From contig NZ_CP062165.1 of NCBI RefSeq assembly GCF_014844075.1, forward strand, positions 2,790,001 through 2,854,000: a DNA stretch of 64,000 nucleotides, written 5' to 3'. Below the pieces are notes generated by a model. It searched no databases, was not told where the DNA came from, and was given only the letters and a program-made list of their open reading frames with translations. The translations under genes were made by a program, and so were the position numbers. This document shows positions 1-64,000 of the stretch, in pieces (positions within the stretch are counted from its first letter, which is position 1; the number at the start of each line of letters is the position of its first letter). This stretch comes from Paenibacillus sp. JNUCC-31 (GTDB taxonomy: Bacteria; Bacillota; Bacilli; Paenibacillales; Paenibacillaceae).

Positions 1-1814
1 GCGTTCAGCGTTTCGGTAAATACGTTATAAATGCGACTGTTCTCCTGGTTCAGCAATTCGTACAGGTCCTCATAGAACTCGATCATCTGATCATTGCGTT
101 CCACATCGGCATGCAGCCAGTACTCATGAATTTTTGCTTCAATATAAGCATTCTTCTTCTTCTCTTTGGAAACAAACGCACTCTTCGCATCGCCCAGTTT
201 CTCTTCGGACTGCTCCTGAGCAGCCTCAATATCCCGCGGAATACGGAAGGCATTCTCACGCAGGGTTTCGATGTACGACTGAATCATCTTCAGTACACAG
301 AAGCCTTTTTCCGTGTAGATCAGACGGGACACATAGAACGGACCCTGTTCGGGATGCAAAAACATGCGACGGATCTGTTCGGTGAACTGACCCGCAATCT
401 CACCCGGCAGCTGCTTCTTCGCCTTAATATATTCCTCACGGGCACGAGCCAGGAAGTTCTGCTCCAGTTCGGTGTCCATGTTCACGACCTGTGATTTCAC
501 CACATTGCCATAGGACAGACGCTCGCTGTTCTGGTAACCTGGCAGCGGCTCCGGTACACGAGCTTCAAAGGACTTGACCACACTTTCGAGATCAATGCCC
601 AGCTTGCGGGCAAACTTCTCGGTATCCTCCTGGTTCGGCGCTTTGGAGAACATGGTACTCATTTTGTCGAACATGCGGTAAGCCAGATAAGTCGTCATTT
701 CTTCGATGGGTAGTACCGCCGAGGAAGCACCGATAATGTTGTAATCATAGTTGGCTGGGTAGGCCTTGTTCATTTGTGCAATGTTTGTACGAATGTTGCT
801 AATATAGTCGTGGATAGCAAACTCTTCGCCCGACTGCTTTTCCTCGCTCGCCATGAAGTTGGTGATGTTCTCGGCGGTGACGTTCATGCAGTAATCGTAG
901 GCGTTCTCCAGCAGTTTGCCTTCCGTGTTGGTTGCGGAAATCAGATGACACAGGTTGAACGGCGGCAGAGGTGAATTCACCGTCAGAATATTGCCGTATT
1001 TCTGGGAGAAGCGCTCTCCCCGGCTATCCACGTTCATCCAGTAATCCAGTTCCTTGAGCGCAGCGTAACCATTCTTGCGGATATATTCACGAGTGTGTTC
1101 ACTCAAGCTCTTGTTGGACAGGTTCACGTCTGGAGTGAACAGATAACCTAATGTGTTCACGCGGTCAATCCCGGCGGAGCCATGATCGCGTTCGATAATC
1201 CCGCGCACGATATAGGAGATATCGAGGAAGCAACCACTGCCTGTACCGCCGGAAAGACCTGTCAGCAGGAACACCATCAGTTTTTTGTTGGTACCCACAG
1301 ATAACGTTTTAATCTTTTTGTCGATCGCCTGCACGACCTGATTAATCTTCGTAAACAGCAGCAAACGTCCAGCCTGACGCACCCCTGCGGCGCCGTTCAT
1401 GCCATCGGTGATGCTCAGCTCCGGAGACAGCCAGTCCGTAATATACGGCTCCAATACGCTGCGGTTCTGAAGCAGTCCACCAATTTCGGCATTGGACAGC
1501 AGGACGAATTCATTAATTGGATCGAGTCCGATGCCTTTATACTTTTTGGCGCGATCCTGTTCGTTCGTTTCAAAAGCAAGAAACTCCACATTGGACGGTT
1601 TGTCCATTTTTTTCTTGGACACCGGGTCCTGTGGCAGCTTGAAACGTCGGTTAATCTGGTATTTAAGACGCAGCAGCGCATCAATTCCTGTTCCTCCAAG
1701 ACCGATAATCAGAATCGGGTTATCAATCGTATCGACTCTGATTTTCTCACTGACAATCCCTCCGCCAAGCGATACATCCAGTTGCTGAATATGTTCTCTA
1801 ACAATCGGTTTCAT
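1..1814 (-). CDS. Tubulin/FtsZ-like GTPase domain protein (3' end cut by window edge)
   Basis: The reading frame runs leftwards from an ATG at 1814, preceded by a GGGAGG ribosome binding site, and is still open at base 1. At least 604 residues are visible. Residues about 38-43 read GLGGTG, in the position of the FtsZ N-terminal glycine-rich nucleotide loop, and residues about 189-194 read GGTGSG, the tubulin/FtsZ signature. The rest is a long, charged, mostly helical region with no membrane segment. This matches the large tubulin-like proteins described by Makarova and Koonin as an FtsZ-like family associated with vWA proteins and inferred to remodel membranes. Here the upstream gene on the same strand encodes a vWA membrane protein, which fits that association. 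The biological role is not established. Family assignment rests on the two glycine motifs and the context. Confidence 0.8.
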   Translation of the reverse strand, partial: MKPIVREHIQQLDVSLGGGIVSEKIRVDTIDNPILIIGLGGTGIDALLRLKYQINRRFKLPQDPVSKKKMDKPSNVEFLAFETNEQDRAKKYKGIGLDPINEFVLLSNAEIGGLLQNRSVLEPYITDWLSPELSITDGMNGAAGVRQAGRLLLFTKINQVVQAIDKKIKTLSVGTNKKLMVFLLTGLSGGTGSGCFLDISYIVRGIIERDHGSAGIDRVNTLGYLFTPDVNLSNKSLSEHTREYIRKNGYAALKELDYWMNVDSRGERFSQKYGNILTVNSPLPPFNLCHLISATNTEGKLLENAYDYCMNVTAENITNFMASEEKQSGEEFAIHDYISNIRTNIAQMNKAYPANYDYNIIGASSAVLPIEEMTTYLAYRMFDKMSTMFSKAPNQEDTEKFARKLGIDLESVVKSFEARVPEPLPGYQNSERLSYGNVVKSQVVNMDTELEQNFLARAREEYIKAKKQLPGEIAGQFTEQIRRMFLHPEQGPFYVSRLIYTEKGFCVLKMIQSYIETLRENAFRIPRDIEAAQEQSEEKLGDAKSAFVSKEKKKNAYIEAKIHEYWLHADVERNDQMIEFYEDLYELLNQENSRIYNVFTETLN

Positions 1815-1900
1815 TCCATGTCCTCCCTTGGGTTAACGCTCATATGTTTCCATTTACATAATTTGAACTAAAGAATATTTACACTTGCCACTCCGATGAC

Positions 1901-2086
1901 AGAACAACCTTCCGATCGCTGTTATCCCCTGATTTTTTAATTATATTTTACAAAGGTGAAAATCTGGGGATAAGCGTATGCTTCCGATGCAGCTTTCTTT
2001 CAGAAAGCTTTTAGGCGAACGCTTCCGCTTCTTCAGGTTATTTCTGTCCTCTACGTTCTCGTGTAAATGTTTAGATCAACTTATAT
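1901..2086. repeat. Dispersed intergenic repeat R2, copy 1
   Basis: This 186-bp stretch lies between the vWA gene and the tubulin-like gene. It is similar to 48343-48490. The 20-mer TTCCGATCGCTGTTATCCCC is identical at 1910-1929 and 48352-48371. GGCGAACGCTTC recurs at 2014-2025 and 48418-48429, TTATTTCTG at 2038-2046 and 48441-48449, and CTTATAT ends both copies. Copy 1 carries about 38 bp more in the middle, where CTGGGGATAA mirrors the TTATCCCC of the left part. No ORF fits it. Whether it is a mobile element or a structured RNA cannot be told from two copies. Confidence 0.7.
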
Positions 2087-2098
2087 TGGTAATCATTT

Positions 2099-3895
2099 TT
2101 AGACCAAGTACTCGATCAAAATCGTTTTATCCGCCTGTTGCAGCGGGATGCTCAGTCGGTCACCGTTCTTCAGTTCAACGCCTGAGCTTGCATCGACCGC
2201 ACGACCGGATTTCTCCAACGTACCGCCTGCCGTGTTACGGATTATAATTCGATCCCCATTGCTGGGCGTAAATACATATTTCTCGGTTTCCTTTAATTCA
2301 GGGTCCAGCTGTAACAGCTGGTGCAGATGGAATCTGCCCCGGAAGGATGCGAGCTTTTTATATTGTGGATAGGACTTATCTCCCGTGTTTTCGTCACGAA
2401 TCTCAACGATCATCTGACCGACGAATCCACGGTTTTTGCGTTTCAGCCAGCCCATCAAGAACCAGGCGCCAACACCTACCACGATCAGGGCTATAACACC
2501 CAAAATGACAGGTAACCAAGGGAAAGGCTTGTCCTGTTCACCATTACCTGGCGTTGTTGGTTGTGTTCTGCTTCCGGCTGCTCCGCCTGCATTAATGGTG
2601 ATTGGCGCACTTTCACGGTAGAAGCTGTCTTCTTCCGCACGAATGACCAATTCATAGTTATGATTGTCCGGCACTTCAAACGTTCCGGCAAACCCAGAAC
2701 CTGTGTTTTCCAGCGGTTGTTCTTCACTCTTGCCTGTACCGACATCTTTTACGACCAGCGTGGCCTTCATATCTGCATACAGGTCGTTATCCTGCAGCGG
2801 CTGTCCCCCATTCTCCAGCTTGGCCGTCAGATCGACTTTGTCACCCTTCGTATAGGACTTGGTCTTAATTGGGTCCACGACGAGCTGGAGATCATAGTTG
2901 AACAACAGGTTGATATCGATGCTGTCTTTCGGAGCCCCTTTTACCCGAAGTTTCCAGTCGCCTTCCTGAGGCTTGAGCAGCTTCACCAAGGAATAACTCT
3001 TCGAAGTCGAGAGCTTGGCTGCGTCAGAGTTCAGATCTACGGCCTTGCCTGAAGGATCGGTTAATTCAATCTGCACTTGTTTTGAAGACATGATCGAGAT
3101 GTTGGCTTCAAGTACACTGTCGTTTGGTACGTTCACGGTAACTTCCTGATAACTGCCGTTTCCGGTAATGGAGGGCAGCTTCACGACATTCAGTTTGGCA
3201 TGATCGGCAAAAATCTCACTCAGAATCTGCGGTAGATCATCCGGCGTATCCGTAATGAAGGATTTGCCTCCGGTCTGCTGGGCCAGATCTGCAAGTGCAT
3301 CCTTGTTCAGCTTGCCGTCTGCGTTCAGTCCAATCGTATAGACGGGAATTCCCTCATCCTGTGCTTCCTTGACGGCTTTTGCCAGATCCGCATCGGACTG
3401 AGACTGGGTGCGACCTTTGGTTTTGTTAAAATCGTTGTTGCCGTCAGCCAGCAGCACGATCATTGGCGAGTGAGACTTGTCAGCCCCATGGTTGAGCACA
3501 TTCACCGCTTCAGCCACCCCGACAGAAATATCGGTGTATGGCCCTCGGCCGAGCTGATCAATAAAATCTTTCAGGCTGCTCTTGTCCGCATCGGACTGAA
3601 TCTCCAGCAATGCCTTTTCCCGCTCCACCTGATCGGTATAAGCGACAATCCCTACCTTGTCCCCCTGGACCGGCAGCATATCAATAAACATTTTCATGGC
3701 TTCATTACTGATCTTGTCACGGTCACTTGTATTCATTGAATTACTTACATCAGCTACAAGTACCGCGTCGATTCCGCTTGTCTGTGCCTGAGCCGCTGCA
3801 GCATGTGGCAGCAACGCCTGAGGTAGCAGCAGTGTTAGAAATGCCAGCAGAACCAGAGTTCCGCTGAGCCAGCGTATTTTGCTTGTCCGCAGCAT
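2099..3895 (-). CDS. Membrane-anchored von Willebrand factor A domain protein
   Basis: The protein has 598 residues from the ATG at 3895, which has GAAGGAG about 8 bases upstream. A frame extension to 3952 is open but has no ribosome binding site. A signal peptide (about residues 1-38, ending AAAAQA) precedes a vWA domain. Its MIDAS reads DVSNS at about 49-53, with a Thr in GPYTD and an Asp in LLADGNND, so metal binding looks intact. A predominantly beta extracellular region follows, then one membrane segment at about 462-484. The cytosolic tail of about 110 residues ends in an NGDRLSI pattern reminiscent of an FHA-like fold, but it lacks clear Ser/His phosphopeptide residues. It lies upstream of and collinear with the tubulin-like gene, so the two could cooperate across the membrane. 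That functional link is inference. Confidence 0.85.
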   Translation of the reverse strand: MLRTSKIRWLSGTLVLLAFLTLLLPQALLPHAAAAQAQTSGIDAVLVADVSNSMNTSDRDKISNEAMKMFIDMLPVQGDKVGIVAYTDQVEREKALLEIQSDADKSSLKDFIDQLGRGPYTDISVGVAEAVNVLNHGADKSHSPMIVLLADGNNDFNKTKGRTQSQSDADLAKAVKEAQDEGIPVYTIGLNADGKLNKDALADLAQQTGGKSFITDTPDDLPQILSEIFADHAKLNVVKLPSITGNGSYQEVTVNVPNDSVLEANISIMSSKQVQIELTDPSGKAVDLNSDAAKLSTSKSYSLVKLLKPQEGDWKLRVKGAPKDSIDINLLFNYDLQLVVDPIKTKSYTKGDKVDLTAKLENGGQPLQDNDLYADMKATLVVKDVGTGKSEEQPLENTGSGFAGTFEVPDNHNYELVIRAEEDSFYRESAPITINAGGAAGSRTQPTTPGNGEQDKPFPWLPVILGVIALIVVGVGAWFLMGWLKRKNRGFVGQMIVEIRDENTGDKSYPQYKKLASFRGRFHLHQLLQLDPELKETEKYVFTPSNGDRIIIRNTAGGTLEKSGRAVDASSGVELKNGDRLSIPLQQADKTILIEYLV

Positions 3896-4059
3896 TGGGT
3901 GTACTCCTTCACGTTTGAGATTAAAATGGGAATAGTTTATTATAGGCGTCAAGCCTTAAGGAAATCTTAACAGTCTACTAATAAATTCTGAAAAGCACCC
4001 CTATCTTCAGTTACAGTTTTGTAATGACTGACAAAAATCGACGAATTCACGCCTTTAAC

Positions 4060-4075
4060 TGGAACGAAAGTTCCA
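4060..4075. promoter_or_regulatory. Perfect palindrome in the divergent promoter region
   Basis: TGGAAC-GAAA-GTTCCA is a perfect 6-4-6 inverted repeat between the vWA gene and the divergent small ORF at 4158. A TATAGT hexamer lies about 15 bases downstream of it on the plus strand. It could be an operator or a short RNA hairpin. No regulator can be assigned. Confidence 0.35.
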
Positions 4076-4157
4076 ACTATGGGAATATGATATAGTTATT
4101 GTCAGCAAACTGCAATATAACAGCGCTTGTTTACCAAGCCATAGAAAGGAACGGATT

Positions 4158-4301
4158 ATGGTTACATACGGATGCCTCGCCATATTGTTTCTTTTTGTCA
4201 TGATAAAAGGGATTGCGTTCCAGCTTCATCGGCGCAAACCGGTTTCCCGGGAAGACGCGGATCGAACCCTTTACACTATTCTGAATGGCGAGCGTGATTG
4301 A
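4158..4301 (+). CDS. Small membrane protein of 47 residues, unknown function
   Basis: The ATG at 4158 is preceded by GAAAGGA at good spacing. The 47-residue product has one hydrophobic segment (about residues 4-18) followed by a basic stretch (HRRKPVSRED) and a polar tail. The stop codon at 4299-4301 lies right at the start of the next gene (TTG at 4298, ATG at 4304), which suggests translational coupling. No family is recognised. The ribosome binding site, the coupling and the natural composition are the reasons for calling it a gene. Confidence 0.6.
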   Translation: MVTYGCLAILFLFVMIKGIAFQLHRRKPVSREDADRTLYTILNGERD

Positions 4302-4303
4302 GC

Positions 4304-5236
4304 ATGAGCACTAAACAAGTTGTATCCATCAGACCTTTTATAAGAACGACGCATGCGTTTCAAAAGTTGCGTGTCTGCAAACGGTGTGGCCAGTATACTT
4401 GCCTGTGGGAAGATCACTGTACTGCCTGTGGACGCGGGACCCTTGCCACTGTGGAAGAACGCGCCTCTTCCCGCGTGAAACGCCGTATTGCACGCGACCT
4501 GTTTATCACGCTAATGCTTGGTGCGGTTGCTACTTATTTTGGTGAAACCATAGACCAAACGATGGCGGCGGCCAGCGTCTCCCTTCTGCTATTGGCTGGA
4601 TTGATCTTCATGCAAAAGCGATCCTTCCAGGTCGAACAGCAGCGTGAGCTCAAACGCATGCTGCGTCAGAATGAGGAAGCGATTCGCCAAGGCATCAACC
4701 GGAATTGGGCGCTTGTCGCAGAAGCGCGCAAGCAGGATGAAGCGCTCGCCTACGAAATGCTCCGGGAGATCGGTTCACTCGTCTATAATGACCGGATTCG
4801 TCTGCAGCAGGTTGCGTTGCTGCAATCCTTCGTCCTGCGCAGCGATATGGACCTGCAGCTCAAACCTCTGCTGCTGCACAGCTTCGAGCGCCTGCTGGCA
4901 GAATATATCGGTGAAATCGCAAGGTTAAAGCCGGAATTGGTTCGTGAAGATGCGATTCGGTATGTCGCCACGCACGAAGTGAATATTTTGCAGCTGCACA
5001 ACGGGATTCAGATTCTGACGGCAGTAGCCGCAGCTGCTGTACGCAAAAGTAAATATATTGAGTTGTTCCCTAGTCTTATTACCCGCTACGCCCGCTTTAT
5101 GCCCAAAGATCGGTTCATGCGGCTTTATCGTACCCTTGAGTTGTATCCGGATAAGGCCCGCGGGGGTCTGGCGGAATCGGTTGGTCGGGTGTATAACGAG
5201 AAATATCGGGATTCGTACGCAGATGTTCGTGTGTAG
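4304..5236 (+). CDS. Zinc-ribbon, two-helix membrane protein of unknown function
   Basis: The product has 310 residues from ATG 4304. A TTG at 4298 is also in frame. An N-terminal zinc ribbon is visible as CKRCGQYTC...CTACG (two CxxC pairs at about residues 26-44). Two hydrophobic segments follow at about 67-100 (ITLMLGAVATYF; VSLLLLAGLIFM). The remaining 200 residues are charged and helical with a likely coiled coil (VEQQRELKRMLRQNEEAIRQG). It is coupled to the 47-residue ORF and diverges from the vWA/tubulin-like pair. I do not recognise the family. Proximity suggests, but does not show, a role with that membrane module. Confidence 0.75.
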   Translation: MSTKQVVSIRPFIRTTHAFQKLRVCKRCGQYTCLWEDHCTACGRGTLATVEERASSRVKRRIARDLFITLMLGAVATYFGETIDQTMAAASVSLLLLAGLIFMQKRSFQVEQQRELKRMLRQNEEAIRQGINRNWALVAEARKQDEALAYEMLREIGSLVYNDRIRLQQVALLQSFVLRSDMDLQLKPLLLHSFERLLAEYIGEIARLKPELVREDAIRYVATHEVNILQLHNGIQILTAVAAAAVRKSKYIELFPSLITRYARFMPKDRFMRLYRTLELYPDKARGGLAESVGRVYNEKYRDSYADVRV

Positions 5237-5377
5237 AGCTGTTGTATATGGACTGGAAACGTAAATTAGTGCAAACTCAATCCCTATATATAGACGAACC
5301 AAATTCGTTTACCCCTGCATGCGTACTGGAATTACGCGTGATAATGTATCATTTTTATCATATAAGCTTTGACGAAA

Positions 5378-5413
5378 AAACACCCCATCCTTAGGTCTAG
5401 GATGAGGTGTTTT
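5378..5413. terminator. Bidirectional rho-independent terminator
   Basis: The stem CACCCCATCCT / AGGATGAGGTG has a short loop, A-runs on the left and a T-run on the right. It can therefore end both the plus-strand gene finishing at 5236 and the minus-strand helicase gene finishing at 5469. Confidence 0.85.
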
Positions 5414-5468
5414 GATGTGTGGAAAATGTATGGCGTTCTTCCAGACTACCTGCCATGGGTTTTATCTT

Positions 5469-7037
5469 TTACCGTCCGCGACGAGAATCGCGGCGGTCGC
5501 TCTTCGCCGGCCCGCGTCCTGCGGAATCCGTCCGGCGGGAGCCCTCGCGGCCCTGCTTGCTCGGGCCGCCTTCACTGCCGCGCCCGGAGCTGCGCTTGTC
5601 GGCGCTACGGCCAGCCCAGCCGCTGCTGCGCTCATCGCCGCTGCGACCTGCACCGCGCCCGCCTTGACCCGCTGCGCTGCTGCGCGCGGAACCACGGCCT
5701 GCGCTGCGCTCGTCGCCACTGCGGCCGCCACTACGACCACCGCTGCGTCCACCTTCGCCGCCACGGGAACCCCGACCGCCACGTCCGCCTTCGCTGCGGC
5801 CGATACGACCTGCGCCGCGACGGGCACTGCCTGTCCCGGCGGAGCGTCCGCCAGAACGTTCTTCATCACCCTGGCTGTTGATGGAACGTCTGTTTGCTCC
5901 GGTAGAGGCTACAGGACCTTCACTTGTCCACTGGATGCGGGAAAGCTTCTGATTGGTGCCTTCCTCAATACGAGCAAGCTCCGGTCTGTCGTGCTGTGTT
6001 GCAAACGTCACGGCAAGGCCCGTGCCGCCAGCACGACCCGTACGGCCGATCCGGTGGATATAGCTTTCCGCATCATGCGGCATATCGTAGTTGAATACGT
6101 GTGTTACGCCTTCAACATCCAGTCCGCGTGCTGCAACATCCGTAGCAACGAGGATTTGCAGTTTCGCGTCGCGGAATGCTTTCATTACGTTCTCACGCTT
6201 GGATTGAGACAGATCCCCGTGAAGCTCATCGCTCGCATAACCTGCTTCGCGCAGATCTTCATTCAGCTTGGATGCACGACGCTTCGTCCGGCAGAAAACA
6301 ATCGCCAGGTACGGGCGATACGTATCAATCATGCCGCGCAGGGCCTCAAGTTTGCCACGATCCGTGCACTCCAGTACCTGCTGGCGAATCTGCTTGATCG
6401 GAATAACGGATTGGGAAGATACCTTCACGTCTTCCGGGTCTTTCATATAGTTCTTCGCCAGGTTGCGAATGCCTTTCGGCATGGTCGCCGAGAACAGCAT
6501 CGTTTGCCGTTTGTGAGGCAACTCACGAAGAATGGTCTCGACGTCTTCCAGGAAGCCCATGTGCAGCATTTGGTCGGCTTCGTCCAACACCAGTTTTTTT
6601 ACATTGTCCAGCTTCAACGTGCCACGACGCAGGTGGTCCAGGAGACGTCCCGGTGTACCAATCACGATCTGTGTGCCATTCTGCAGTTTGCGCAGCTGTT
6701 TGTCCACATCCTGTCCGCCGTATACTGCGAGAACATGCAGTTTATCGTCGTTTGCAGTCAGCTTCTTTGCTTCTTCCGTAATTTGCAGCGCCAGTTCCCG
6801 CGTAGGAGCAATAATCAGTGCTTGCGGCGAGCGGTCGGATACATTAATTTTCTGAATAATCGGCAGCAAGAAAGCCAACGTTTTCCCTGTACCTGTCTGT
6901 GCCTCAGCAATAATATCGCGCCCACCCAGCAGTACCGGAATCGAACGCTCCTGTACCGGAGTCGGCACGGCGATGCCCTGATGTTTCAGGATCTCGCACC
7001 ATTCCGGGCGAATGCCCAGTTGTTCAAAGTTTGCCAA
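5469..7037 (-). CDS. DEAD-box ATP-dependent RNA helicase with Arg/Gly-rich tail
   Basis: The protein has 522 residues. Helicase motifs are in order: PTPVQ Q-motif (about 25-29), AQTGTGKT (46-53), PTRELALQ (79-86), TPGR (128-131), DEAD (152-155), SAT (about 184) and HRIGRTGRAG (about 325). From about residue 370 the protein becomes a low-complexity tail rich in Gly, Arg and Ser (SGGRSGGRSGDERS-type repeats), typical of RNA-binding extensions in cold-shock or ribosome-assembly helicases such as the CshA/DeaD group. It probably remodels structured RNA. It is monocistronic, bounded by the hairpin at 5378-5413. The GC-rich tail produces long open frames on the opposite strand, which are artefacts. 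The exact subfamily is uncertain because the tail is not diagnostic. Confidence 0.93.
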   Translation of the reverse strand: MANFEQLGIRPEWCEILKHQGIAVPTPVQERSIPVLLGGRDIIAEAQTGTGKTLAFLLPIIQKINVSDRSPQALIIAPTRELALQITEEAKKLTANDDKLHVLAVYGGQDVDKQLRKLQNGTQIVIGTPGRLLDHLRRGTLKLDNVKKLVLDEADQMLHMGFLEDVETILRELPHKRQTMLFSATMPKGIRNLAKNYMKDPEDVKVSSQSVIPIKQIRQQVLECTDRGKLEALRGMIDTYRPYLAIVFCRTKRRASKLNEDLREAGYASDELHGDLSQSKRENVMKAFRDAKLQILVATDVAARGLDVEGVTHVFNYDMPHDAESYIHRIGRTGRAGGTGLAVTFATQHDRPELARIEEGTNQKLSRIQWTSEGPVASTGANRRSINSQGDEERSGGRSAGTGSARRGAGRIGRSEGGRGGRGSRGGEGGRSGGRSGGRSGDERSAGRGSARSSAAGQGGRGAGRSGDERSSGWAGRSADKRSSGRGSEGGPSKQGREGSRRTDSAGRGPAKSDRRDSRRGR

Positions 7038-7417
7038 TCGTTACACCTCTGTATATTCATTTAGATGAGTCCATTTCATAATTAACAACAGTTTTTTCAA
7101 TCAAGACTAGTTTTCCTTATATCAATCATGATTATGAAATGAATTTTTTAAAAAGCAATCGGTCCGTTGCTCTTCTTCTCCATACCCTGTAGTTTACACG
7201 TTAGTCAAGCAAAACAAAAGGGGATACAGCGTTCCCCCCTAACTTGTGGCACAAAATTCGAGATCTATGTGGTGAGTAGCTATAACGTGATCCTCGACGG
7301 ATAGTTCTGGGATTAACTCCACGCGATGTTGCGAAAGTGTCTAAAATACAAATCGCTCTGTACAACAATGTTATGAAGATCGCTCTCAGGATGGGACTAC
7401 CACGTACCACTAATTTC
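7038..7417. other. Non-coding region upstream of the helicase gene
   Basis: About 380 bases with no ORF that has a ribosome binding site or natural composition. The first 150 bases should hold the helicase promoter and leader. The remainder leads into the four-box repeat element and shows nothing else I can identify. Confidence 0.5.
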
Positions 7418-7609
7418 TAACGAACTCAGGACACCTTATTCCAGCGATTAAAGTAGGGTGGGAATTCTAACGAACTCCAACTATCTTATTACCGAAAAAA
7501 ACCGCGAAATGGCGTTAGTATGAACGATATTGGCATAATAACAAGTCTGAGATTCGTTATAATAACGAAAACATGAAATAACCCCATATAAGACGTGCCA
7601 GGTTCGTTA
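7418..7609. repeat. Four-box palindromic element, copy A
   Basis: Four 23-bp boxes fit TAACGAA-N12-TAT-N. Two are direct, at 7418-7440 and 7468-7490. Two are inverted, at 7537-7559 and 7587-7609. Start-to-start spacing is exactly 50 bp in each half and the centre is 46 bp. The same layout occurs at 48601-48793 with a 47-bp centre. TAACGAA and the TAT are invariant in all eight boxes, while the 12 bases between them vary. Linker sequences share only weak similarity. It sits downstream of the SulP gene. The conserved geometry with variable interiors suggests protein-binding boxes or transposase-recognised ends more than a base-paired RNA. Confidence 0.8.
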
Positions 7610-7853
7610 AAGCTACACACAGTGAAGGACACAAACTCCAAAACAACAACAAAGCCGTGCACACCACAAACTCTAATAAAAAAAGCGGCACCCTCTCCCC
7701 CGGTTTAAATCCAGAAAAAAGACGCCACTGATTAGAAATCATCTATTTATATTGTCTGCATAATAGAGCTGTGGCATGTCCGATCACCACTACTTTAGGA
7801 CAGCACTCTTCATACTTCATTACTTCTTACTTTTGTACCTTCGCCCAACCATG

Positions 7854-9305
7854 TTATGAACCATGCCTTCCTGCAATGGCAAAACCACTCCGCTCAAGCA
7901 AACGAGAGCTTTCCTCATTCAATCCACGCAGATGCACGGTTTTGCCCAGCTTCGCATATTTGAACTTCACTTTACCAATGGCGACAACCGCCGTATTATC
8001 CCAAATATGCGATCCACCAAAATCAATTGTGACTTCTTGCGGATCAGCTTCTGCATTGAACTCATCCACGAAGCGGGATGATGAACCGAAGAAGAATGGT
8101 CCGTAGACCCGATACACTTTCTGCCCTTGCTCTTGATTGGCCTGGACGCGGATCTTGGTCTGTTTCCAGCCAAAATGCAGTACACTGAGCACTACTCCGA
8201 CCATAACCCCAATCGACAGATCGTGGGTGTACACCACAATGGCAACCGTGACGATCATGACAAAAGCTTCCGCCCGCGGTACGCGCGCAATGTTTTTGAT
8301 GGAACTCCAGTCGAATGTTCCGATACACACCATAAACATGACACCTACGAGCGCACCCATCGGTACCTGTTTCACCACACCACTGAGCAGCAGCAACAGG
8401 ATCGCAAGGAATGCACCCGCGGTAAACGTGGATAACCTTCCGCGTCCACCAGACTTCACATTAATAACTGACTGCCCAATCATTGCACAACCGCCCATGC
8501 CGCCAAACAGGCCGTTCACGAAATTTGCAATCCCCTGTCCGCGGACTTCACGGTTTTTGCTGCTCTTGGTCTCGGTCATCTCATCCACGATGGTCGCGGT
8601 TAGCAGGGATTCCAACAAACCAACCAGTGCCATGGTGAATGAATACGGCAGCAGAATCATCAGTGTGTTCAACGACCACTCAATATTCGGCAAATGGAAC
8701 ATCGGTAATGTGCTTGTTAGATTTCCCATCTGGCCTACTGTTTTCACATCCAGATGAAACACCACTGTAATAATCGTCATCACGATGATCGCAATCAGTG
8801 GAGCCGGAACACTTTTAAAAAACCGCGGCAAAATATAAATGATCGCCAGCGTACCCGCTACCATCGCATACATAATCCAGTTTGCGCCCGTGAAATGGGT
8901 CAATTGCGCCATAAAGATCAGAATCGCCAGTGCATTCACAAAACCGGTCAGTACCGAGTGAGGCACAAACGTAATAAATCGTCCCACCTTGAAAATCCCC
9001 AAAATAAACTGAATGATCCCTGTCAAAATCGTTGCCGCAAACAGGTATTCCACACCATAATCCTTAACTAGTCCAACCATCAGTACCGCCATTGCACCCG
9101 TTGCTGCCGAGATCATGCCCGGTCTTCCACCAGCAATCGAGATCACAATCGCAATCGTAATTGAAGCGTACAATCCGACCATCGGATTGACACCTGCAAT
9201 GATGGAGAAAGCAATGGCTTCTGGAATAAGCGCCAACGCTACCGTAATGCCTGCCAACACATCTCCGCGAATGTTGCCAAACCATTGTTGTTTTAACGTA
9301 TTCAT
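7854..9305 (-). CDS. SulP-family anion transporter with STAS domain
   Basis: The protein has 483 residues, with GGGAGGA before the ATG. Ten or more hydrophobic segments fill residues 1-390, starting with the SulP pattern [27 protein letters not shown] and including GLYAS. A C-terminal STAS domain follows at about 395-483. SulP proteins carry sulfate, bicarbonate or other anions across the cytoplasmic membrane, and the STAS domain regulates transport. The substrate cannot be read from sequence. The gene stands alone, with a long leader upstream (9306-9650) and the four-box element downstream. Confidence 0.93.
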
Positions 9306-9466
9306 ATGTCTCTTGCCGTTCCTCCCATGTGTAATAACTTCGAATTTGTCTTATAACCCGAAGAATAACGGAAACGATTCACTACTGATCTCAACGATAG
9401 ACAGCACGAAACAGCGGAAAACTCTTCCGCGAAATGCGTCAATACGCGCCTGAGTTGCACGATTAT
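9306..9466. other. Untranslated leader in front of the SulP gene
   Basis: About 160 bases separate the possible small leader ORF (9467-9583) from the SulP start. I compared it with the c-di-AMP, guanidine and SAM riboswitch patterns I know and could not match it. No strong terminator-like hairpin was found in it. Confidence 0.3.
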
Positions 9467-9583
9467 TCATGATCCGAACAGAATATCCAACACCATGTCT
9501 GCCCATGCCTTATCCGTTCCAGTGTGTATCACTTGGATTCCCCAAACTTTCAGGTGTCTTGCCTTGGAAGCAACGTTGATCAA
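9467..9583 (-). CDS. Possible 38-residue leader ORF upstream of the SulP gene
   Basis: A TTG codon at 9583 has GGAGG 8 bases upstream, and the frame runs 38 codons to a TGA. The peptide contains INVASKARHLKVWGIQ followed by an acidic C-terminal part, a natural-looking composition without low complexity. The frame stays open further upstream without an ATG or GTG, so it could also be the remnant of a longer gene. A TATAAT hexamer near 9648 on the minus strand could be the promoter of the whole leader. No family is recognised. Confidence 0.3.
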   Translation of the reverse strand: MINVASKARHLKVWGIQVIHTGTDKAWADMVLDILFGS

Positions 9584-9861
9584 TCCAGATGCCTCCTGGT
9601 TCTCCCCTCTCAGAAAAACCGGGTCCGTTAATGTACTGACCTATTATTATAGACATAGGAAGGGATATGCACTAACGCAACCAGACTGGAAGAACCGGTT
9701 CATATCTCGTATTATCTCGTTCTTTCGTTATTTTACTTCTAAATACTCACTTCTTAAACTTAAAAATCGGTGGCAACTCTTTTCCTTTAGCCCGACGTTT
9801 TTTTTATTAAGTTATATAACCAGATAAAACATAGCCAAAATTCCTGTAGCTGACAAATTAA

Positions 9862-9911
9862 AATAAGACCCGCAAAGATCCTTTAAACAGGTCTCTTTGC
9901 GGGTCTTATTG
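9862..9911. terminator. Terminator after the UbiB-family gene
   Basis: The stem AATAAGACCCGCAAAGA pairs with TCTTTGCGGGTCTTATT around a short loop. A T-rich run follows on the minus strand, directly past the stop of the kinase-like gene at 9917. Confidence 0.85.
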
Positions 9912-9916
9912 TTATT

Positions 9917-11587
9917 CTAAAATCTTCCCGATTTAAATATGGAATAGAGCAAAAAGGCCACCATCAGAATCGCCACCAGAAAACCAATCTCAATTACGGG
10001 GATATCCCATAACATGGTGGACTGGTGACTGATCGAGGAACCGATGATCAAACCGACCATAATGATACAAAATGCGAGCAGTACAATACTGAAAGACAAC
10101 CGGTTACTGATCTGGTCCATTCTGCGCATGAGCGCATCCAGTTCAGGGACACTGATCTCCAGCCGCAGCTTGCCTTTGCTAATAACGGAAGACAACTGTC
10201 TCAACTGCCCCGGCAGACCAATGACACTCTCGGCCATATCCGCTGCACTGCGAAATAACCGATTCTTGATTCTACCGGCACTGAAACGTTCCTTGATCAG
10301 CTTTCGTCCAAATGGCTCTGCCATATCCACAATGCTCAGGGAAGGATCGAGATGCTCAATGACACCTTCCATAGTGAGCAGCGATTTCCCGAGCAGCAGG
10401 ATGTCGGCAGGCATCACGACCCGGTGCCTTTGGGCTACGCCGAACAGGTCATTCAATGCTTGACCCACGCTGATTTTGGAAAAGGGGATGTCATAATATT
10501 TGCTGCGCAGCTTGTCCAGATCGCTATGAAGCCCTCGCAGATCCATATCATCCGGCATCATGCCCAGCTTCTCAATCGCCCTTATCATGCTGTCTGTATC
10601 CTTGCGCATCAATCCGATAATGAGCGAGGCCAATTGCTGCTTCATCTCATCACTTAGACTGCCCACCATGCCGAAGTCGATAAAGGCCAGCCTTCCATCC
10701 TTCAACACCATCAGATTGCCCGGATGGGGATCGGCGTGAAAGAATCCATGAATGAAGATCTGATTCAACAACGAATCCACCAATCGCTGCGCAATGTTAT
10801 TCAGATCATGCCCCCGTTTAATCAACTCGTCACGGTCATTCAGCTTGATGCCTTCAATATATTCCATGGTGAGCACACGAGAAGAAGTCTGGTCCCAGTA
10901 GATGACGGGGATTTTCACTTTGTTATCCTGCTGATATTGCTGTGCAATCTTCTCCGTATTGCGGCCTTCCACCGTATAATCAAGCTCGGCCATCAGTGCC
11001 TGGGCGTACTCTTCCACCATTTGCGGAATCTGATACTGCTTCACCCAATCCCAGCGTTTCTCCGCCATGGCTGTCAGCTCGCGCAGAATATCCAGGTCTC
11101 GCTGGATAATACGCGAAATGCCGGGCCGCTGAATTTTGACAGCTACAGCTTCACCGCTTCGAAGTTTACCCAGATGCACCTGTCCAATACTGGCTGCAGC
11201 TACAGGGGTATCCTCGAACCGGGAAAAGATGTCCTCCAGCGGTGTATCCAATTCCTGTTCCAAAATACCCCGTGCCGTCTCCGAAGAAAACGGCGGGACC
11301 TGATCCTGCAGCTTCACCAGTTCGCGGATGACAGACTCCGGCAACAGATCTGCCCTTGTACTTGCCAGTTGCCCCAGCTTAACGAAAGCTGGCCCCAGCT
11401 CCTGAAGTACAAGCCTAATGCGCTCACTCAGGGTTAAAGTGGTGTGAGCCTCACGCGACATCCATCGGCGTGGTATAGCCAGTAACTGGAATAATCCCAA
11501 TTCCTCGACCATATAACCGAAGCCATGACGCACCAGCGCCATGGCAATTTCCCGGTATCTGCCGACATGTTTAATTCGCACAGCCAT
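9917..11587 (-). CDS. ABC1/UbiB (AarF) family atypical kinase
   Basis: The protein has 556 residues. Family hallmarks include the KxGQ-type motif FVKLGQLASTR (about residues 68-79), the alanine-rich loop AAASIGQVH, a VAVKIQRPG lysine strand, and the HADPHPGNL and DFGMVG catalytic-region motifs. Two hydrophobic segments close the C-terminus. UbiB proteins are protein-kinase-like ATPases linked to isoprenoid quinone or lipid metabolism. The substrate here is unknown. The ATG directly follows the stop of the phasin-like gene, so the two are cotranscribed and probably coupled. This pairing is common in Paenibacillus-type genomes, as far as I recall. Confidence 0.92.
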   Translation of the reverse strand: MAVRIKHVGRYREIAMALVRHGFGYMVEELGLFQLLAIPRRWMSREAHTTLTLSERIRLVLQELGPAFVKLGQLASTRADLLPESVIRELVKLQDQVPPFSSETARGILEQELDTPLEDIFSRFEDTPVAAASIGQVHLGKLRSGEAVAVKIQRPGISRIIQRDLDILRELTAMAEKRWDWVKQYQIPQMVEEYAQALMAELDYTVEGRNTEKIAQQYQQDNKVKIPVIYWDQTSSRVLTMEYIEGIKLNDRDELIKRGHDLNNIAQRLVDSLLNQIFIHGFFHADPHPGNLMVLKDGRLAFIDFGMVGSLSDEMKQQLASLIIGLMRKDTDSMIRAIEKLGMMPDDMDLRGLHSDLDKLRSKYYDIPFSKISVGQALNDLFGVAQRHRVVMPADILLLGKSLLTMEGVIEHLDPSLSIVDMAEPFGRKLIKERFSAGRIKNRLFRSAADMAESVIGLPGQLRQLSSVISKGKLRLEISVPELDALMRRMDQISNRLSFSIVLLAFCIIMVGLIIGSSISHQSTMLWDIPVIEIGFLVAILMVAFLLYSIFKSGRF

Positions 11588-11965
11588 CTACTCGATCTCG
11601 TTTCCTTTGAGAGGAGGAACTTCAAGCGGAGCTGGGGATGCTTCAGGTTGTAGCTGTGGTGTGCCTCCCAGTTCGGCGAGCTTTTTCTCAAGGACAGCAA
11701 CACGTTGTTCCAGACTGGTTACATCACTTTCAGATGGCACGCCTACTTCCTGAAGTACGCGCTTGACTTGTTCCTGGATCATTCTTTTGAACTGGCCCTG
11801 CTCCTCATCGCCTCGTTCCATCAGGCGCTCGACCAATGCTTTGGATTCACCGGGGGCAAGTTCACCGCGCTTGACCAAGTCATCCACGGTTTTTTCGATT
11901 TTTTCCTTGCTTACGACGGTAAGGCCGAGACCTAACGAGATTGCCTTTTTGAACAAATCGCTCAT
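11588..11965 (-). CDS. Phasin-like coiled-coil protein
   Basis: The product has 125 residues from the second ATG at 11965. The ATG at 11974 touches the AGGAGG and is too close to it. The protein begins MSDLFKKAISLGLG and continues as amphipathic helices with VDDLVKRGELAPGESKALVERLMERG, a pattern of PhaF/phasin-superfamily proteins. A heptad region (VTSLEQRVAVLEKKLAEL) and a Pro-rich tail follow. Such proteins coat polyhydroxyalkanoate granules or associate with lipid surfaces. No PHA synthase gene is in view, so granule binding is only a possibility. It forms an operon with the UbiB-family gene. Confidence 0.7.
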   Translation of the reverse strand: MSDLFKKAISLGLGLTVVSKEKIEKTVDDLVKRGELAPGESKALVERLMERGDEEQGQFKRMIQEQVKRVLQEVGVPSESDVTSLEQRVAVLEKKLAELGGTPQLQPEASPAPLEVPPLKGNEIE

Positions 11966-12038
11966 TCTTGTCATCCTCCTCTTCGTTCATCTCTATATTA
12001 TACCCCTAAATATCACGCACACCAAAGAAACGCCCCAA

Positions 12039-12680
12039 CTATACGTAACGCGCAGCCCATTTGCCAGCCTGCAAAATTAACTGGCGATAGGTTTCATGTG
12101 CAAAAGAAGGGACATGATGTCCTGGCATAAGGTAAACAATACGTCCAACACCATATCTATGCGCCCAAGCTGCAGGCTTCGGCCCTTCTTCGGATTGATA
12201 TTCGAGCAGAATCTTTGTTTCGGCAAATGAACCGAATTCGAACAGATACGGCTCTTCTTCCATTGTAAATCCGGAAATGCCTTCCGTCACCGGATGGCTT
12301 TCTTCCGTTACAGTGAATTCAAGTGGTGCATAAGGCGGATGATGCAGGAACTTGGCACCGATCATCTGCTTCAGCTCATAACGATTCTGGAGCGAAATTC
12401 CGTTATGTATAATGACCAGTCCACCTCCATTGCTAACATAGGACAATAAGCCTGCTGTCTGCTGTGGAGAGACTTTCCCCTTCCAATCGTCCATGTAACA
12501 GATACATACATCAAATCCGGTTATATTTTCTTGCAGCAGCATGTTGCGATTCTCACTGCACTGCACAGTCATAGTATCGTGGAAAATCCGGCTGATCTCT
12601 GCATCCACTCCTTGCAGCGGATGCCAATCCGGATGAGTATAATCACCAAGTAACAACGCTTTTTTACGATGATCCATCAT
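12039..12680 (-). CDS. ThuA-like (trehalose utilisation) domain protein
   Basis: The protein has 213 residues, with AAAGGAG before the ATG. The fold resembles a class I glutamine amidotransferase. It shows an early KALLLGDYTHPDWHPL strand and loop, GFDVCICYMDDW, then a glycine-rich GGGLVIIHNGIS and the ThuA-type GVGRIVYLMPGHH near the C-terminus. ThuA-like proteins occur in sugar catabolism clusters, but their reaction is not settled. The gene starts 32 bases after the SDR gene stop on the same strand, so the two likely form an operon. Confidence 0.82.
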   Translation of the reverse strand: MMDHRKKALLLGDYTHPDWHPLQGVDAEISRIFHDTMTVQCSENRNMLLQENITGFDVCICYMDDWKGKVSPQQTAGLLSYVSNGGGLVIIHNGISLQNRYELKQMIGAKFLHHPPYAPLEFTVTEESHPVTEGISGFTMEEEPYLFEFGSFAETKILLEYQSEEGPKPAAWAHRYGVGRIVYLMPGHHVPSFAHETYRQLILQAGKWAARYV

Positions 12681-12712
12681 TAAAAACTCCTTTCAAATTA
12701 CCAGTAACAGCA

Positions 12713-13432
12713 TTACCAAGGGAGTGCGTCCCCCTTGTAATCGACATAAGCGGGCTGATCTCCCATAAACTGCTTATGGCGATCGATGAGTGCTGTGATA
12801 TATTGTGCCGATTGATCAGGCGTGAGGTCTGCAGCGGTATTCAACTCCCCGCTCATATAACTCTGTACCCAGCCGGGATGAATCAGCATCACTTGCCCAC
12901 CCTCATTCTTCAGACCATTATGCACAAGGCGGGCCTGCATGTTTAACGCAGATTTGGACATGCAATAGGCAAACCATCCATCCCGGCTGCATTGCTCAAT
13001 ACTGCCTGCCTCCGAAGAGATATTGACAATCAGCTTGTTTGTCCCTTGAAGAAGGAGGGGCAGCAGGGCATGAGTTACACGTAATGAGCCTAAGGTATTT
13101 ACGTTAAATACTTCTGCCATCTCCGCCATATTTAACGGCCCGAGGATATGATCGGTAATACTTCCTAGTATAGCCGCATTATTGATAAGCATATCCAAAT
13201 GCTCTGTATCCAGCTTAAGTGTCTCCGTGAACAAAGCAACTGACAGGTCATCGGCAATGTCCAGTTCAATGACGCGTAAACGCTTCGGATAGGCATCCGC
13301 AAGAAGACGAATCCCATCAGACTCTTCCATGTCGAGCCCTGCCGCATAGACGGTATAACCTCTTTTCAGCATTTGTGCCGTCAGAGCCAGTCCCAATCCC
13401 CGGGCCGCCCCCGTTACACATACGTTTTTCAT
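12713..13432 (-). CDS. Short-chain dehydrogenase/reductase
   Basis: The protein has 239 residues. The cofactor loop TGAARGLGLALT is at about 7-18, NNAAIL at about 85-90, a catalytic Ser in NISSEAGS, and YCMSK gives the YxxxK pair at about 155-159. It is a cytosolic NAD(P)-dependent oxidoreductase of unknown substrate. Upstream is a promoter region of 350 bases and downstream the ThuA-like gene, probably cotranscribed. The pairing suggests a carbohydrate or polyol substrate, which is inference only. Confidence 0.9.
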   Translation of the reverse strand: MKNVCVTGAARGLGLALTAQMLKRGYTVYAAGLDMEESDGIRLLADAYPKRLRVIELDIADDLSVALFTETLKLDTEHLDMLINNAAILGSITDHILGPLNMAEMAEVFNVNTLGSLRVTHALLPLLLQGTNKLIVNISSEAGSIEQCSRDGWFAYCMSKSALNMQARLVHNGLKNEGGQVMLIHPGWVQSYMSGELNTAADLTPDQSAQYITALIDRHKQFMGDQPAYVDYKGDALPW

Positions 13433-13685
13433 TATGCTGTCCCTCCCTCACAAGCCTAATCTGTCTTTAATTCATTCCACATGATAACCTAAAAACCTTT
13501 AATTATGGGTGAACACGCTGAACTTCACGACCAAAGTCTCAGATGACTTTCATGTGATCAGAGTCGTTAAGCTTATACCGATGAGTCAGGGCATATTCTG
13601 CTGCGACATTACTGGTAGCATAGCTCTATCTTATGACTTTTTTGGACTTGTTGAGAGCAGAAATCATCAGACAAAATACAAAAAA
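13433..13685. other. Non-coding region before the SDR/ThuA operon
   Basis: About 250 bases with no credible ORF. One plus-strand frame (13509-13691) lacks a ribosome binding site. It should carry the promoter of the SDR gene. No repeat was seen. Confidence 0.4.
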
Positions 13686-13710
13686 TTCTGATCCGGAAAT
13701 CGGATCAGAA
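13681..13710 (-). terminator. Terminator after the uroporphyrinogen-III synthase-like gene
   Basis: TTCTGATCCG / CGGATCAGAA forms a perfect stem with a short loop. On the minus strand it is followed by TTTTT, downstream of the gene ending at 13781. Confidence 0.85.
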
Positions 13711-13780
13711 CGGGAATGCTTTGAATCTTGGATGCGGATACCATTCATCATGGGCCACCATGCGGCAGATACAGTTACAC

Positions 13781-14617
13781 TTATTGCATAAGATCTGCCT
13801 TGTCCACACGTTTGCCAGCGAAATAACGCCCCAACTCAACGATAAGGGCTCCCATCTTCTCATCCTCTGGAACCACAAGTGCCTCTATACCTTCTTCACG
13901 CATCGCGTTTGCTGTAACCCTACCCACCGAAGCCGGTACGACTCCTTGTCGGAAAGCCACCTGCATGGGTTCAAGCTTTCCCTTGGACGCAGCATATTCG
14001 ACCAGAAACCTCACCTGCGGTCCACTCGTAAACGCGACAGCATCCACTTCATGCAACAAAATCTCATTCAGCAGCTGTTCGAGTTCCCCCTCTTCAGGCG
14101 GGACGTGACGATAAGGAAGCACCTGACGTACATGAGCACCCTGCTCCTCCAGCCATCTGACCAATTTGGGCGCTGTCTCCCCATGCAATTGCAGCATCAT
14201 TTTTTGCCCCGCCAGATCATGTGAAGCGAATTCACGAATCAGTCCGTCCGTACTGCCGTCATCATCCCGGACCAGCGGAGTAAGTCCACGCTTTCGAAGC
14301 GCATTGACGGTCTTGTACCCTCTTGCCGCAATGGAAGAGTCCGACAACACATCCAGCAATTGAACAGCGATATCCATATCCTCAGCCATATCAAAAATAG
14401 CGTCCAATCCCATGCCTGTGGTCCATACCGTCCAGTCCGGCGGATCCGAAATCCAGGATACCAAGCCATCCCGAATATTGCGATCATCCAGAAATACAGT
14501 TCCTTGTGCAGGTCTGACAAGTGGAATCCCACCCAATTTCTCAACCAGTAAGGACATCTCTTTGGATTTTCGCGGTCCTGTAAGTGCTACACGTATACCT
14601 GCCAAATGTTGAACCAT
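13781..14617 (-). CDS. Uroporphyrinogen-III synthase-like protein (HemD family)
   Basis: The protein has 278 residues. The N-terminal RVALTGPRKSKEMSLLVEKLGGIPLV is the typical start of HemD, and the two-lobed layout is visible (DDWTVWTTGMGLDAIF region, later EVDAVAFTSGPQVRFLVEYA and ASVGRVTANAMREEGIEALVVPE). HemD closes hydroxymethylbilane to uroporphyrinogen III in tetrapyrrole synthesis. No other hem genes are adjacent, so this may be a stand-alone paralogue, as seen near siroheme or nitrate genes elsewhere. It is monocistronic with its own terminator. Confidence 0.85.
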   Translation of the reverse strand: MVQHLAGIRVALTGPRKSKEMSLLVEKLGGIPLVRPAQGTVFLDDRNIRDGLVSWISDPPDWTVWTTGMGLDAIFDMAEDMDIAVQLLDVLSDSSIAARGYKTVNALRKRGLTPLVRDDDGSTDGLIREFASHDLAGQKMMLQLHGETAPKLVRWLEEQGAHVRQVLPYRHVPPEEGELEQLLNEILLHEVDAVAFTSGPQVRFLVEYAASKGKLEPMQVAFRQGVVPASVGRVTANAMREEGIEALVVPEDEKMGALIVELGRYFAGKRVDKADLMQ

Positions 14618-14746
14618 CCATGTTCCCCCCGTTCATTCAGCCGAATGTCATCCGTCTGACTACAGTATACAGGGTACTTCTATGGAGGGAAACCGTGTTT
14701 CCCCTCTTTTCGCTGGTTCATCTATAACGATTTTTGATGACATGTA

Positions 14747-15946
14747 TCAGGAAGGCTGCAGTTCGCCACCCTGAAGCCCTTCATGCTTGCCCCTGCCCGA
14801 CTCCTCTTTATCCTGTGAAACTTTATCTTGTTTATCCCCCTGTGGAGGCTGCTTTTGTTTCTGATTGTCCGTTGCATGTCTAACATCCTTTTTGCGAGGA
14901 CGAAGGAACACGAACAGTATAATGGGAAACAGCACTTCGAACACGATCGCAATCCATGTCCATTCCCGTGTAAAGCGAAAGAGCTGAATTGCGTTTTTGA
15001 AAAACCAAAATGCACAGACAAAACCTACCAAAGCGACCGGCCCTGTCATGATTTTACCCGAGACTTTTGGAATCATTCGCTTCAGTCCCCAGCAAACAAA
15101 ATACAGATCAAAGGCAATCTTGGTAATCATCGCAGGTAGAGTCGCTGCTGCCAGTGCCAGATCAAACCGGTCGAGAAAATCACTGATCTGCAGCTGCCTT
15201 GCCAGTTCATATGAAGGGTATACCAGTCTGGATGCAATGGGCACACCAATCGATGTAATCGTCTCAACTAAAATCAGCATCATCAGCACCGCTGAAATGG
15301 TGATCCCCCACAGGACGGATTTGAATTTAAAATCACTGCCCTTAACTACAAAGGGCAACGCAACCACCTCTCCAAAAAAGGAGAATATATACCAGCTTCC
15401 CTTGCCAACACCTGCCACATCGACGTCAAAATACGGCATCAGATTAGCAAGATCAACTTGCTTAATAAGCATAAACGGCACAATTAAGGAAATCAGAATG
15501 AACAAAGTTACATACAACTCGGACATTCCAATTAAGGATCCAAGACCTCCCCTTACAATAAAAACAGCCATGAACAAAAGGGACAACACAATGATCGAAA
15601 TCGGGGTAGTTTCCAGCAATGTAATACTTACGTAGTCACCTATTAACCGGACGTCGCGGGCAAATACAAAGAGAAAAAACAAAATGTACAGCAGCGCTAT
15701 TACACGCCCCATAAAAGGATGACGCTCAACGAGAGACTCAAACAAGTCCTGATTGGAGAATCGCCGCTGAACACGACTTAACATCCACATTGAACACACC
15801 ATCACCAGAAACAAAGGGATATAGGATAAATAGGCGTGCTGCTCAGCATGGTAGATGGCCTGTGCATGAGACTGAATCAAAGTGCCTGTAATGCTGAGCA
15901 GCATCACGAACAGCACCAGCTGTCGACTGGTCACCCCCTGATTCAT
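14747..15946 (-). CDS. Spore germination receptor B subunit (GerB/GerKB-like permease)
   Basis: The protein has 399 residues and ten or so membrane segments of the amino-acid permease-like GerAB family. It begins MNQGVTSRQLVLFVMLLSITG and has the characteristic GLGSLIGMSELYVTLFI region. The B subunit binds nutrient germinants in the inner spore membrane. Unusually, a hydrophilic tail of about 55 residues rich in Lys, Gln, Asp and Glu (RPRKKDVRHATDNQKQKQPP onwards) follows the last helix. It is the last gene of the gerA-gerC-D-gerB operon. Confidence 0.92.
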   Translation of the reverse strand: MNQGVTSRQLVLFVMLLSITGTLIQSHAQAIYHAEQHAYLSYIPLFLVMVCSMWMLSRVQRRFSNQDLFESLVERHPFMGRVIALLYILFFLFVFARDVRLIGDYVSITLLETTPISIIVLSLLFMAVFIVRGGLGSLIGMSELYVTLFILISLIVPFMLIKQVDLANLMPYFDVDVAGVGKGSWYIFSFFGEVVALPFVVKGSDFKFKSVLWGITISAVLMMLILVETITSIGVPIASRLVYPSYELARQLQISDFLDRFDLALAAATLPAMITKIAFDLYFVCWGLKRMIPKVSGKIMTGPVALVGFVCAFWFFKNAIQLFRFTREWTWIAIVFEVLFPIILFVFLRPRKKDVRHATDNQKQKQPPQGDKQDKVSQDKEESGRGKHEGLQGGELQPS

Positions 15947-16000
15947 AAGACACCTCCTTTCTGTCTGTTCAACCGGGAATCGAGATTCATTGGAACATAC

Positions 16001-16222
16001 TCAAGGCAACGGCAATAATCGTTGAATCATGTGAGTCAGCCACACGGACACAAAAAATGTTTTGCTCAAATATGTAACATGGAACCAAATCCCTGTGCTA
16101 CATGCAATCAACCCATACGATAGCCATCGATTAATGGCAGCTGCCTGCCTCAGGTGTTTGAAATCCATGACGATGACAATGATGACCATGGCCAGATATG
16201 TAAACATCAGCGGCTTAATCAC
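16001..16222 (-). CDS. Small two-helix germination receptor D protein
   Basis: The product has 73 residues from a GTG at 16222 that overlaps the gerC stop (GTGATTAA), with GAGGAG upstream inside gerC. Two hydrophobic helices are visible (FTYLAMVIIVIVM and WLSYGLIACSTGIWF), separated by a short basic loop. Small two-helix proteins encoded in germinant receptor operons, called D proteins, modulate germination rate in Bacillus. This ORF fits that description in size, topology and place. The longer frame start at 16297 lies inside gerC and is not used. Confidence 0.75.
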   Translation of the reverse strand: MIKPLMFTYLAMVIIVIVMDFKHLRQAAAINRWLSYGLIACSTGIWFHVTYLSKTFFVSVWLTHMIQRLLPLP

Positions 16223-17414
16223 GGACAATCTCCTCCTCGGACAATCCGATCGGTTTATTGAGAATACCCACATTTTCGAGAATGACATGTGGTTCAACTG
16301 TAACCTTTAAGTTTGGATAAATCTCATTCCAGCGATCCTTGATCTTGTCCCACTCTTTCGGCAGATGCTGATGAATGGAACGACCCAAACCGAGAATGTC
16401 GGCTTTATATTTTTTCTGGACCAGCCTTACGCCTTCCTCAATATCTTCTTTAATTTTTTGACGGACAGCTTCATTGAGGCTGGTGATCTCTGTCTCCCGA
16501 AGGTCACCATAATTCGATTCGTTATCAACCATGACACCCTTGGCATACAGTCGAATCTTAACGGTTACCTCTCCATTCTTAATGTGGGGTTGGTAGGATG
16601 AATTGTTCTCATTCAGCTTGATGAACAACTCACCTTCTCCACGTGGAGCCTTCACCATAATTTCCGGCGCATTGGCTTCACCCATCGCCAGAATCAGCGC
16701 ATCGGCTGGAGCCTTCTCAATCATCCCTATCAATTTGTCTTTCTTGAAAATAGCCAGCCCATCAAGCTTGATATTGGTCTTGGTGTCCTTCCAGCCCTTC
16801 GGCACATTGTTCACCATTGTGGCGATAGGAAGAAACGGGTCTACCCCTTCGGAAAGAATCGCATCGGTAAATGTTTTGAGTGAGCGTGGGGCTCGCATAT
16901 TCAGGAAGCACAATTCACGCACCATTTCAGAAGGGAACTTCTCAATGGGTGCATCTGTATCCAACACTTCATGTGCGGGTCCCCTGGTCACAACTGGCAG
17001 TGCCGATAAACGATTTAGCGGGTAACGAGTCAATAAATCAAGCATGGGAGCAACCCCCTCCCTGGCGAGTTCCTCACCAATCAGCAGCGTGCGGCGGTGG
17101 GCGTAATAAATTACACGGGACAACTCTTTTTGACCTTCGAGCGTCGTACCATGCAAGGTTTTGGCTGTATTGGATAACATGAACCAGGATTTGTCACCAC
17201 TGGTCCCCCCACCACCACCTGTACTACCAGCAGCACCGGATTGACCGGGGAGGGCAATTTGCAGACTTGACCGATAATTGCCATCTTCCTTGTCAAGAGC
17301 GATGCCAATCACAAAGGCGAGATCATTAATTTCCTTTCGATCCCAGCATCCTGATATCAAAAGACTACACAAGAGCAATGTCACCACAGCCCGGTACTTA
17401 TGTATGAACGGCAT
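16215..17414 (-). CDS. Spore germination receptor C subunit (Ger(x)C lipoprotein)
   Basis: The protein has 399 residues from ATG 17414, with GGAGG and GGTGGTGAG upstream. The signal peptide ends in a lipobox, LLISGC, with the lipidated Cys followed by WDRKEINDLAFVIGIALDK, the standard GerAC opening. It is anchored on the outer face of the inner spore membrane as part of the receptor complex. It starts 4 bases after the gerA stop, and its 3' end overlaps the D protein gene. Confidence 0.93.
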   Translation of the reverse strand: MPFIHKYRAVVTLLLCSLLISGCWDRKEINDLAFVIGIALDKEDGNYRSSLQIALPGQSGAAGSTGGGGGTSGDKSWFMLSNTAKTLHGTTLEGQKELSRVIYYAHRRTLLIGEELAREGVAPMLDLLTRYPLNRLSALPVVTRGPAHEVLDTDAPIEKFPSEMVRELCFLNMRAPRSLKTFTDAILSEGVDPFLPIATMVNNVPKGWKDTKTNIKLDGLAIFKKDKLIGMIEKAPADALILAMGEANAPEIMVKAPRGEGELFIKLNENNSSYQPHIKNGEVTVKIRLYAKGVMVDNESNYGDLRETEITSLNEAVRQKIKEDIEEGVRLVQKKYKADILGLGRSIHQHLPKEWDKIKDRWNEIYPNLKVTVEPHVILENVGILNKPIGLSEEEIVRD

Positions 17415-17418
17415 GCAC

Positions 17419-19002
17419 TCACCACCCCTCCTCTGCTTCAGGCGAACCGTTGATCTCTTCATTCATCCGTTTCTGGTCACGATGAACCGTAGAAGGACGA
17501 TTGATCATTTTCCACCATGGTGCACGAATGACAATATCCTTGGTATCCGTCTTGCTGTAGGGGCTGAGGCCCGACAAATATGGCACTCCGAAGGAGGTCA
17601 TCTGCGTCAGATGTACCGAGATCAGGACCAATCCGATAACGATGCCGTATAGCCCAAGCATTCCAGCCAGTAACATGATGGGAAACCGCAGCAAACGAAC
17701 CGTAATAGCAAAGTTAAAACGCGGAATTGTGAAGGACGCGATCCCTGTCATCGATACGATAATAACCATGGGTGCTGATACAATACCCGCCTGAACTGCT
17801 GCCTGGCCAATAACAAGTGCCCCCAAAATGCTGACGGCCTGACCTACTGTTTTGGGTAACCTGACCCCCGCTTCCCGCAAAGCCTCAAATGATAATTCCA
17901 TAATAAGGGCTTCTACCAGGGCGGGAAAAGGGATGGCCTCCCTCGCCCCGGCAATGCTCAGAATCAGCGTCGTCGGCAACATATCCTGATGGAACGTTGT
18001 AATGGCGATATACAGCGCGGGGAGAAATAGAGCGATAGCTACAAACAAAAATCGAATCCACCGGATCAGATTGCTAATAAAGAACCGTTCGTAATAATCC
18101 TCACTTGCCTGAAGCATCTGCCACATGGTCACTGGACCAATGAGGGCAAATGGGCTGCCATCTACAAAAATGGCAAACCGTCCTTCCAGCAAGTTGCCCG
18201 CCACGGTGTCCGGACGTTCGGTATAATGCATCTGTGGAAAAGGGGAATACGGATGATCCTCAATGAGTTCCTCAATATATCCCGTTTCTAGAATGCCATC
18301 GATCTTGATTTTGTTGAGACGTTTTTTGACATCTTTAATCAGCTTGGGATCAGCAATATCGTCGATGTAGGACAACACAACACTGGTTTTGGTTTCGGTT
18401 CCAATCGTCATGCTTAACATCTTAAGCGCAGGTGTTTTCAGCTTGAACCGCAGCAGTGCCGTATTCACACGCAATGTCTCGGTGAAGCCTTCACGGGGTC
18501 CCCGGATAACCGACTCGGTCTGGGGCTCCTCCACACCACGCCGTATGCCACCTTTTACGTTAAACAGCCAGGCTTCCTTACTCCCGTTGATCAACAGCAG
18601 AGCGGACGATTCCAGCACCCCATCCGCCGCGGCTGCCCAGGAATCCACTTTTTTCACCTGTGTCAAAGCGATCCTTGTATCATCCAGAGGCACTTCCGGT
18701 TCATCCGTACGTTGCTCGACCAGACCACGAATAAGCGGACGCAGCATATGCTCCTGGATGTCACTGGAATTCACAATCCCTTCAATGTAAACCAGAAGCC
18801 CCTTTTGTTCCGGTGTGATCATGACATTGCGAAAGACGACGTCCGAACAGTCGGAAAAGACGTCTTTCAACGCGGCCATATGACTTTCGTGTGACGTTCC
18901 GATAGGCTGCCTCAAAATAGGCGGGGACGGCAGCCCCAAGGGTATGTGCTTTTTTTCTTCTGAATTCCGGGGAGCTTTTCCCCCCGATGTCCTATCGGCC
19001 AT
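17419..19002 (-). CDS. Spore germination receptor A subunit (GerA family)
   Basis: The protein has 527 residues, with GGAGGGACGGTAC before the ATG. A hydrophilic N-terminal half (CSDVVFRNV, QKGLLVYIEGIVNSS) leads to about five membrane segments from residue 330 on. Between them is the conserved cytosolic FPALVEALIMELSFEALREAGVRLP, diagnostic for GerAA-type subunits. It is the first gene of the germination operon. The gene order A-C-D-B differs from the classical A-B-C order. Confidence 0.94.
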   Translation of the reverse strand: MADRTSGGKAPRNSEEKKHIPLGLPSPPILRQPIGTSHESHMAALKDVFSDCSDVVFRNVMITPEQKGLLVYIEGIVNSSDIQEHMLRPLIRGLVEQRTDEPEVPLDDTRIALTQVKKVDSWAAAADGVLESSALLLINGSKEAWLFNVKGGIRRGVEEPQTESVIRGPREGFTETLRVNTALLRFKLKTPALKMLSMTIGTETKTSVVLSYIDDIADPKLIKDVKKRLNKIKIDGILETGYIEELIEDHPYSPFPQMHYTERPDTVAGNLLEGRFAIFVDGSPFALIGPVTMWQMLQASEDYYERFFISNLIRWIRFLFVAIALFLPALYIAITTFHQDMLPTTLILSIAGAREAIPFPALVEALIMELSFEALREAGVRLPKTVGQAVSILGALVIGQAAVQAGIVSAPMVIIVSMTGIASFTIPRFNFAITVRLLRFPIMLLAGMLGLYGIVIGLVLISVHLTQMTSFGVPYLSGLSPYSKTDTKDIVIRAPWWKMINRPSTVHRDQKRMNEEINGSPEAEEGW

Positions 19003-19163
19003 GTACCGTCCCTCCGCTCTTGTTTTTATACAAGGTAGCTTGTGCCAGATGATGAGGAATTATGTGGTCTTTTTTTCGAATCTTGTTGAACACGTTTCTC
19101 CTCGGAAAGTGAATTATTAAAGTACAGTAAGCAGTGAGCAATACTATTATGGCTGACCTAGTA

Positions 19164-19194
19164 TGCAAAAAGAGCCCATAAATAGGGCTCTTTA
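19164..19194 (-). terminator. Terminator after the ABC exporter gene
   Basis: AAAGAGCCC / GGGCTCTTT forms a stem. On the minus strand it is followed by TTTTTG, just past the stop at 19206. Confidence 0.85.
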
Positions 19195-19205
19195 TCTTTC
19201 CAGTT

Positions 19206-20864
19206 TTAAACTTCCGAATGAATTACCGTCGGTTTCTCCAGCATCAGTTCCTTGTTACATGCATCATCAAATTCCTTGCCATGGTCTATAATCAGACAGA
19301 TGTGATCTGACAACTGATGTTGGATCAATTCCTTGATGCTATTTTTCCCTTCATGATCCATGTGAGAGACTGCTTCGTCAAAAAGCAAGACACTTGCCCC
19401 TTTCAATAAGGCTCTTGCAATAGCAATTCTTTGAATTTGCCCTCCTGATAAATTCTTTCCATTTTCTTCAATCATTTTGTTATTTTTCTCCGGGAACGAC
19501 TCCATAATCCTGTCCAGCCCCGTAATTCGAAGCACTTTCTCATACTCACTTGTTTCAATATGTTCTGCCCCATATTTAATATTGTTCTCAATTGTATTAT
19601 TGAACAAATATATTTTTTGAGAAACTACGGCCACTTTTTTACGAAGAGAACGTCTATCAAGTGTACTGATAGACACACCATTGATCAGAATATCGCCGTT
19701 GTTCTCTTTGAGCTGATAAAGCCCCGTAACTAGCCTGAAAACAGTTGTTTTCCCTGAGCCATTCTCCCCTTTAATGAGAAGTTTATCCCCGGAACCAAGA
19801 CTGAAATTAACGTTATTAATAACATGTTCTTGTTCCTCATTATACCGGAATGACACATTTCGAAATTCAACTTTGTGAATAGAGTCTACTTTGTTCTTAT
19901 CATCATCATACTCACCGACCTGGTCCAAGAAAATATGCAATCTTTTCAGGCTGGCTAATGCTGGCTGTATCGTTAGAGCAGTTGTTGATATACTTTGAAC
20001 AGGTGCATACATTTTAGGTAAGTAATTCATAAACACCATATATCCCCCGAGTGTCATCCCACTTGTAATTACATCTCTTCCCCCAAGGATAATTAAGAGT
20101 ACAGAAGATAGTGTTCCTAACAGGACAATTAGTTCAATACCAACGGAGTAAAGAATAGATTGCTTAATACTCGTATTCACCAAATCCTTAGTAGCCGTAT
20201 TGATTTTTTTCGTTTCCTTGTCTTCTACTGAAAGATGCTTTACCTCTTCGATTCCCTGGACTGACTGCTGAATCTTTTCATTAAGGATTGAACTCTTCTC
20301 TGCAGCATCTAAAGAAATACGGTGTATGGATAACAGGTATCGGTTGGATATGAAGTAATATACCGGCATCAGCAGACACAGAATTAATGTTAATTTTATG
20401 TTGATGTTAATGAGGATAATGAACGTTGCAATCAATTCAAAAAAACTTAGTATGACTTTAAATGTGTTTGCTGAAATGAGGCCACCAATAGCATTAACTT
20501 CATTCAGTCTGGATGTCAAATACCCACTTGAATATAACCCAAAAAAGTCCATTGGTGAATTAAGCAGTTTCGAAGATATGTCTGTACGAAGATTCAGAAG
20601 AATATTTTGGCTAACATTAGTAAATACCACATTAGATAAATAGTTCAAAGTGCTTTTAACAATATAAATGACGGCTAGAATTAACCCCAGGCGGACGACA
20701 TAACCAAAATCAATCTGTGAAATCCCCTTGTCAAATATATTTTTTATAAGCAAAGCTGGTATAACAGACAATGCCGAAAGAACAATGAGCAATGAAACAG
20801 CTATCATCAGCTTACCTTTAAATTGCTTCATATAGACAAAGAGAACTTTCATATAATCGCCCAT
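19206..20864 (-). CDS. ABC exporter, fused permease and ATPase
   Basis: The protein has 552 residues. Six membrane segments lie in residues 15-290 and an ATPase domain in about 325-545. Walker A is GENGSGKT, the signature is LSGGQIQRIAIARAL, Walker B is SVLLFDEAVS, and the switch His is in IIDHG, so the ATPase looks active. It is a half-transporter that would work as a dimer, exporting a peptide, lipid or drug. Codon use is clearly AT-rich (ATA, AAA, TTA frequent) compared with both neighbours, and no peptidase domain or partner peptide gene is beside it. This suggests horizontal acquisition. The substrate is unknown. Confidence 0.92.
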   Translation of the reverse strand: MGDYMKVLFVYMKQFKGKLMIAVSLLIVLSALSVIPALLIKNIFDKGISQIDFGYVVRLGLILAVIYIVKSTLNYLSNVVFTNVSQNILLNLRTDISSKLLNSPMDFFGLYSSGYLTSRLNEVNAIGGLISANTFKVILSFFELIATFIILININIKLTLILCLLMPVYYFISNRYLLSIHRISLDAAEKSSILNEKIQQSVQGIEEVKHLSVEDKETKKINTATKDLVNTSIKQSILYSVGIELIVLLGTLSSVLLIILGGRDVITSGMTLGGYMVFMNYLPKMYAPVQSISTTALTIQPALASLKRLHIFLDQVGEYDDDKNKVDSIHKVEFRNVSFRYNEEQEHVINNVNFSLGSGDKLLIKGENGSGKTTVFRLVTGLYQLKENNGDILINGVSISTLDRRSLRKKVAVVSQKIYLFNNTIENNIKYGAEHIETSEYEKVLRITGLDRIMESFPEKNNKMIEENGKNLSGGQIQRIAIARALLKGASVLLFDEAVSHMDHEGKNSIKELIQHQLSDHICLIIDHGKEFDDACNKELMLEKPTVIHSEV

Positions 20865-21043
20865 CCCAGATACCTCACTTCAGTTCACAAAATAATACAG
20901 CCAAACTTAACATTCCTCTCATTTTATTTAATATAAGTAAATTTAATCAAAAAAATTGCAATTTCTGGTTACGATTTTACAGCCAACCATTCACTTGAAA
21001 TATGATATTTTTTACATTTTATAAATTCTAATCAGTATAATAC

Positions 21044-21081
21044 AAAAAAAATGGCCCTATTGGATTTAAGGGCCATTTTTT
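21044..21081. terminator. Bidirectional terminator
   Basis: The stem AAAAATGGCCCT / AGGGCCATTTTT has A-runs on one side and T-runs on the other. It follows the 111-residue ORF ending at 21096 on the minus strand. Confidence 0.88.
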
Positions 21082-21095
21082 GTTCATTATTTTAG

Positions 21096-21431
21096 TTAAT
21101 CGGCAAAATAATCTTCAGGGACATAGCGAATCTCCGAATCCGCATAGATGGTTAATGTGTGGCTTGGGCCGTCATACTGCACCCGGTCTCCCTGAACATA
21201 GTACCAGTGCTTTACAAGGGGCTGATTTTTGCGTTGTACAAAGCGGAACACGTTCAGTTCATGTCTAAGCGCCATAATATTGTCCATTACTTTCTGATCA
21301 AGACCTGTAACGGTAAACATAAAGCCTGTGCCCTCTTTCTGATAGCGATAGGACAGCGAATCGGATTTGCTGTTCGCCAGCCCTAGTCCAGTCACCGCAT
21401 GCTTCACCATAAACCATTCCTGCTGCGTCAT
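21096..21431 (-). CDS. Hypothetical protein of 111 residues
   Basis: AAGGAGG stands 8 bases before the ATG. The product is a small soluble protein without membrane segments or cysteines. It alternates short beta-type segments (FMFTVTGL, HWYYVQGDRVQYDG, HTLTIYADSEIRYV). No family is recognised. It lies downstream of the pirin gene on the same strand with a 47-base gap, so cotranscription is likely. Confidence 0.75.
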   Translation of the reverse strand: MTQQEWFMVKHAVTGLGLANSKSDSLSYRYQKEGTGFMFTVTGLDQKVMDNIMALRHELNVFRFVQRKNQPLVKHWYYVQGDRVQYDGPSHTLTIYADSEIRYVPEDYFAD

Positions 21432-21478
21432 AGCGTACTTCCTCCTTTGTTCTTGGAGTTTCTCTCGATTTCGGGTAC

Positions 21479-22180
21479 TTAAGGTAAGTCGATCAACATA
21501 TAGAACGCATTCTCGCTCGCTTCCAGCTTCATGGATGTGGTCTGTTCCACACGAGCCGTGTCACCTTCATTCAATGGATGCTCACCGTTCAAGCCAAGCT
21601 TGCCTTCAATGGTAAAAATGTACATGCGGCGATCATTGGCCTGCTCATACGTTAAAGCTTCCCCTTTAGCCAAGCGACCAAGATAGATCGTCATATCCTG
21701 ATGGATGGATGCAATACGCGGCCCACCTTCAGGGGATACCACGGGTACAAGCGATCCCGCGAGTACGTCTGGATCAAACGAGGTCGTCTCGTAAGACGGC
21801 TCCAGCCCTCTCGTATGTGGCATGAACCAGAGTTGAAGTATGCGTACTTCTTCGGTATCCGAAGCATTGTGCTCGGTATGAATCATGCCACTGCCTGCTG
21901 ACATGCGCTGGATTCCACCAAACGATGTAACAGCCACATTGCCCAGATTATCTTCATGACGCAGCTTGCCTTTCAGCACGATGGACACAATCTCCATATC
22001 ACTATGCGGGTGTGCCCCGAAACCGCGACCAGGGGCAATCACATCATCGTTCGCTACACGCATTGGTCCAAAAGCGGTATTCTCCGGGTCTTGATACTCT
22101 CCAAAGGAAAAGCTGTGACTGCCGCGCAGCCAGCCCCGATCGAAGCTGGAGCGGGCATCGGATGGAATGACATTAATCAT
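21479..22180 (-). CDS. Pirin family protein
   Basis: The protein has 233 residues, with GAGGAGG before the ATG. The N-terminal cupin has the metal-site motif GFGAHPHSDMEIVSIVLKG and a later MIHTEHN. The start RGWLRGSHSFSFGEYQDP is typical of YhhW-like pirins, some of which oxidise quercetin. The second cupin half is weaker. It acts in the cytosol, probably as an iron-dependent dioxygenase or redox-responsive protein. The physiological substrate is not evident. Confidence 0.92.
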   Translation of the reverse strand: MINVIPSDARSSFDRGWLRGSHSFSFGEYQDPENTAFGPMRVANDDVIAPGRGFGAHPHSDMEIVSIVLKGKLRHEDNLGNVAVTSFGGIQRMSAGSGMIHTEHNASDTEEVRILQLWFMPHTRGLEPSYETTSFDPDVLAGSLVPVVSPEGGPRIASIHQDMTIYLGRLAKGEALTYEQANDRRMYIFTIEGKLGLNGEHPLNEGDTARVEQTTSMKLEASENAFYMLIDLP

Positions 22181-22321
22181 AAAAGTGCATCCTCCTCAGT
22201 TTCTAAATTGATTGGTCCTGTTGATTACTCTTATTGAGCGCTCTTAGTGAATGTTCTTATTTTTTCTCAGTAGCATACTTATTCTCATTGTACCAAAAGC
22301 ATAGCGAGTCGTCCAAATGAA

Positions 22322-22389
22322 AAAGCCCTTTCCCGGTCAGTTCGGTTCGCGGGTGTAATTCCCGTGCCGGACTGGCCTGAAAAGGGCCC
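22322..22389 (-). terminator. Long stem-loop, terminator of the BlaI/M56/DoxX operon
   Basis: GCCCTTT...AAAGGGC form the base of a hairpin of about 68 nt with an inner GGTCAGT/ACTGGCC-type stem and a CGGG/CCCG tip. On the minus strand the base is followed by TTTTTC. It lies about 70 bases past the DoxX stop. Confidence 0.65.
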
Positions 22390-22460
22390 GTTGCAGGTTA
22401 AACCTGTACCTGTATTCTTTTGCTTCTTATCGCTATCGACCTATGCTTAAGATAATTGTA

Positions 22461-22871
22461 TCAAGCACTCACATTCTGGCGAGTGTTCCCTTGTCTGGAG
22501 AACAAATGATCCACCGCCAGAAAACGGCTGCCTGTAAACAACAACGTCAATGAACCCGCAAGGAGCATATAATCCAGCTCTGTACCATTGAGGAAAGGTG
22601 CTCCCGCTTTTGCAGTGAGTAAGGCACCAGCCATCACTGCGATAAACAGTGCTGCAAATACACGTGTTCCCAATCCCAGAATCATTGCTGCGCCACCCGC
22701 CAGCTCAATGATGGCTACAACCGATGCCAGGAATCCGGGAACGCCGATACTTTCAAAGAAACCCACTGTACCACTAATTCCGCCTTCGAATTTGCTCCAG
22801 CCGTGTAGTACAAAAATAAGTCCAATCATGATCCTGGAGAAAAACAATCCAATCTCTACACTTCTATTCAT
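22461..22871 (-). CDS. DoxX family membrane protein
   Basis: The product has 136 residues, with GAAGGAGG before the ATG. Four membrane helices are visible, starting EIGLFFSRIMIGLIFVLHGWSKFEGG, the DoxX opening, and including ELAGGAAMILGLGTRVFA. DoxX-type proteins are small integral membrane proteins, some linked to redox or thiol stress complexes. It starts about 40 bases after the M56 peptidase stop and shares the terminator at 22322-22389, so it looks like the third gene of the BlaI operon. Confidence 0.88.
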   Translation of the reverse strand: MNRSVEIGLFFSRIMIGLIFVLHGWSKFEGGISGTVGFFESIGVPGFLASVVAIIELAGGAAMILGLGTRVFAALFIAVMAGALLTAKAGAPFLNGTELDYMLLAGSLTLLFTGSRFLAVDHLFSRQGNTRQNVSA

Positions 22872-22913
22872 CGTTTATCATCCTCCTTCGAATTTGAATT
22901 CAACGTTTCAATG

Positions 22914-23774
22914 TCATCCAATAGACCAGACAAACAAGACAGACAGCATTAGAATCACGGTCGCAGAGATGAATACCGCATAACGTGGAAGTGTAAGCGT
23001 AACATCCTGTTCCGGGTCCAAAAGACGGGAAATTCGTACATTGACCGAAGTATCGGCAAACGACGATTGAATAGATGCCACCCTGAGTTGCCAGGGTTCG
23101 GGGCAGGCACGGATCAGTTTGAGCAAGGCGCTGCCAATCCCCGCGGCATTCCCGGTACGTTCGATCGCTTCATTATCGGCCAATATTTCTCTGACGATAT
23201 TGTAATGTTTTGAAGTATGCTTCAACACCGGAATATACGGCATCATGAAGGCAAATACCGACAGCAATGTCGTCTTGAGTGGGTCGCGATGCCACAGATG
23301 GTGGACCTCATGATACACAACCGCTCTTTCTTCTTCAGCATCCAGCATAGTGAGTAGCCCCGTGGAAAGAACAATAACGGGTTTCCAGAGACCGATCGTG
23401 AACGCAACCGGTGACGGCTTGTCCACCACAATGAATCCAGGTTGTTTCAGATGATGGTACCGCACCTCAAATTCACGAGACTTGGTGCCATCCTCCATTG
23501 ACCGTAGTTTTCGTACCGCTGCACGGGTCTGAATCATCCGAGTGAGCAGCAGCCAGCCTGTACCACCAAACGTCAGGATCACCAGCGCCATAAGAACATG
23601 CCCTACAGACAGCCAGCCCATCCTGCTCATCCAGTGATTGCAAAGCCAGAGCAGATTAAAAGGGATATCCCATCCAAATATTTTGTACATGGCGTACATA
23701 AACATTTGGATGAACACGAGTAAGGGAATGCCTAACCCGACGGTAAACAACAGTTTCGAGCGGGCCTTCCACAT
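22914..23774 (-). CDS. M56 family membrane metallopeptidase (BlaR1-like, no sensor domain)
   Basis: The protein has 286 residues from ATG 23774 (TGACATG, one base after the BlaI stop). A further 17 upstream codons lie inside blaI. It has three or four membrane segments and a zinc protease motif YHEVHHLWHRDP (HExxH) at about residue 170. The C-terminus ends in a hydrophobic helix, and no penicillin-binding sensor domain follows, unlike BlaR1. In this family the protease clips the partner BlaI repressor on a signal. The signal here is unknown. Confidence 0.9.
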   Translation of the reverse strand: MWKARSKLLFTVGLGIPLLVFIQMFMYAMYKIFGWDIPFNLLWLCNHWMSRMGWLSVGHVLMALVILTFGGTGWLLLTRMIQTRAAVRKLRSMEDGTKSREFEVRYHHLKQPGFIVVDKPSPVAFTIGLWKPVIVLSTGLLTMLDAEEERAVVYHEVHHLWHRDPLKTTLLSVFAFMMPYIPVLKHTSKHYNIVREILADNEAIERTGNAAGIGSALLKLIRACPEPWQLRVASIQSSFADTSVNVRISRLLDPEQDVTLTLPRYAVFISATVILMLSVLFVWSIG

Positions 23775-23775
23775 G

Positions 23776-24192
23776 TCAATCGGTATCCTTTTTCCATTGT
23801 TTGATCTTTTGCTCCAGACGTTCAATCAAGCCCGCTTCTGCTTCATCCAGTGCATCCAGCATGTGATTCAAGGCCAATGCTCCGAACTCATCCACCAACT
23901 CATGTGATAGTTCCTTTGATTGGTCGTTCATAAATTCCTCCCTGCTCTGCACCGGATGGTACATTGATGTTCGGCCCTTCTGCGACTTGCGGAGCAACTC
24001 CTTGTCCACGAGACGATTCATCACCGTCATGACGGTATTGAAATTAACGTCTTTATCTTGTTCAAGTGCAGTTTGCACTTCACGGATGCTGCTGCCTGGA
24101 CGCGCCCATAAAATGTCCATGATCTTCGCCTCCAGCGGACCGAAAAAGCGGTTCAGTCCACGCTCTCCTACTTTGAAATTGTGTATTCTCAT
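23776..24192 (-). CDS. BlaI/MecI/CopY family repressor
   Basis: The protein has 138 residues. The winged helix reads GPLEAKIMDILWARPGSSIREVQTALEQ, then FNTVMTVMNRLVDKELLRKSQKGRTSMYHP, and the dimerisation helices follow. Members bind TACA/TGTA-type palindromes and are inactivated by cleavage. A matching palindrome lies at 24209-24225, just upstream, so autoregulation is likely. It is the first gene of an operon with the M56 peptidase and DoxX. Confidence 0.93.
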   Translation of the reverse strand: MRIHNFKVGERGLNRFFGPLEAKIMDILWARPGSSIREVQTALEQDKDVNFNTVMTVMNRLVDKELLRKSQKGRTSMYHPVQSREEFMNDQSKELSHELVDEFGALALNHMLDALDEAEAGLIERLEQKIKQWKKDTD

Positions 24193-24208
24193 GTTCAGAC
24201 ACCCCTCA

Positions 24209-24225
24209 CACTACTCATTGTAGTG
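24209..24225. promoter_or_regulatory. BlaI-type operator
   Basis: CACTAC-TCATT-GTAGTG is a perfect 6-5-6 inverted repeat 16 bases upstream of the blaI-like start. It resembles the TACTACA/TGTAGTA operators of BlaI/MecI repressors. Confidence 0.7.
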
Positions 24226-24348
24226 CCAACAATCGAGAAGTCAACCTCTATGTCAGCTATTTATTGTAAATGATTTGTAAATATGTTTTCCATTTCTGAA
24301 CACTGTTTGCATATAACAGGGCCGCTGTATTGATGAAAAAAGTTTAAA

Positions 24349-24386
24349 GGCCAGGCAGATCTGCACTTCTGCAGTCCTGCCCAGCC
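24349..24386 (-). terminator. Terminator after katA
   Basis: On the minus strand, GGCTGGGCAG / CTGCCTGGCC with an inner CTGCA/TGCAG stem forms a strong hairpin. T-rich sequence (TTTAAACTTTTTT) follows, downstream of the catalase stop at 24439. Confidence 0.85.
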
Positions 24387-24438
24387 TAATACAAAAAAAT
24401 CGATTATTCTTTTCACAAAAAAAGATGAAATAAGTGCC

Positions 24439-25902
24439 TTACTTACGATCTTGTGACGGCATAAATGCGGATACATCCACACCCAGTCCATGAGCCAGAC
24501 GACCACCCAGCTGTCCATCTGCCTGGAAGAAATGACATAGTGCACGCAGCTGGGTCTGTTCCGGTGTAGCCTTCAGGTCATTGATCAGGTTATCGAGCAA
24601 GTGTTGCTGCTCCACCGCTGTGAATGAACGGAATAATTCCCCTGCCTGCGTATAGTTATCTGTCTTTTCAATTTTCTCGCGCGTAACATGCCCATGGATC
24701 GGTGCTTGACTGTCACGGTATTCCGGTGCTTCCAGCGGACTGCTGCCCGAACTGTTCGGTTCATAGTTTACCGGGGATGGGTCCTGATTCACATTCATGA
24801 GTCCGTCGCGTTGATGATTGCGAACCGGAGCATAAGGGCAGTTCACTGGAATCTGCAAATAGTTCGGTCCGAGGCGGTGACGCTGTGTATCCGGATAAGA
24901 GAACAGACGGCCTTGCAGCAACTTATCTTCGGAAGGCTCGATTCCTGGCACCAGAGCACTTGGTGAGAAAGCGGCTTGCTCTACTTCTGCAAAGAAATTT
25001 TGTGGATTACGATTCAACGTCATGGTTCCGATGGTCTGGAACGGCAGTACATCTTCCGGCCATGTCTTGGTTGGGTCAAGTGGATCAAAAGCAAAATCAT
25101 CCATCTGCTCCGGTTTCAGCAATTGCACCTGCAGCTTCCACTGCGGGTATTGTCCTTTTTTGATGTGATCGTGCAGATCCCGGGTGGCGTGGTTGAAATC
25201 CTGTCCTTGTACCTCAGCCACCTCTTGACGAGAGAAGCCTCGTACGCCTTGAGCCGATTCCCACTTATATTTCACATAATGGACTTGCCCGTGAGCATTA
25301 ATCCATTTGAAGGCGTGTACGCCGAATCCATCCATCTCACGATAACTTGCCGGCGTACCCAGATCGGAGAACAACCAGGTCATCATATGTGTTGACTCCG
25401 GTGACAGTGTCATGAAGTCCCAGTACCGTGCAGGGTCCTGGATATTCGTATCCGGTGCAGGCTTCAGGGAATGAACCATATCCGGGAACTTCATGGCATC
25501 ACGGATGAAAAAGACAGGCAAGTGGTTACCCACAATATCGTAGTTGCCTTCCCGAGTATAGAACTTTACAGCAAAACCACGTGGATCTCGTGCTGTCTCG
25601 GGTGAACCCGTACCGTGAATGACCGTGGAGAACCGAACCAGTACATCCGTCTCTGTGCCCGGGTCTTGCAAGAAATCGGCTGTTGTATAAGCCTTCATGC
25701 TCTTCTCCAGCGTAAACACGCCATGTGCACCGGCACCTCTCGCATGTACGACCCGTTCTGGAATACGTTCACGGTCAAAGTGGGCGATCTTCTCAAGCAG
25801 ATGATAATCCTCAAGTAATGTGGGACCTCTTCTTCCTGCGGTACGGGAGTTCTGGTTGTCACCTACCGGTGCGCCCTGATTGGTTGTCATACGTTCTGTC
25901 AT
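24439..25902 (-). CDS. katA: Monofunctional haem catalase
   Basis: The protein has 487 residues, with GAGGAGG before the ATG. The distal His lies in ERVVHARGAGAHG (about residues 50-62), the Asn in the YDIVGNHLPVFFIRDA region, and the proximal haem Tyr in RLFSYPDTQRHRLG. It is the small-subunit clade type, degrading hydrogen peroxide in the cytosol. A PerR-type box sits at 25985-25999 in its promoter region, and perR itself is about 1.4 kb upstream, so peroxide induction is very likely. It is monocistronic, with a strong terminator. Confidence 0.97.
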   Translation of the reverse strand: MTERMTTNQGAPVGDNQNSRTAGRRGPTLLEDYHLLEKIAHFDRERIPERVVHARGAGAHGVFTLEKSMKAYTTADFLQDPGTETDVLVRFSTVIHGTGSPETARDPRGFAVKFYTREGNYDIVGNHLPVFFIRDAMKFPDMVHSLKPAPDTNIQDPARYWDFMTLSPESTHMMTWLFSDLGTPASYREMDGFGVHAFKWINAHGQVHYVKYKWESAQGVRGFSRQEVAEVQGQDFNHATRDLHDHIKKGQYPQWKLQVQLLKPEQMDDFAFDPLDPTKTWPEDVLPFQTIGTMTLNRNPQNFFAEVEQAAFSPSALVPGIEPSEDKLLQGRLFSYPDTQRHRLGPNYLQIPVNCPYAPVRNHQRDGLMNVNQDPSPVNYEPNSSGSSPLEAPEYRDSQAPIHGHVTREKIEKTDNYTQAGELFRSFTAVEQQHLLDNLINDLKATPEQTQLRALCHFFQADGQLGGRLAHGLGVDVSAFMPSQDRK

Positions 25903-25984
25903 ATCGTTATCCTCCTCATGTTGGTCTCATGCCTGCTGTATATACTCTATTCAAATCATATTCGACGTCAGTTTAAATATACAT

Positions 25985-25999
25985 TTAGACTTGATCTAA
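25985..25999. promoter_or_regulatory. PerR-type box upstream of katA
   Basis: TTAGACTTGATCTAA is a 7-1-7 inverted repeat of the PerR/Fur class, about 85 bases before the katA start. Near-identical boxes precede perR (27484-27498) and dps (58571-58585). Confidence 0.75.
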
Positions 26000-26138
26000 C
26001 TGTTAAATTGATTCTAACATGTCCCATTCACCTCTTGCATGAGGTTCGCATGAGATTAAGATGAGTTTTCTGAAACGTTCCATGAACGAACCATGAATAT
26101 GTTCGAGATGCTTAGAAGTTGTATCGCCCTGTACTCGC

Positions 26139-26161
26139 AAAAAAAAAGCGGACTAATCCGC
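26139..26161 (-). terminator. Terminator overlapping the end of the OmpR-type regulator gene
   Basis: GCGGATTAGTCCGC followed by nine T on the minus strand. The gene's stop codon TAG sits in the loop, so the hairpin is built from the last codons. Confidence 0.9.
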
Positions 26162-26959
26162 CAGGCGGTAGCCCACTCCTCTTACCGTTACTATATATTG
26201 CGGCGAAGCCGCGTTATCACCAAGTTTTTTGCGCAAGCTTTTGATATGAACATCCACCACGTTGCTTCCACCTGTAAAATCAGTCTCCCATATATCGCTG
26301 AGCATCTCCTCACGGGAAATCACTGCGCCTTTGGCGTCGATCAGCTTCAGCAGCAGATCATACTCAGTCTTGGTCAGATGAATGCGGTCATGATCCCGGT
26401 GTACACTCATTCGCTCACGATCCAGCCACAGATCCTTGAAACCGATACGTTGTCCTTCTTGAGGCAGGAAGCCGCGTTTGGGTGCCGCCGGGCTATTGCC
26501 GATCATGCGCTGTACCCGGTACAGTGCTTCCTGCGGACGGGCAGGCCAAACCAATAATTCCTCTTGCAGCATCGGACCGCTGGCACTGCCAATCATCTTC
26601 TCACCCACCAAATACAGGCATGGGGTTGTATATTCTGCTTCCCGATTCAGACGGCTGCTGATTCCGGCAAATGCATCAATAGTTCCAGCAACAGACAGAT
26701 CATAGATCAACAGATCAAATACAAGCCGTTCATGCAAATCGGGCTCCCAGCGGTGAAACACCAGCACATCGAAGCAGCTATCCGTAAGAGCCTTGACAAG
26801 CTCATGTACTTGACCGGGCATCGGACTGATCAGAATGACGCGCCTCGTGACCGGACAATTATCCACAAGTGGCGTTGATTCGGACAGGGCAGGCTTGACC
26901 CGAAGTGGCAAACGGCGACCGGACAGGTTTATTTTTACTTGACCCGTTTGCTTCTGCAT
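26153..26959 (-). CDS. OmpR-type winged-helix regulator with atypical receiver domain
   Basis: The protein has 268 residues. A receiver-like domain at about 40-155 keeps a candidate Asp in LLIYDLS. However, the acidic pair expected after the first strand is replaced (VILISPM), and the conserved Lys-Pro is replaced by PARP, so ordinary phosphorylation is doubtful. A DNA-binding winged helix fills about 165-267 (LTKTEYDLLLKLIDAKGAVISREEMLSDIW, VDVHIKSLRKKLG, IVTVRGVGYRL). Its first 25 bases overlap the end of perR in another frame, which indicates one operon and translational coupling. No histidine kinase is adjacent. Confidence 0.9.
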   Translation of the reverse strand: MQKQTGQVKINLSGRRLPLRVKPALSESTPLVDNCPVTRRVILISPMPGQVHELVKALTDSCFDVLVFHRWEPDLHERLVFDLLIYDLSVAGTIDAFAGISSRLNREAEYTTPCLYLVGEKMIGSASGPMLQEELLVWPARPQEALYRVQRMIGNSPAAPKRGFLPQEGQRIGFKDLWLDRERMSVHRDHDRIHLTKTEYDLLLKLIDAKGAVISREEMLSDIWETDFTGGSNVVDVHIKSLRKKLGDNAASPQYIVTVRGVGYRLAD

Positions 26960-27330
26960 TCCTCGCAGACACCTCCAAAGACCACATGAGCGTGATCAAT
27001 CGCATATCCGGTTTCCTCCGCGACTTGTTTTATCCACTGCGGAGGAACTTCTGTCATAACTTCGTCAACCTTGCCGCATACTTCGCACATAATATGCTGA
27101 TGCTCATCCATGCGGGCATCATAGCGACTGGCTGTCTCGCCCAGCTTAAGCTCCCGGATCAATTCTTTGTCAGTCAAGTAACGGAGCGAATTATATACCG
27201 TACCATAAGCCAAATTGTATCCTTGCTCCACAAGACGGTTCATTACTTCCGCAGCGGTAGGATGGTCTTCGGAATGACGGACTACATCGTAAACAGCTTG
27301 GCGCTGTATTGTCAGATTTAGAGTTCTCAC
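26935..27330 (-). CDS. perR: Peroxide-responsive repressor PerR (Fur family)
   Basis: The protein has 131 residues from GTG 27330, with AAAGGAG 8 bases upstream. A longer frame to 27369 has no ribosome binding site. The winged helix is followed by metal-site residues: HPTAAEV His, RYD Asp, DEHQHIMC His pair, and VDEV, where Asp rather than Glu marks PerR rather than Fur. The structural zinc site CEVC...CEEC is complete. PerR senses peroxide by iron-catalysed His oxidation and represses katA, dps and itself. A box at 27484-27498 supports autoregulation. Confidence 0.93.
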   Translation of the reverse strand: MRTLNLTIQRQAVYDVVRHSEDHPTAAEVMNRLVEQGYNLAYGTVYNSLRYLTDKELIRELKLGETASRYDARMDEHQHIMCEVCGKVDEVMTEVPPQWIKQVAEETGYAIDHAHVVFGGVCEECRSKRVK

Positions 27331-27366
27331 CAGCAATTCTCCTTTATTTACCCATTCAAAAGTCAA

Positions 27367-27410
27367 CATTTTGCATCATTCGATATAAATCTTTGGATGT
27401 ATGCAAAATG
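27367..27410. repeat. Inverted repeat in the perR leader
   Basis: CATTTTGCAT and ATGCAAAATG are perfect 10-bp arms separated by 24 bases. They lie between the PerR box and the perR GTG, so they could form a stem in the 5' untranslated mRNA or bind a second regulator. Confidence 0.5.
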
Positions 27411-27483
27411 CTCAAATATATTAAGATGACACAGCAATCTGCTGATTGCTATGATTCCCTGAAAAATCAAAATCAATTTTGAC

Positions 27484-27498
27484 TTAGATTAAGTATAA
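27484..27498. promoter_or_regulatory. PerR-type box upstream of perR
   Basis: On the minus strand the sequence reads TTATACTTAATCTAA, a 7-1-7 box matching those of katA and dps, about 150 bases upstream of the perR start. The region up to 27660 also holds the start region of the divergent GGDEF gene. Confidence 0.7.
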
Positions 27499-27660
27499 AT
27501 CTCATTGTATATTGATGTCAATATCCGCTCTATTTTGTTCATGATAGGCTTTACCAAGGCTTTTCCCAGCAATCGCCTCTTATATTTGGGATAATATGGT
27601 TCGCTACTCCACTTCATTTCAGCTAAAATATAGAAATGTGCGCTAAAGGAGGGATGCTGG

Positions 27661-28785
27661 TTGTTAAGCACGTTTTTCGTCAATCTCTGTGTTATGATCA
27701 CGTTCATGTATGTGTCCGGAATCATTGCCAAATTTAATCGTATCCGTTTGCCCTTTCCCTCACTGCGTGTTCAGATGATTGGTGGTGTACTGTTCGGGAT
27801 CTATGGGACTGTACTAATGAATTATTCCTTTCCTTTGAACGAAAGCACCATCGTGGATTTGAGACATCTGGCCATCGTAACAGCCGCTGTGTATTTGGGA
27901 GGACTGGCTTCGGTCATCACGGGACTCGTCATCTCTATTCTGCGTGTTGTGATGTTTGGAGTATCCTCCGCTGCCATTGATGCAGCATTCGTCATGACCA
28001 TCATTGGACTGTCGGGTGTATATTTCGCCTATGCTCCCTGGTCAAGATTAACCAAGATCATTACCATGAATCTGCTGGGTATGACCCTGATTTTTGTCAT
28101 CCTGATGCTAAATACCTCCAGCATGAATTCTTTAATGAAAATATATCCGGTTCAGATGACCATTTCCTTTGTCGGTGGAATCTTTATTTATTTCATCGCA
28201 GAATTCATCAATAAATACAATGAGATGTTGTTCCTGCTCGAACGAAGAGCTTCTACCGATCACCTCACCAACCTCAGTAATCGCAGACAATTTGAGAAGT
28301 CACTCGAACTGGAGCTGGAACGGGCGCGGGAATACAAGCAAAAGCTCTCACTGCTGGTCATCGACATTGACCGGTTCAAAAAAGTAAATGACACCTTCGG
28401 CCATACGTCAGGTGATGCAGTCCTCAAACAGCTTGGACAATTGCTCGTTGAACATGCCCGCTCGGCTGACATCGTCTCTCGAAACGGAGGCGAGGAATTC
28501 GCCATATTGCTGCTTGATTGTGGTCATCACCAAGCCATGGCTATTGCGGAATCCATCAGGCAGTCTGTGGAGAAATACCATTTCGCCTTGCCCGATGGCA
28601 ATACAATTCGGCTGACCATATCGATCGGCGTAGCTGTATTCCCTGATCATTGCGATGATCGGGATGACAATGATTTCTTTGAACAGGCAGACCGCGCGTT
28701 ATATGAAGCCAAGAATACAGGCCGCAACCGGGTGTGTGCCATTCCGCTGCGCTCCACGCCACTCTCTTCCCAAAGTCCATTTTGA
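27661..28785 (+). CDS. Membrane diguanylate cyclase (5TMR-LYT type sensor plus GGDEF)
   Basis: The protein has 374 residues from TTG 27661, with AAAGGAGGG about 7 bases upstream. Five or six hydrophobic helices occupy residues 1-180 (FVNLCVMITFMYVSGII, LRHLAIVTAAVYLGGLASVITGLVISILR). A GGDEF domain follows at about 195-365. The active site is GGEEF at 276-280 and the product-inhibition site RxxD is RSAD at 267-270, so it should make cyclic-di-GMP and be feedback-inhibited. The sensor half resembles the 5TM receptors of the LytS/YhcK type. The ligand is unknown. It diverges from perR. Confidence 0.92.
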   Translation: MLSTFFVNLCVMITFMYVSGIIAKFNRIRLPFPSLRVQMIGGVLFGIYGTVLMNYSFPLNESTIVDLRHLAIVTAAVYLGGLASVITGLVISILRVVMFGVSSAAIDAAFVMTIIGLSGVYFAYAPWSRLTKIITMNLLGMTLIFVILMLNTSSMNSLMKIYPVQMTISFVGGIFIYFIAEFINKYNEMLFLLERRASTDHLTNLSNRRQFEKSLELELERAREYKQKLSLLVIDIDRFKKVNDTFGHTSGDAVLKQLGQLLVEHARSADIVSRNGGEEFAILLLDCGHHQAMAIAESIRQSVEKYHFALPDGNTIRLTISIGVAVFPDHCDDRDDNDFFEQADRALYEAKNTGRNRVCAIPLRSTPLSSQSPF

Positions 28786-28797
28786 TCCGAGTACGCC

Positions 28798-28846
28798 AAA
28801 AGGGATGTCCCAGCAAGCCACTACAGGCTAACCGGAACATCCCTTT
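28798..28846. terminator. Convergent terminator
   Basis: AAAGGGATGT pairs with ACATCCCTTT around a 29-base loop between the converging GGDEF and aldo/keto reductase genes. Confidence 0.6.
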
Positions 28847-28905
28847 CTCATTCGTGTTGATTCACCAGAACAACCCATGTGATTGGACCTTGTGTCAAGG
28901 CAATA

Positions 28906-29844
28906 TCAGGCCAATATTTGTTCGATTTCTTCGACGATGGCAGCATCCAGCTTCACACCGGAAGCGGCTGCATTCTCTTTCACCTGTTCCGGTCGGCTTG
29001 CCCCTACAAGTGCACTGGATACATTGTTCTGACGCAATATCCATGCCAGAGCCAATTGACCGACCTTCAGGTCCAGCTTGTCCGCGACTTCAATCAACTG
29101 GCGAACCTTGCCGATCCGGTCAGCGTTGATTTTGCCCTCATCCCAGCCCAGCTTCGCTGCCCGGCTGTTCTCAGGGATATCGGACACCGACGTATACTTA
29201 CCCGTCAGCAGCCCTTGTGCCAGCGGGGAATATACGACTTGTCCAATACCTTTGCGTTCACCCAGCGGAATGATCTCACTCTCGATATAACGGTCAAACA
29301 TATTGTACACCGGCTGGTTCACTACGATATGGTCCAGCAACAGACGATCAGCGGTACCCAGTGCAGCTTCCATCTGTGCCGCTGTCCATTGGCTAACACC
29401 AACGTAGAGCACCTTGCCCTGACGCACCAGATCATCCAGTGCGCGCAGTGTCTCTTCAATCGGTGTTTCGGTGTGATAGCGATGGCAATAATATATGTCT
29501 ACATAGTCAACACCCAGCCGTTGCAAACTGGCTTCGCATTGTTCCTTGATATGTTTACGGGACAACCCCTGGTCATTTGGACCGTCGCCCATTTTGCCAA
29601 ATACCTTGGTTGCAAGAACATATGAATCACGGGAATACGCTTTCAAAGTCTGCCCTAGCAGTTCTTCTGCTGCACCCCGCTCGTACACATTGGCTGTATC
29701 AAAAAAGTTGATGCCTTCATCGAATGCGGCTTCAATTGATTTCACCGCATTTTCACGTTCCACATACCCTCCGTATGTCAGCCAGCTGCCCAGGCTGATC
29801 TCGCTTACTTTCAGTCCGCTTCCACCCAATCTGCGATATTCCAT
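28906..29844 (-). CDS. Aldo/keto reductase
   Basis: The protein has 312 residues from ATG 29844, 11 bases after AGGAGG. The in-frame GTG at 29853 is too close to that site. The beta/alpha barrel has the catalytic Asp in FFDTANVYERG (with Tyr), Lys in VLATKVFGK and a His in YYCHRYH. It ends with the NADPH-binding VGASRPEQVKENA. The opening MEYRRLGGSGLKVSEISLG is that of the potassium channel beta-subunit-like or YvgN-like branch. It reduces small carbonyl compounds in the cytosol. Substrate unknown. Confidence 0.93.
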   Translation of the reverse strand: MEYRRLGGSGLKVSEISLGSWLTYGGYVERENAVKSIEAAFDEGINFFDTANVYERGAAEELLGQTLKAYSRDSYVLATKVFGKMGDGPNDQGLSRKHIKEQCEASLQRLGVDYVDIYYCHRYHTETPIEETLRALDDLVRQGKVLYVGVSQWTAAQMEAALGTADRLLLDHIVVNQPVYNMFDRYIESEIIPLGERKGIGQVVYSPLAQGLLTGKYTSVSDIPENSRAAKLGWDEGKINADRIGKVRQLIEVADKLDLKVGQLALAWILRQNNVSSALVGASRPEQVKENAAASGVKLDAAIVEEIEQILA

Positions 29845-30034
29845 TGAATGCACATCCTCCTCTAATAAACTGATTAATGATGAAGTTCCCTTTCTATTGT
29901 AACGTAATCAGCTCGGATTAAAAGGGCTTTGGGGCAGAATTTGAAAAGTAGATAGCAATCCATCTGAATTCCGGAAAATTTTGAATCATTCCCGATGCGC
30001 CCTATTGACCAGGAATAGCGGACTGACTACATCT

Positions 30035-30048
30035 TGAAATCGTTTTCA
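30035..30048. promoter_or_regulatory. cre/LacI-type operator upstream of the LacI gene
   Basis: TGAAATCGTTTTCA fits the catabolite-responsive-element pattern bound by LacI/GalR proteins (TGWNANCGNTNWCA). It lies 60 bases before the LacI-type regulator start. Its core GAAATCGTTTT recurs at 38803-38813 (inverted) and 38898-38908. Confidence 0.6.
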
Positions 30049-30107
30049 TTTGGAATTATAATGAATTTGAATTAATTGTAAATTACTTATTTGGAGCTGT
30101 GAAGAAT

Positions 30108-31121
30108 ATGGATGTCAAAATTATTGATGTAGCTGCCATTGCAGGCGTATCTCCGGCCACCGTATCGCGGGTCATAAATCAGCATAGCAAGGTTAGCACC
30201 AAAACGAAAGACAAGGTGATGCGTGCCATTGAACAGTTGGGTTATCACCCCAACGCAGCGGCTAAAAATCTTCGTTCGCAGAGATCAATGACCATTGGCG
30301 TCATTGTTCCGGATATCAATAATGCTTATTATGCCGAAATTATCAAAGGCATTGAGAACATTGCCTATGCCCGCCATTACAAAGTCATTATATGTGATGC
30401 CCATAACCTGAAAGAGCGAGAAGTCGAATATCTCAATTTGCTGCTGGATCGGACCATTGACGGAGTCATCATTATCACGCCCTTGCTGGCGGATGAGGAA
30501 TTATTCCAGCTTGCGGATAAGGGATATCGTATTGGTATCGTTGGAAAATATATTGAACATGCTCAGATCCCTTGTATCTACACGGACAACGTGAAGTTTT
30601 CTCAGGAAGTTGTTCAGCATCTGGTAGAGGCCGGACATCGCGATATCGTTTTCCTAAATGGTTACCCCGAAGCGATCGACAGCTATGAGCGGCTGGAAGG
30701 CTATCTGAAAGCCTTGCGCAATCATCAGATTCCATTCCGCCCTGAACTGATAGAGAATGGGAATTTCAATGAAGAAGGTGGATACGAAGCCATCAAAAGA
30801 CTGTTTGACAAAGGGCTGACCTTCACCGCTGTATATGCGGCTAATGATGAAATGGCTCTTGGTGTATACAAGGCATGTGCGGAATATGGCATCCGCATTC
30901 CCGAGCAACTGGCTATTGTGGGTGTGGACAACAACCGGATCAGCAAATATATTCACCCCACGCTAAGCTCGGTTAACCAGCCCAAGTATACAATGGGAGC
31001 CATTCTGATGGAGAAGATGATTGACATGATGAATACCAATGAATTTCAGGACAAACGTGTATTCAAAGTCGAATCGGAACTGCTTATTCGAGCTTCTTCT
31101 TCCCTCAAAACAACAAAATAA
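30108..31121 (+). CDS. LacI/GalR family transcriptional regulator
   Basis: The protein has 337 residues from ATG 30108, with GGAG 11 bases upstream. The N-terminal helix-turn-helix reads IIDVAAIAGVSPATVSRVINQHSKVSTKTKDKV and the hinge helix LGYHPNAAAKNLRS. A sugar-binding periplasmic-protein-like domain follows (IGVIVPDINNAYYAEIIKGIE, DGVIIITPLL, AANDEMALGVYKACAEYG). It controls carbohydrate genes in response to a sugar or phosphosugar. No sugar operon is directly adjacent. The operator-like site at 30035-30048 suggests autoregulation or CcpA control, and similar sites precede the GH3 gene. Confidence 0.93.
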   Translation: MDVKIIDVAAIAGVSPATVSRVINQHSKVSTKTKDKVMRAIEQLGYHPNAAAKNLRSQRSMTIGVIVPDINNAYYAEIIKGIENIAYARHYKVIICDAHNLKEREVEYLNLLLDRTIDGVIIITPLLADEELFQLADKGYRIGIVGKYIEHAQIPCIYTDNVKFSQEVVQHLVEAGHRDIVFLNGYPEAIDSYERLEGYLKALRNHQIPFRPELIENGNFNEEGGYEAIKRLFDKGLTFTAVYAANDEMALGVYKACAEYGIRIPEQLAIVGVDNNRISKYIHPTLSSVNQPKYTMGAILMEKMIDMMNTNEFQDKRVFKVESELLIRASSSLKTTK

Positions 31122-31146
31122 AACGCACCCTTAACAGGTGCGCTCG
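31121..31146 (-). terminator. Terminator after the hybrid kinase gene
   Basis: GCGCACCTGTTAAGGGTGCGT on the minus strand, followed by TTTATTTT, lies 25 bases past the kinase-like gene stop. Confidence 0.75.
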
Positions 31147-31170
31147 AGATCGTCATGTCTCCTCATTCTC

Positions 31171-32787
31171 TTAATGCAAAATAATGCTTAATGCATTCAA
31201 TAAATCCACCTGTTTCACCGGCTTGGTCAGGACCGCATCAAACACATCCGCTTCATGCGGATCGATATGCATGCCATATGGAATCAAAACAATAACTGGC
31301 GAGTCTGTAATCAAACGTTTCAGATCATGCACGAAATCCACAGCACCACCCTCTAGCAGCCCCATATCCACAACGGCCACATCTGGCTTGAAACCCTCTT
31401 GAATCCAGCCATACGCCTCGGTTGTCACCGAGGTCATATGCACATCCATCTCCCATCTGCGCATCAGGGAAGAGACCCCTTGGAGAATGTCGGGGTCCTT
31501 GGCAAGCAATACCCTTTTACCCTTCAATCGGTGCTGAATGTTGGCAAGCTGGGGTAATTCCCAATGTCTGCGAAGTGGCAGGCTGATCTCGAATTCGGTT
31601 TCCTTGTCTCCTATGCCATACACCTGAATACGGCCGTTCATAAGGAGGGCAAGGTTCTGGCTGACTGCCAAACCGAGATTGGTTCCCACGAGCTTCTGTG
31701 TACTTATATGTCCGTCCAGATTGTTAAATGATCTGAGCTTTTGGTCCGATGATACCATTCGTCCGGTGTACTTCACATGCAGTTGAAGCGTGCCTGTTTC
31801 CTCTACATCCCCACCATCCACGGTTGCCGTAACCAATACCGAACCTGTGCGTGTCGAGTCTATGGCATACTGAATGACGTGTGCCAGCAATTGTCCAATC
31901 TTGATTTCATCCCCGACAAAAACCTGAGAAACATTTAGTTCAAGGTTCAATCCCAGCTCAATGTTTTTGTTCGTCGCAAGCCCCGCATAGAGATAGACCG
32001 TATTCTCAATCGTGGCTACCAGATCAAATGGATCATCATGTACGACCGTTTCACCTGCATCATTAATGTTAAAATTCATCATATTGTTCAACAGGGAGAG
32101 TAAAATGTTTCCGCTGGTTTCGATCATGTTCACATACTCGGCCTGCTCGTCCGACATATCCGGTGTACGCATCAGATCCGTCAATCCCAGAATGCCGTTC
32201 AGCGGGTTACGGATCTCGTGGCTCATCAGCGACAGCATCTGCGACTTGGTCATCGCTTCAGACTCGGCACGTGCCTTTTCTGCCTGCAACTGTTCTTGCA
32301 ATTGCTCCGAATCATGCAGCTTATCTTCCAGGTCCACGACGTAGCCGAGAAATACAGCCATGGCTTCCAACGTTTTCATATCCGTTTCACTGATAACATA
32401 ATCGGGATCATCCATCAGACAGATGGTACCGAACGTTTCCCCGGATCTCCGCATAATCGGGATACCCACGAAGAAACGATTACCCAGTCCGCTTGTTACA
32501 TCCATTGACTTCGTCAGCGGATGTTCACATGTGTCCGTGATGGTCAGGCTATTGCCCTGATCTCTCAATACCAGGCTGCAATATGAAGCTGCAAAAGGAA
32601 GTTCACTACCCTTGGCAATCCACTCTTCCTTGCGGTTAAAAGCCTCCATAATGACATTGGTCACTCCATCATTCGTGGCGACGAAAATAGTATTCACTTT
32701 CATGATGCCGCTTAATACGTCGACTATATGTGACGCCGCTTCCTGTATATTTTCATAGAAGCCCCTTGTAATGCCTACCGTTCCCAT
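31171..32787 (-). CDS. GAF-histidine kinase-receiver hybrid protein, ATP site degenerate
   Basis: The protein has 538 residues. A GAF domain (about 10-155; FVGIPIMRRSGETFGTICLMD) and a coiled coil precede a HisKA helix with MSHEIRNPLNGILGL (His190). The ATPase region at about 240-410 is poor. The expected N-box is HVIQYAIDS, and the DxGxG boxes cannot be found. A receiver domain at about 430-538 keeps an Asp in VAVVDMGL and a Lys in LTKP, but lacks the usual acidic pair (VLLAKDPD). No membrane segment, so it is cytosolic. It may act as a phosphotransfer or scaffold protein rather than a kinase. It stands alone, convergent with the LacI gene. Confidence 0.88.
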   Translation of the reverse strand: MGTVGITRGFYENIQEAASHIVDVLSGIMKVNTIFVATNDGVTNVIMEAFNRKEEWIAKGSELPFAASYCSLVLRDQGNSLTITDTCEHPLTKSMDVTSGLGNRFFVGIPIMRRSGETFGTICLMDDPDYVISETDMKTLEAMAVFLGYVVDLEDKLHDSEQLQEQLQAEKARAESEAMTKSQMLSLMSHEIRNPLNGILGLTDLMRTPDMSDEQAEYVNMIETSGNILLSLLNNMMNFNINDAGETVVHDDPFDLVATIENTVYLYAGLATNKNIELGLNLELNVSQVFVGDEIKIGQLLAHVIQYAIDSTRTGSVLVTATVDGGDVEETGTLQLHVKYTGRMVSSDQKLRSFNNLDGHISTQKLVGTNLGLAVSQNLALLMNGRIQVYGIGDKETEFEISLPLRRHWELPQLANIQHRLKGKRVLLAKDPDILQGVSSLMRRWEMDVHMTSVTTEAYGWIQEGFKPDVAVVDMGLLEGGAVDFVHDLKRLITDSPVIVLIPYGMHIDPHEADVFDAVLTKPVKQVDLLNALSIILH

Positions 32788-33149
32788 GGTTCACCCCTCT
32801 TGTCTTAGCTGCACTTCTACTCCGTCCTGCACAGAATGATCCATTCGAGTAACGAGGGTCCTAACGCTCTGAATCAGCTGTCACAACCTATTCATATATG
32901 ATTAACACTGCAGAAATCAAAAAGAATCATGGATGGATACCGCGTTTATTCCTCTTACAGGAAATGTGGTATGAACGGCATGGTTAAATACGGAAAGCTA
33001 GGACAGCCGCTTCCCTGCACGTTTTCGATCCATTTCCACGCTTTGTCTATGGCAATCGCATGATAAATAGAAATTATACGCTTACCCTTCCCCTTTGGAA
33101 ACCTTTATCCTTCAAGACCACCGACCTTGCGTGTCATGAGCCAACCACA
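32788..33149. other. Non-coding region between the hybrid kinase gene and nrdD control region
   Basis: About 360 bases without a credible ORF. The left part should hold the promoter of the minus-strand kinase-like gene. The right part leads into the nrdD control region with the Fnr/Crp-type site at 33150. Confidence 0.5.
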
Positions 33150-33165
33150 TGTGATGATTATCACA
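33150..33165. promoter_or_regulatory. Fnr/Crp-type palindrome upstream of nrdD
   Basis: TGTGATGATTATCACA has the TGTGA-N6-TCACA form of Fnr/Crp family sites, about 100 bases before nrdD. An anaerobic activator at this site would fit an oxygen-sensitive reductase. Just downstream, ACTATATATGGTTT (from 33173) vaguely resembles an NrdR box, but I do not rely on it. Confidence 0.65.
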
Positions 33166-33267
33166 CCCAAAAAACTATATATGGTTTATAAATGGATAGT
33201 ACCAATCAACATGTAGTAATCAACGAGTCTTTTTAATATACAAACCCATTATTAGGAGGAACCTGAT

Positions 33268-35229
33268 ATGAACGTGCTTGAGACCACCTCTCCCCCGGCA
33301 TCCGACCTGCTATCCGATCTGGGAAGACGAATTATCGGCGCTGAAGATGCCGATACCCTGAGAGAGAATGCCAATCTGAACGGAGACTCGTTTAGCGGCA
33401 AGATGAGCCGGCTGGGTTCGGAGACCGCCAAGTGGCATGCCCTGCGTCATGTGCTGCCAGAGGAACTCGCTCTAGCTGTGGAGAACGGAGATCTGTATGT
33501 ACATGATCTGGACCAGTATGCCCTTGGTACGACCAATTGTATCTTTATCCCATTTGACCGTCTGCTGGCCTCCGGCTTTAATACGGGCAACGGTTCGGTT
33601 CGCACGCCACAAACCATCATGTCTGCGATGGCACTGGTCGCCATTATTTTTCAGTCTCAGCAGAACAGTCAGTACGGCGGCGTATCCGCCAATAAAATCG
33701 ACTGGGATCTGGCCCCTTATGTGAAACGCTCGTTCCGCAAGCATTACCGCAAGGGACAGCGACTGTTTGGGGAGAATGCCTTAATTGAGGATGAGCAGCT
33801 GCATCTGGATAGCCTTGAAGCGAAGGAACGGTGTCCACAGGCCTTTGCCTTTGCCAAGGAAGAAACGGAACTGGAGACGGAACAGGCTGCAGAATCCCTG
33901 ATCCATAACCTGAACACCATGAGCAGCCGTGCAGGCGGACAGATTCCGTTCACTTCGCTGAACTACGGTCTGTGTACTTCGGCAGAAGGCCGGCTGGTGT
34001 CCCGGTCGCTGCTGGAAGCCACGATTCGGGGACTCGGCAACGGGGAAACTCCTGTGTTTCCACAACATATTTTTCAATGCAAGCAAGGAATCAACCAGGG
34101 CGAGGGTGAACCCAATTACGACTTGTTCCGGCTCGCTGTGACCTGTTCTTCACGTCGCATGTATCCGAATTTTGTCAATGTGGATGCATCCTTCAACCTG
34201 CCCTATTACCAACCGGATGATCCTGATACCATCATTGCCACAATGGGATGCCGTACACGCACACTGGCTGATCGCTTTGGACGCAATCGCCAGAGCGGCA
34301 AGGGCAACCTGTCTTTTAATACCATCAATCTGGTCAAGCTCGGCATTCGCTATGGGATCTGTCAGGGAGCAAGAGCCGTCGCTGATCGGGCGGGCTTCTA
34401 TACTGCATTGGAATCCGTCATGCACAATGCAGCTGCCGGACTGCTGCACCGTTATCATATCCAGATGCAACAGCCTGCCAAAGCATCGGATTTCATGATG
34501 CGGGAAGGCGTATGGGAGGGCGGAGAACAACTGGCTCCGAATGAACCGGTTGCCGACCTGTTGAAACATGGTACGTTATCCATCGGTTTTATCGGACTGG
34601 CTGAGTGTATGACCGCTTTATATGGCCGTCACCATGGACAAGATCTCCATGTACATCGTGAAGCGCTGAATGTGATCCGTACGATGAGAGAGTTCTGTGA
34701 CCGTATGAGTGAGCAGCATAACCTGAATATCACCTTATTTGCTACGCCCGCCGAGGGACTATCCGGCAAGTTCACCAAAATTGATCGTGAGCGATACGGC
34801 AGCATTGCCGGAGTCAATGACCGGGAATACTACACCAATTCCTTTCATATCCCGGTTTATCATACCCTTCCTGCTTATCGCAAGATTGAGCTGGAGGCTC
34901 CTTTTCACACATTATGTAATGCCGGGGCGATCTCCTATGTCGAACTCGATGGGAATGTGAGGGCTAACACCACTGCTTTTCAACGAATTGTGCAATACGC
35001 TCTGGCCCAGGATATCGGGTATTTCTCTATCAATCATCCGATTGATCGCTGTCCTTCCTGTGGCTATGAGGGCGTAATTGGAGATGTATGTCCTGGATGT
35101 GAGGCTCATGAAAACCACGTGCATTTCCAGCGGTTGCGCCGGGTGACAGGATATCTGACCGGTGACTATAAAGTACGCTTCAATGCAGCGAAGCAGGCCG
35201 AAGTGCGAGACCGGGTGAAACATCAGTGA
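33268..35229 (+). CDS. nrdD: Anaerobic (class III) ribonucleoside-triphosphate reductase
   Basis: The protein has 653 residues, with TTAGGAGGA before the ATG. The catalytic barrel opens with ENANLNGDSFSGKMSRLGSETAKWHA and contains HDLDQYALGTTNC. The C-terminus has a zinc site CPSC...CPGC (about 595-612) and the glycyl radical motif RVTGYL, followed by FNAAKQAEVRDRVKH, as in E. coli NrdD. The enzyme reduces NTPs to dNTPs without oxygen. The usual N-terminal ATP-cone of about 90 residues is missing, so dATP feedback through that domain is absent. The next gene, nrdG, overlaps the stop codon. Confidence 0.96.
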   Translation: MNVLETTSPPASDLLSDLGRRIIGAEDADTLRENANLNGDSFSGKMSRLGSETAKWHALRHVLPEELALAVENGDLYVHDLDQYALGTTNCIFIPFDRLLASGFNTGNGSVRTPQTIMSAMALVAIIFQSQQNSQYGGVSANKIDWDLAPYVKRSFRKHYRKGQRLFGENALIEDEQLHLDSLEAKERCPQAFAFAKEETELETEQAAESLIHNLNTMSSRAGGQIPFTSLNYGLCTSAEGRLVSRSLLEATIRGLGNGETPVFPQHIFQCKQGINQGEGEPNYDLFRLAVTCSSRRMYPNFVNVDASFNLPYYQPDDPDTIIATMGCRTRTLADRFGRNRQSGKGNLSFNTINLVKLGIRYGICQGARAVADRAGFYTALESVMHNAAAGLLHRYHIQMQQPAKASDFMMREGVWEGGEQLAPNEPVADLLKHGTLSIGFIGLAECMTALYGRHHGQDLHVHREALNVIRTMREFCDRMSEQHNLNITLFATPAEGLSGKFTKIDRERYGSIAGVNDREYYTNSFHIPVYHTLPAYRKIELEAPFHTLCNAGAISYVELDGNVRANTTAFQRIVQYALAQDIGYFSINHPIDRCPSCGYEGVIGDVCPGCEAHENHVHFQRLRRVTGYLTGDYKVRFNAAKQAEVRDRVKHQ

Positions 35230-35723
35230 ATCTCTATGGTTATATCCCGGAATCAGTGAATGAAGGTACAGGCCTGCGTGCCGTGTTGTTCATCAGCGGA
35301 TGCCGCCACGCCTGTCCGGGCTGCTTCAGCCCCGATTCGTGGAGCTTTCGGGCTGGTGAGCCATTTACGGAGGAGCGACAGCAGCAGATATTGCATGAAG
35401 TGATCACTCATCCCTTGCTGGAAGGGATTACGTTATGCGGAGGTGACCCTTTTTTCTCTGCTGCGGAGTGTAGCTCCTGGGTTCGGCAGCTTCGGGCTGC
35501 ACGGCCTGATCTGACCGTATGGGCCTATACGGGATTTGTATATGAGGAACTGATTACAGACCCGGCACGGGCGGAGCTATCCCGGCTATGTGACGTCATT
35601 ATTGATGGACCTTATGTCGCAGCGGAGCGTGATGTGTCTTTACCCTTTCGCGGCAGCCGCAATCAACGGATTATAGATGTCGGGGCAACGCTGGCTGGCC
35701 AGACAATCGTTACAAGGCAGTAA
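35226..35723 (+). CDS. nrdG: Anaerobic RNR activating radical-SAM protein
   Basis: The protein has 165 residues from GTG 35226, which overlaps the nrdD stop (GTGA). The iron-sulfur motif CRHACPGC gives CxxxCxxC at residues 26, 30 and 33, and a GGDP motif (LCGGDPFF) binds S-adenosylmethionine. It installs the glycyl radical in NrdD. The two genes form a tight operon ended by the hairpin at 35722. Confidence 0.96.
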   Translation: MNLYGYIPESVNEGTGLRAVLFISGCRHACPGCFSPDSWSFRAGEPFTEERQQQILHEVITHPLLEGITLCGGDPFFSAAECSSWVRQLRAARPDLTVWAYTGFVYEELITDPARAELSRLCDVIIDGPYVAAERDVSLPFRGSRNQRIIDVGATLAGQTIVTRQ

Positions 35724-35751
35724 AGCCTCCGAGTACACTCGGAGGCTTTTT
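35722..35751 (+). terminator. Terminator of nrdDG
   Basis: AGCCTCCGAG / CTCGGAGGCT is a perfect stem with TTTTT following, directly after the nrdG stop. Confidence 0.93.
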
Positions 35752-35813
35752 CATCATTCCTTATTTCGTTCACTTATTCCAATCTGTTATTCCTCACTAA
35801 TCTCCTATCTAAC

Positions 35814-38633
35814 TTAACGAATCTCAAAATGGCTGACACGCACTCCTGCGGATAACACAAGGTATACATCCTGCTGACCTGATACCCCTTTAAGGTCTGT
35901 CCGAACCGTGGACCACTGTTGGGCTTCGCCCTGAACCAATTCCACGCGCCCTGCCAGCGTACCGTCGGATGCGCCCAACCGAACTTCCAATACTGCACCT
36001 GCCTGTTCTGCCGACACACGGGCTTCAAGTGAAGCTACACCACTGCCAAAATCGGCATCTTTGAAAGCAATCCATCCTTGTTCACCAATCACACGGACAG
36101 ATGTTCCGCCTTCTTTGCTCTCATCCAGATCCACACCGAGGTATGCGTCATAGTTCTCGGCACGCGTGGCTACACTCAGATTACGGGCAGGAATCGTCTC
36201 CCCTTGTACTGTAAGGTCTGCAACAAGCTGGATATCGGAGGAAGATTTGCCCACCATAACCGAATAAGTGCCGTTTTCGACGACATAACGATCACGGGTC
36301 ACATCCCAGATAGCCAGTTCTTGAACGGGCAGCTTGAAGCTGACTTTCACCGTAGCTCCAGCTTCAATATGAAGTCGACGGAAACCTTTTAACGTTTTGA
36401 GCGGGCGTTTTACACGGGACTGTCCAGCACGCACATACAATTGCACAACCTCATCACTGGCGATCGCTCCTGTATTGGTCACGTCCACATGCACAGTAAT
36501 GGTCTCATCCACGCCAGCTTGGGCCGGATTCAGCTCCAAATTGCTGTATTTGAACGATGCATACGTTAATCCATGTCCGAATGGATACAGTACTTCACCT
36601 TCAAAATACTGGTACGTACGTCCGGATTGAATGATATCGTAGTCTCTGATATCAGTCAGCTGATCTGCGGATTGCACCCACGTCATATTCAAACGGCCTG
36701 CCGGCGCATAATCGCCATACAATACATCAGCAACAGCATTCCCCAATTCTTGTCCTGCATGGGATGTATACAATACAGCCGGAATGTTCTCCTGCACCCA
36801 GTTGGACGTGAACGGGTAACTTCCCACGATAACTACAACGGTATTCGGATTCGCTGCATAAACGGCTTCAACCAGACGCTGCTGGGATTCAGCCAGATCC
36901 AGACTTGGACGGTCGATCTCTTCTTTACCATTTACAAGCGGATTGTTGCCGACAAATACAATCGCCGTTTCCGCTTCCTTCGCAGCCGCTACAGCTTCCT
37001 CCAATCCATTCACCACAATATCCTTTTTGAACATCTCCGTAGCACCGAATGATTTCAACTCTTCGGATACTGCGAAAGCATCATTTCCGCCATTGGGAGC
37101 CGTTACTGTTTTACCGTTCCAAGTGGTCAGCCCTACGTTTCCGTCCTCTTGTGGCAACAGATGAAATACTTCCTTTACAAACCAGCCGTATACTTCATCC
37201 GCTGATGCCGTAACCGTCTCTTCATCCGTCGTCAGATATTTACCGTTACTGTCTGCCTTGAGCGTGTAACTCCCGAAACCCCAGTCCGTCAACGTAAACG
37301 TCTCGGCATCTCCTGAAGCAATGACCGGTGATTTCTCCCCTTCACCCAAACCGACAACCTTTCCGCTTGCGACGGAAGTCAATGTAATACGGTCATTGCC
37401 ATCTTTGAATGCAACCTTGTCGCCGCCTACTTTGCTGCTGATCGCTTCAAGCGGGGATACACTGTACGGCATGGTACCTGCATACCAGTCACGGTAGACT
37501 GTTCCGCCAAGCTGACCAATAACAGCCACTTTACCGGATTTCGTTTTATCCAGCGGAAGCGTGCCATGATCATTTTTGAGCAAAACAACCTGTTCTCTCG
37601 CCGCTCTTAATGACAAGGCCTTTGCTTTCTCTGTCATCATCGCTTCTTCGCCAATGGAAGCGTATGGATTGCCTTCAGCCGGATCGAATTCCCCCAGACG
37701 GAAACGCACACGGAACGTATTGAACAACGCCAGATCGATGTCTTCCATCGTGAGTGTGCCTTGCTCCAGCCCTTCACGCAACGCCTGCTTCGACAGATCC
37801 GCATCATCGGTAATACTGTCAATACCTGCTTTGACAGACTCTACTGTACCTGGGGTGTGGGAATCATAATATTTATGATCGTTCTTGATCCCCATGACAT
37901 CCCCTGCGTCACTCACGATGAAGCCATCCATGCCCCATTCGCCCTTCACAATCTCGTTTACAAACGGATGAAGCAATGCTGGCGTACCGTTGATCGAGTT
38001 GTATGCGGTCATCATGGACTGCGCGCCGCCCTCTTTGAACGGTTTCTCAAATGCTTTCAGATAATATTCACGCATGTTGCGCGGATCAATGCTGGATGAA
38101 CCACTGCCGCGATCCACTTCATTATTGTTCGCAAGGAAATGTTTCAACGTGGCAACGGCCTTATAATACTTCGGATGGTCGCCCTGGATTCCCTTAACCA
38201 GCGCTGTAGTCAGCTCAGCTGTCAATTCCGGGTCTTCACCATAAGCTTCTTCGTTTCGCCCCCAACGCGGATCACGCTCCATATCCACTGTAGGTGCCCA
38301 CAGGGTGAGACCATTCACAGCCGGATTGCGCTTGTAAAATACACGTGCCTCATCTCCGATCACGGAGCCAATCTCTTTCATCAGGTCCGCATCCCATGTG
38401 CATGCCAGCCCTACCGGCTGCGGGAAAGAAGTGGCTTCACCAAGCCAGGCCAAGCCATGGGCTGCTTCTGTGCCGTGTTTATATGCCGCGATACCCAGGC
38501 GTTCTACTGCTGGTTGGTATTGCAGCATCGATTCGATTTTCTCATCTTCCGAAAGACGGGACACAAGGTCCTTTACACGTGTATCCAGTTCGAGCGTTGT
38601 ATCCTGGAAGGGATATTTCGTTTGGTTGGTCAT
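35814..38633 (-). CDS. GH3 family beta-glycosidase with inserted and C-terminal accessory domains
   Basis: The protein has 939 residues, with AAAGGAG before the ATG. The GH3 N-domain runs from about 15 to 330, with KHF, ERDPRWGRNEEAYGEDP and the nucleophile Asp242 in IVSDAGDV. The (alpha/beta)6 domain is split by an insert at about 410-520 that looks like a beta-trefoil (GSYTLKADSNGKYLTT). A fibronectin III-like domain (VTNTGAIASDEVVQLYVRAG) follows, then a CBM6-like C-terminal module (RAENYDAYLGV...). There is no signal peptide, so it is likely cytosolic, cleaving imported beta-glucosides or xylosides. Operator-like GAAATCGTTTT sites lie upstream. Confidence 0.92.
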   Translation of the reverse strand: MTNQTKYPFQDTTLELDTRVKDLVSRLSEDEKIESMLQYQPAVERLGIAAYKHGTEAAHGLAWLGEATSFPQPVGLACTWDADLMKEIGSVIGDEARVFYKRNPAVNGLTLWAPTVDMERDPRWGRNEEAYGEDPELTAELTTALVKGIQGDHPKYYKAVATLKHFLANNNEVDRGSGSSSIDPRNMREYYLKAFEKPFKEGGAQSMMTAYNSINGTPALLHPFVNEIVKGEWGMDGFIVSDAGDVMGIKNDHKYYDSHTPGTVESVKAGIDSITDDADLSKQALREGLEQGTLTMEDIDLALFNTFRVRFRLGEFDPAEGNPYASIGEEAMMTEKAKALSLRAAREQVVLLKNDHGTLPLDKTKSGKVAVIGQLGGTVYRDWYAGTMPYSVSPLEAISSKVGGDKVAFKDGNDRITLTSVASGKVVGLGEGEKSPVIASGDAETFTLTDWGFGSYTLKADSNGKYLTTDEETVTASADEVYGWFVKEVFHLLPQEDGNVGLTTWNGKTVTAPNGGNDAFAVSEELKSFGATEMFKKDIVVNGLEEAVAAAKEAETAIVFVGNNPLVNGKEEIDRPSLDLAESQQRLVEAVYAANPNTVVVIVGSYPFTSNWVQENIPAVLYTSHAGQELGNAVADVLYGDYAPAGRLNMTWVQSADQLTDIRDYDIIQSGRTYQYFEGEVLYPFGHGLTYASFKYSNLELNPAQAGVDETITVHVDVTNTGAIASDEVVQLYVRAGQSRVKRPLKTLKGFRRLHIEAGATVKVSFKLPVQELAIWDVTRDRYVVENGTYSVMVGKSSSDIQLVADLTVQGETIPARNLSVATRAENYDAYLGVDLDESKEGGTSVRVIGEQGWIAFKDADFGSGVASLEARVSAEQAGAVLEVRLGASDGTLAGRVELVQGEAQQWSTVRTDLKGVSGQQDVYLVLSAGVRVSHFEIR

Positions 38634-38802
38634 GATATGAAATCTCCTTTGGGCATTCTTGATTTATTTGTAATGATAGCGAATACATAATTGATACAAA
38701 AATGATGAATTAATCTGGATGTATTCGACTTCATAATTTGAAGATTTAACCTTTTGGAACAAGCATTTTGGCGTCTGTTGTTAACTCTTCTTTTCATTTC
38801 CT

Positions 38803-38813
38803 AAAACGATTTC
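38803..38813 (-). promoter_or_regulatory. GAAATCGTTTT site upstream of the GH3 gene
   Basis: AAAACGATTTC on the plus strand is the reverse complement of the GAAATCGTTTT core found at 30036-30046. It lies about 170 bases before the GH3 start. The region 38634-39006 is otherwise non-coding and holds the divergent promoters. Confidence 0.45.
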
Positions 38814-38897
38814 GGTAAATCTATCATATAGCATGTATGACCAAAAAAACAGGGGCGCTTTACAGAAAAATGTGAACTTTCCTCAGGAAAGTATACA

Positions 38898-38908
38898 GAA
38901 ATCGTTTT
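38898..38908 (+). promoter_or_regulatory. GAAATCGTTTT site upstream of the FAD/Rieske gene
   Basis: Same 11-mer as before the LacI-type gene, about 100 bases before the FAD oxidoreductase start and 265 before the GH3 start. It is a possible LacI/CcpA-class site. Confidence 0.45.
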
Positions 38909-39006
38909 TTTCTGGCACAGTGTGGTAATCATGGATAAGAGTACAATCGGGTGCGCTGAATAACAAACGAAATAATAAAAGAAAAGATGATCAAGGAGGA
39001 GAACGA

Positions 39007-40551
39007 ATGAGCGATAATCATCAGTCCACGTCAGGTCTGCCCCCCGTTCCTGTATCCCTGTGGCGGGCTACTCATGAATTTAATGCATTTCCTAAACTGG
39101 AGGAAGACATCTCTGCCGATGTTGCCATCATTGGTGCAGGAATAGCAGGTATTACAACCGCTTATTTACTGGCCCAGGCAGGCATGCGTGTGGTGATTCT
39201 TGAAGCCGGAAAAGTACTGGATGGCACAACCGGGCATACAACCGCCAAAGTATCCGCACAGCATGGTGTGATATTCGATGAATTAATGCACCACTTCGGA
39301 CAAGAACAGGCTCGCATGTATTATGAAGGTAATGCCACAGCCGCCAAGTGGATGCGCGATCTGGTGAAAGAGAAACAGATCGATTGCCAGTGGGCGGAGG
39401 AAGATGCCTACGTCTATATTCAATCCGAGGAGAATCTCAAGAAGCTGGAGGTTGAACTGACCGCCTATGACAAGCTCAATATTCCTGGTCAATGGGTCGA
39501 TCCGCTGCCTATCCCGGTCCCGTCCAGAGCAGGCATCAGGATGCCAGGTCAGGCTCGTTTTGATCCGCTGGCCTATCTGCACTACCTGCTTGATTCGGCG
39601 GTCCAGCAAGGTGTACGCATCTATGAACATACAACGGTGACCGATGTGGAAGAAGATGCTTCACTTCATGTGCGGACATATGGCAATGGTCCTTCCGTTA
39701 CAGCGGATCATGTCGTTGTTGCCTCCCATTTCCCGGTATATGACCCTGGATTCTATTTTACACGGCTGCACGCTGAGCGCTCCTATGCTGTTGTTGTGGA
39801 ACCTCAGAAGCCGTTTACTGGCGGGATGTACCTCTCGGATGATGAACCTTATCGTTCACTTCGCACCGTGATCCATGAAGGGAAGGAACACATCCTTTTC
39901 GGCGGCGAAAATCACAAAACAGGACAAGGCATATGCACGTTTGGTCACTATGAACATCTGGAGCGCTATGCGGCCGAAACATTTGGCATTCGCAACATTC
40001 CGTTTCGCTGGTCAGCCCAGGACCTGATTTCACTCGACAAGGTCCCTTACATTGGACCGATCACCGGACGACATGAACGTGTTTATGTAGCTACAGGCTT
40101 TGCCAAATGGGGCATGACCACAGGAACGATGGCTGGACATATTCTTACGGATCGAATTACCGGACGGGACAACTCTTACGCAGCTGTATTCGATCCTGCA
40201 AGGTTCAAGGCAGATCCTGGAGTGAAAAACTTCATCGTAGAGAATGCCAATGTAGCCAAGGAACTAATTTCCGGCAAAGTCGGCATTATTCACAAAAACG
40301 TTGGAGAACTCGGCAACGATGAAGGTTCTGTTGTTCGTCATGACGGTAAACGAGCCGGCGCTTACAAGGATCCGAGTGGCAAACTCTTTCTGGTGGACAC
40401 CACCTGCACCCACTTGGGCTGTGAAGTGGAATGGAATGAAGGAGAACGCTCCTGGGATTGTCCATGCCATGGCTCACGCTTCGACTACGCAGGCAAAGTC
40501 ATTGAAGGGCCTGCCGTTAAAGATCTTAAGGTACTTGAAGCACAGGAATAA
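39007..40551 (+). CDS. FAD-dependent oxidoreductase with C-terminal Rieske domain
   Basis: The protein has 514 residues, with AAGGAGGAG before the ATG. A DadA-like FAD domain starts ADVAIIGAGIAGITTAYLLAQAG (about 38-60) and ends near 400 with VYVATGFAKWGMT. A Rieske [2Fe-2S] domain fills about 425-514, with CTHLGC and CPCHGSRFD carrying both Cys-His pairs. This fusion is like YhfW of B. subtilis. It probably passes electrons from an amine or similar donor through FAD to the cluster. Donor and acceptor are unknown. It is monocistronic. Confidence 0.93.
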   Translation: MSDNHQSTSGLPPVPVSLWRATHEFNAFPKLEEDISADVAIIGAGIAGITTAYLLAQAGMRVVILEAGKVLDGTTGHTTAKVSAQHGVIFDELMHHFGQEQARMYYEGNATAAKWMRDLVKEKQIDCQWAEEDAYVYIQSEENLKKLEVELTAYDKLNIPGQWVDPLPIPVPSRAGIRMPGQARFDPLAYLHYLLDSAVQQGVRIYEHTTVTDVEEDASLHVRTYGNGPSVTADHVVVASHFPVYDPGFYFTRLHAERSYAVVVEPQKPFTGGMYLSDDEPYRSLRTVIHEGKEHILFGGENHKTGQGICTFGHYEHLERYAAETFGIRNIPFRWSAQDLISLDKVPYIGPITGRHERVYVATGFAKWGMTTGTMAGHILTDRITGRDNSYAAVFDPARFKADPGVKNFIVENANVAKELISGKVGIIHKNVGELGNDEGSVVRHDGKRAGAYKDPSGKLFLVDTTCTHLGCEVEWNEGERSWDCPCHGSRFDYAGKVIEGPAVKDLKVLEAQE

Positions 40552-40593
40552 ATTAAAGCAGGTACGCCCATTGTGGTAGATCTTCATCCCATA

Positions 40594-40643
40594 GACCCGG
40601 ATTGGAATCCGTCCTCAGACGGAAGTAACCGATCCGGGTTTTG
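40594..40643 (+). terminator. Terminator after the FAD/Rieske gene
   Basis: ACCCGGAT / ATCCGGGT forms the base, with an inner CCGTC/GACGG stem, followed by TTTT. Confidence 0.75.
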
Positions 40644-40788
40644 CGTATGCTGATCTATAGATGAAATAGCGAGTAAACGAAGATAACCCTTGTCAGCAAT
40701 ACATCGTGACACGGAACCATTTTTAAATCACTACCTTGCATTATACAGTACCGGATGCTATGATTAATTTACGACTACTGAACAATAC

Positions 40789-40798
40789 ACACTAGTGT
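40789..40798. promoter_or_regulatory. Palindrome upstream of the PadR gene
   Basis: ACACTAGTGT is a perfect 10-bp palindrome about 28 bases before the PadR-type start. It is in the right place to be an autoregulatory operator. Confidence 0.4.
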
Positions 40799-40826
40799 TT
40801 GGATAGAGCAACAAGGAGGAACCCAA

Positions 40827-41156
40827 GTGAATGTAAATATTCAATTTAAAAAAGGGGTGCTGGAGCTATGTGTCCTTGTTCTAATCAACCGCCAGGATCG
40901 TTACGGCTACGAACTGGCTCAGGCCGTATCCCAGCATATTGAAGTAGCAGAAGGCGCTCTATATCCCCTTTTGCGAAGATTGGTCAATGACGGCTATTGT
41001 ACGACTTACTTGCAGGAATCCAGTGAAGGCCCACCGCGTAAATATTACAAACTCTCTGTTACGGGTCGTGACTATATGCAGACGCTCACGAATGAATGGA
41101 ATAGCTTTGTGCGCAATGTCGCAAATCTTATAGAGGAAGGTACTTCCAATGAATAG
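40827..41156 (+). CDS. PadR family transcriptional regulator
   Basis: The product has 109 residues from GTG 40827, with AAGGAGG 7 bases upstream. The winged helix includes LELCVLVLINRQDRYGYELAQAVSQ, then EGALYPLLRRLVNDGYCTTYLQESSEGPPRKYYKLSVTGRDYM, the PadR hallmark. It overlaps the next gene by 8 bases. PadR proteins often repress a small operon of HAAS-domain membrane proteins, as here. The signal is probably envelope stress or an antibiotic, which is inference. Confidence 0.93.
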   Translation: MNVNIQFKKGVLELCVLVLINRQDRYGYELAQAVSQHIEVAEGALYPLLRRLVNDGYCTTYLQESSEGPPRKYYKLSVTGRDYMQTLTNEWNSFVRNVANLIEEGTSNE

Positions 41157-41742
41157 ACAACAATTCATGCAGGCAATGGAGGTTCATCTAAGACCGATGG
41201 ACCCGCAGGAACGGGCAGAACTGCTCGCTGATTATGATCAGCATTTTGAGATGGGATTGAGAGAAGGACGACTGGAAGAGGAGATTGCATGTGAACTGGG
41301 TCACCCCTCTGAGATTGCACGCGAAGCGCTTGGTGATCGTTATGATGCACAGACACCTGGATCAGACCCATTCTACGCACCAACGTATGGAGAAATGCGG
41401 CCACCAAAGAACAGTAACAGAGCGGCTCGAAACCTTTTCACCGGCATCGGACTGCTCTTTCTGAATTTGATTCTGGGAATTCCTCTTGGATTAACATTGT
41501 GGTCATTATGGCTTGTGATTGCCAGCCTGTCCTTGCTGGTATTAGCCCCTGTGGCCGCTGCAGTGGACTTCCTGTTTCTTAATCAATTTGATAAGGCAGA
41601 ACTGTTCGTTTCCATCGGGGCGTTGGGTGTGGGAATTCTATTCGCCATTGCAGCCAAAGAGGTATTCAAAGCGTTCAAGGTAACTACTCTCCAATATCTC
41701 AGATGGAATAAAAGGACGATGAAAGGAGATGTATCCGCATGA
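41149..41742 (+). CDS. HAAS domain (DUF1700) membrane protein
   Basis: The protein has 197 residues. The N-terminal helical HAAS domain shows ERAELLADYDQHFEMGLREGRLEEEIACELGHPSEIA. Three or four membrane helices follow from about residue 90. HAAS proteins are paired with PadR regulators and are thought to relay a membrane signal. The gene overlaps padR upstream and the DUF4097 gene downstream (ATGA), so all three are coupled. Confidence 0.9.
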   Translation: MNRQQFMQAMEVHLRPMDPQERAELLADYDQHFEMGLREGRLEEEIACELGHPSEIAREALGDRYDAQTPGSDPFYAPTYGEMRPPKNSNRAARNLFTGIGLLFLNLILGIPLGLTLWSLWLVIASLSLLVLAPVAAAVDFLFLNQFDKAELFVSIGALGVGILFAIAAKEVFKAFKVTTLQYLRWNKRTMKGDVSA

Positions 41743-42641
41743 GTACAAAAAAATGGATTGCCTTAGCAATAGTATGTATCGGCATAGGCTTGCTCGGAAC
41801 ATCCATATACGGGGTTCAGTTCGGAGACAAGCGGGAGGCGTACTCCAAACGATGGGATTTCAAAAATGATGAGTTACAAAACATAGTCATGCATGCTAAC
41901 TTTAGCGCGGATATTGACTTTGTAGTTAGCCCGGACTCCGATGGTTATATCGAAGTGGATGGCAAATGGGACCCGGCCGTGGTTAAAAGCTTTGAACAGG
42001 CAACCTTCTCCGATGGTACATTCAAGCTGTCCCAGCCGAAACGTGCGCAATTGCAATTTTTCACTCTTTATTGGAATGACAGAGACTCCAAAATAACGGT
42101 TGCCCTGCCTGAGGGGCATCAGCTGAAAGAGGTCAAATTGGAATCCTCCTCAAGTGAATGGAATCTGACAGGTCTGAAAGCCGATCTGCTGGAGTTGAAC
42201 AGTACCTCTGGTGCTGTTCAACTCGAGAACATCACCGTGCCGGCCATTCAACTGGAATTGACCTCAGGTGATATTAAAGCCTCAGCCATTGCAGGAGATA
42301 TGGAAGTAAAACAAACATCGGGAAGTTTCAGGCTGGATGGACTTAACGGAAAGGTGACCAGTCATATCCAGTCGGGCGATACAAAGATCACGCAATTAAA
42401 CGGTGCAGCAAACGTTGAGTTTACTTCCGGAAGTGTGAAGATTGAGCAAGCTTCCTCCGGTCCGATCGATGTATCGGGACATTCAGGAGACATTTTCATA
42501 GAGGCGGCAGCCGATTTTGACGGAATATTTGACGCACGGACCACTTCCGGTGATGTGAATGTACCTGAATCCCCAATGGTGAGCCGTGAAGTCATCAAAG
42601 CTCGTTCTACGTCAGGCAGCATTAAGATCAAGCAGCAATGA
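41739..42641 (+). CDS. DUF4097 beta-strand repeat protein
   Basis: The protein has 300 residues. One N-terminal membrane helix (WIALAIVCIGIGLLGTSIYGV) is followed by a long right-handed beta solenoid. It shows repeated TSG-type turns (NSTSGAVQLENI, ELTSGDIKAS, KQTSGSFRLDG, EFTSGSVKIE, TTSGDVNVPE, STSGSIKIKQ). Its place at the end of a PadR/HAAS operon is the usual one, and it probably lies outside the membrane. The function is unknown. Confidence 0.9.
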   Translation: MSTKKWIALAIVCIGIGLLGTSIYGVQFGDKREAYSKRWDFKNDELQNIVMHANFSADIDFVVSPDSDGYIEVDGKWDPAVVKSFEQATFSDGTFKLSQPKRAQLQFFTLYWNDRDSKITVALPEGHQLKEVKLESSSSEWNLTGLKADLLELNSTSGAVQLENITVPAIQLELTSGDIKASAIAGDMEVKQTSGSFRLDGLNGKVTSHIQSGDTKITQLNGAANVEFTSGSVKIEQASSGPIDVSGHSGDIFIEAAADFDGIFDARTTSGDVNVPESPMVSREVIKARSTSGSIKIKQQ

Positions 42642-42715
42642 TGAAGCAAATATCCGAACTGTGGGTAATATAGTATAATTAAATGCCAGTCCATTTTGAA
42701 GGAGGAATTACCCAC

Positions 42716-43435
42716 ATGGAACTTAAAAATAAAACGGCTGTCATCACTGGCGCCGGTAAAGGTATCGGACGTGCCATTGCTCAAGCACTTGCCAAAGAAG
42801 GTGTACATCTCGGACTTATCGCTCGGACGGCCTCCGATCTGGAGACTCTCCAGCAATCGCTGAGCCAGGAATATGGTGTAAAAGTAACCAGTGCCATTGC
42901 GGATATTTCGGATCGTACCCAGGCTGAAGCAGCCGTGGCTGCCATCGAGATGGAGCTTGGTGCAGTGGATATTCTGATCAATAACGCAGGAATTGCAAGC
43001 TTCGGCACACTGCTGGACATGGACCCGGAAGAATGGGAACGCATCCTGCATGTCAATGTCATGGGTACATACTACGTAACACGTGCCGTGCTGCCAAGCA
43101 TGATTAAGGAAAGCAGCGGTAGCATTATCAATATCGCCTCCACGGCAGGCGAGCGTGGATTCGCTACAGGTTCAGCTTACTGTGCTTCCAAATTCGCCCT
43201 GCTCGGCATGACCGAATCCCTGATGCAGGAAGTGCGTAAATCCAATATTCGGGTCACTGCGTTAACGCCAAGTACAGTGAACACAGAATTGGCAACCAAT
43301 GCCGGGCTCAAAATTGGCGACGAAGACCGGATGATGCAAGCGGAAGACGTAGCTGAACTGGCTTTGGCAACGCTCAAACTCTCGGATCGTGTATTTGTCA
43401 AAGCCGCAGGCATCTGGACTACTAATCCACAGTAA
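42716..43435 (+). CDS. Short-chain dehydrogenase, 3-ketoacyl-ACP reductase-like
   Basis: The protein has 239 residues from ATG 42716, with GAAGGAGG 10 bases upstream. An in-frame ATG at 42683 lacks a site. Cofactor loop TGAGKGIGRAIA, NNAGIASFG, Ser in NIASTAGERG and YCASK (YxxxK) are present. The family is FabG-like, but a stand-alone gene of this kind usually reduces a non-fatty-acid ketone. It is followed by a terminator at 43486. Confidence 0.92.
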   Translation: MELKNKTAVITGAGKGIGRAIAQALAKEGVHLGLIARTASDLETLQQSLSQEYGVKVTSAIADISDRTQAEAAVAAIEMELGAVDILINNAGIASFGTLLDMDPEEWERILHVNVMGTYYVTRAVLPSMIKESSGSIINIASTAGERGFATGSAYCASKFALLGMTESLMQEVRKSNIRVTALTPSTVNTELATNAGLKIGDEDRMMQAEDVAELALATLKLSDRVFVKAAGIWTTNPQ

Positions 43436-43485
43436 TCAGGACTAGTCGGACAGGAGACTGTATCAATTAAATTCGTAAGAAATAA

Positions 43486-43540
43486 TAAAAGGGCTGTTCC
43501 CATCGTTTAGTTTCATAACTTTGGGAACCGTCCTTTTATT
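43486..43540. terminator. Convergent terminator
   Basis: AAAAGGGCTGTTCCCA pairs imperfectly with TGGGAACCGTCCTTTT, flanked by A/T runs, between converging genes. Confidence 0.7.
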
Positions 43541-44084
43541 TATTCCATAAACGATCCAAGTCCAGTTCCTTGGACACAGCAATCAGTACCACTGCTGTCT
43601 CCTCGCCAATATTGGTCACTTCGTGGGGAACGATGGCATTCCAGCTGAACGAATCTCCAGCTTCCAGAATCTCTGCATCCTCACACTGTTCAGCGCGAAT
43701 CCTGCCTTGCAGAACCAGATGACTCTCTTCTCCGGCATGCTTGTTTTCCCCCGTTGATGCGCCTGGCGGCAGTTCCACAATGGACATCCGCATGGCGCCT
43801 TTTGCCGTTAGATGCTGTACCTTGATCTGCCCGCTTCCGGCAGTTGTCTCCTTGCGCTCATCCTTGCGCACCACGTTCATTCGCTGCTCCGGTGACAGCA
43901 GCAAGTACGGCAGTGGCACTTCCAGATAATCTGCGATACTTTCGAGCGTGGCAATGGAAGGTGATGTTTTATTATTTTCCACGTTGCTGATAAACCCTTT
44001 GGACAGCCCCGTACCCTCGCACATTTGCATGATGGTAATCTGTTTCTGTTTCCGGATCGTACGAATGGCTAGGCCAATATCCAT
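43536..44084 (-). CDS. XRE-family regulator with cupin domain
   Basis: The protein has 182 residues, with GGGGAGGG before the ATG. An XRE helix-turn-helix lies at about 6-60 (ITIMQMCEGTGLSKGFISNVENNKTSPSIATLESIADYL). A C-terminal cupin at about 110-178 (GENKHAGEESHLVLQGRI) probably binds a small ligand. Regulators of this type control amine, amino-acid or sugar metabolism. The target is not evident. The glyoxalase-like gene lies 41 bases upstream on the same strand. Confidence 0.92.
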   Translation of the reverse strand: MDIGLAIRTIRKQKQITIMQMCEGTGLSKGFISNVENNKTSPSIATLESIADYLEVPLPYLLLSPEQRMNVVRKDERKETTAGSGQIKVQHLTAKGAMRMSIVELPPGASTGENKHAGEESHLVLQGRIRAEQCEDAEILEAGDSFSWNAIVPHEVTNIGEETAVVLIAVSKELDLDRLWNK

Positions 44085-44125
44085 GTTTGCAACCCTCCCC
44101 TTTGATCTATATATCCATACCCAAC

Positions 44126-44491
44126 CTATCCTGCGTTAGGTTCATAAAAAACAATCCGGTTGCCAAACGGGTCAATGACTGTCATTTCCCTTAGATTCCA
44201 CGGCGTGTCCGTAATGCCCGGTCTGGAATGCTTGTACTTTTTCGCATTGAGTGCCTCACATAATGCATCGAGCGAGTCCGTTTCTATTCGCAATGCCGCT
44301 CCAGGTGTACAATCGCCATGATGTTCGGATAGATGCAATACAAGGGAATCCAGGGATATCTGCATATATAGCGGCAAGTCTGTCTCAAACCGATGTTCCC
44401 AATCCAATCGGAAACCCAGGTATTCCAGGTAGAACTCTTTCGCCTTTTCTTCATCAAATATCCTCAAAATAGGCACGATTCCTCTGATCAT
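44126..44491 (-). CDS. Glyoxalase/bleomycin resistance-like protein
   Basis: The product has 121 residues from ATG 44491, with AAGGA 10 bases upstream. The GTG at 44500 touches that site. The VOC fold is visible in IVPILRIFDEEKAKEFYLEYLGFRLDWEH and the closing EMTVIDPFGNRIVFYE. It may be a glyoxalase I-like enzyme or a drug-binding protein. The specificity cannot be read. It is possibly cotranscribed with the XRE/cupin gene. Confidence 0.85.
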   Translation of the reverse strand: MIRGIVPILRIFDEEKAKEFYLEYLGFRLDWEHRFETDLPLYMQISLDSLVLHLSEHHGDCTPGAALRIETDSLDALCEALNAKKYKHSRPGITDTPWNLREMTVIDPFGNRIVFYEPNAG

Positions 44492-44722
44492 AATTATCAC
44501 GTCCTTGGAAGTAATAGGTGGATTGTTTGCTTACCCGCCTGTTTCACCGTTTACAGGTGATTATAGATTTCTTATACGGAACATATTTTCATCATACAAA
44601 AAAAATATTGACCCTACAATGGAATCGTGATAGATTTTGTTCATCAATAAGAATATTAATTTCATATTTGTAAACTTTATTTTGATTACATTACACCCAT
44701 TTCTTATCAGGTGGTGATTGCA

Positions 44723-45400
44723 TTGAATAATTATTCATTAACTTACGAGGTTCAACTTCCCTCCGATTACGATACAGAACAACCATATCCCGTGATCTTT
44801 GCTCTGCATGGCATGGGTTCGGATGATCAGGATATGCTGCGGCTGATGCAGCCCCTCCAATCGGATTTTATTATCGTCGCCGTACGGGGACCCATCATTC
44901 AGGGTAGTGGCTACGCCTATTTTCAGATTAAAAGCATTGGCAATCCCGTCCGGGAATTGTTCGACGCTTCTGTTCAGGGACTGCAACAGCTAATCGTTGA
45001 CTTGTCCTCCAAATATGCCATTGATCCCGCACGGCGTTATATCGCCGGATTCAGTCAGGGAGCCATTATGGCGATGACACTCTCGCTGATCATGGGAGAT
45101 GCGATTAAGGGAATTGTAGCCATGAGTGGTTACATTCCGCAATTTGTGAAAGACGAATACAAGATACAGCCCGGCTCGGAGTTATCCGTATTCATATCGC
45201 ATGGCGATCAGGATCATCTCTTCCCGCTGCAACTTGGCGAAGATAACGCGAGCTTCTTCCGCGAACACACCGATAATGTTACGTACGTTCCATATCACGG
45301 TGGGCACCAAGTCACTCCCGATCTATATCAACAATTTCAACAATGGCTTCGGACGGATGCCAATCTGGCTGCCGAAGACCTGAAAGGACTGAATTCATAA
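44723..45400 (+). CDS. Alpha/beta hydrolase (carboxylesterase-like)
   Basis: The protein has 225 residues from TTG 44723, with GGTGGTGA upstream. A GTG at 44711 is an alternative. Oxyanion region FALHGMGSDDQDM, nucleophile Ser in GFSQG (about residue 112), Asp in SHGDQDHLFP and His in HGGHQV form a full catalytic triad. It resembles the YtpA/phospholipase-carboxylesterase group. The stop codon overlaps the next start (TAATG), so it is cotranslated with the dioxygenase gene. Confidence 0.88.
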   Translation: MNNYSLTYEVQLPSDYDTEQPYPVIFALHGMGSDDQDMLRLMQPLQSDFIIVAVRGPIIQGSGYAYFQIKSIGNPVRELFDASVQGLQQLIVDLSSKYAIDPARRYIAGFSQGAIMAMTLSLIMGDAIKGIVAMSGYIPQFVKDEYKIQPGSELSVFISHGDQDHLFPLQLGEDNASFFREHTDNVTYVPYHGGHQVTPDLYQQFQQWLRTDANLAAEDLKGLNS

Positions 45401-46170
45401 TGATGCCATCCCTGTTTATCGCTCACGGCGCGCCATCGCTCGCACTGGAGGAACATGCCTACACTGAATTTCTGCAAAAACTTGGACAAGAACTGCCGAA
45501 ACCCAAAGCAATTATATTGTTCTCTGCTCACTGGGAATCCACAACTCAATTGGTTTCCTCGGTAGCCAATTACGAGACCATCTATGATTTCGGTGGCTTC
45601 CAGCCTGAACTGTATCAGATCAAATACCCGGCACAAGGACATGAAGAGACCACTGCGGAGATTCAGCGTCTGTTCGCGAATGCCGGCATTCCGGTAGAAA
45701 GCGACTTCGTTCGTGGTCTGGATCACGGTGCTTGGGTCGTTCTTCGCCTGCTCTATCCGAACGCAGATATCCCGGTTGTTACGTTGTCTGTAAACCGTTA
45801 TCTGTCCAATGAACAGCAGTATCAGGTAGGAAAGGCACTCGCCACATTGCGCGAGCAGGATGTTCTAGTGATTGGTAGTGGCGGAACAGTACACAATCTG
45901 CGGCAATTAAACTGGGAAAGCGCAGGCGTTGATCCTTGGGCCATGGCGTTTGACAACTGGTTGCATGACAAGCTGATGAGCTGGGATACCACGTCCCTCT
46001 TCGCCTATGACAAGCTCGCACCATCCGCCCAGGCAGCCGTGCCTACGCCAGAGCATTTTGTGCCACTGCTGCTTGCCATGGGTGCAGGGGATCAGAACAA
46101 GCAGGCATCACTTCTGTTCAAAGCCTATCAGTATGGCAATCTGAGCCTGTCTTGCTGGAAGTTTGATTGA
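45400..46170 (+). CDS. Class III extradiol dioxygenase family protein (DODA/YgiD-like)
   Basis: The protein has 256 residues from ATG 45400 (TAATGATG at the hydrolase stop). Metal ligands and signature are visible: the opening SLFIAHGAPSLAL, then AIILFSAHWES, GLDHGAWVVLRLLYPNADIPVV and VIGSGGTVHNLRQL. The family includes 4,5-DOPA dioxygenase-like enzymes that cut catechols. The pairing with an esterase suggests breakdown of a phenolic ester. The operon ends at the hairpin at 46206. Confidence 0.9.
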   Translation: MMPSLFIAHGAPSLALEEHAYTEFLQKLGQELPKPKAIILFSAHWESTTQLVSSVANYETIYDFGGFQPELYQIKYPAQGHEETTAEIQRLFANAGIPVESDFVRGLDHGAWVVLRLLYPNADIPVVTLSVNRYLSNEQQYQVGKALATLREQDVLVIGSGGTVHNLRQLNWESAGVDPWAMAFDNWLHDKLMSWDTTSLFAYDKLAPSAQAAVPTPEHFVPLLLAMGAGDQNKQASLLFKAYQYGNLSLSCWKFD

Positions 46171-46205
46171 TCTGTTGAAATCAAACTTTATATAGAAGCA
46201 ACTAG

Positions 46206-46233
46206 ACACCCGTGCGAGCTCACACGGGTGTTT
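46206..46233 (+). terminator. Terminator of the hydrolase/dioxygenase operon
   Basis: ACACCCGTG / CACGGGTGT is a stem with a short loop, then TTTG. Confidence 0.75.
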
Positions 46234-46369
46234 GTAGTGATATGACCTTTTTTGCATAATGCTGGGAGTTGTAAAGCGGGTTATAATAACATTTAGTGGA
46301 AATGTAAAAGCTATCAATACGAATTGCCTTTTCTACATCTATTACATCTTTCTGGGAGGAACATACGAA

Positions 46370-47371
46370 GTGGCTGAACAACCAAAGTCTGAGAGCTTGA
46401 TGTCTCTCGTCAAAAAGGGAAACACATCCTCAGCCGTAGCTATGGCGGGTAATGCTGTACTTGCACTGTGCAAAGGAGGAGCCTTTCTTTTCAGTGGCAG
46501 TGGCGCCATGTTCGCCTCGGCGATGCACTCTTTGGCTGATGCCATCAACCAAGGGTTTGTCTTTGTCGGAAGTGTGTTGTCCGAGAAAAAACCTACACGC
46601 CGCTTTCCGACCGGATTCGGACGGGTCATCAACATTTTCTGCATGATCGCGGTCATTGTCGTTACCATTATGGCGTATGAAACGATCCATGAAGGAATTC
46701 ATCTGTTACAGCATCCTGTTGGTCATACCGGTGGCCTCTGGATTAACATCGGGGTGCTTGTATTAAACATTCTGATTGACGGTGCCATTCTAATCAAGGC
46801 CATGAAGGAAATTCTGAAAGAAGCACGCGCGCCAAAAGCTGCCGGATTTGCCCTGCTCCCCGCCGCTATCAAAAATGTAGGGCGCGCTGCACCGCCAACA
46901 CGTCTTGTATTTTACGAAGATGTTGTAGCTGTACTCGGTGCACTACTTGCGCTGATCTCTGTTGTAGTCATTGCCTTGACCAATTTTGCATTGCTCGATG
47001 GAATCGTGACCACCATTATTGGATGCCTGATGATTGCTGTCGCGTTCCGTGTGGGTTACGACAATATGATCGGACTGATTGGTGTAGCAGCTCCGCAGGA
47101 TATCGAGGATAAAGTATCCCAGACCATCCTGGCCGACACTCATGTTGCGGATATTCAAATGATGCGAATTATTCAGGAAGGCCGTTATTATCATGTCGAG
47201 GGTCTGATTGAGCTGACCAAAGGACTAAGCCTTGCTGATGCCGATGATATCAAGTTCCGTATTCAGGAGAAGTTAATGACGGACCCTGACATTGCTGATG
47301 CAGCCATCTCCATTATCGAAGATGATGGCGTGAACAGTTGGGGCAAGAAGCATTCGGATGTGGTGAAATAA
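46370..47371 (+). CDS. Cation diffusion facilitator transporter
   Basis: The protein has 333 residues from GTG 46370, with GGGAGGA 9 bases upstream. The frame opens earlier (46259) without a site. Membrane helices carry SGSGAMFASAMHSLADAINQGFVFVGS (the HxxxD metal site) and FYEDVVAVLGALLALISVV, and a cytosolic C-terminal domain follows. CDF proteins export Zn, Fe or Mn against protons. The metal cannot be assigned. It is monocistronic. Confidence 0.92.
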   Translation: MAEQPKSESLMSLVKKGNTSSAVAMAGNAVLALCKGGAFLFSGSGAMFASAMHSLADAINQGFVFVGSVLSEKKPTRRFPTGFGRVINIFCMIAVIVVTIMAYETIHEGIHLLQHPVGHTGGLWINIGVLVLNILIDGAILIKAMKEILKEARAPKAAGFALLPAAIKNVGRAAPPTRLVFYEDVVAVLGALLALISVVVIALTNFALLDGIVTTIIGCLMIAVAFRVGYDNMIGLIGVAAPQDIEDKVSQTILADTHVADIQMMRIIQEGRYYHVEGLIELTKGLSLADADDIKFRIQEKLMTDPDIADAAISIIEDDGVNSWGKKHSDVVK

Positions 47372-47404
47372 CCGGATTGCCCGCTTTTAATAAAAGAAGG
47401 AAAC

Positions 47405-47430
47405 AGCCCACTCTTCCGGGGTGGGTTTTT
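47405..47430 (+). terminator. Terminator after the CDF gene
   Basis: AGCCCACTC / GGGGTGGGT stem with TTTTT following. Confidence 0.8.
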
Positions 47431-47652
47431 AGTATGTTCAATAAGACAATTGCCGAGTGGCTGCGTAATGCTATTCGTAGACGTTAAACATTCGGTGCAA
47501 AAGTATTCCTTCTGCCCGCCCTGCTTCATCCCCACGTACTTTATTGGGTCAGATTTGCGCGATATTATCCGGGTGTCTGCCGGTTCACTTTTTGAAGGCT
47601 GCATTGGCATAATTGGGTTCACCGCTTGTGTATCGAAGTAGTATATTTCGTA
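47431..47652. other. Intergenic region without a supported gene
   Basis: About 220 bases. Short frames on both strands (for example 47450-47641 plus) lack a ribosome binding site and natural composition. Nothing else was recognised. Confidence 0.4.
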
Positions 47653-47670
47653 CCTAGACTTTAGTCTAGG
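47653..47670. promoter_or_regulatory. Perfect 8-2-8 palindrome upstream of a membrane protein gene
   Basis: CCTAGACTTTAGTCTAGG lies 120 bases before the ATG at 47791. It could be an operator. It shares TAGACT with the PerR boxes, but the spacing differs. Confidence 0.4.
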
Positions 47671-47790
47671 TTAAGTTTAACTCCAAAGACCGAGGATACC
47701 CTTTTGCGGTTCATGGTATGCTGTGAATAACGAGAAAACATACTCCATGACTGTTCGGGAATTGATCTTGTATTGAAAAGGAGAGATATC

Positions 47791-48291
47791 ATGGCTAAAC
47801 GCACCATCCTTGCGCCTGTGCTTATTTTGCTCGGCGTGTATCTGATCTTGAACCAGGGAGGTTCACTCGGTCCGGGTACGATCTTTGCCAATTTCTGGCC
47901 CACCCTATTTGTCATTCCACTGGGGCTGTTCTTCCATTGGCTGTACTTCTCCATGATTGGCAGAGGTGTTGGATTGCTGGTTCCAGGGGGTATCCTGCTC
48001 ACGGCAGGCGTTGTCAGCCAGATCGCTATGCTCTTTGATAACTGGAGCACGATGTGGCCCGGCTTCATTCTTGCGGTAGCGGTAGGCCTGTTTGAACTGT
48101 ATTGGTTCGGCGGCCGTAACAAATGGCTGCTGATCCCAATCAACATACTGACGGTTATATCGCTTCTCTTCTTCGCCGTCATGTCGATTGGCACGATGCT
48201 GACCAGCCTGTCCTTCATCCAGCCGTTCGTGGCGATTGTGCTGATTATGGGCGGCGCTTGGATCATGGTGGGTCGCAAAAAGCGCATGTAG
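47791..48291 (+). CDS. Small polytopic membrane protein (DUF5668-like)
   Basis: The protein has 166 residues from ATG 47791, with AAGGAGA at 6-7 bases. A TTG at 47773 is in frame but lies in that site. Five or so helices begin TILAPVLILLGVYLILNQGG, followed by FWPTLFVIPLGLFFHW, and the protein ends in a basic GRKKRM. The pattern is that of the N-terminal part of LiaF-like/DUF5668 proteins. The function is unknown. The 48342-48490 repeat lies just downstream. Confidence 0.8.
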   Translation: MAKRTILAPVLILLGVYLILNQGGSLGPGTIFANFWPTLFVIPLGLFFHWLYFSMIGRGVGLLVPGGILLTAGVVSQIAMLFDNWSTMWPGFILAVAVGLFELYWFGGRNKWLLIPINILTVISLLFFAVMSIGTMLTSLSFIQPFVAIVLIMGGAWIMVGRKKRM

Positions 48292-48342
48292 TGGCGTGAT
48301 ATAAGATGAAGGGCTGGGATTACACGATTCCACTTCGCGTGC

Positions 48343-48490
48343 AGAATAATCTTCCGATCGCTGTTATCCCCGGATTTCTTTCATTAATTTTTTTAAAGGA
48401 TGATATCCTGTGATAAAGGCGAACGCTTCGCTTCTACAGATTATTTCTGCCCTCTCCGTTAACGTGTGATCTTTAATGTTCATCTTATAT
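48343..48490. repeat. Dispersed intergenic repeat R2, copy 2
   Basis: 148-bp partner of 1901-2086. It shares the exact 20-mer TTCCGATCGCTGTTATCCCC at 48352-48371, GGCGAACGCTTC at 48418-48429, TTATTTCTG at 48441-48449 and the CTTATAT end. It is shorter by about 38 bp between the first two blocks. It lies downstream of both flanking genes (convergent arrangement). Confidence 0.7.
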
Positions 48491-48530
48491 GGCACTTCAA
48501 GCGCTATCGCTCTGAAGTAAGTAAGTAAAA

Positions 48531-48583
48531 AAATAAGGGGTGCAGCTCGTCATTCAAGTGAAATGACGAGCTGCACCCCTATT
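48531..48583. terminator. Very strong bidirectional terminator after potD
   Basis: GGGGTGCAGCTCGTCATT and its exact complement form an 18-bp perfect stem with a 7-base loop. On the minus strand it is followed by a long T run (TTATTTTTTT). It is about 270 bases past the potD stop, with the four-box element between, so that element is probably in the pot transcript. Confidence 0.85.
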
Positions 48584-48600
48584 TATTCTTTATCCAAATC

Positions 48601-48793
48601 TAACGAACTGTACACACGCTATTGGCGGTCATTTACGCTGATTGAAGTTTTAACGAATCAGAGAGACGCTATTCTGTCTAAGCAGCGGCTTATTGCCGTT
48701 TAAACACCTTTTTTATAAAGAATAGCTTCGCTGGAGTTCGTTAGCCTTCGTAATCCATGCAAATCAGCCCAATAAGGTGTGGTAGATTCGTTA
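48601..48793. repeat. Four-box palindromic element, copy B
   Basis: Boxes TAACGAA-N12-TAT lie at 48601-48623 and 48651-48673 (direct) and 48721-48743 and 48771-48793 (inverted). Spacing is 50 bp within each half, with a 47-bp centre. Total 193 bp against 192 for copy A at 7418. The centre holds a small CGGC-TTATT-GCCG hairpin. It lies between the potD stop and its terminator. Confidence 0.8.
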
Positions 48794-48850
48794 GCGGCTT
48801 GGATGTGCATGACATGCACGTTCATCCGACACCTCTCGCTCGAATGCCCC

Positions 48851-49924
48851 TTATTTGCTATGCATTTTAAATTCGAGGAACAAATCATTATAATGCGACA
48901 GCATTTTTTTGCCCAGATTATCGTACACTTCAAGCTTTCCTGTCAGCGTCTCATCCGGATAGAATCGTTCATCCTCCGAAATATCCTCTGGCAGCAGCTT
49001 CAATGCCTCGGCGTTTGGTGTGGAGTACCCGACATATTCGGCGTTACGGGCGGCATGATCCGGGTCCAGCATGAAGTTGATAAACTGATGTGCCCCTTCA
49101 ATATTGCTTGCGGTCTTCGGAATGACCATGTTATCGAACCATAGGTTCGAGCCTTCCTCAGGAACCACATAATCCAGCTTATCGTTCTCATCCATAATTT
49201 CCGACGCATCCCCGGACCATACGAGTCCAACCGCTGCTTCCTCGTTTGCCAGCAGCATTTTGATCTCGTCCCCGACAATGGCTCTGACGTTAGGCGTGAG
49301 GGTAGACAGTTTCTTTAAAGCTTCCTGCAGATGGTCTTCGTTCGTATCGTTCAGCGAATAACCGAGGCTGTTCAGCCCCATACCGATCACTTCACGGGCA
49401 CCGTCGAGCAGGAGGATTTGATTTTTCAAACGTGGGTCCCACAGGTCATTCCAGCTCTCAAATGTTAACCCGTCGACCAGTTCAGGATTGTACACAATCC
49501 CCACCGTTCCCCAGAAGTAAGGAATGGAGTACTTGTTGTCCTCATCGAAGGACAGATCCATGAAACGTGGATCAATGTTGCTCAGATTGGGTAGCTTGCT
49601 GTGATCCAGTGGAATGAGCAGATTCTCTTCTTTCATTTTGCTAATCGCATACTCGGAAGGAATCGCCACATCAAACGTCGTTCCGCCCTGCTCAATCTTG
49701 GTTAACATCGCTTCGTTCGAATCAAACGTCTGGTAGATCACCTTGATGCCGGTCTCTTGCTCAAATTCCTTCAGCAAATCCGGGTCGATATAATCGCCCC
49801 AGTTGTAAATCGTCAGCGTGTTGCCGCCGGAATACCCCTGACTCTTGTTCAGGTACGAAGCGAGAATCATCAAGGCAAAGGCAGCCACAAATACAATTGC
49901 AAATGTCCGTACCAGTTGCTTCAT
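48851..49924 (-). CDS. potD: Spermidine/putrescine ABC transporter substrate-binding protein
   Basis: The protein has 357 residues. A hydrophobic N-terminal segment (FAIVFVAAFALMILASYL) without a lipobox Cys suggests a membrane-anchored rather than lipidated binding protein. The mature part starts LTIYNWGDYIDPDLLKEFEQETGIKVIYQTFDSNEAML, diagnostic of PotD/PotF. The ATG overlaps the potC stop (ATGA). It captures polyamines outside the cell for PotABC. Confidence 0.94.
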   Translation of the reverse strand: MKQLVRTFAIVFVAAFALMILASYLNKSQGYSGGNTLTIYNWGDYIDPDLLKEFEQETGIKVIYQTFDSNEAMLTKIEQGGTTFDVAIPSEYAISKMKEENLLIPLDHSKLPNLSNIDPRFMDLSFDEDNKYSIPYFWGTVGIVYNPELVDGLTFESWNDLWDPRLKNQILLLDGAREVIGMGLNSLGYSLNDTNEDHLQEALKKLSTLTPNVRAIVGDEIKMLLANEEAAVGLVWSGDASEIMDENDKLDYVVPEEGSNLWFDNMVIPKTASNIEGAHQFINFMLDPDHAARNAEYVGYSTPNAEALKLLPEDISEDERFYPDETLTGKLEVYDNLGKKMLSHYNDLFLEFKMHSK

Positions 49925-50730
49925 GGACGCAGCCCCTTTCCTCCGGGTGGTATCCGTGTTGCACGGCGGTTAATGAAGTAATATCCAACCACCAGCAGCA
50001 CCGTCAGCAGGAACAGTAGCGTCGACAGCGCATTAATGGACAATGACACGCCCTGCCTTGCTCTTGAATAAATCTCCACAGAGAGTGTGGAGTATCCGTT
50101 GCCCGTGACAAAGAATGTTACCGCGAAGTCATCAAGCGAGTACGTCAATGCCATGAAGAATCCGGCAAAAATGCCCGGTTTAACGTATGGAAGCACGACA
50201 CGAGTCAGGATCTGCCATGATCCAGCACCCAGATCGCGCGCCGCATCCATCAAGGTCGGACTCATCTCCTGAAGCTTGGGCAGCACCATAATTACGACAA
50301 TCGGCACGCTGAATGCGATATGAGACAACAGTACCGAAGTGAATCCAAGCTTGATGCCAATCATGGTGAACAGAATCAGAAAGGACGCACCGATGATGAC
50401 ATCCGGACTAACGATCAGCACGTTATTGAGTGACAGCAACGTATTCTTGGTTCGTTTGCGCCGCACATGGTAGATCGCCAGTGCCCCTGCCACACCGAGC
50501 ATCGTTGAGATCGCCGAGGACAGGAGCGCAATAATAAACGTATTCAGTACAATGATCAGCAGCCGCGTATCCGCAAATACTTCCCTGTACCATTCCAATG
50601 TAAACCCTTCAAAGCCGCGCATATGCCCGCCACTGTTGAAGGAATAGAAGATCAGATATGCGATCGGTGCGTACAGTATGGCGAATACTACGGCCAGATA
50701 GACGTTAGACAGCTTTCCGTTTCTTCCCAT
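49921..50730 (-). CDS. potC: Spermidine/putrescine ABC transporter permease
   Basis: The protein has 269 residues, with AAGGAGG before the ATG. Six helices are visible, starting VYLAVVFAILYAPIAYLIFYSFNS, with the EAA-type loop MDAARDLGAGSWQILTRVVLPYVKPG that contacts PotA. The start lies inside the end of potB, so translation is coupled. It follows PotB in a single operon potA-potB-potC-potD. Confidence 0.95.
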   Translation of the reverse strand: MGRNGKLSNVYLAVVFAILYAPIAYLIFYSFNSGGHMRGFEGFTLEWYREVFADTRLLIIVLNTFIIALLSSAISTMLGVAGALAIYHVRRKRTKNTLLSLNNVLIVSPDVIIGASFLILFTMIGIKLGFTSVLLSHIAFSVPIVVIMVLPKLQEMSPTLMDAARDLGAGSWQILTRVVLPYVKPGIFAGFFMALTYSLDDFAVTFFVTGNGYSTLSVEIYSRARQGVSLSINALSTLLFLLTVLLVVGYYFINRRATRIPPGGKGLRP

Positions 50731-51538
50731 TACGCACCTCCTTCTTGCCTGATCCGGTCAGGAACATAATGATCGCCATCGCAATAATCAAAAAGACGGC
50801 AATCGTCGAACCCATTCCCCAGTCCTGGGTGACGAGAAAATGCTGCTCAATCGCTGTTCCCAGCGTAATTACCCGGTTTCCCGCAATAAGGCGGGTAATC
50901 ATGAACAACGATAACGCCGGAATAAATACGGCCTGACAGCCGGATTTCACTCCGCTGATTGTCAGCGGAAAGATGACCCGGCGGAACGTCAGCCAGGACG
51001 AAGCCCCGAGATCCCGTGCCGCATAGATCAGCGATGGATTCATCTCTTCCAGTGCGTTGAAGATGGGCAGGATCATGAACGGAATGAAGATGTACACCGA
51101 GACAAAGATAAAGCTGAAATCAGTGAACAGAATCTGCTTTGTGCCAATGCCCACCACTTCAAGCAGGGAATTGGTCAGGCCATACGTGCCGAACAGGCCG
51201 ATAAAGGCGTACGCTTTTAACAACAGATTGATCCAGCTTGGCAAAATAATAAGTAGCAGCCACAGCTGCTTGTGCTTCGTACGGGTCAGTAAATACGCTG
51301 TGGGATACGAAACTAACAGCGAGAACACCGTAATCAGAAATGCATACCAGAACGAACTCAGGGTCATCTGCATGTACACAGGTGTAAAGAACCGAGCGTA
51401 GTTACCCAACGTGAAATTGCCTTCCACATCGAAGAACGAGTAATACACCACCAGCAGAACCGGAGCAACTACAAACAACACCATCCATAACACATATGGA
51501 ATCAGATACGCATTGCGTGTACTCGCCTTAGTCTGCAT
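50705..51538 (-). CDS. potB: Spermidine/putrescine ABC transporter permease
   Basis: The protein has 277 residues from ATG 51538, which lies inside the potA stop region (CATGCAGACTAA). The longer frame to 51637 is an overlap with potA. Six helices and the EAA loop [26 protein letters not shown] are present. It forms the membrane channel with PotC. Confidence 0.94.
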
Positions 51539-52643
51539 GAACGGCCTCTTGGTAGGCTTCCAGACGTTTGTCGAACTCTTCTTCCGTCTCGTTAAAGCGC
51601 ATGACGTGGATGGCTTCCGGGTCAAAATGCAGTCCAATACGAGCGCCTACCTCGGCTTTTTTCGTGGAATGTACCAGCCACTCATTACCCGCGTCATCGT
51701 AGGTGGATATCTCGTAATGCACCCCCCGGAACAGCTGCGAGTCCACGTTGACCTGCATTTTGCCCTGTTCCTCGGTTGTAATTTCCATATCCTCTGGACG
51801 AATCACAATCTCCACAGGCTCGTCCTTCTGCAGACCCTGATCGACACACTCGTACTGTGCGCCAGCAAATTCCACTACAAAGTCCTGCTTCATTTTGCCG
51901 GATACAATGTTCGATTCGCCAATAAAGTCCGCCACAAAACGGTTAATCGGCTCATCATAGATATCATTGGGTGTGCCGCTCTGTTGAATGACGCCACCGT
52001 TCAGGACAAAGATTTCATCCGACATCGCCAGGGCTTCCTCCTGATCATGTGTGACAAAAATAAACGTAATGCCCAGTCGCTGTTGCAGCTCGCGCAATTC
52101 ATACTGCATTTCTGTCCGCAGCTTCAGATCGAGCGCCGATAGCGGCTCATCCAGAAGCAAAATCTCGGGTTCATTCACAATCGCACGCGCAATCGCGACA
52201 CGTTGCCGTTGTCCGCCGGACATCTCGCCAATTTCACGGTTTTCATAACCGGACAGATTGACGAACTTGAGTGCTTCCAACACTTTGCTGCGAATCTCAG
52301 CCGTTTTCATCTTTTTGATCCGCAAACCAAAAGCTACGTTCTCAAAGACATTCAAATGTGGAAATAATGCGTAATCCTGAAATACGGTATTCACCTGCCG
52401 CTGGTGGGCAGGCACCCGGTTAATCAGTGCACCGTTAAAATAAATACTGCCCTGTGTCGGCTCCGCAAAGCCGGCGATCAAGCGCAATATCGTTGTTTTC
52501 CCGCAGCCTGACGGGCCGAGTAGCGTATAAAATTTACCCCGCTCAATCTCGAAGCTGACTTCCTTCAATACGGCTTCATCCTGATCGTATTGCTGGGTCA
52601 CCCGGTCGAAACGGATAATCGGTTGTTGTTCTGACATGTTCAT
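51528..52643 (-). CDS. potA: Spermidine/putrescine ABC transporter ATPase
   Basis: The protein has 371 residues, with AAAGGGGG before the ATG. Walker A is GPSGCGKT, the signature is [15 protein letters not shown], Walker B is [12 protein letters not shown], and the switch His is in [13 protein letters not shown] domain occupies the last 100 residues. It energises polyamine uptake and is the first gene of the pot operon. The divergent regulator gene at 52917 is the closest candidate controller, but nothing in the sequence shows this. Confidence 0.95.
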
Positions 52644-52916
52644 ATCGCCCCCTTTAAACTTGAGGTATACCTCTATTGCTTATTCTTCTTGCAGGCCTCT
52701 TCCATTACAAACCCAACCTATTATACACGACTTTGTCCCAGCCTTGTTTCTTATAACGTAATTTATATCCTTTTTTCTTTCATTCCAAAAGGTATTCTGT
52801 ATAAACTTTTATGAATTGCCAAAGAAAATATTGACCACTGTAAAATTTTAGAATTATAATTCATATATATGGATTTTTACACTAAATTTTGGGTGATGAT
52901 AAGGGCGGTGTCATGC

Positions 52917-54305
52917 ATGCTGAATAAGACTATACGAGCGGAAGTGTTGCAATACATAAACAATCACCATTTAACGCAAAGCCAGTTCTCACAACGAGCA
53001 AACATAAATCCAGGCTCTTTCAGTCGCCTCATCAATCAGAATAAACCGTTCTCCATGAGCCAGCTTGATGGTATTACAAGAGCCATGGGTGTGAAGAATG
53101 ACCATTTCTATTCGCGGTTTGTGGAAGAATGTTTTACTTTGACAGCACCGGATTGGCGAAGATTGCGCCCTTTTATCATCCGCTGTGCAGAGGTGAAGCG
53201 TCTGGATTGCATCAAATTAATTTTGAGCAATCTTCTGGATAACACTAACTACGGCACTTTGATTTTTGAGGTTGCAGAGGAGTTGTTCCATGATCAGTAC
53301 AACGAGGCCGCCGCGTTGCTATATGAGGGTGTGAGTGTAATCGAGAAATACCAGCATTCTGAGCGATTAGCCCTGTGTCGATATCGATTGTTCCTTCTTT
53401 CATTAAGTGATAACCTGACCCAAAATTTGCGGGCCGCCACATTGTTCGAGCCCTACGCAAATCGTCTGGAGGAGTCCGACCAATTGGAAGCACTCAAACA
53501 TCTGGCTCACGTCTATGTTTCGCTGCATGAATGGCACAAGGTGGATGAACTCTCGGAAGAAATGTTCCATCTCGCTTCCATTCAGTACGAGCTTTCTCTT
53601 CGCGCCAAACGCAAAGATTCTAAAGCTAAACAGCCCGTTCGCCCTTTTTACTTCTACATGTTGTATGCGCGCCTGCTCCAAGCTGCAGTATATGAACAAT
53701 ATGAAGAATATCAGAGAGCAATTGAATACACCGTTTTGTATACCAATGCAGATGACTGGATTCATGATTCTTCCGATGAGGCCAAGCTCATTATTAATCA
53801 ATTCAATGACTTTTCAACAGCTAACCAGTATCTGTACCGATTATATATGGGAGAACTGGATGATCTGCCCGACTATATCGAGTATATCGCATCGCGGCCT
53901 GACGAAATTTTCCATGCACTCTGCAACATTATCAAGATCGCCAACAGGTTTGATATCAACATTGATGCCATTTTGGATCGTTTCCAGGAACATATCCCTT
54001 ACAAGACATATAACAGCGCGTTTGGAGAATACAATAAATCAATCAAGGCGGAGGAATACGCGACATTTTTAGCTAATCTGGGGAAGTACCATTTACATCG
54101 TGAACGTACCCAAGGCATCGATATTTTACTTGAGGGATTAGAATTTGCCGGTAATATAAGCAGTGACTCTAATACGATCAAATGTCTAACGGTATTTAAT
54201 CAACACAGAGAATGGGAAGATGAGGACAAGCGAGAGAAATTCAATAGCCTGAATTATAAAATATATTCCTCACATGAAAAAAAATCCTTTCAACGCTGTG
54301 AGTAA
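52917..54305 (+). CDS. HTH regulator with long helical-repeat domain
   Basis: The protein has 462 residues from ATG 52917, with AAGGGCGG 8 bases upstream. Upstream in-frame ATGs at 52869 and 52896 lack a site. An XRE-like helix-turn-helix lies in the first 60 residues (HHLTQSQFSQRANINPGSFSRLINQNKPFSMSQLDGI). About 400 residues of helical, TPR-like repeats follow (EVAEELFHDQYNEAAALLYEGVSVIEKYQ, LEALKHLAHVYVSLHEWHKVDEL). This HTH-plus-repeat plan is like that of RRNPP/AimR peptide receptors, though no secreted peptide gene was found directly downstream. It diverges from potA. Confidence 0.8.
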   Translation: MLNKTIRAEVLQYINNHHLTQSQFSQRANINPGSFSRLINQNKPFSMSQLDGITRAMGVKNDHFYSRFVEECFTLTAPDWRRLRPFIIRCAEVKRLDCIKLILSNLLDNTNYGTLIFEVAEELFHDQYNEAAALLYEGVSVIEKYQHSERLALCRYRLFLLSLSDNLTQNLRAATLFEPYANRLEESDQLEALKHLAHVYVSLHEWHKVDELSEEMFHLASIQYELSLRAKRKDSKAKQPVRPFYFYMLYARLLQAAVYEQYEEYQRAIEYTVLYTNADDWIHDSSDEAKLIINQFNDFSTANQYLYRLYMGELDDLPDYIEYIASRPDEIFHALCNIIKIANRFDINIDAILDRFQEHIPYKTYNSAFGEYNKSIKAEEYATFLANLGKYHLHRERTQGIDILLEGLEFAGNISSDSNTIKCLTVFNQHREWEDEDKREKFNSLNYKIYSSHEKKSFQRCE

Positions 54306-54415
54306 GTAGTATACTGCTTACAGTTACTGCACCTATTTCTAATGTACTGCTTACACTTATGACACATGGTGTAGGATCAGGTTAACAGCTCTAAATTTCA
54401 ATTGCACTTTTTTTA

Positions 54416-54441
54416 CAGACACCACTTGGGTGTCTTTTTTC
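54416..54441 (+). terminator. Terminator after the HTH/TPR-like regulator
   Basis: AGACACCACTTGGGTGTCT followed by TTTTT, about 110 bases past the stop. The rest of 54306-54762 is AT-rich and has no supported gene, apart from the direct repeat at 54312 and 54345. Confidence 0.85.
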
Positions 54442-54762
54442 ATTCAAAGCCACAGAAGCCCCTCCCAACGCATTCCTGCATCTCATTTTACTGATTATAA
54501 GATTCTGCTTTGGTTTAACCTCCACCTATTTATAATCTCTGGCCTTATTGATTGCCCTTTATGTAGCCCTCGATATCCTACACGCTCCCCTTTATATGAT
54601 TCAGCTATATCCGCAATGCTTTTGGTGTAAACGCCCTGTGTTATTTCTTCTTAATCTCACAAATACAGCATACATTACGGGTATATGTCGATATCTACGC
54701 ATCCATGTAGAGTGATTGAAGGAAGATTCGGAGTTCAGTTCTGTGCGAAAGGAGTCTTGTTG

Positions 54763-56034
54763 GTGGATATTCGCCGTAACCTGCCTTTACTGATGATCAT
54801 TTGTTTTCTGAGTCAGATGGGCGGTTTCATGATCCTGCCCATCTTTCCTTTGTTTATTGAGGAATTCGGCCTGTCCGGTTGGATGATGGGGGTTATTTTT
54901 GCACTCTTTTATGTGGGAAAGGTAATTGGCGGGGTGCCTGCTGCGGCGCTCTATCGGAAAATCGGGGGAAAACGGGCACTTATTGCCATGCTGCTGCTTC
55001 TCGCTGTCTGTATGGGCGGTTTCGCTGTATCTTCTGTCGCGCTTCTATTCGGCCTGTTGCGGCTGCTGCAAGGGCTCGCTTCGACCGGACTAACGGTGGT
55101 CGTGCGCTCCATCATCGGGGATGGGGGCAATGTCGATAACCGCGGCCTGTACAACGGTTATATCAGCAGCAGTGAGGGTGGGGGCATGGTGCTGGGTCCG
55201 GTTATTAGTGGCTGGCTTGCGCTGCACTGGCCGCTATCGGTACCTTTTTTGCTTGTTACGCTGTGTTGTCTGATGGCTGTGGGTGCGGCAATGGGGATAA
55301 GGTCCGCAACAAAGGCAGGTCTTGCATCCGGAAGTGAGCTGAGCAGTCAGGCCTCAGACGTGATTTCAACTGATGCCAAACCAACGCAAACGCCTGCCGA
55401 TTATACCATTTCTCCAGTAAACGTTACTCCTAGCCCAATCACTCCTGAACCGTCCATCGGACTTACCCGGAGGCAGCAACTGATTGGCTACGCGACGGTT
55501 CATTTTCTGGAGATGAGCGCCTATGCTGTATTTCTAACTTATTTTGCGCTGTATGCCGCTCATATCATGCACTGGGACCCGTTTGCGACCAGTCTTGCCT
55601 TTACCGTAGCCGGAATTTCCACTCTTGCGGCTGCCCCGGTCGCAGGTTATCTGTCTGATCGGATGGGGGATCGTCTGCTGCTCTGCATGTTCGGTATGCT
55701 TATGATTGGAATCGAAGTGGTGGTTTTTCTGAGCACATCTTCTTATGTGTGGGTGTACGTAGGTATGCTGATCGGCGGGGTTGGCGGTGCATGTTACATG
55801 GATTCGTTCTTTGCTCATATTGGGGATCATATCCCGGACGAGGGTAGAAGTTCCGTCATAGGTAAAATCGTCTCTGCCGCAGAGATTGGCTCGATCGTTT
55901 CCCCTCTGGTGGCTGCCTTACTTGTAGAGTATGGATCGCTGTATACCGTGTTTTTGTTCAATCTGCTTCTGGTCGCTGCCGCCATTGCCGTGCAGGCGGT
56001 GATGCGCAGCCGTTACAGATTGAAACGTGTGTAG
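54763..56034 (+). CDS. Major facilitator superfamily transporter
   Basis: The protein has 423 residues from GTG 54763, with AAAGGAG 8 bases upstream. An ATG at 54685 is in frame without a site. Twelve helices are split by a long polar loop rich in Thr, Ser and Pro (about residues 185-245). The family motif after helix 2 reads GGVPAAALYRKIGGKRALI, and a second copy LSDRMGDRLLL lies in the C-terminal half. It resembles drug-efflux MFS proteins. The substrate is unknown. Confidence 0.92.
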   Translation: MDIRRNLPLLMIICFLSQMGGFMILPIFPLFIEEFGLSGWMMGVIFALFYVGKVIGGVPAAALYRKIGGKRALIAMLLLLAVCMGGFAVSSVALLFGLLRLLQGLASTGLTVVVRSIIGDGGNVDNRGLYNGYISSSEGGGMVLGPVISGWLALHWPLSVPFLLVTLCCLMAVGAAMGIRSATKAGLASGSELSSQASDVISTDAKPTQTPADYTISPVNVTPSPITPEPSIGLTRRQQLIGYATVHFLEMSAYAVFLTYFALYAAHIMHWDPFATSLAFTVAGISTLAAAPVAGYLSDRMGDRLLLCMFGMLMIGIEVVVFLSTSSYVWVYVGMLIGGVGGACYMDSFFAHIGDHIPDEGRSSVIGKIVSAAEIGSIVSPLVAALLVEYGSLYTVFLFNLLLVAAAIAVQAVMRSRYRLKRV

Positions 56035-56044
56035 TCGCACAAGA

Positions 56045-56064
56045 CTGCCCACATCAGTGGGCAG
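56045..56064. terminator. Hairpin between convergent genes
   Basis: CTGCCCAC-ATCA-GTGGGCAG is a perfect stem with only weak T-rich sequence on the right. It is probably the MFS/NUDIX convergent terminator. Confidence 0.55.
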
Positions 56065-56071
56065 CCTCTGT

Positions 56072-56542
56072 TCATTTGTCCTTTGCAAATATAGTTGCAA
56101 TATGTAGTGCATTTTCTTCGATTTTACTTTTTAAATAAGAGTCTGTGTTCTCAGGCAATTCCGTCGGCTTGTAAAACTTCGCTTCAAGAACTTCCACCCC
56201 GTCGGGCTGCAACTCGCCTTCAAACTCCGTGCATATATAACCAATGACCACATTATAATATTCATGTCCATTCCTTAATTTCGTATATAACTCTTTCCCC
56301 GAAAAGACGCCGTATAGCACAAGTTTCTTGATCTGTATTCCAATCTCTTCCCTGACCTCTCGCCTCGCCGACTCTTCCACCGATTCGCCCAACTCCATAA
56401 ATCCACCCGGTACTCCCCAGGTATTGTCGACATGTCGAACCAACAAAATTTCACCTGATTTATTCAATATCAAAATACTCGGTCTCACCAGAATAACCGG
56501 TGCATTGCCAACCATTTCTCGAAGCGATTCAATGTAACCCAT
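56072..56542 (-). CDS. NUDIX hydrolase
   Basis: The protein has 156 residues, with GGAGGG before the ATG. The NUDIX box GGFMELGESVEESARREVREEIG fits GX5EX7REUXEEXGU exactly. It hydrolyses a nucleoside diphosphate linked to another group, as MutT-like or ADP-ribose pyrophosphatase-like enzymes do. The substrate is not evident. It stands alone. Confidence 0.94.
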   Translation of the reverse strand: MGYIESLREMVGNAPVILVRPSILILNKSGEILLVRHVDNTWGVPGGFMELGESVEESARREVREEIGIQIKKLVLYGVFSGKELYTKLRNGHEYYNVVIGYICTEFEGELQPDGVEVLEAKFYKPTELPENTDSYLKSKIEENALHIATIFAKDK

Positions 56543-56662
56543 GGGTAACCCTCCTATATTAAGTCATGATCCTGATTATAGAAGTTCAATTCATTTCCAT
56601 ATAGAGAAACAATATTCATCTTAATTTCCTATTTTAGAGCCTGTGCTTGATGAAAACACAGC

Positions 56663-56700
56663 AAAAAAACAACCCGCTCGCACATTAGTGTGCAAACGGG
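56663..56700 (-). terminator. Terminator overlapping the end of nos
   Basis: On the minus strand, CCCGTTTGCACA / TGTGCGAGCGGG forms the stem, followed by TTGTTTTTTT. The last codons of nos (Cys-Pro-Phe-Ala-His-stop) form its left arm. Confidence 0.88.
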
Positions 56701-57893
56701 CATTTCATTGGTGTATCTCCGGCCTGGGGCTGGTGATCTTCCTGTGTAGCCAGCTGTTCACTGCTTCGCAACTCAGCGCCAGATGCCACACCATCTTTCA
56801 GCCTATACGCAAGATCCTGACGAAAAAAATTGGGCTTCACAATATCATTGCGGTAGGAACGGTGAAAAATATGCGTCGTCGCTGGAGACACCGGCGGAAT
56901 CAGCCAAACCCAATCGCCTGTCAGCTCGCGCCCTGCCTTCTCTTCCCGCTGTTCAAACAAGGCAAATTGCGCTGCCGCCGTGTGGTGATCCACCATGCTG
57001 ACGCCAGCCTTCTTGAACGAATGCAGCACAGCTACATTCAGCTCTACCAGAGCCCGATCCTTCCAGAGCGTCGTTTCACTCGACGTATTCAGACCAAGGG
57101 CTGCCGCCACTGCAGGCAGTTTATTATACCGGAAGGTATCCGCCAAATTCCTTGCGCCAATCTCGGTACCCATATACCAACCGTTGAACGGTGCTGCCGG
57201 ATAGGATATGCCGCCAATCTCCAGCCGCATATCGGCAATCATCGGCACACCGTACCAGCGCATGTCCAGTTCAGCAATCTCGGGACGCTCCGGATGTTCG
57301 ATCCTCACTTCCACGATGTCTTCCTCGGGCACAGAATACCACTCCGGAGCTTGACCCTTCACCTGAATAATGAGTGGAAGCACATCATATGGCGTGCCCT
57401 CTCCTTGCCATCCAAGCGACATTGCCACCTTCGTCAACTCAACAGATGCAGGATCACCCATAATGCCTTCCGTCGTCTCATATCCGGCATAACGGATGAG
57501 TTGGTGATTCCAAATCCGCACGGGTGCTCCGTTCGGTCCATCCGGTGGAAGGATCGTTATCATCGGAATGATCTTGCCACCATTGGTGGCAGCTCTGATG
57601 TGCGTCAGCACAGCATCCACTGCCTTTCCAGCCGTATCTGCATGACGCGCATCAACGATGCGCAGTTTATCCCAGAATAGCCGCCCGATACAGCGGTTGC
57701 TGTTCCGCCATGCCATTTTACAGCCATGTTCCAGTTCATCCGCAGTGTGCACATATGTGCCTGTATGCTCAATTTCGTTCAAAACAGCAACAAGCCGGGC
57801 CTGCGCGTTTTCGCGCGTATGGCCCAGCTCTTCATAACATCTATATATAAACCGTTCAGCTTCATCCCGCAGTTCTTCCAGGTCTGTCCGCAT
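56685..57893 (-). CDS. nos: Bacterial nitric oxide synthase oxygenase domain protein
   Basis: The protein has 402 residues, with GGTGGA before the ATG. The haem Cys is at about residue 68 in [13 protein letters not shown], the substrate Glu lies in the [11 protein letters not shown] region, and the pterin/dimer region near the end reads [18 protein letters not shown]. There is no reductase domain, as usual for bacterial NOS. It makes NO from arginine using cellular reductases and protects against oxidative stress. The C-terminus runs about 40 residues past the usual core and ends MKCPFAH, an uncommon tail. It is near dps but not in an operon with it. Confidence 0.96.
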
Positions 57894-58020
57894 TGTTCAT
57901 TCCACCAATCTATACATCTCGAATGCCATCATTATACGGCAAGCACACCGGATTTGTAAGCGAACGGGCACTTTGTTCACGGACTCTACATATCGTTGTC
58001 AAGATGCAGGGTAACTTAGC

Positions 58021-58500
58021 TTATTTGCCCAAAAATGCGTTTAACATCCAGACCTCTTTATCCAATCCAGCAGTGAAACCGATCAACATATCTTCAGTTG
58101 CATTATCTTCAGCTTCGCCAGCTGCTTGAATACCCTGGTTAATAACACCCACCATCGCTTGCAGATCAGCAACTACGGTTTCTACCATTTTTTCAGCCGA
58201 CAACTGTCCCTGTGCTTCCTCAACAGGTGACAACCGCAGTTGTTCAGCCATCGTTGCGACCGGACGTCCACCAATGGCCAACAAACGTTCTGCGGCTTCG
58301 TCCATATTCGCCGTAGCCAAGTTATACAACTCTTCGAATTTGGCATGCAGAGTGAAGAAATGAGGACCTTTCACATACCAGTGGAAGTGGTGCAATTTGG
58401 TGTACAGTACAGACCAACCTGCGATCTGGCGGTTCAGGACCTCTTGAAGTTCAGTTGCGTGGTTTGCAAAAGTATTATTTCTAGTTTGGATTGTGCTCAT
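58021..58500 (-). CDS. dps: Dps/ferritin-like DNA protection protein
   Basis: The protein has 159 residues, with GAGAGGGG before the ATG. The four-helix fold carries the Dps ferroxidase signature LHHFHWYVKGPHFFTLHAKFEELY (about residues 36-59) and the MDEAAERLLAIGGRP helix. The dodecamer stores iron by oxidising Fe(II) with peroxide, and so protects DNA. A PerR box lies at 58571-58585, so it is peroxide-inducible together with katA. Confidence 0.95.
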   Translation of the reverse strand: MSTIQTRNNTFANHATELQEVLNRQIAGWSVLYTKLHHFHWYVKGPHFFTLHAKFEELYNLATANMDEAAERLLAIGGRPVATMAEQLRLSPVEEAQGQLSAEKMVETVVADLQAMVGVINQGIQAAGEAEDNATEDMLIGFTAGLDKEVWMLNAFLGK

Positions 58501-58570
58501 GGAATTTATCCCCTCTCGAATACGATATAGTTTTGATTTTGATCACGTAATTTAACTTGCTTCCGGTGAT

Positions 58571-58585
58571 TTAGACTTAATCTAA
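58571..58585. promoter_or_regulatory. PerR-type box upstream of dps
   Basis: TTAGACTTAATCTAA, a 7-1-7 inverted repeat with one mismatch, about 70 bases upstream of the dps start. It is within an extended palindrome ATTTAGA/TCTAAAT. The rest of 58501-58775 shows nothing further. Confidence 0.8.
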
Positions 58586-58775
58586 ATCTTGTTTTAATTA
58601 TAACACCGCCCTTATCCTTTGTGAAGGCTTTAGCCTACTCTTTCGAATGAAGATTCCATGAAGATGCCTTCATGTTTGGACAGTGTGAGAAGACTGCTTT
58701 TAACACCTCTTACACTTAGTATCTATACCTCTATTTTCGCCAGTGTACAATGACAATCCTCACGTGGTATATAAC

Positions 58776-58811
58776 AAAAAACAGCCCTGATCCTCACTGA
58801 GGATCAGGACT
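58776..58811 (-). terminator. Terminator after the HAD hydrolase gene
   Basis: AGTCCTGATCCTCAGTGAGG-type perfect stem on the minus strand, followed by TTTTT, just past the stop at 58836. Confidence 0.88.
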
Positions 58812-58835
58812 GCACCAATGCACATAGCGCTAGCT

Positions 58836-59576
58836 TTATTGTTGAATCAACTCGGATGTAAGGATACGGCCTACCTCTTCATAACTACGAGCAACATGAT
58901 GAGGCAGATGCTCTGATTCTGGCAAAGCATCACGATGGTTGAACCAAATCACTTTCCATCCGGCATCCACCGCACCAACAACATCATTGCGCCAGGAATC
59001 GCCGATATAATAACTGGAACCGGAATCCGATCCCGTCTGCCTGCTTACATGCTCAAACAATCTGCGATCCGGCTTGGCGTAACCAAGGGTACCCGATATG
59101 AAAATGCGTTCCTCGGGAATAAGACTGAGTACATCCAGCGCTTCGAGCTTCCGCTGCTGATGTTTTCCTTCTCCGTTTGTAATTAATCCCACCATATGCC
59201 CTTCTGCAAGAAGTCTTCGGATAAGTTCATATGCTCCATCAAAGGGCTGGATCTGAAACTGTCTACTCAAATACTGTGCTTGCAGTTCTTCAGCCTGCCC
59301 CTGTTGCAGGGGATTTCCAAATTCCGCCATGGTCAGCTCAAATCTGCGATGACGCATCCTTTCTACCGCTTCGGGTTCGGGTACAGCAGACAAGTCCTCT
59401 TGAGCAGACAGCCAGTCGCTATAATAACGGAAGCGATGGTATGCCTCCCCATACGGGAAATCATCTGGCAGACCAAGTACCTCCTGTAGTGCTCCTTTCA
59501 GGGGTTGCAAGTGGTCATACAAGGTATCGTCTACGTCGAAAAAGATGGCTTTAGCAGCATTTATTTTATCCATCAT
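58836..59576 (-). CDS. HAD superfamily hydrolase
   Basis: The protein has 246 residues from ATG 59576, with GGAGG 10 bases upstream. The frame opens at 59597. Motif I FFDVDDTLYD, motif II LITNGE, a Lys in GYAKPDRR and motif IV IGDSWRNDVVGA are complete, with a helical cap of type I. It is a cytosolic phosphatase, similar to YjjG or FMN/nucleotide phosphatases. The substrate is not known. It is monocistronic. Confidence 0.92.
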   Translation of the reverse strand: MMDKINAAKAIFFDVDDTLYDHLQPLKGALQEVLGLPDDFPYGEAYHRFRYYSDWLSAQEDLSAVPEPEAVERMRHRRFELTMAEFGNPLQQGQAEELQAQYLSRQFQIQPFDGAYELIRRLLAEGHMVGLITNGEGKHQQRKLEALDVLSLIPEERIFISGTLGYAKPDRRLFEHVSRQTGSDSGSSYYIGDSWRNDVVGAVDAGWKVIWFNHRDALPESEHLPHHVARSYEEVGRILTSELIQQ

Positions 59577-59717
59577 TTTTGCTTGTCCTCCTGTCATGTG
59601 CTATCCAATTGTTATTCTATTTTTAGAATAAGGCTTCTCTACATCAAAATGTTAGTGAATAAATAATTAATAAGCATGAAATTTTTGATTTCCGAATCAT
59701 TCTTTCTTGAATTATGT

Positions 59718-59735
59718 AAAGTATAATTATACTTT
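59718..59735. promoter_or_regulatory. Perfect 18-bp palindrome in the promoter of the AAA ATPase gene
   Basis: AAAGTATAATTATACTTT lies 54 bases before the TTG start, with a TATAAT hexamer at 59750-59755. It could bind an autoregulator, but it is AT-rich, so chance palindromy must be considered. Confidence 0.45.
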
Positions 59736-59788
59736 ATCAGTAAATACTGTATAATATAATTACATCAAATGAAGGTTGGTGAATATAA

Positions 59789-61234
59789 TTGAAAGATCTC
59801 ATAACCGAAGAGAGCATATTACAAGTACTCAGGGGTTTTAATAAATGGTGGGAGTCAGGGAAGGTTCAAGACGATTTTGCTAAACCAACTAAACGTTTTG
59901 CGTATTATGATGCAAAGCAAAGCTTCGAACACACAGAGATTCGTCGTCATGTCATTCTAACTGGTCCACGCCGTGTAGGGAAATCAACTATTATGTATCA
60001 AACGATCCATGATGCATTAGAAGCAGGTGTGCCTAAAAAGAATTTGTTATATGTTTCTTTTGACCACCCAATTTTAAAGATGTCTGAAATAGACAAAATT
60101 TTAAAGATTTTTATTAATAATGTTGCTGTCGATGAAAATATATATCTCTTCTTAGATGAAATTCAATATGCACATGAATGGAATGGATGGTTGAAAACCA
60201 TTTACGACACCTTCCCTACTTACCGTGTAATGGCTACAGGATCAGCGAGTCCTATTTTAAGTGAGAAGATGCCCGAGAGTGGTGTTGGAAGGTGGACTCA
60301 GATTAGGATACCCACTCTTTCATTTTATGAATATCTTGAAATTAGAGAAATTCCAGTTCCATCCATTAATGAAACCTTAGGTCCGACATCTTTGAATTCT
60401 TTAACATCAGTTGAACTAGAACAACTTATGAAAGATTTGGAGCCAATAGAAAAACACTTTCATCGCTATCTTTTGATTGGAGGATTCCCAGAGATTGCTC
60501 GGACTGACGACATAAGTTATGCACAAAGAATCATTCGAGAAGATGTAGTGGATAAAGTATTAAAAAGAGATATGGTTTCTTTATTCAATGTTAGAAATAT
60601 CGATGAGTTAGAGAGAATCTTTCTATATTTGTGCATGACTACTGGTGATATAATGGAAGCAACTACAATAGCTAGTAACATGGGTATTACACGACCGACA
60701 GTTGTGAAGTACATGGCACTCTTGGAATTAGCCAATCTTATTTATTTGAGCTACCCGGTACAAATGACGGGAAAAAAACTCTTGAACTCGAAACCGAAGG
60801 TATATTTGGCCGACCCAGCGATCCGTAATGCAGTCCTTGTTAAAGGTGAAGAAGTCCTTCAAGATCCTGATCAAATGGGGAAAATTGTAGAATCTGCGGT
60901 ATACAAACATATTAGTACTTTTTACTATAACTTCAATCCTCGAGTTGGATACTACCGAGATTCTAGCACGCAGAAGGAAATTGATATTGTCCTTATGATG
61001 CCTAGCTTTAAAATCTTAATGGAAGTAAAATATCGCGAAGATTCTCGTCTTAAGGAAACTGAGGCAATTGTAGAATGGTCAAAGAATGACAAAACAACTT
61101 CATCATTATTAATCACTAAACAAAGTGATGATTTTGGATTGTTTGGTCATACCTCAATTATGAGAATACCTGCCTTCGCATTCCTATACTTACTAGGGCA
61201 TGCAGAGAAGCACCGATACAGAAAAAAGAGTTAA
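59789..61234 (+). CDS. AAA ATPase (AAA_14/DUF4143) with PD-(D/E)xK-like C-terminus
   Basis: The protein has 481 residues from a TTG start. Walker A GPRRVGKST at 59-67, Walker B YLFLDEIQY at about 119-127 and a sensor-like TGSAS are clear. A winged-helix region (TTIASNMGITRPTVVKYMALLELANLIYLSYP) and a DUF4143 region follow. EIDIVLMMP...ILMEVKY at about 398-420 fits the D...ExK core of PD-(D/E)xK nucleases. Codon use is much more AT-rich than its neighbours, and the gene stands alone. It looks horizontally acquired. The function of the family is not established. Confidence 0.88.
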   Translation: MKDLITEESILQVLRGFNKWWESGKVQDDFAKPTKRFAYYDAKQSFEHTEIRRHVILTGPRRVGKSTIMYQTIHDALEAGVPKKNLLYVSFDHPILKMSEIDKILKIFINNVAVDENIYLFLDEIQYAHEWNGWLKTIYDTFPTYRVMATGSASPILSEKMPESGVGRWTQIRIPTLSFYEYLEIREIPVPSINETLGPTSLNSLTSVELEQLMKDLEPIEKHFHRYLLIGGFPEIARTDDISYAQRIIREDVVDKVLKRDMVSLFNVRNIDELERIFLYLCMTTGDIMEATTIASNMGITRPTVVKYMALLELANLIYLSYPVQMTGKKLLNSKPKVYLADPAIRNAVLVKGEEVLQDPDQMGKIVESAVYKHISTFYYNFNPRVGYYRDSSTQKEIDIVLMMPSFKILMEVKYREDSRLKETEAIVEWSKNDKTTSSLLITKQSDDFGLFGHTSIMRIPAFAFLYLLGHAEKHRYRKKS

Positions 61235-61318
61235 ACTTGGGAACTTAATTTATCCAAAACTCCTCATGATTTTTTAGACACAATATAAAATACGTTAGAT
61301 TTATCCTTTACTATAAAC

Positions 61319-61370
61319 AAACGATCCCCCACTACACCACTCATCGTGGCAAAAGCAGGGGATCGTTTGT
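61319..61370. terminator. Bidirectional terminator before ade
   Basis: AACGATCCCC / GGGGATCGTT forms the stem with a long loop between the AAA ATPase gene and the adenine deaminase gene that converge here. Confidence 0.75.
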
Positions 61371-61379
61371 TATGCTACA

Positions 61380-63140
61380 TCACTCCACAATCAACGGAAC
61401 AACCTTACCTGCATTCACATCAATCAGGCCGTGATCCGTAATTTTCAGAGCCGGACTTACCGCAAGAGAATGGGTACTGATGGACATGATCGGATTATAG
61501 TGCACATAACCAAGTGACAACATCGCTGCACGCAGCTCTTTCACTTGGTGTGATACGACCGCCAGCGGTTCCTCCGTCAAAATGCCACCCACAGGGAGTT
61601 CGAGATGGGACAACACTTTGCCGTCTTCCACCACACAGAAGCCACCTTGGCTCGAAATAACCGTGTTAGCTGCCAAAATCATATCTTCGCGATTACGTCC
61701 TACGACCAATAGATTATGGTTGTCGTGTGAATACGTTGTCGCAATGGCCCCACGCTTGATCGTATCTCCACCAATCAAACCATGCGCCCGATTGCCGTTC
61801 ACACCATAACGTTCAAAAGTCGCAATCTGTCCATATTCGCTTTCTTCCCAGAGCAGTTCACCATTCGCAGCCTGAACCTGTGCAATATGCTCTTCCACAA
61901 AGGTTGAACCATCCTTCACCATCATGACCCGGCAGTTGTTTAAACCCTGTTCCGATAACTGCGCTTCTGAAGCTGAATCTTCACCTTTCCCATTCACCTT
62001 TGGATCAGACAATAGGATCGCAAAATCCTCAGCTCCCAGCAGGTTTAACTGCACGCTCTTGTAAAAATGAGGCGGAAACTGTCCACTGATCCGGTCCTGC
62101 TTGTACGGTTCGTAATCGTCATAAGCTTTTCGGCCTTTTTTATAAACCTGTTCTACTGCAAGTGTATCCAAGTTGGACAGCAGTACATAATCGGCCACTT
62201 TGCCTGGGGCAATACTGCCGCGATCGGTCATTTTCATCCGGGATGCAGGGGTTGAGGTTGCAGCGTAAATCGCATCTTCCGGGCGCATACCCATCCGAAT
62301 GGCCTTACGCACGATATGATCGAGATGCCCCCGTTCCACCAGCGAGTCCGGCATAACATCGTCCGTTACGAAGCAGAAATGCTGAGCGACATCATGCTGA
62401 ATCAGGTACTCCATGACTTCTGGCGTCATCGATTTTTCCTGAATTTCAATGAACATGCCTGCCGCAATTCGAGCCTGCAAGCCCTCAATGCTCTGATGGG
62501 TATGATCGGAATCCACGCCCGCATAGATCAGTCGGTGCAGATCCAGCCCAAGCAATTTCGGTGTATGACCTTCGATCACAAGATCGGGATAGTTTTTGCG
62601 AATATGCTGAAGAATCTGATTGGTCTTGCATTCCGGATCACGGATGACGTCCACATAGTTCATGATCTCACCCAGACATATGATCTCTCCAGTAGCGAGC
62701 AGCACATCCATGTCTTCGATTTCGATTGAACCACCTGTTGTTTCCATCGGCGTCGCCGGAACGGAGCTTGGGATAGCGTAGAACATGTCCACCGTTGTCT
62801 CGCGACTGGCCGACATCATCTCCTGCACACCTTCCAGCCCAAACACATTCGCCATCTCATGCGGTTCCGCCACAATGGACGTTACTCCGCAGCGGATTAG
62901 GCCATGGGAAAAGGTTGCTGGTGTCACCATTGTACTCTCAATGTGCAGATGAATATCAATAAGGCCCGGGATCATGTAACGTCCGCGTGCATCAATCACT
63001 TCATCCGCTTCAATCATCTCCGGCCCGCCTGAACCAACATACATAAATCTGCCGTCCAGTACAGCCACGTTGTTCATTTCAAATCGTTTATAATAACTGT
63101 TATACACATGTACATTCACAATTAGTTGATCTGCACGCAT
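61380..63140 (-). CDS. ade: Adenine deaminase
   Basis: The protein has 586 residues. The amidohydrolase metal site PGLIDIHLHIESTMVTP is at about 58-74, followed by VAEPHEMANVFG, IEGHTPKL and CFVTDDV. The C-terminal TYSHDNHNLLVVG is diagnostic of bacterial adenine deaminase. It converts adenine to hypoxanthine with release of ammonia, in purine salvage. The 188-base gap to the ABC ATPase gene upstream on the same strand holds no recognised purine riboswitch. Confidence 0.95.
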   Translation of the reverse strand: MRADQLIVNVHVYNSYYKRFEMNNVAVLDGRFMYVGSGGPEMIEADEVIDARGRYMIPGLIDIHLHIESTMVTPATFSHGLIRCGVTSIVAEPHEMANVFGLEGVQEMMSASRETTVDMFYAIPSSVPATPMETTGGSIEIEDMDVLLATGEIICLGEIMNYVDVIRDPECKTNQILQHIRKNYPDLVIEGHTPKLLGLDLHRLIYAGVDSDHTHQSIEGLQARIAAGMFIEIQEKSMTPEVMEYLIQHDVAQHFCFVTDDVMPDSLVERGHLDHIVRKAIRMGMRPEDAIYAATSTPASRMKMTDRGSIAPGKVADYVLLSNLDTLAVEQVYKKGRKAYDDYEPYKQDRISGQFPPHFYKSVQLNLLGAEDFAILLSDPKVNGKGEDSASEAQLSEQGLNNCRVMMVKDGSTFVEEHIAQVQAANGELLWEESEYGQIATFERYGVNGNRAHGLIGGDTIKRGAIATTYSHDNHNLLVVGRNREDMILAANTVISSQGGFCVVEDGKVLSHLELPVGGILTEEPLAVVSHQVKELRAAMLSLGYVHYNPIMSISTHSLAVSPALKITDHGLIDVNAGKVVPLIVE

Positions 63141-63328
63141 GGGGCATAATCTCCTTCTTCATGGGCATTTTCCAGAACCAGAGCAGCCGTTTACCATTAG
63201 CCATATGGAATGGAGACAGCCATTTTGGATATGCCGCACCAATATCACGTATTTCCATTCCATAGACTGTAACGGGACCCTGGATTCAACTGAAAAAATG
63301 CCTCTTTTGCTGCTTCTGCTTCCTGCCG

Positions 63329-64000
63329 CTATTCCACAAGGACAAGCTTATCCTGCGGGAAAATCAGATTAACCCGCTGTCCGCTGAGATAAGGCGTCTC
63401 CATCTCCTGATTGGCTGTGAAGTCGCCAAGTTCTGTCTCAATGACGTACTGATAGCTGCGTCCAAGGTATGTGCTTACTTTGATAATACCTGGCAAAGCG
63501 TTCAACACTTCTGCAGAGGTATCTCCACTAACGATCAGATCATCCGGGCGAATCGCACCTTTGCGTGCACCGGGACGTGCCGTTCCAGGATGAGCTGTTG
63601 CGGTGAACAAACGACCTCCCGCTTTCAGCGTGATCACTTCTCCTGCATCACTGCGCTCTGCGAATTCAATAAAATTATGGAACCCGATAAACCGGGCTAC
63701 AAATTCCGTCGCCGGGTATTTGAAAATGGTTTCCGGGCGGTCGAGCTGCTCGACCACGCCTTTGTTCATAATCGCTACCTGATCCGAGATGGAGAAGCAC
63801 TCCTCCTGATCATGAGAGACATATAGCGTCGTGATGCCCAGCTCCTGCTGAATCCGGCGGATCTCGACCCGCATATTCAGTCGCAGGTTGGCATCCAGGT
63901 TACTGAGTGGTTCATCGAACAACAGCAAATCCGGTTCAATGACGAGTGCGCGGGCAATCGCCACACGCTGACGCTGTCCACCAGACAGTTCCTGCGGGAA
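63329..64000 (-). CDS. ABC transporter ATPase subunit (5' end cut by window edge)
   Basis: 224 residues are visible from the window edge, starting [19 protein letters not shown]. Walker [13 protein letters not shown], the switch His in YVSHDQEE and a C-terminal TOBE-like domain ([26 protein letters not shown]) place it in the PotA/CysA/UgpC importer class. The Walker A end lies outside. The substrate is unknown. It may be part of an operon with ade. Confidence 0.9.

Follow-up and report, generated by a model that had tools for sequence, protein, structure and literature searches.

What kind of element consists of four similar boxes in a fixed inverted geometry, and what could read it? The question is raised by two loci in a window of 64,000 nucleotides (positions 2,790,001-2,854,000) of the Paenibacillus sp. 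JNUCC-31 genome (designated G000; 7,551,121 bases, one contig). The original prediction, made from the window alone, had described both loci; they match that description, and the starts and ends of all eight boxes were verified (Table 1), each box having the form TAACGAA-N12-TAT. Each is an imperfect 21-bp dyad, TAACG-N11-CGYTA. The layout consists of two direct dyad boxes 50 bp apart, a centre-to-centre step of 62 or 72 bp, and a mirror pair. The consensus of inner boxes is unlike that of outer boxes, and a weaker ATT is present roughly one turn inward of the outer boxes.

Table 1. Features of the two four-box elements in the window (positions numbered from its first letter)
Feature	Positions	Strand	Remarks
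Four-box element 1	7418..7609	.	192 bp; profile score 98.5 bits, E 1.3e-27; orthologue in G025 (L064), same gene neighbourhood
Outer box 1L	7418..7438	+	sequence inspection
Inner box 1L	7468..7488	+	sequence inspection; 50 bp after outer box 1L
Inner box 1R, inverted	7539..7559	-	sequence inspection
Outer box 1R, inverted	7589..7609	-	sequence inspection; 50 bp after inner box 1R
Terminator-like hairpin, 18-bp stem, then T-rich sequence	48537..48579	.	21 bp left of element 2; conserved in G025
Four-box element 2	48601..48793	.	193 bp; profile score 121.1 bits, E 1.3e-34
Outer box 2L	48601..48621	+	sequence inspection
Inner box 2L	48651..48671	+	sequence inspection; 50 bp after outer box 2L
Inner box 2R, inverted	48723..48743	-	sequence inspection
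Outer box 2R, inverted	48773..48793	-	sequence inspection; 50 bp after inner box 2R

We are unsure whether the hairpin to the left of element 2 is part of that element. Hairpins are similarly placed beside one arm of several other copies. A related hairpin motif, TGTCYCATAAGTCATGA, occurs 23 times in the genome; 11 of these occurrences lie at a distance of 34-114 bp from an element, all on one arm side (by the profile model's orientation).

Abundance, geometry and box types

The original prediction was to be abandoned if the genome held no further copies and the 50-bp spacing was no commoner than chance. Further copies, and a spacing above chance, were found both in this genome and in its relatives. 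TAACGAA-N43-TAACGAA yielded 49 exact pairs in the 7.55-Mb genome versus none for the reversed control, and exact pairs with the 50-bp step were detected in 22 of the 59 genomes searched among relatives, G000 counted; control patterns occurred at most once in any genome in either direction. A four-box scan (lengths of 176-199 and up to three mismatches allowed) found no element in 1.9 Mb of base-shuffled sequence. Taken together, these counts show that the geometry is not due to chance, although the exact pairs in genomes with only one or two of them (e.g., G009, G029, G038) may be chance occurrences of this exact pattern. A sequence-only profile model built from 20 copies returned 132 rows at E ≤0.1 in G000 (both strands counted), which collapsed to about 67 places, five of them outside the stretches covered by the four-box scan.

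Element length was almost entirely restricted to two classes. The four-box scan gave lengths of 183 (6 elements), 192 (17), 193 (22) and 194 (2) in G000, 192-194 in all 19 elements of G025 and all 14 of G011, and 182/183 in each of the 20 found in G036. When a public genome collection was scanned, at least 120 loci with the element were detected; among the 80 matches listed, all were from Paenibacillus, Cohnella, Saccharibacillus or, once, a Paenibacillaceae MAG. The 97 elements with at most two mismatches in these loci were all 182, 183, 192 or 193 long (150-259 allowed, duplicates kept). As lengths other than 182/183 or 192-194 are nearly absent, the arms keep their 50 bp and the centre comes in two sizes that differ by one helical turn. 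A 183-bp copy was matched by a 193-bp one at two syntenic sites.

The profile model detected elements in 31 of the 59 genomes, counting G000 and including members of other families of the order; this count used stricter filters with up to 43 candidates scored per genome, and G009, with two exact pairs and no profile-model match, was counted as element-negative. The 50-bp step and the rest of the layout were kept in other families with other boxes: TAACGATYC, TAACGGAAC, TAACGGACGT and TAACGGACAC. Many TAACGATYC copies and no exact TAACGAA pair were present in G010 and G020. In the copies read, box TAACGGAA occurred in G046, G038 and G039, TAACGGACGT in G044 and TAACGGACAC in G041, each with the 50-bp step. 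At least six box types were seen in all; that the boxes change in concert suggests a reader protein coevolving with them.

Judged by their flanking genes, many copies in G000, G025 and G011 are orthologues of one another. In 22 orthologue pairs (pairs below 0.6 identity dropped), identity within TAACGAA was 0.97 in outer and 0.94 in inner boxes, values that are inflated because the loci were fetched by exact box pairs. The remaining box positions are free of this effect and had identities of 0.81 (outer) and 0.85 (inner), against 0.71 for the 50-bp spacers, 0.63 for the centre and 0.40 for flanks compared ungapped. Thus, boxes are kept and spacers drift.

A nuclease-like, winged-helix protein encoded beside the elements

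A candidate partner was picked from the neighbours of the elements after the fact, two other gene clusters touching more loci. It is a protein of ~216 aa with a nuclease-like domain (Vsr/EDxHD fold) and a C-terminal winged helix; the fold of the catalytic domain is of the EDxHD/Vsr type. Its family matches were DUF559, MTES_1575 and winged-helix families, with no transposase family among them, and the first partner sequence had no match in Pfam. A Foldseek search had no match reaching E 0.001; TnsA appeared in it at E 0.027, too weak to claim as an identity. A defence system was likewise discarded, the single match being to SoFic at E 0.01 in one of four proteins. D75 and H96 are invariant in all 59 sequences and may correspond to the active-site Asp/His pair of Vsr, given as D51-H69 in PMC11879112. 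The 20 rows of the element clade contained E-x-Q or E-x-H, and five distant paralogues contained E-x-D (4) or E-x-E (1).

Of the 22 close homologues (E ≤3e-75; broken fragments L325 and L334 left out), 15 had an element within 1.5 kb of the gene, versus none of the 25 distant matches covered by the test. Five of the 15 linked cases belong to the discovery set; outside it, linkage was found for 10 of 17. In several linked cases the element begins at the stop codon of the gene, and no such elements occurred in 1.0 Mb of shuffled sequence. The seven close homologues with no element in the 1.5-2 kb searched were those of G013, G039, G052, G012, G010 and G020 and one G041 copy; among these, the G012 gene has a late frameshift and the G010 and G020 copies are broken. 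The TAACG geometry was absent beside all 25 distant matches, and an unbiased four-box search by distant paralogues produced weak matches in three (L326 and L328, 25/28; L329, 26/28, AT-rich and of length 159), which we did not accept. In both G046 and G038, two paralogues adjoin elements of two box types. Three clustered elements were observed beside the partner gene at each of two loci, L092 of G036 and L202.

Gene and elements also tend to be absent together. Within the genus, 13 of 21 element-positive genomes have the gene in whole or broken form, and none of 15 element-negative ones has a close homologue (G019 has a distant one, E 9e-20). The gene is broken by a stop, frameshift or truncation in G020, G010, G012, G000, G024 and G028 (loci L316, L317, L320, L324, L325 and L334). 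Elements persist without the gene in G011, G034 and G001, and many are still present in G000, where the gene is frameshifted, and in G010 and G020, where it has an in-frame stop. Exact pairs numbered 62, 33, 53, 68, 45 and 58 in the six genomes whose gene is intact, versus 49, 18, 3, 13, 31, 8, 18, 18, 13, 4, 4 and 43 in twelve genomes with no intact gene (p 0.002, for genomes that are related and not independent; G010, G020 and G029, which have another box, were left out). Similarly, orthologues of perfect G016 copies were perfect in 14 of 17 cases in G023 and G025, where the gene is intact, versus 3 of 10 in G022 and G024, where it is absent or broken, at a cut of 88 of 114 that was picked after the scores were known and in stretches partly placed by exact pairs (above all in G025). 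At the script's own cut of 76, the values were 17 of 20 and 4 of 12.

The recognition helix differs between box types. Proteins of TAACGG boxes all fall into one clade (support 97/90), and protein clade agrees with box type, although this covariation rests on few events because box type also follows species kinship. The original prediction had proposed a protein binding four phased sites. This part is well supported by the fixed geometry, the centre's switch by 10 bp, the conservation of boxes and their lineage-specific types, and the linked winged-helix protein; the binding itself we infer.

Chromosomal placement and alternative readings

Element places were concentrated in the origin half of the chromosome, with 208 of 243 places in eight genomes located there and 12 of 243 in the outermost fifth. 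The bias was significant in each genome (p < 0.002), including G036 of another family (27/30), but the counts are not independent because the other seven genomes are from one genus. The origin was marked by dnaA (in G022 and G024, by the noc position near a contig end); some genome lengths were rounded and tandem copies were counted singly. Gene order is generally better conserved near the origin, and vertical retention there could produce part of the bias. With regard to neighbouring genes, 100 elements in four genomes occupied 48 convergent, 51 tandem and 1 divergent gaps, whereas element-free control gaps of at least 250 bp were 22 convergent, 126 tandem and 59 divergent (n=207). Element-bearing gaps in the control stretches were 15 convergent, 9 tandem and 2 divergent (n=26), and named loci, with crude gene calling, gave 33, 36 and 16 (n=85). 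No common function of flanking genes was found among the gene clusters listed, and element orientation had no link to the replication fork (14/30).

These placements, together with the conservation data, bear on four other explanations. A structured RNA, i.e., a dispersed RNA gene or terminator, is suggested by the hairpin beside one arm of several copies. However, RNAalifold on 20 copies (194 columns, consensus energy -4.46 kcal/mol) predicted nine pairs, none with two-sided change, Rfam had no match at gathering score within the window, and the arms differ in sequence though their spacing is fixed. We reject this reading as extremely improbable, in agreement with the earlier view that an RNA stem is not the main constraint. 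The non-autonomous mobile element that had also been envisaged is partly supported. Three G000 copies (L007, L038 and L042, at 2.738, 4.716 and 4.930 Mb) are 98-99% identical within a sharply bordered ~295-bp unit in which inverted ends similar to GGGATGTCCC / GGGCTGTCTC enclose the four boxes, and near-identical tandem copies occur in G036 and G041. All this would fit an ordinary MITE family whose boxes serve as sites for an unrelated transposase that mobilises it. Yet no target duplication was seen by eye in the three copies, and two looks, at the L024 site and the element-2 site, found no clean empty site. Six genomes have no four-box element at the L024 site at up to 8 mismatches; aligned with the G025 type, L396 and L398 are remnant-like at the first box and L400 has no clean alignment. 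The syntenic site of element 2 in G025 contains a decayed outer box only. The apparent empty sites thus carry remnant-like or decayed box sequence, and a clean insertion was seen at neither. Moreover, the left-end hairpin motif lies near only 11 of the 67 places in G000, boxes and centre length persist from family to family as the remainder changes, and many copies are orthologous, so we regard a MITE family as unlikely.

The last two readings give the boxes a function in the host and depend mainly on placement. The original prediction had named a chromosome-organising site, and the origin-half bias keeps this possible, even though the bias is confounded with conserved gene order, which alone could retain old copies near the origin. 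By analogy with the sites of Noc, SlmA, MatP and RacA, the elements might be organising or segregation sites of the origin half, bridged by the linked or another protein whose nuclease activity is lost or irrelevant. Besides the bias, the phased multi-site geometry, the avoidance of divergent gaps (1/100 versus 59/207) and the lack of shared function in the listed flanking clusters favour such a role. On the other hand, gene and elements are both missing from many Paenibacillus, so the role would not be essential, and orientation is unrelated to the fork. Noc is present in all 59 genomes and elements in 31; with no correlation between them, Noc was rejected as the box reader. On balance, an organising site appears doubtful, if better placed than a MITE family. 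Operators of a transcription-factor regulon are very improbable: the boxes are dyads and many homologues are named "transcriptional regulator" by NCBI (an automatic name), but only 1 of the 100 elements lies in a divergent gap (16/85, with crude gene calling, and 2/26 in the other sets speak against such rarity), and the diversity of flanking genes led us to reject this reading.

A proposed two-part system and its relation to known systems

We favour the explanation that the element is the four-site target of its cognate nuclease-winged-helix protein, and that the pair probably functions in the manner of REPIN-RAYT, although protein and architecture are unrelated to it. What can be read from the sequences is the geometry, the conservation of boxes, their lineage-specific types, the linkage of gene and element, the agreement of protein clade with box type, and co-absence. 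Dimers of the putative nuclease would probably bind each box via the winged helix, and the phased boxes would let four dimers build one wrapped or looped complex. The chromosomal gene, which often sits among its own elements, would maintain a population of extragenic elements and probably copy them at times; once it is lost, the boxes would decay. A benefit to the host may perhaps lie in the origin half. More tentatively, the two parts could form an order-wide, anciently kept system in which protein and phased four-site elements coevolve (the recognition helix changing with the box), the complex serves the origin half, e.g., as a bridging, loading or repair station, and paralogues run their own element sets.

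As described in the available text of two reports (PMC3116915, PMC8049555), REPIN-RAYT comprises repetitive extragenic palindromes, dispersed and sometimes tandem, and a tyrosine transposase; inheritance is largely vertical, and elements are more numerous with the gene. Within the scope of these texts, the present elements are similar in being extragenic, dispersed and sometimes tandem, in having a nuclease-type chromosomal gene beside its own element type, in the occurrence of several gene types, each with its own element type, in one genome, in largely vertical inheritance, and in the higher number of elements in gene-holding genomes (here p 0.002, genomes not independent). The element type is also found in DNA flanking the partner gene (here 15/22; 10/17 outside the discovery set). 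In contrast to REPIN-RAYT, the partner has a Vsr/EDxHD-like domain and a winged helix and is no tyrosine (HUH) transposase, the four boxes have a fixed 50 / 62 or 72 / 50 spacing, no hairpin with compensatory changes was found (0/9 pairs), elements are biased to the origin half, and some families have up to 11 homologues per genome.

Other known systems share single features. EDxHD homing endonucleases (I-Bth0305I), Vsr and DUF559 proteins differ in that the putative targets here are dozens of dispersed elements and not one allele, that the element clade has E-x-Q or E-x-H, and that the first sequence has no Pfam match. Noc, SlmA, MatP and RacA sites are also dispersed on the chromosome with regional bias; however, they are short single palindromes, whereas the present sites form four-site arrays. 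Tn7 ends have repeated ~22-bp sites in inverted end arrays, and TnsA combines a nuclease fold with a winged helix. The repeated sites of about this size, their inverted arrays and the TnsA match at E 0.027 are reminiscent of Tn7 ends with TnsA/TnsB, but here the centre length is fixed at two values. No earlier description of the element was found by title or abstract start among the open-licence PMC papers listed.

If correct, the proposal would define a two-part genome system of a new kind. REPIN-RAYT would then have an independent counterpart with a different nuclease and DNA architecture, and bacteria would more than once have maintained sets of small elements linked to a nuclease gene on the chromosome. 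With its box types, at least six in number, the system would provide naturally varied pairs of protein and DNA site for the study of recognition, together with a phased four-site nucleoprotein complex as a target for structure determination. It would also allow a test of whether such populations of elements organise the chromosome's origin half.

Ten or eleven nuclease-winged-helix matches per genome were observed in G041, G048 and G056, with no recognisable four-box elements beside the distant matches examined there. No record of the partner protein was found in phages, and one record, at 28% identity, in plasmids. Four IMG/VR contigs called viral (L410-L413) contained TAACGAAAC and TAACGGTTGC-like boxes; the partner gene was absent from the available sequence of these contigs, and all four elements were 183 long, with 23 lengths allowed. 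Host flank and prophage are both possible settings for these elements.
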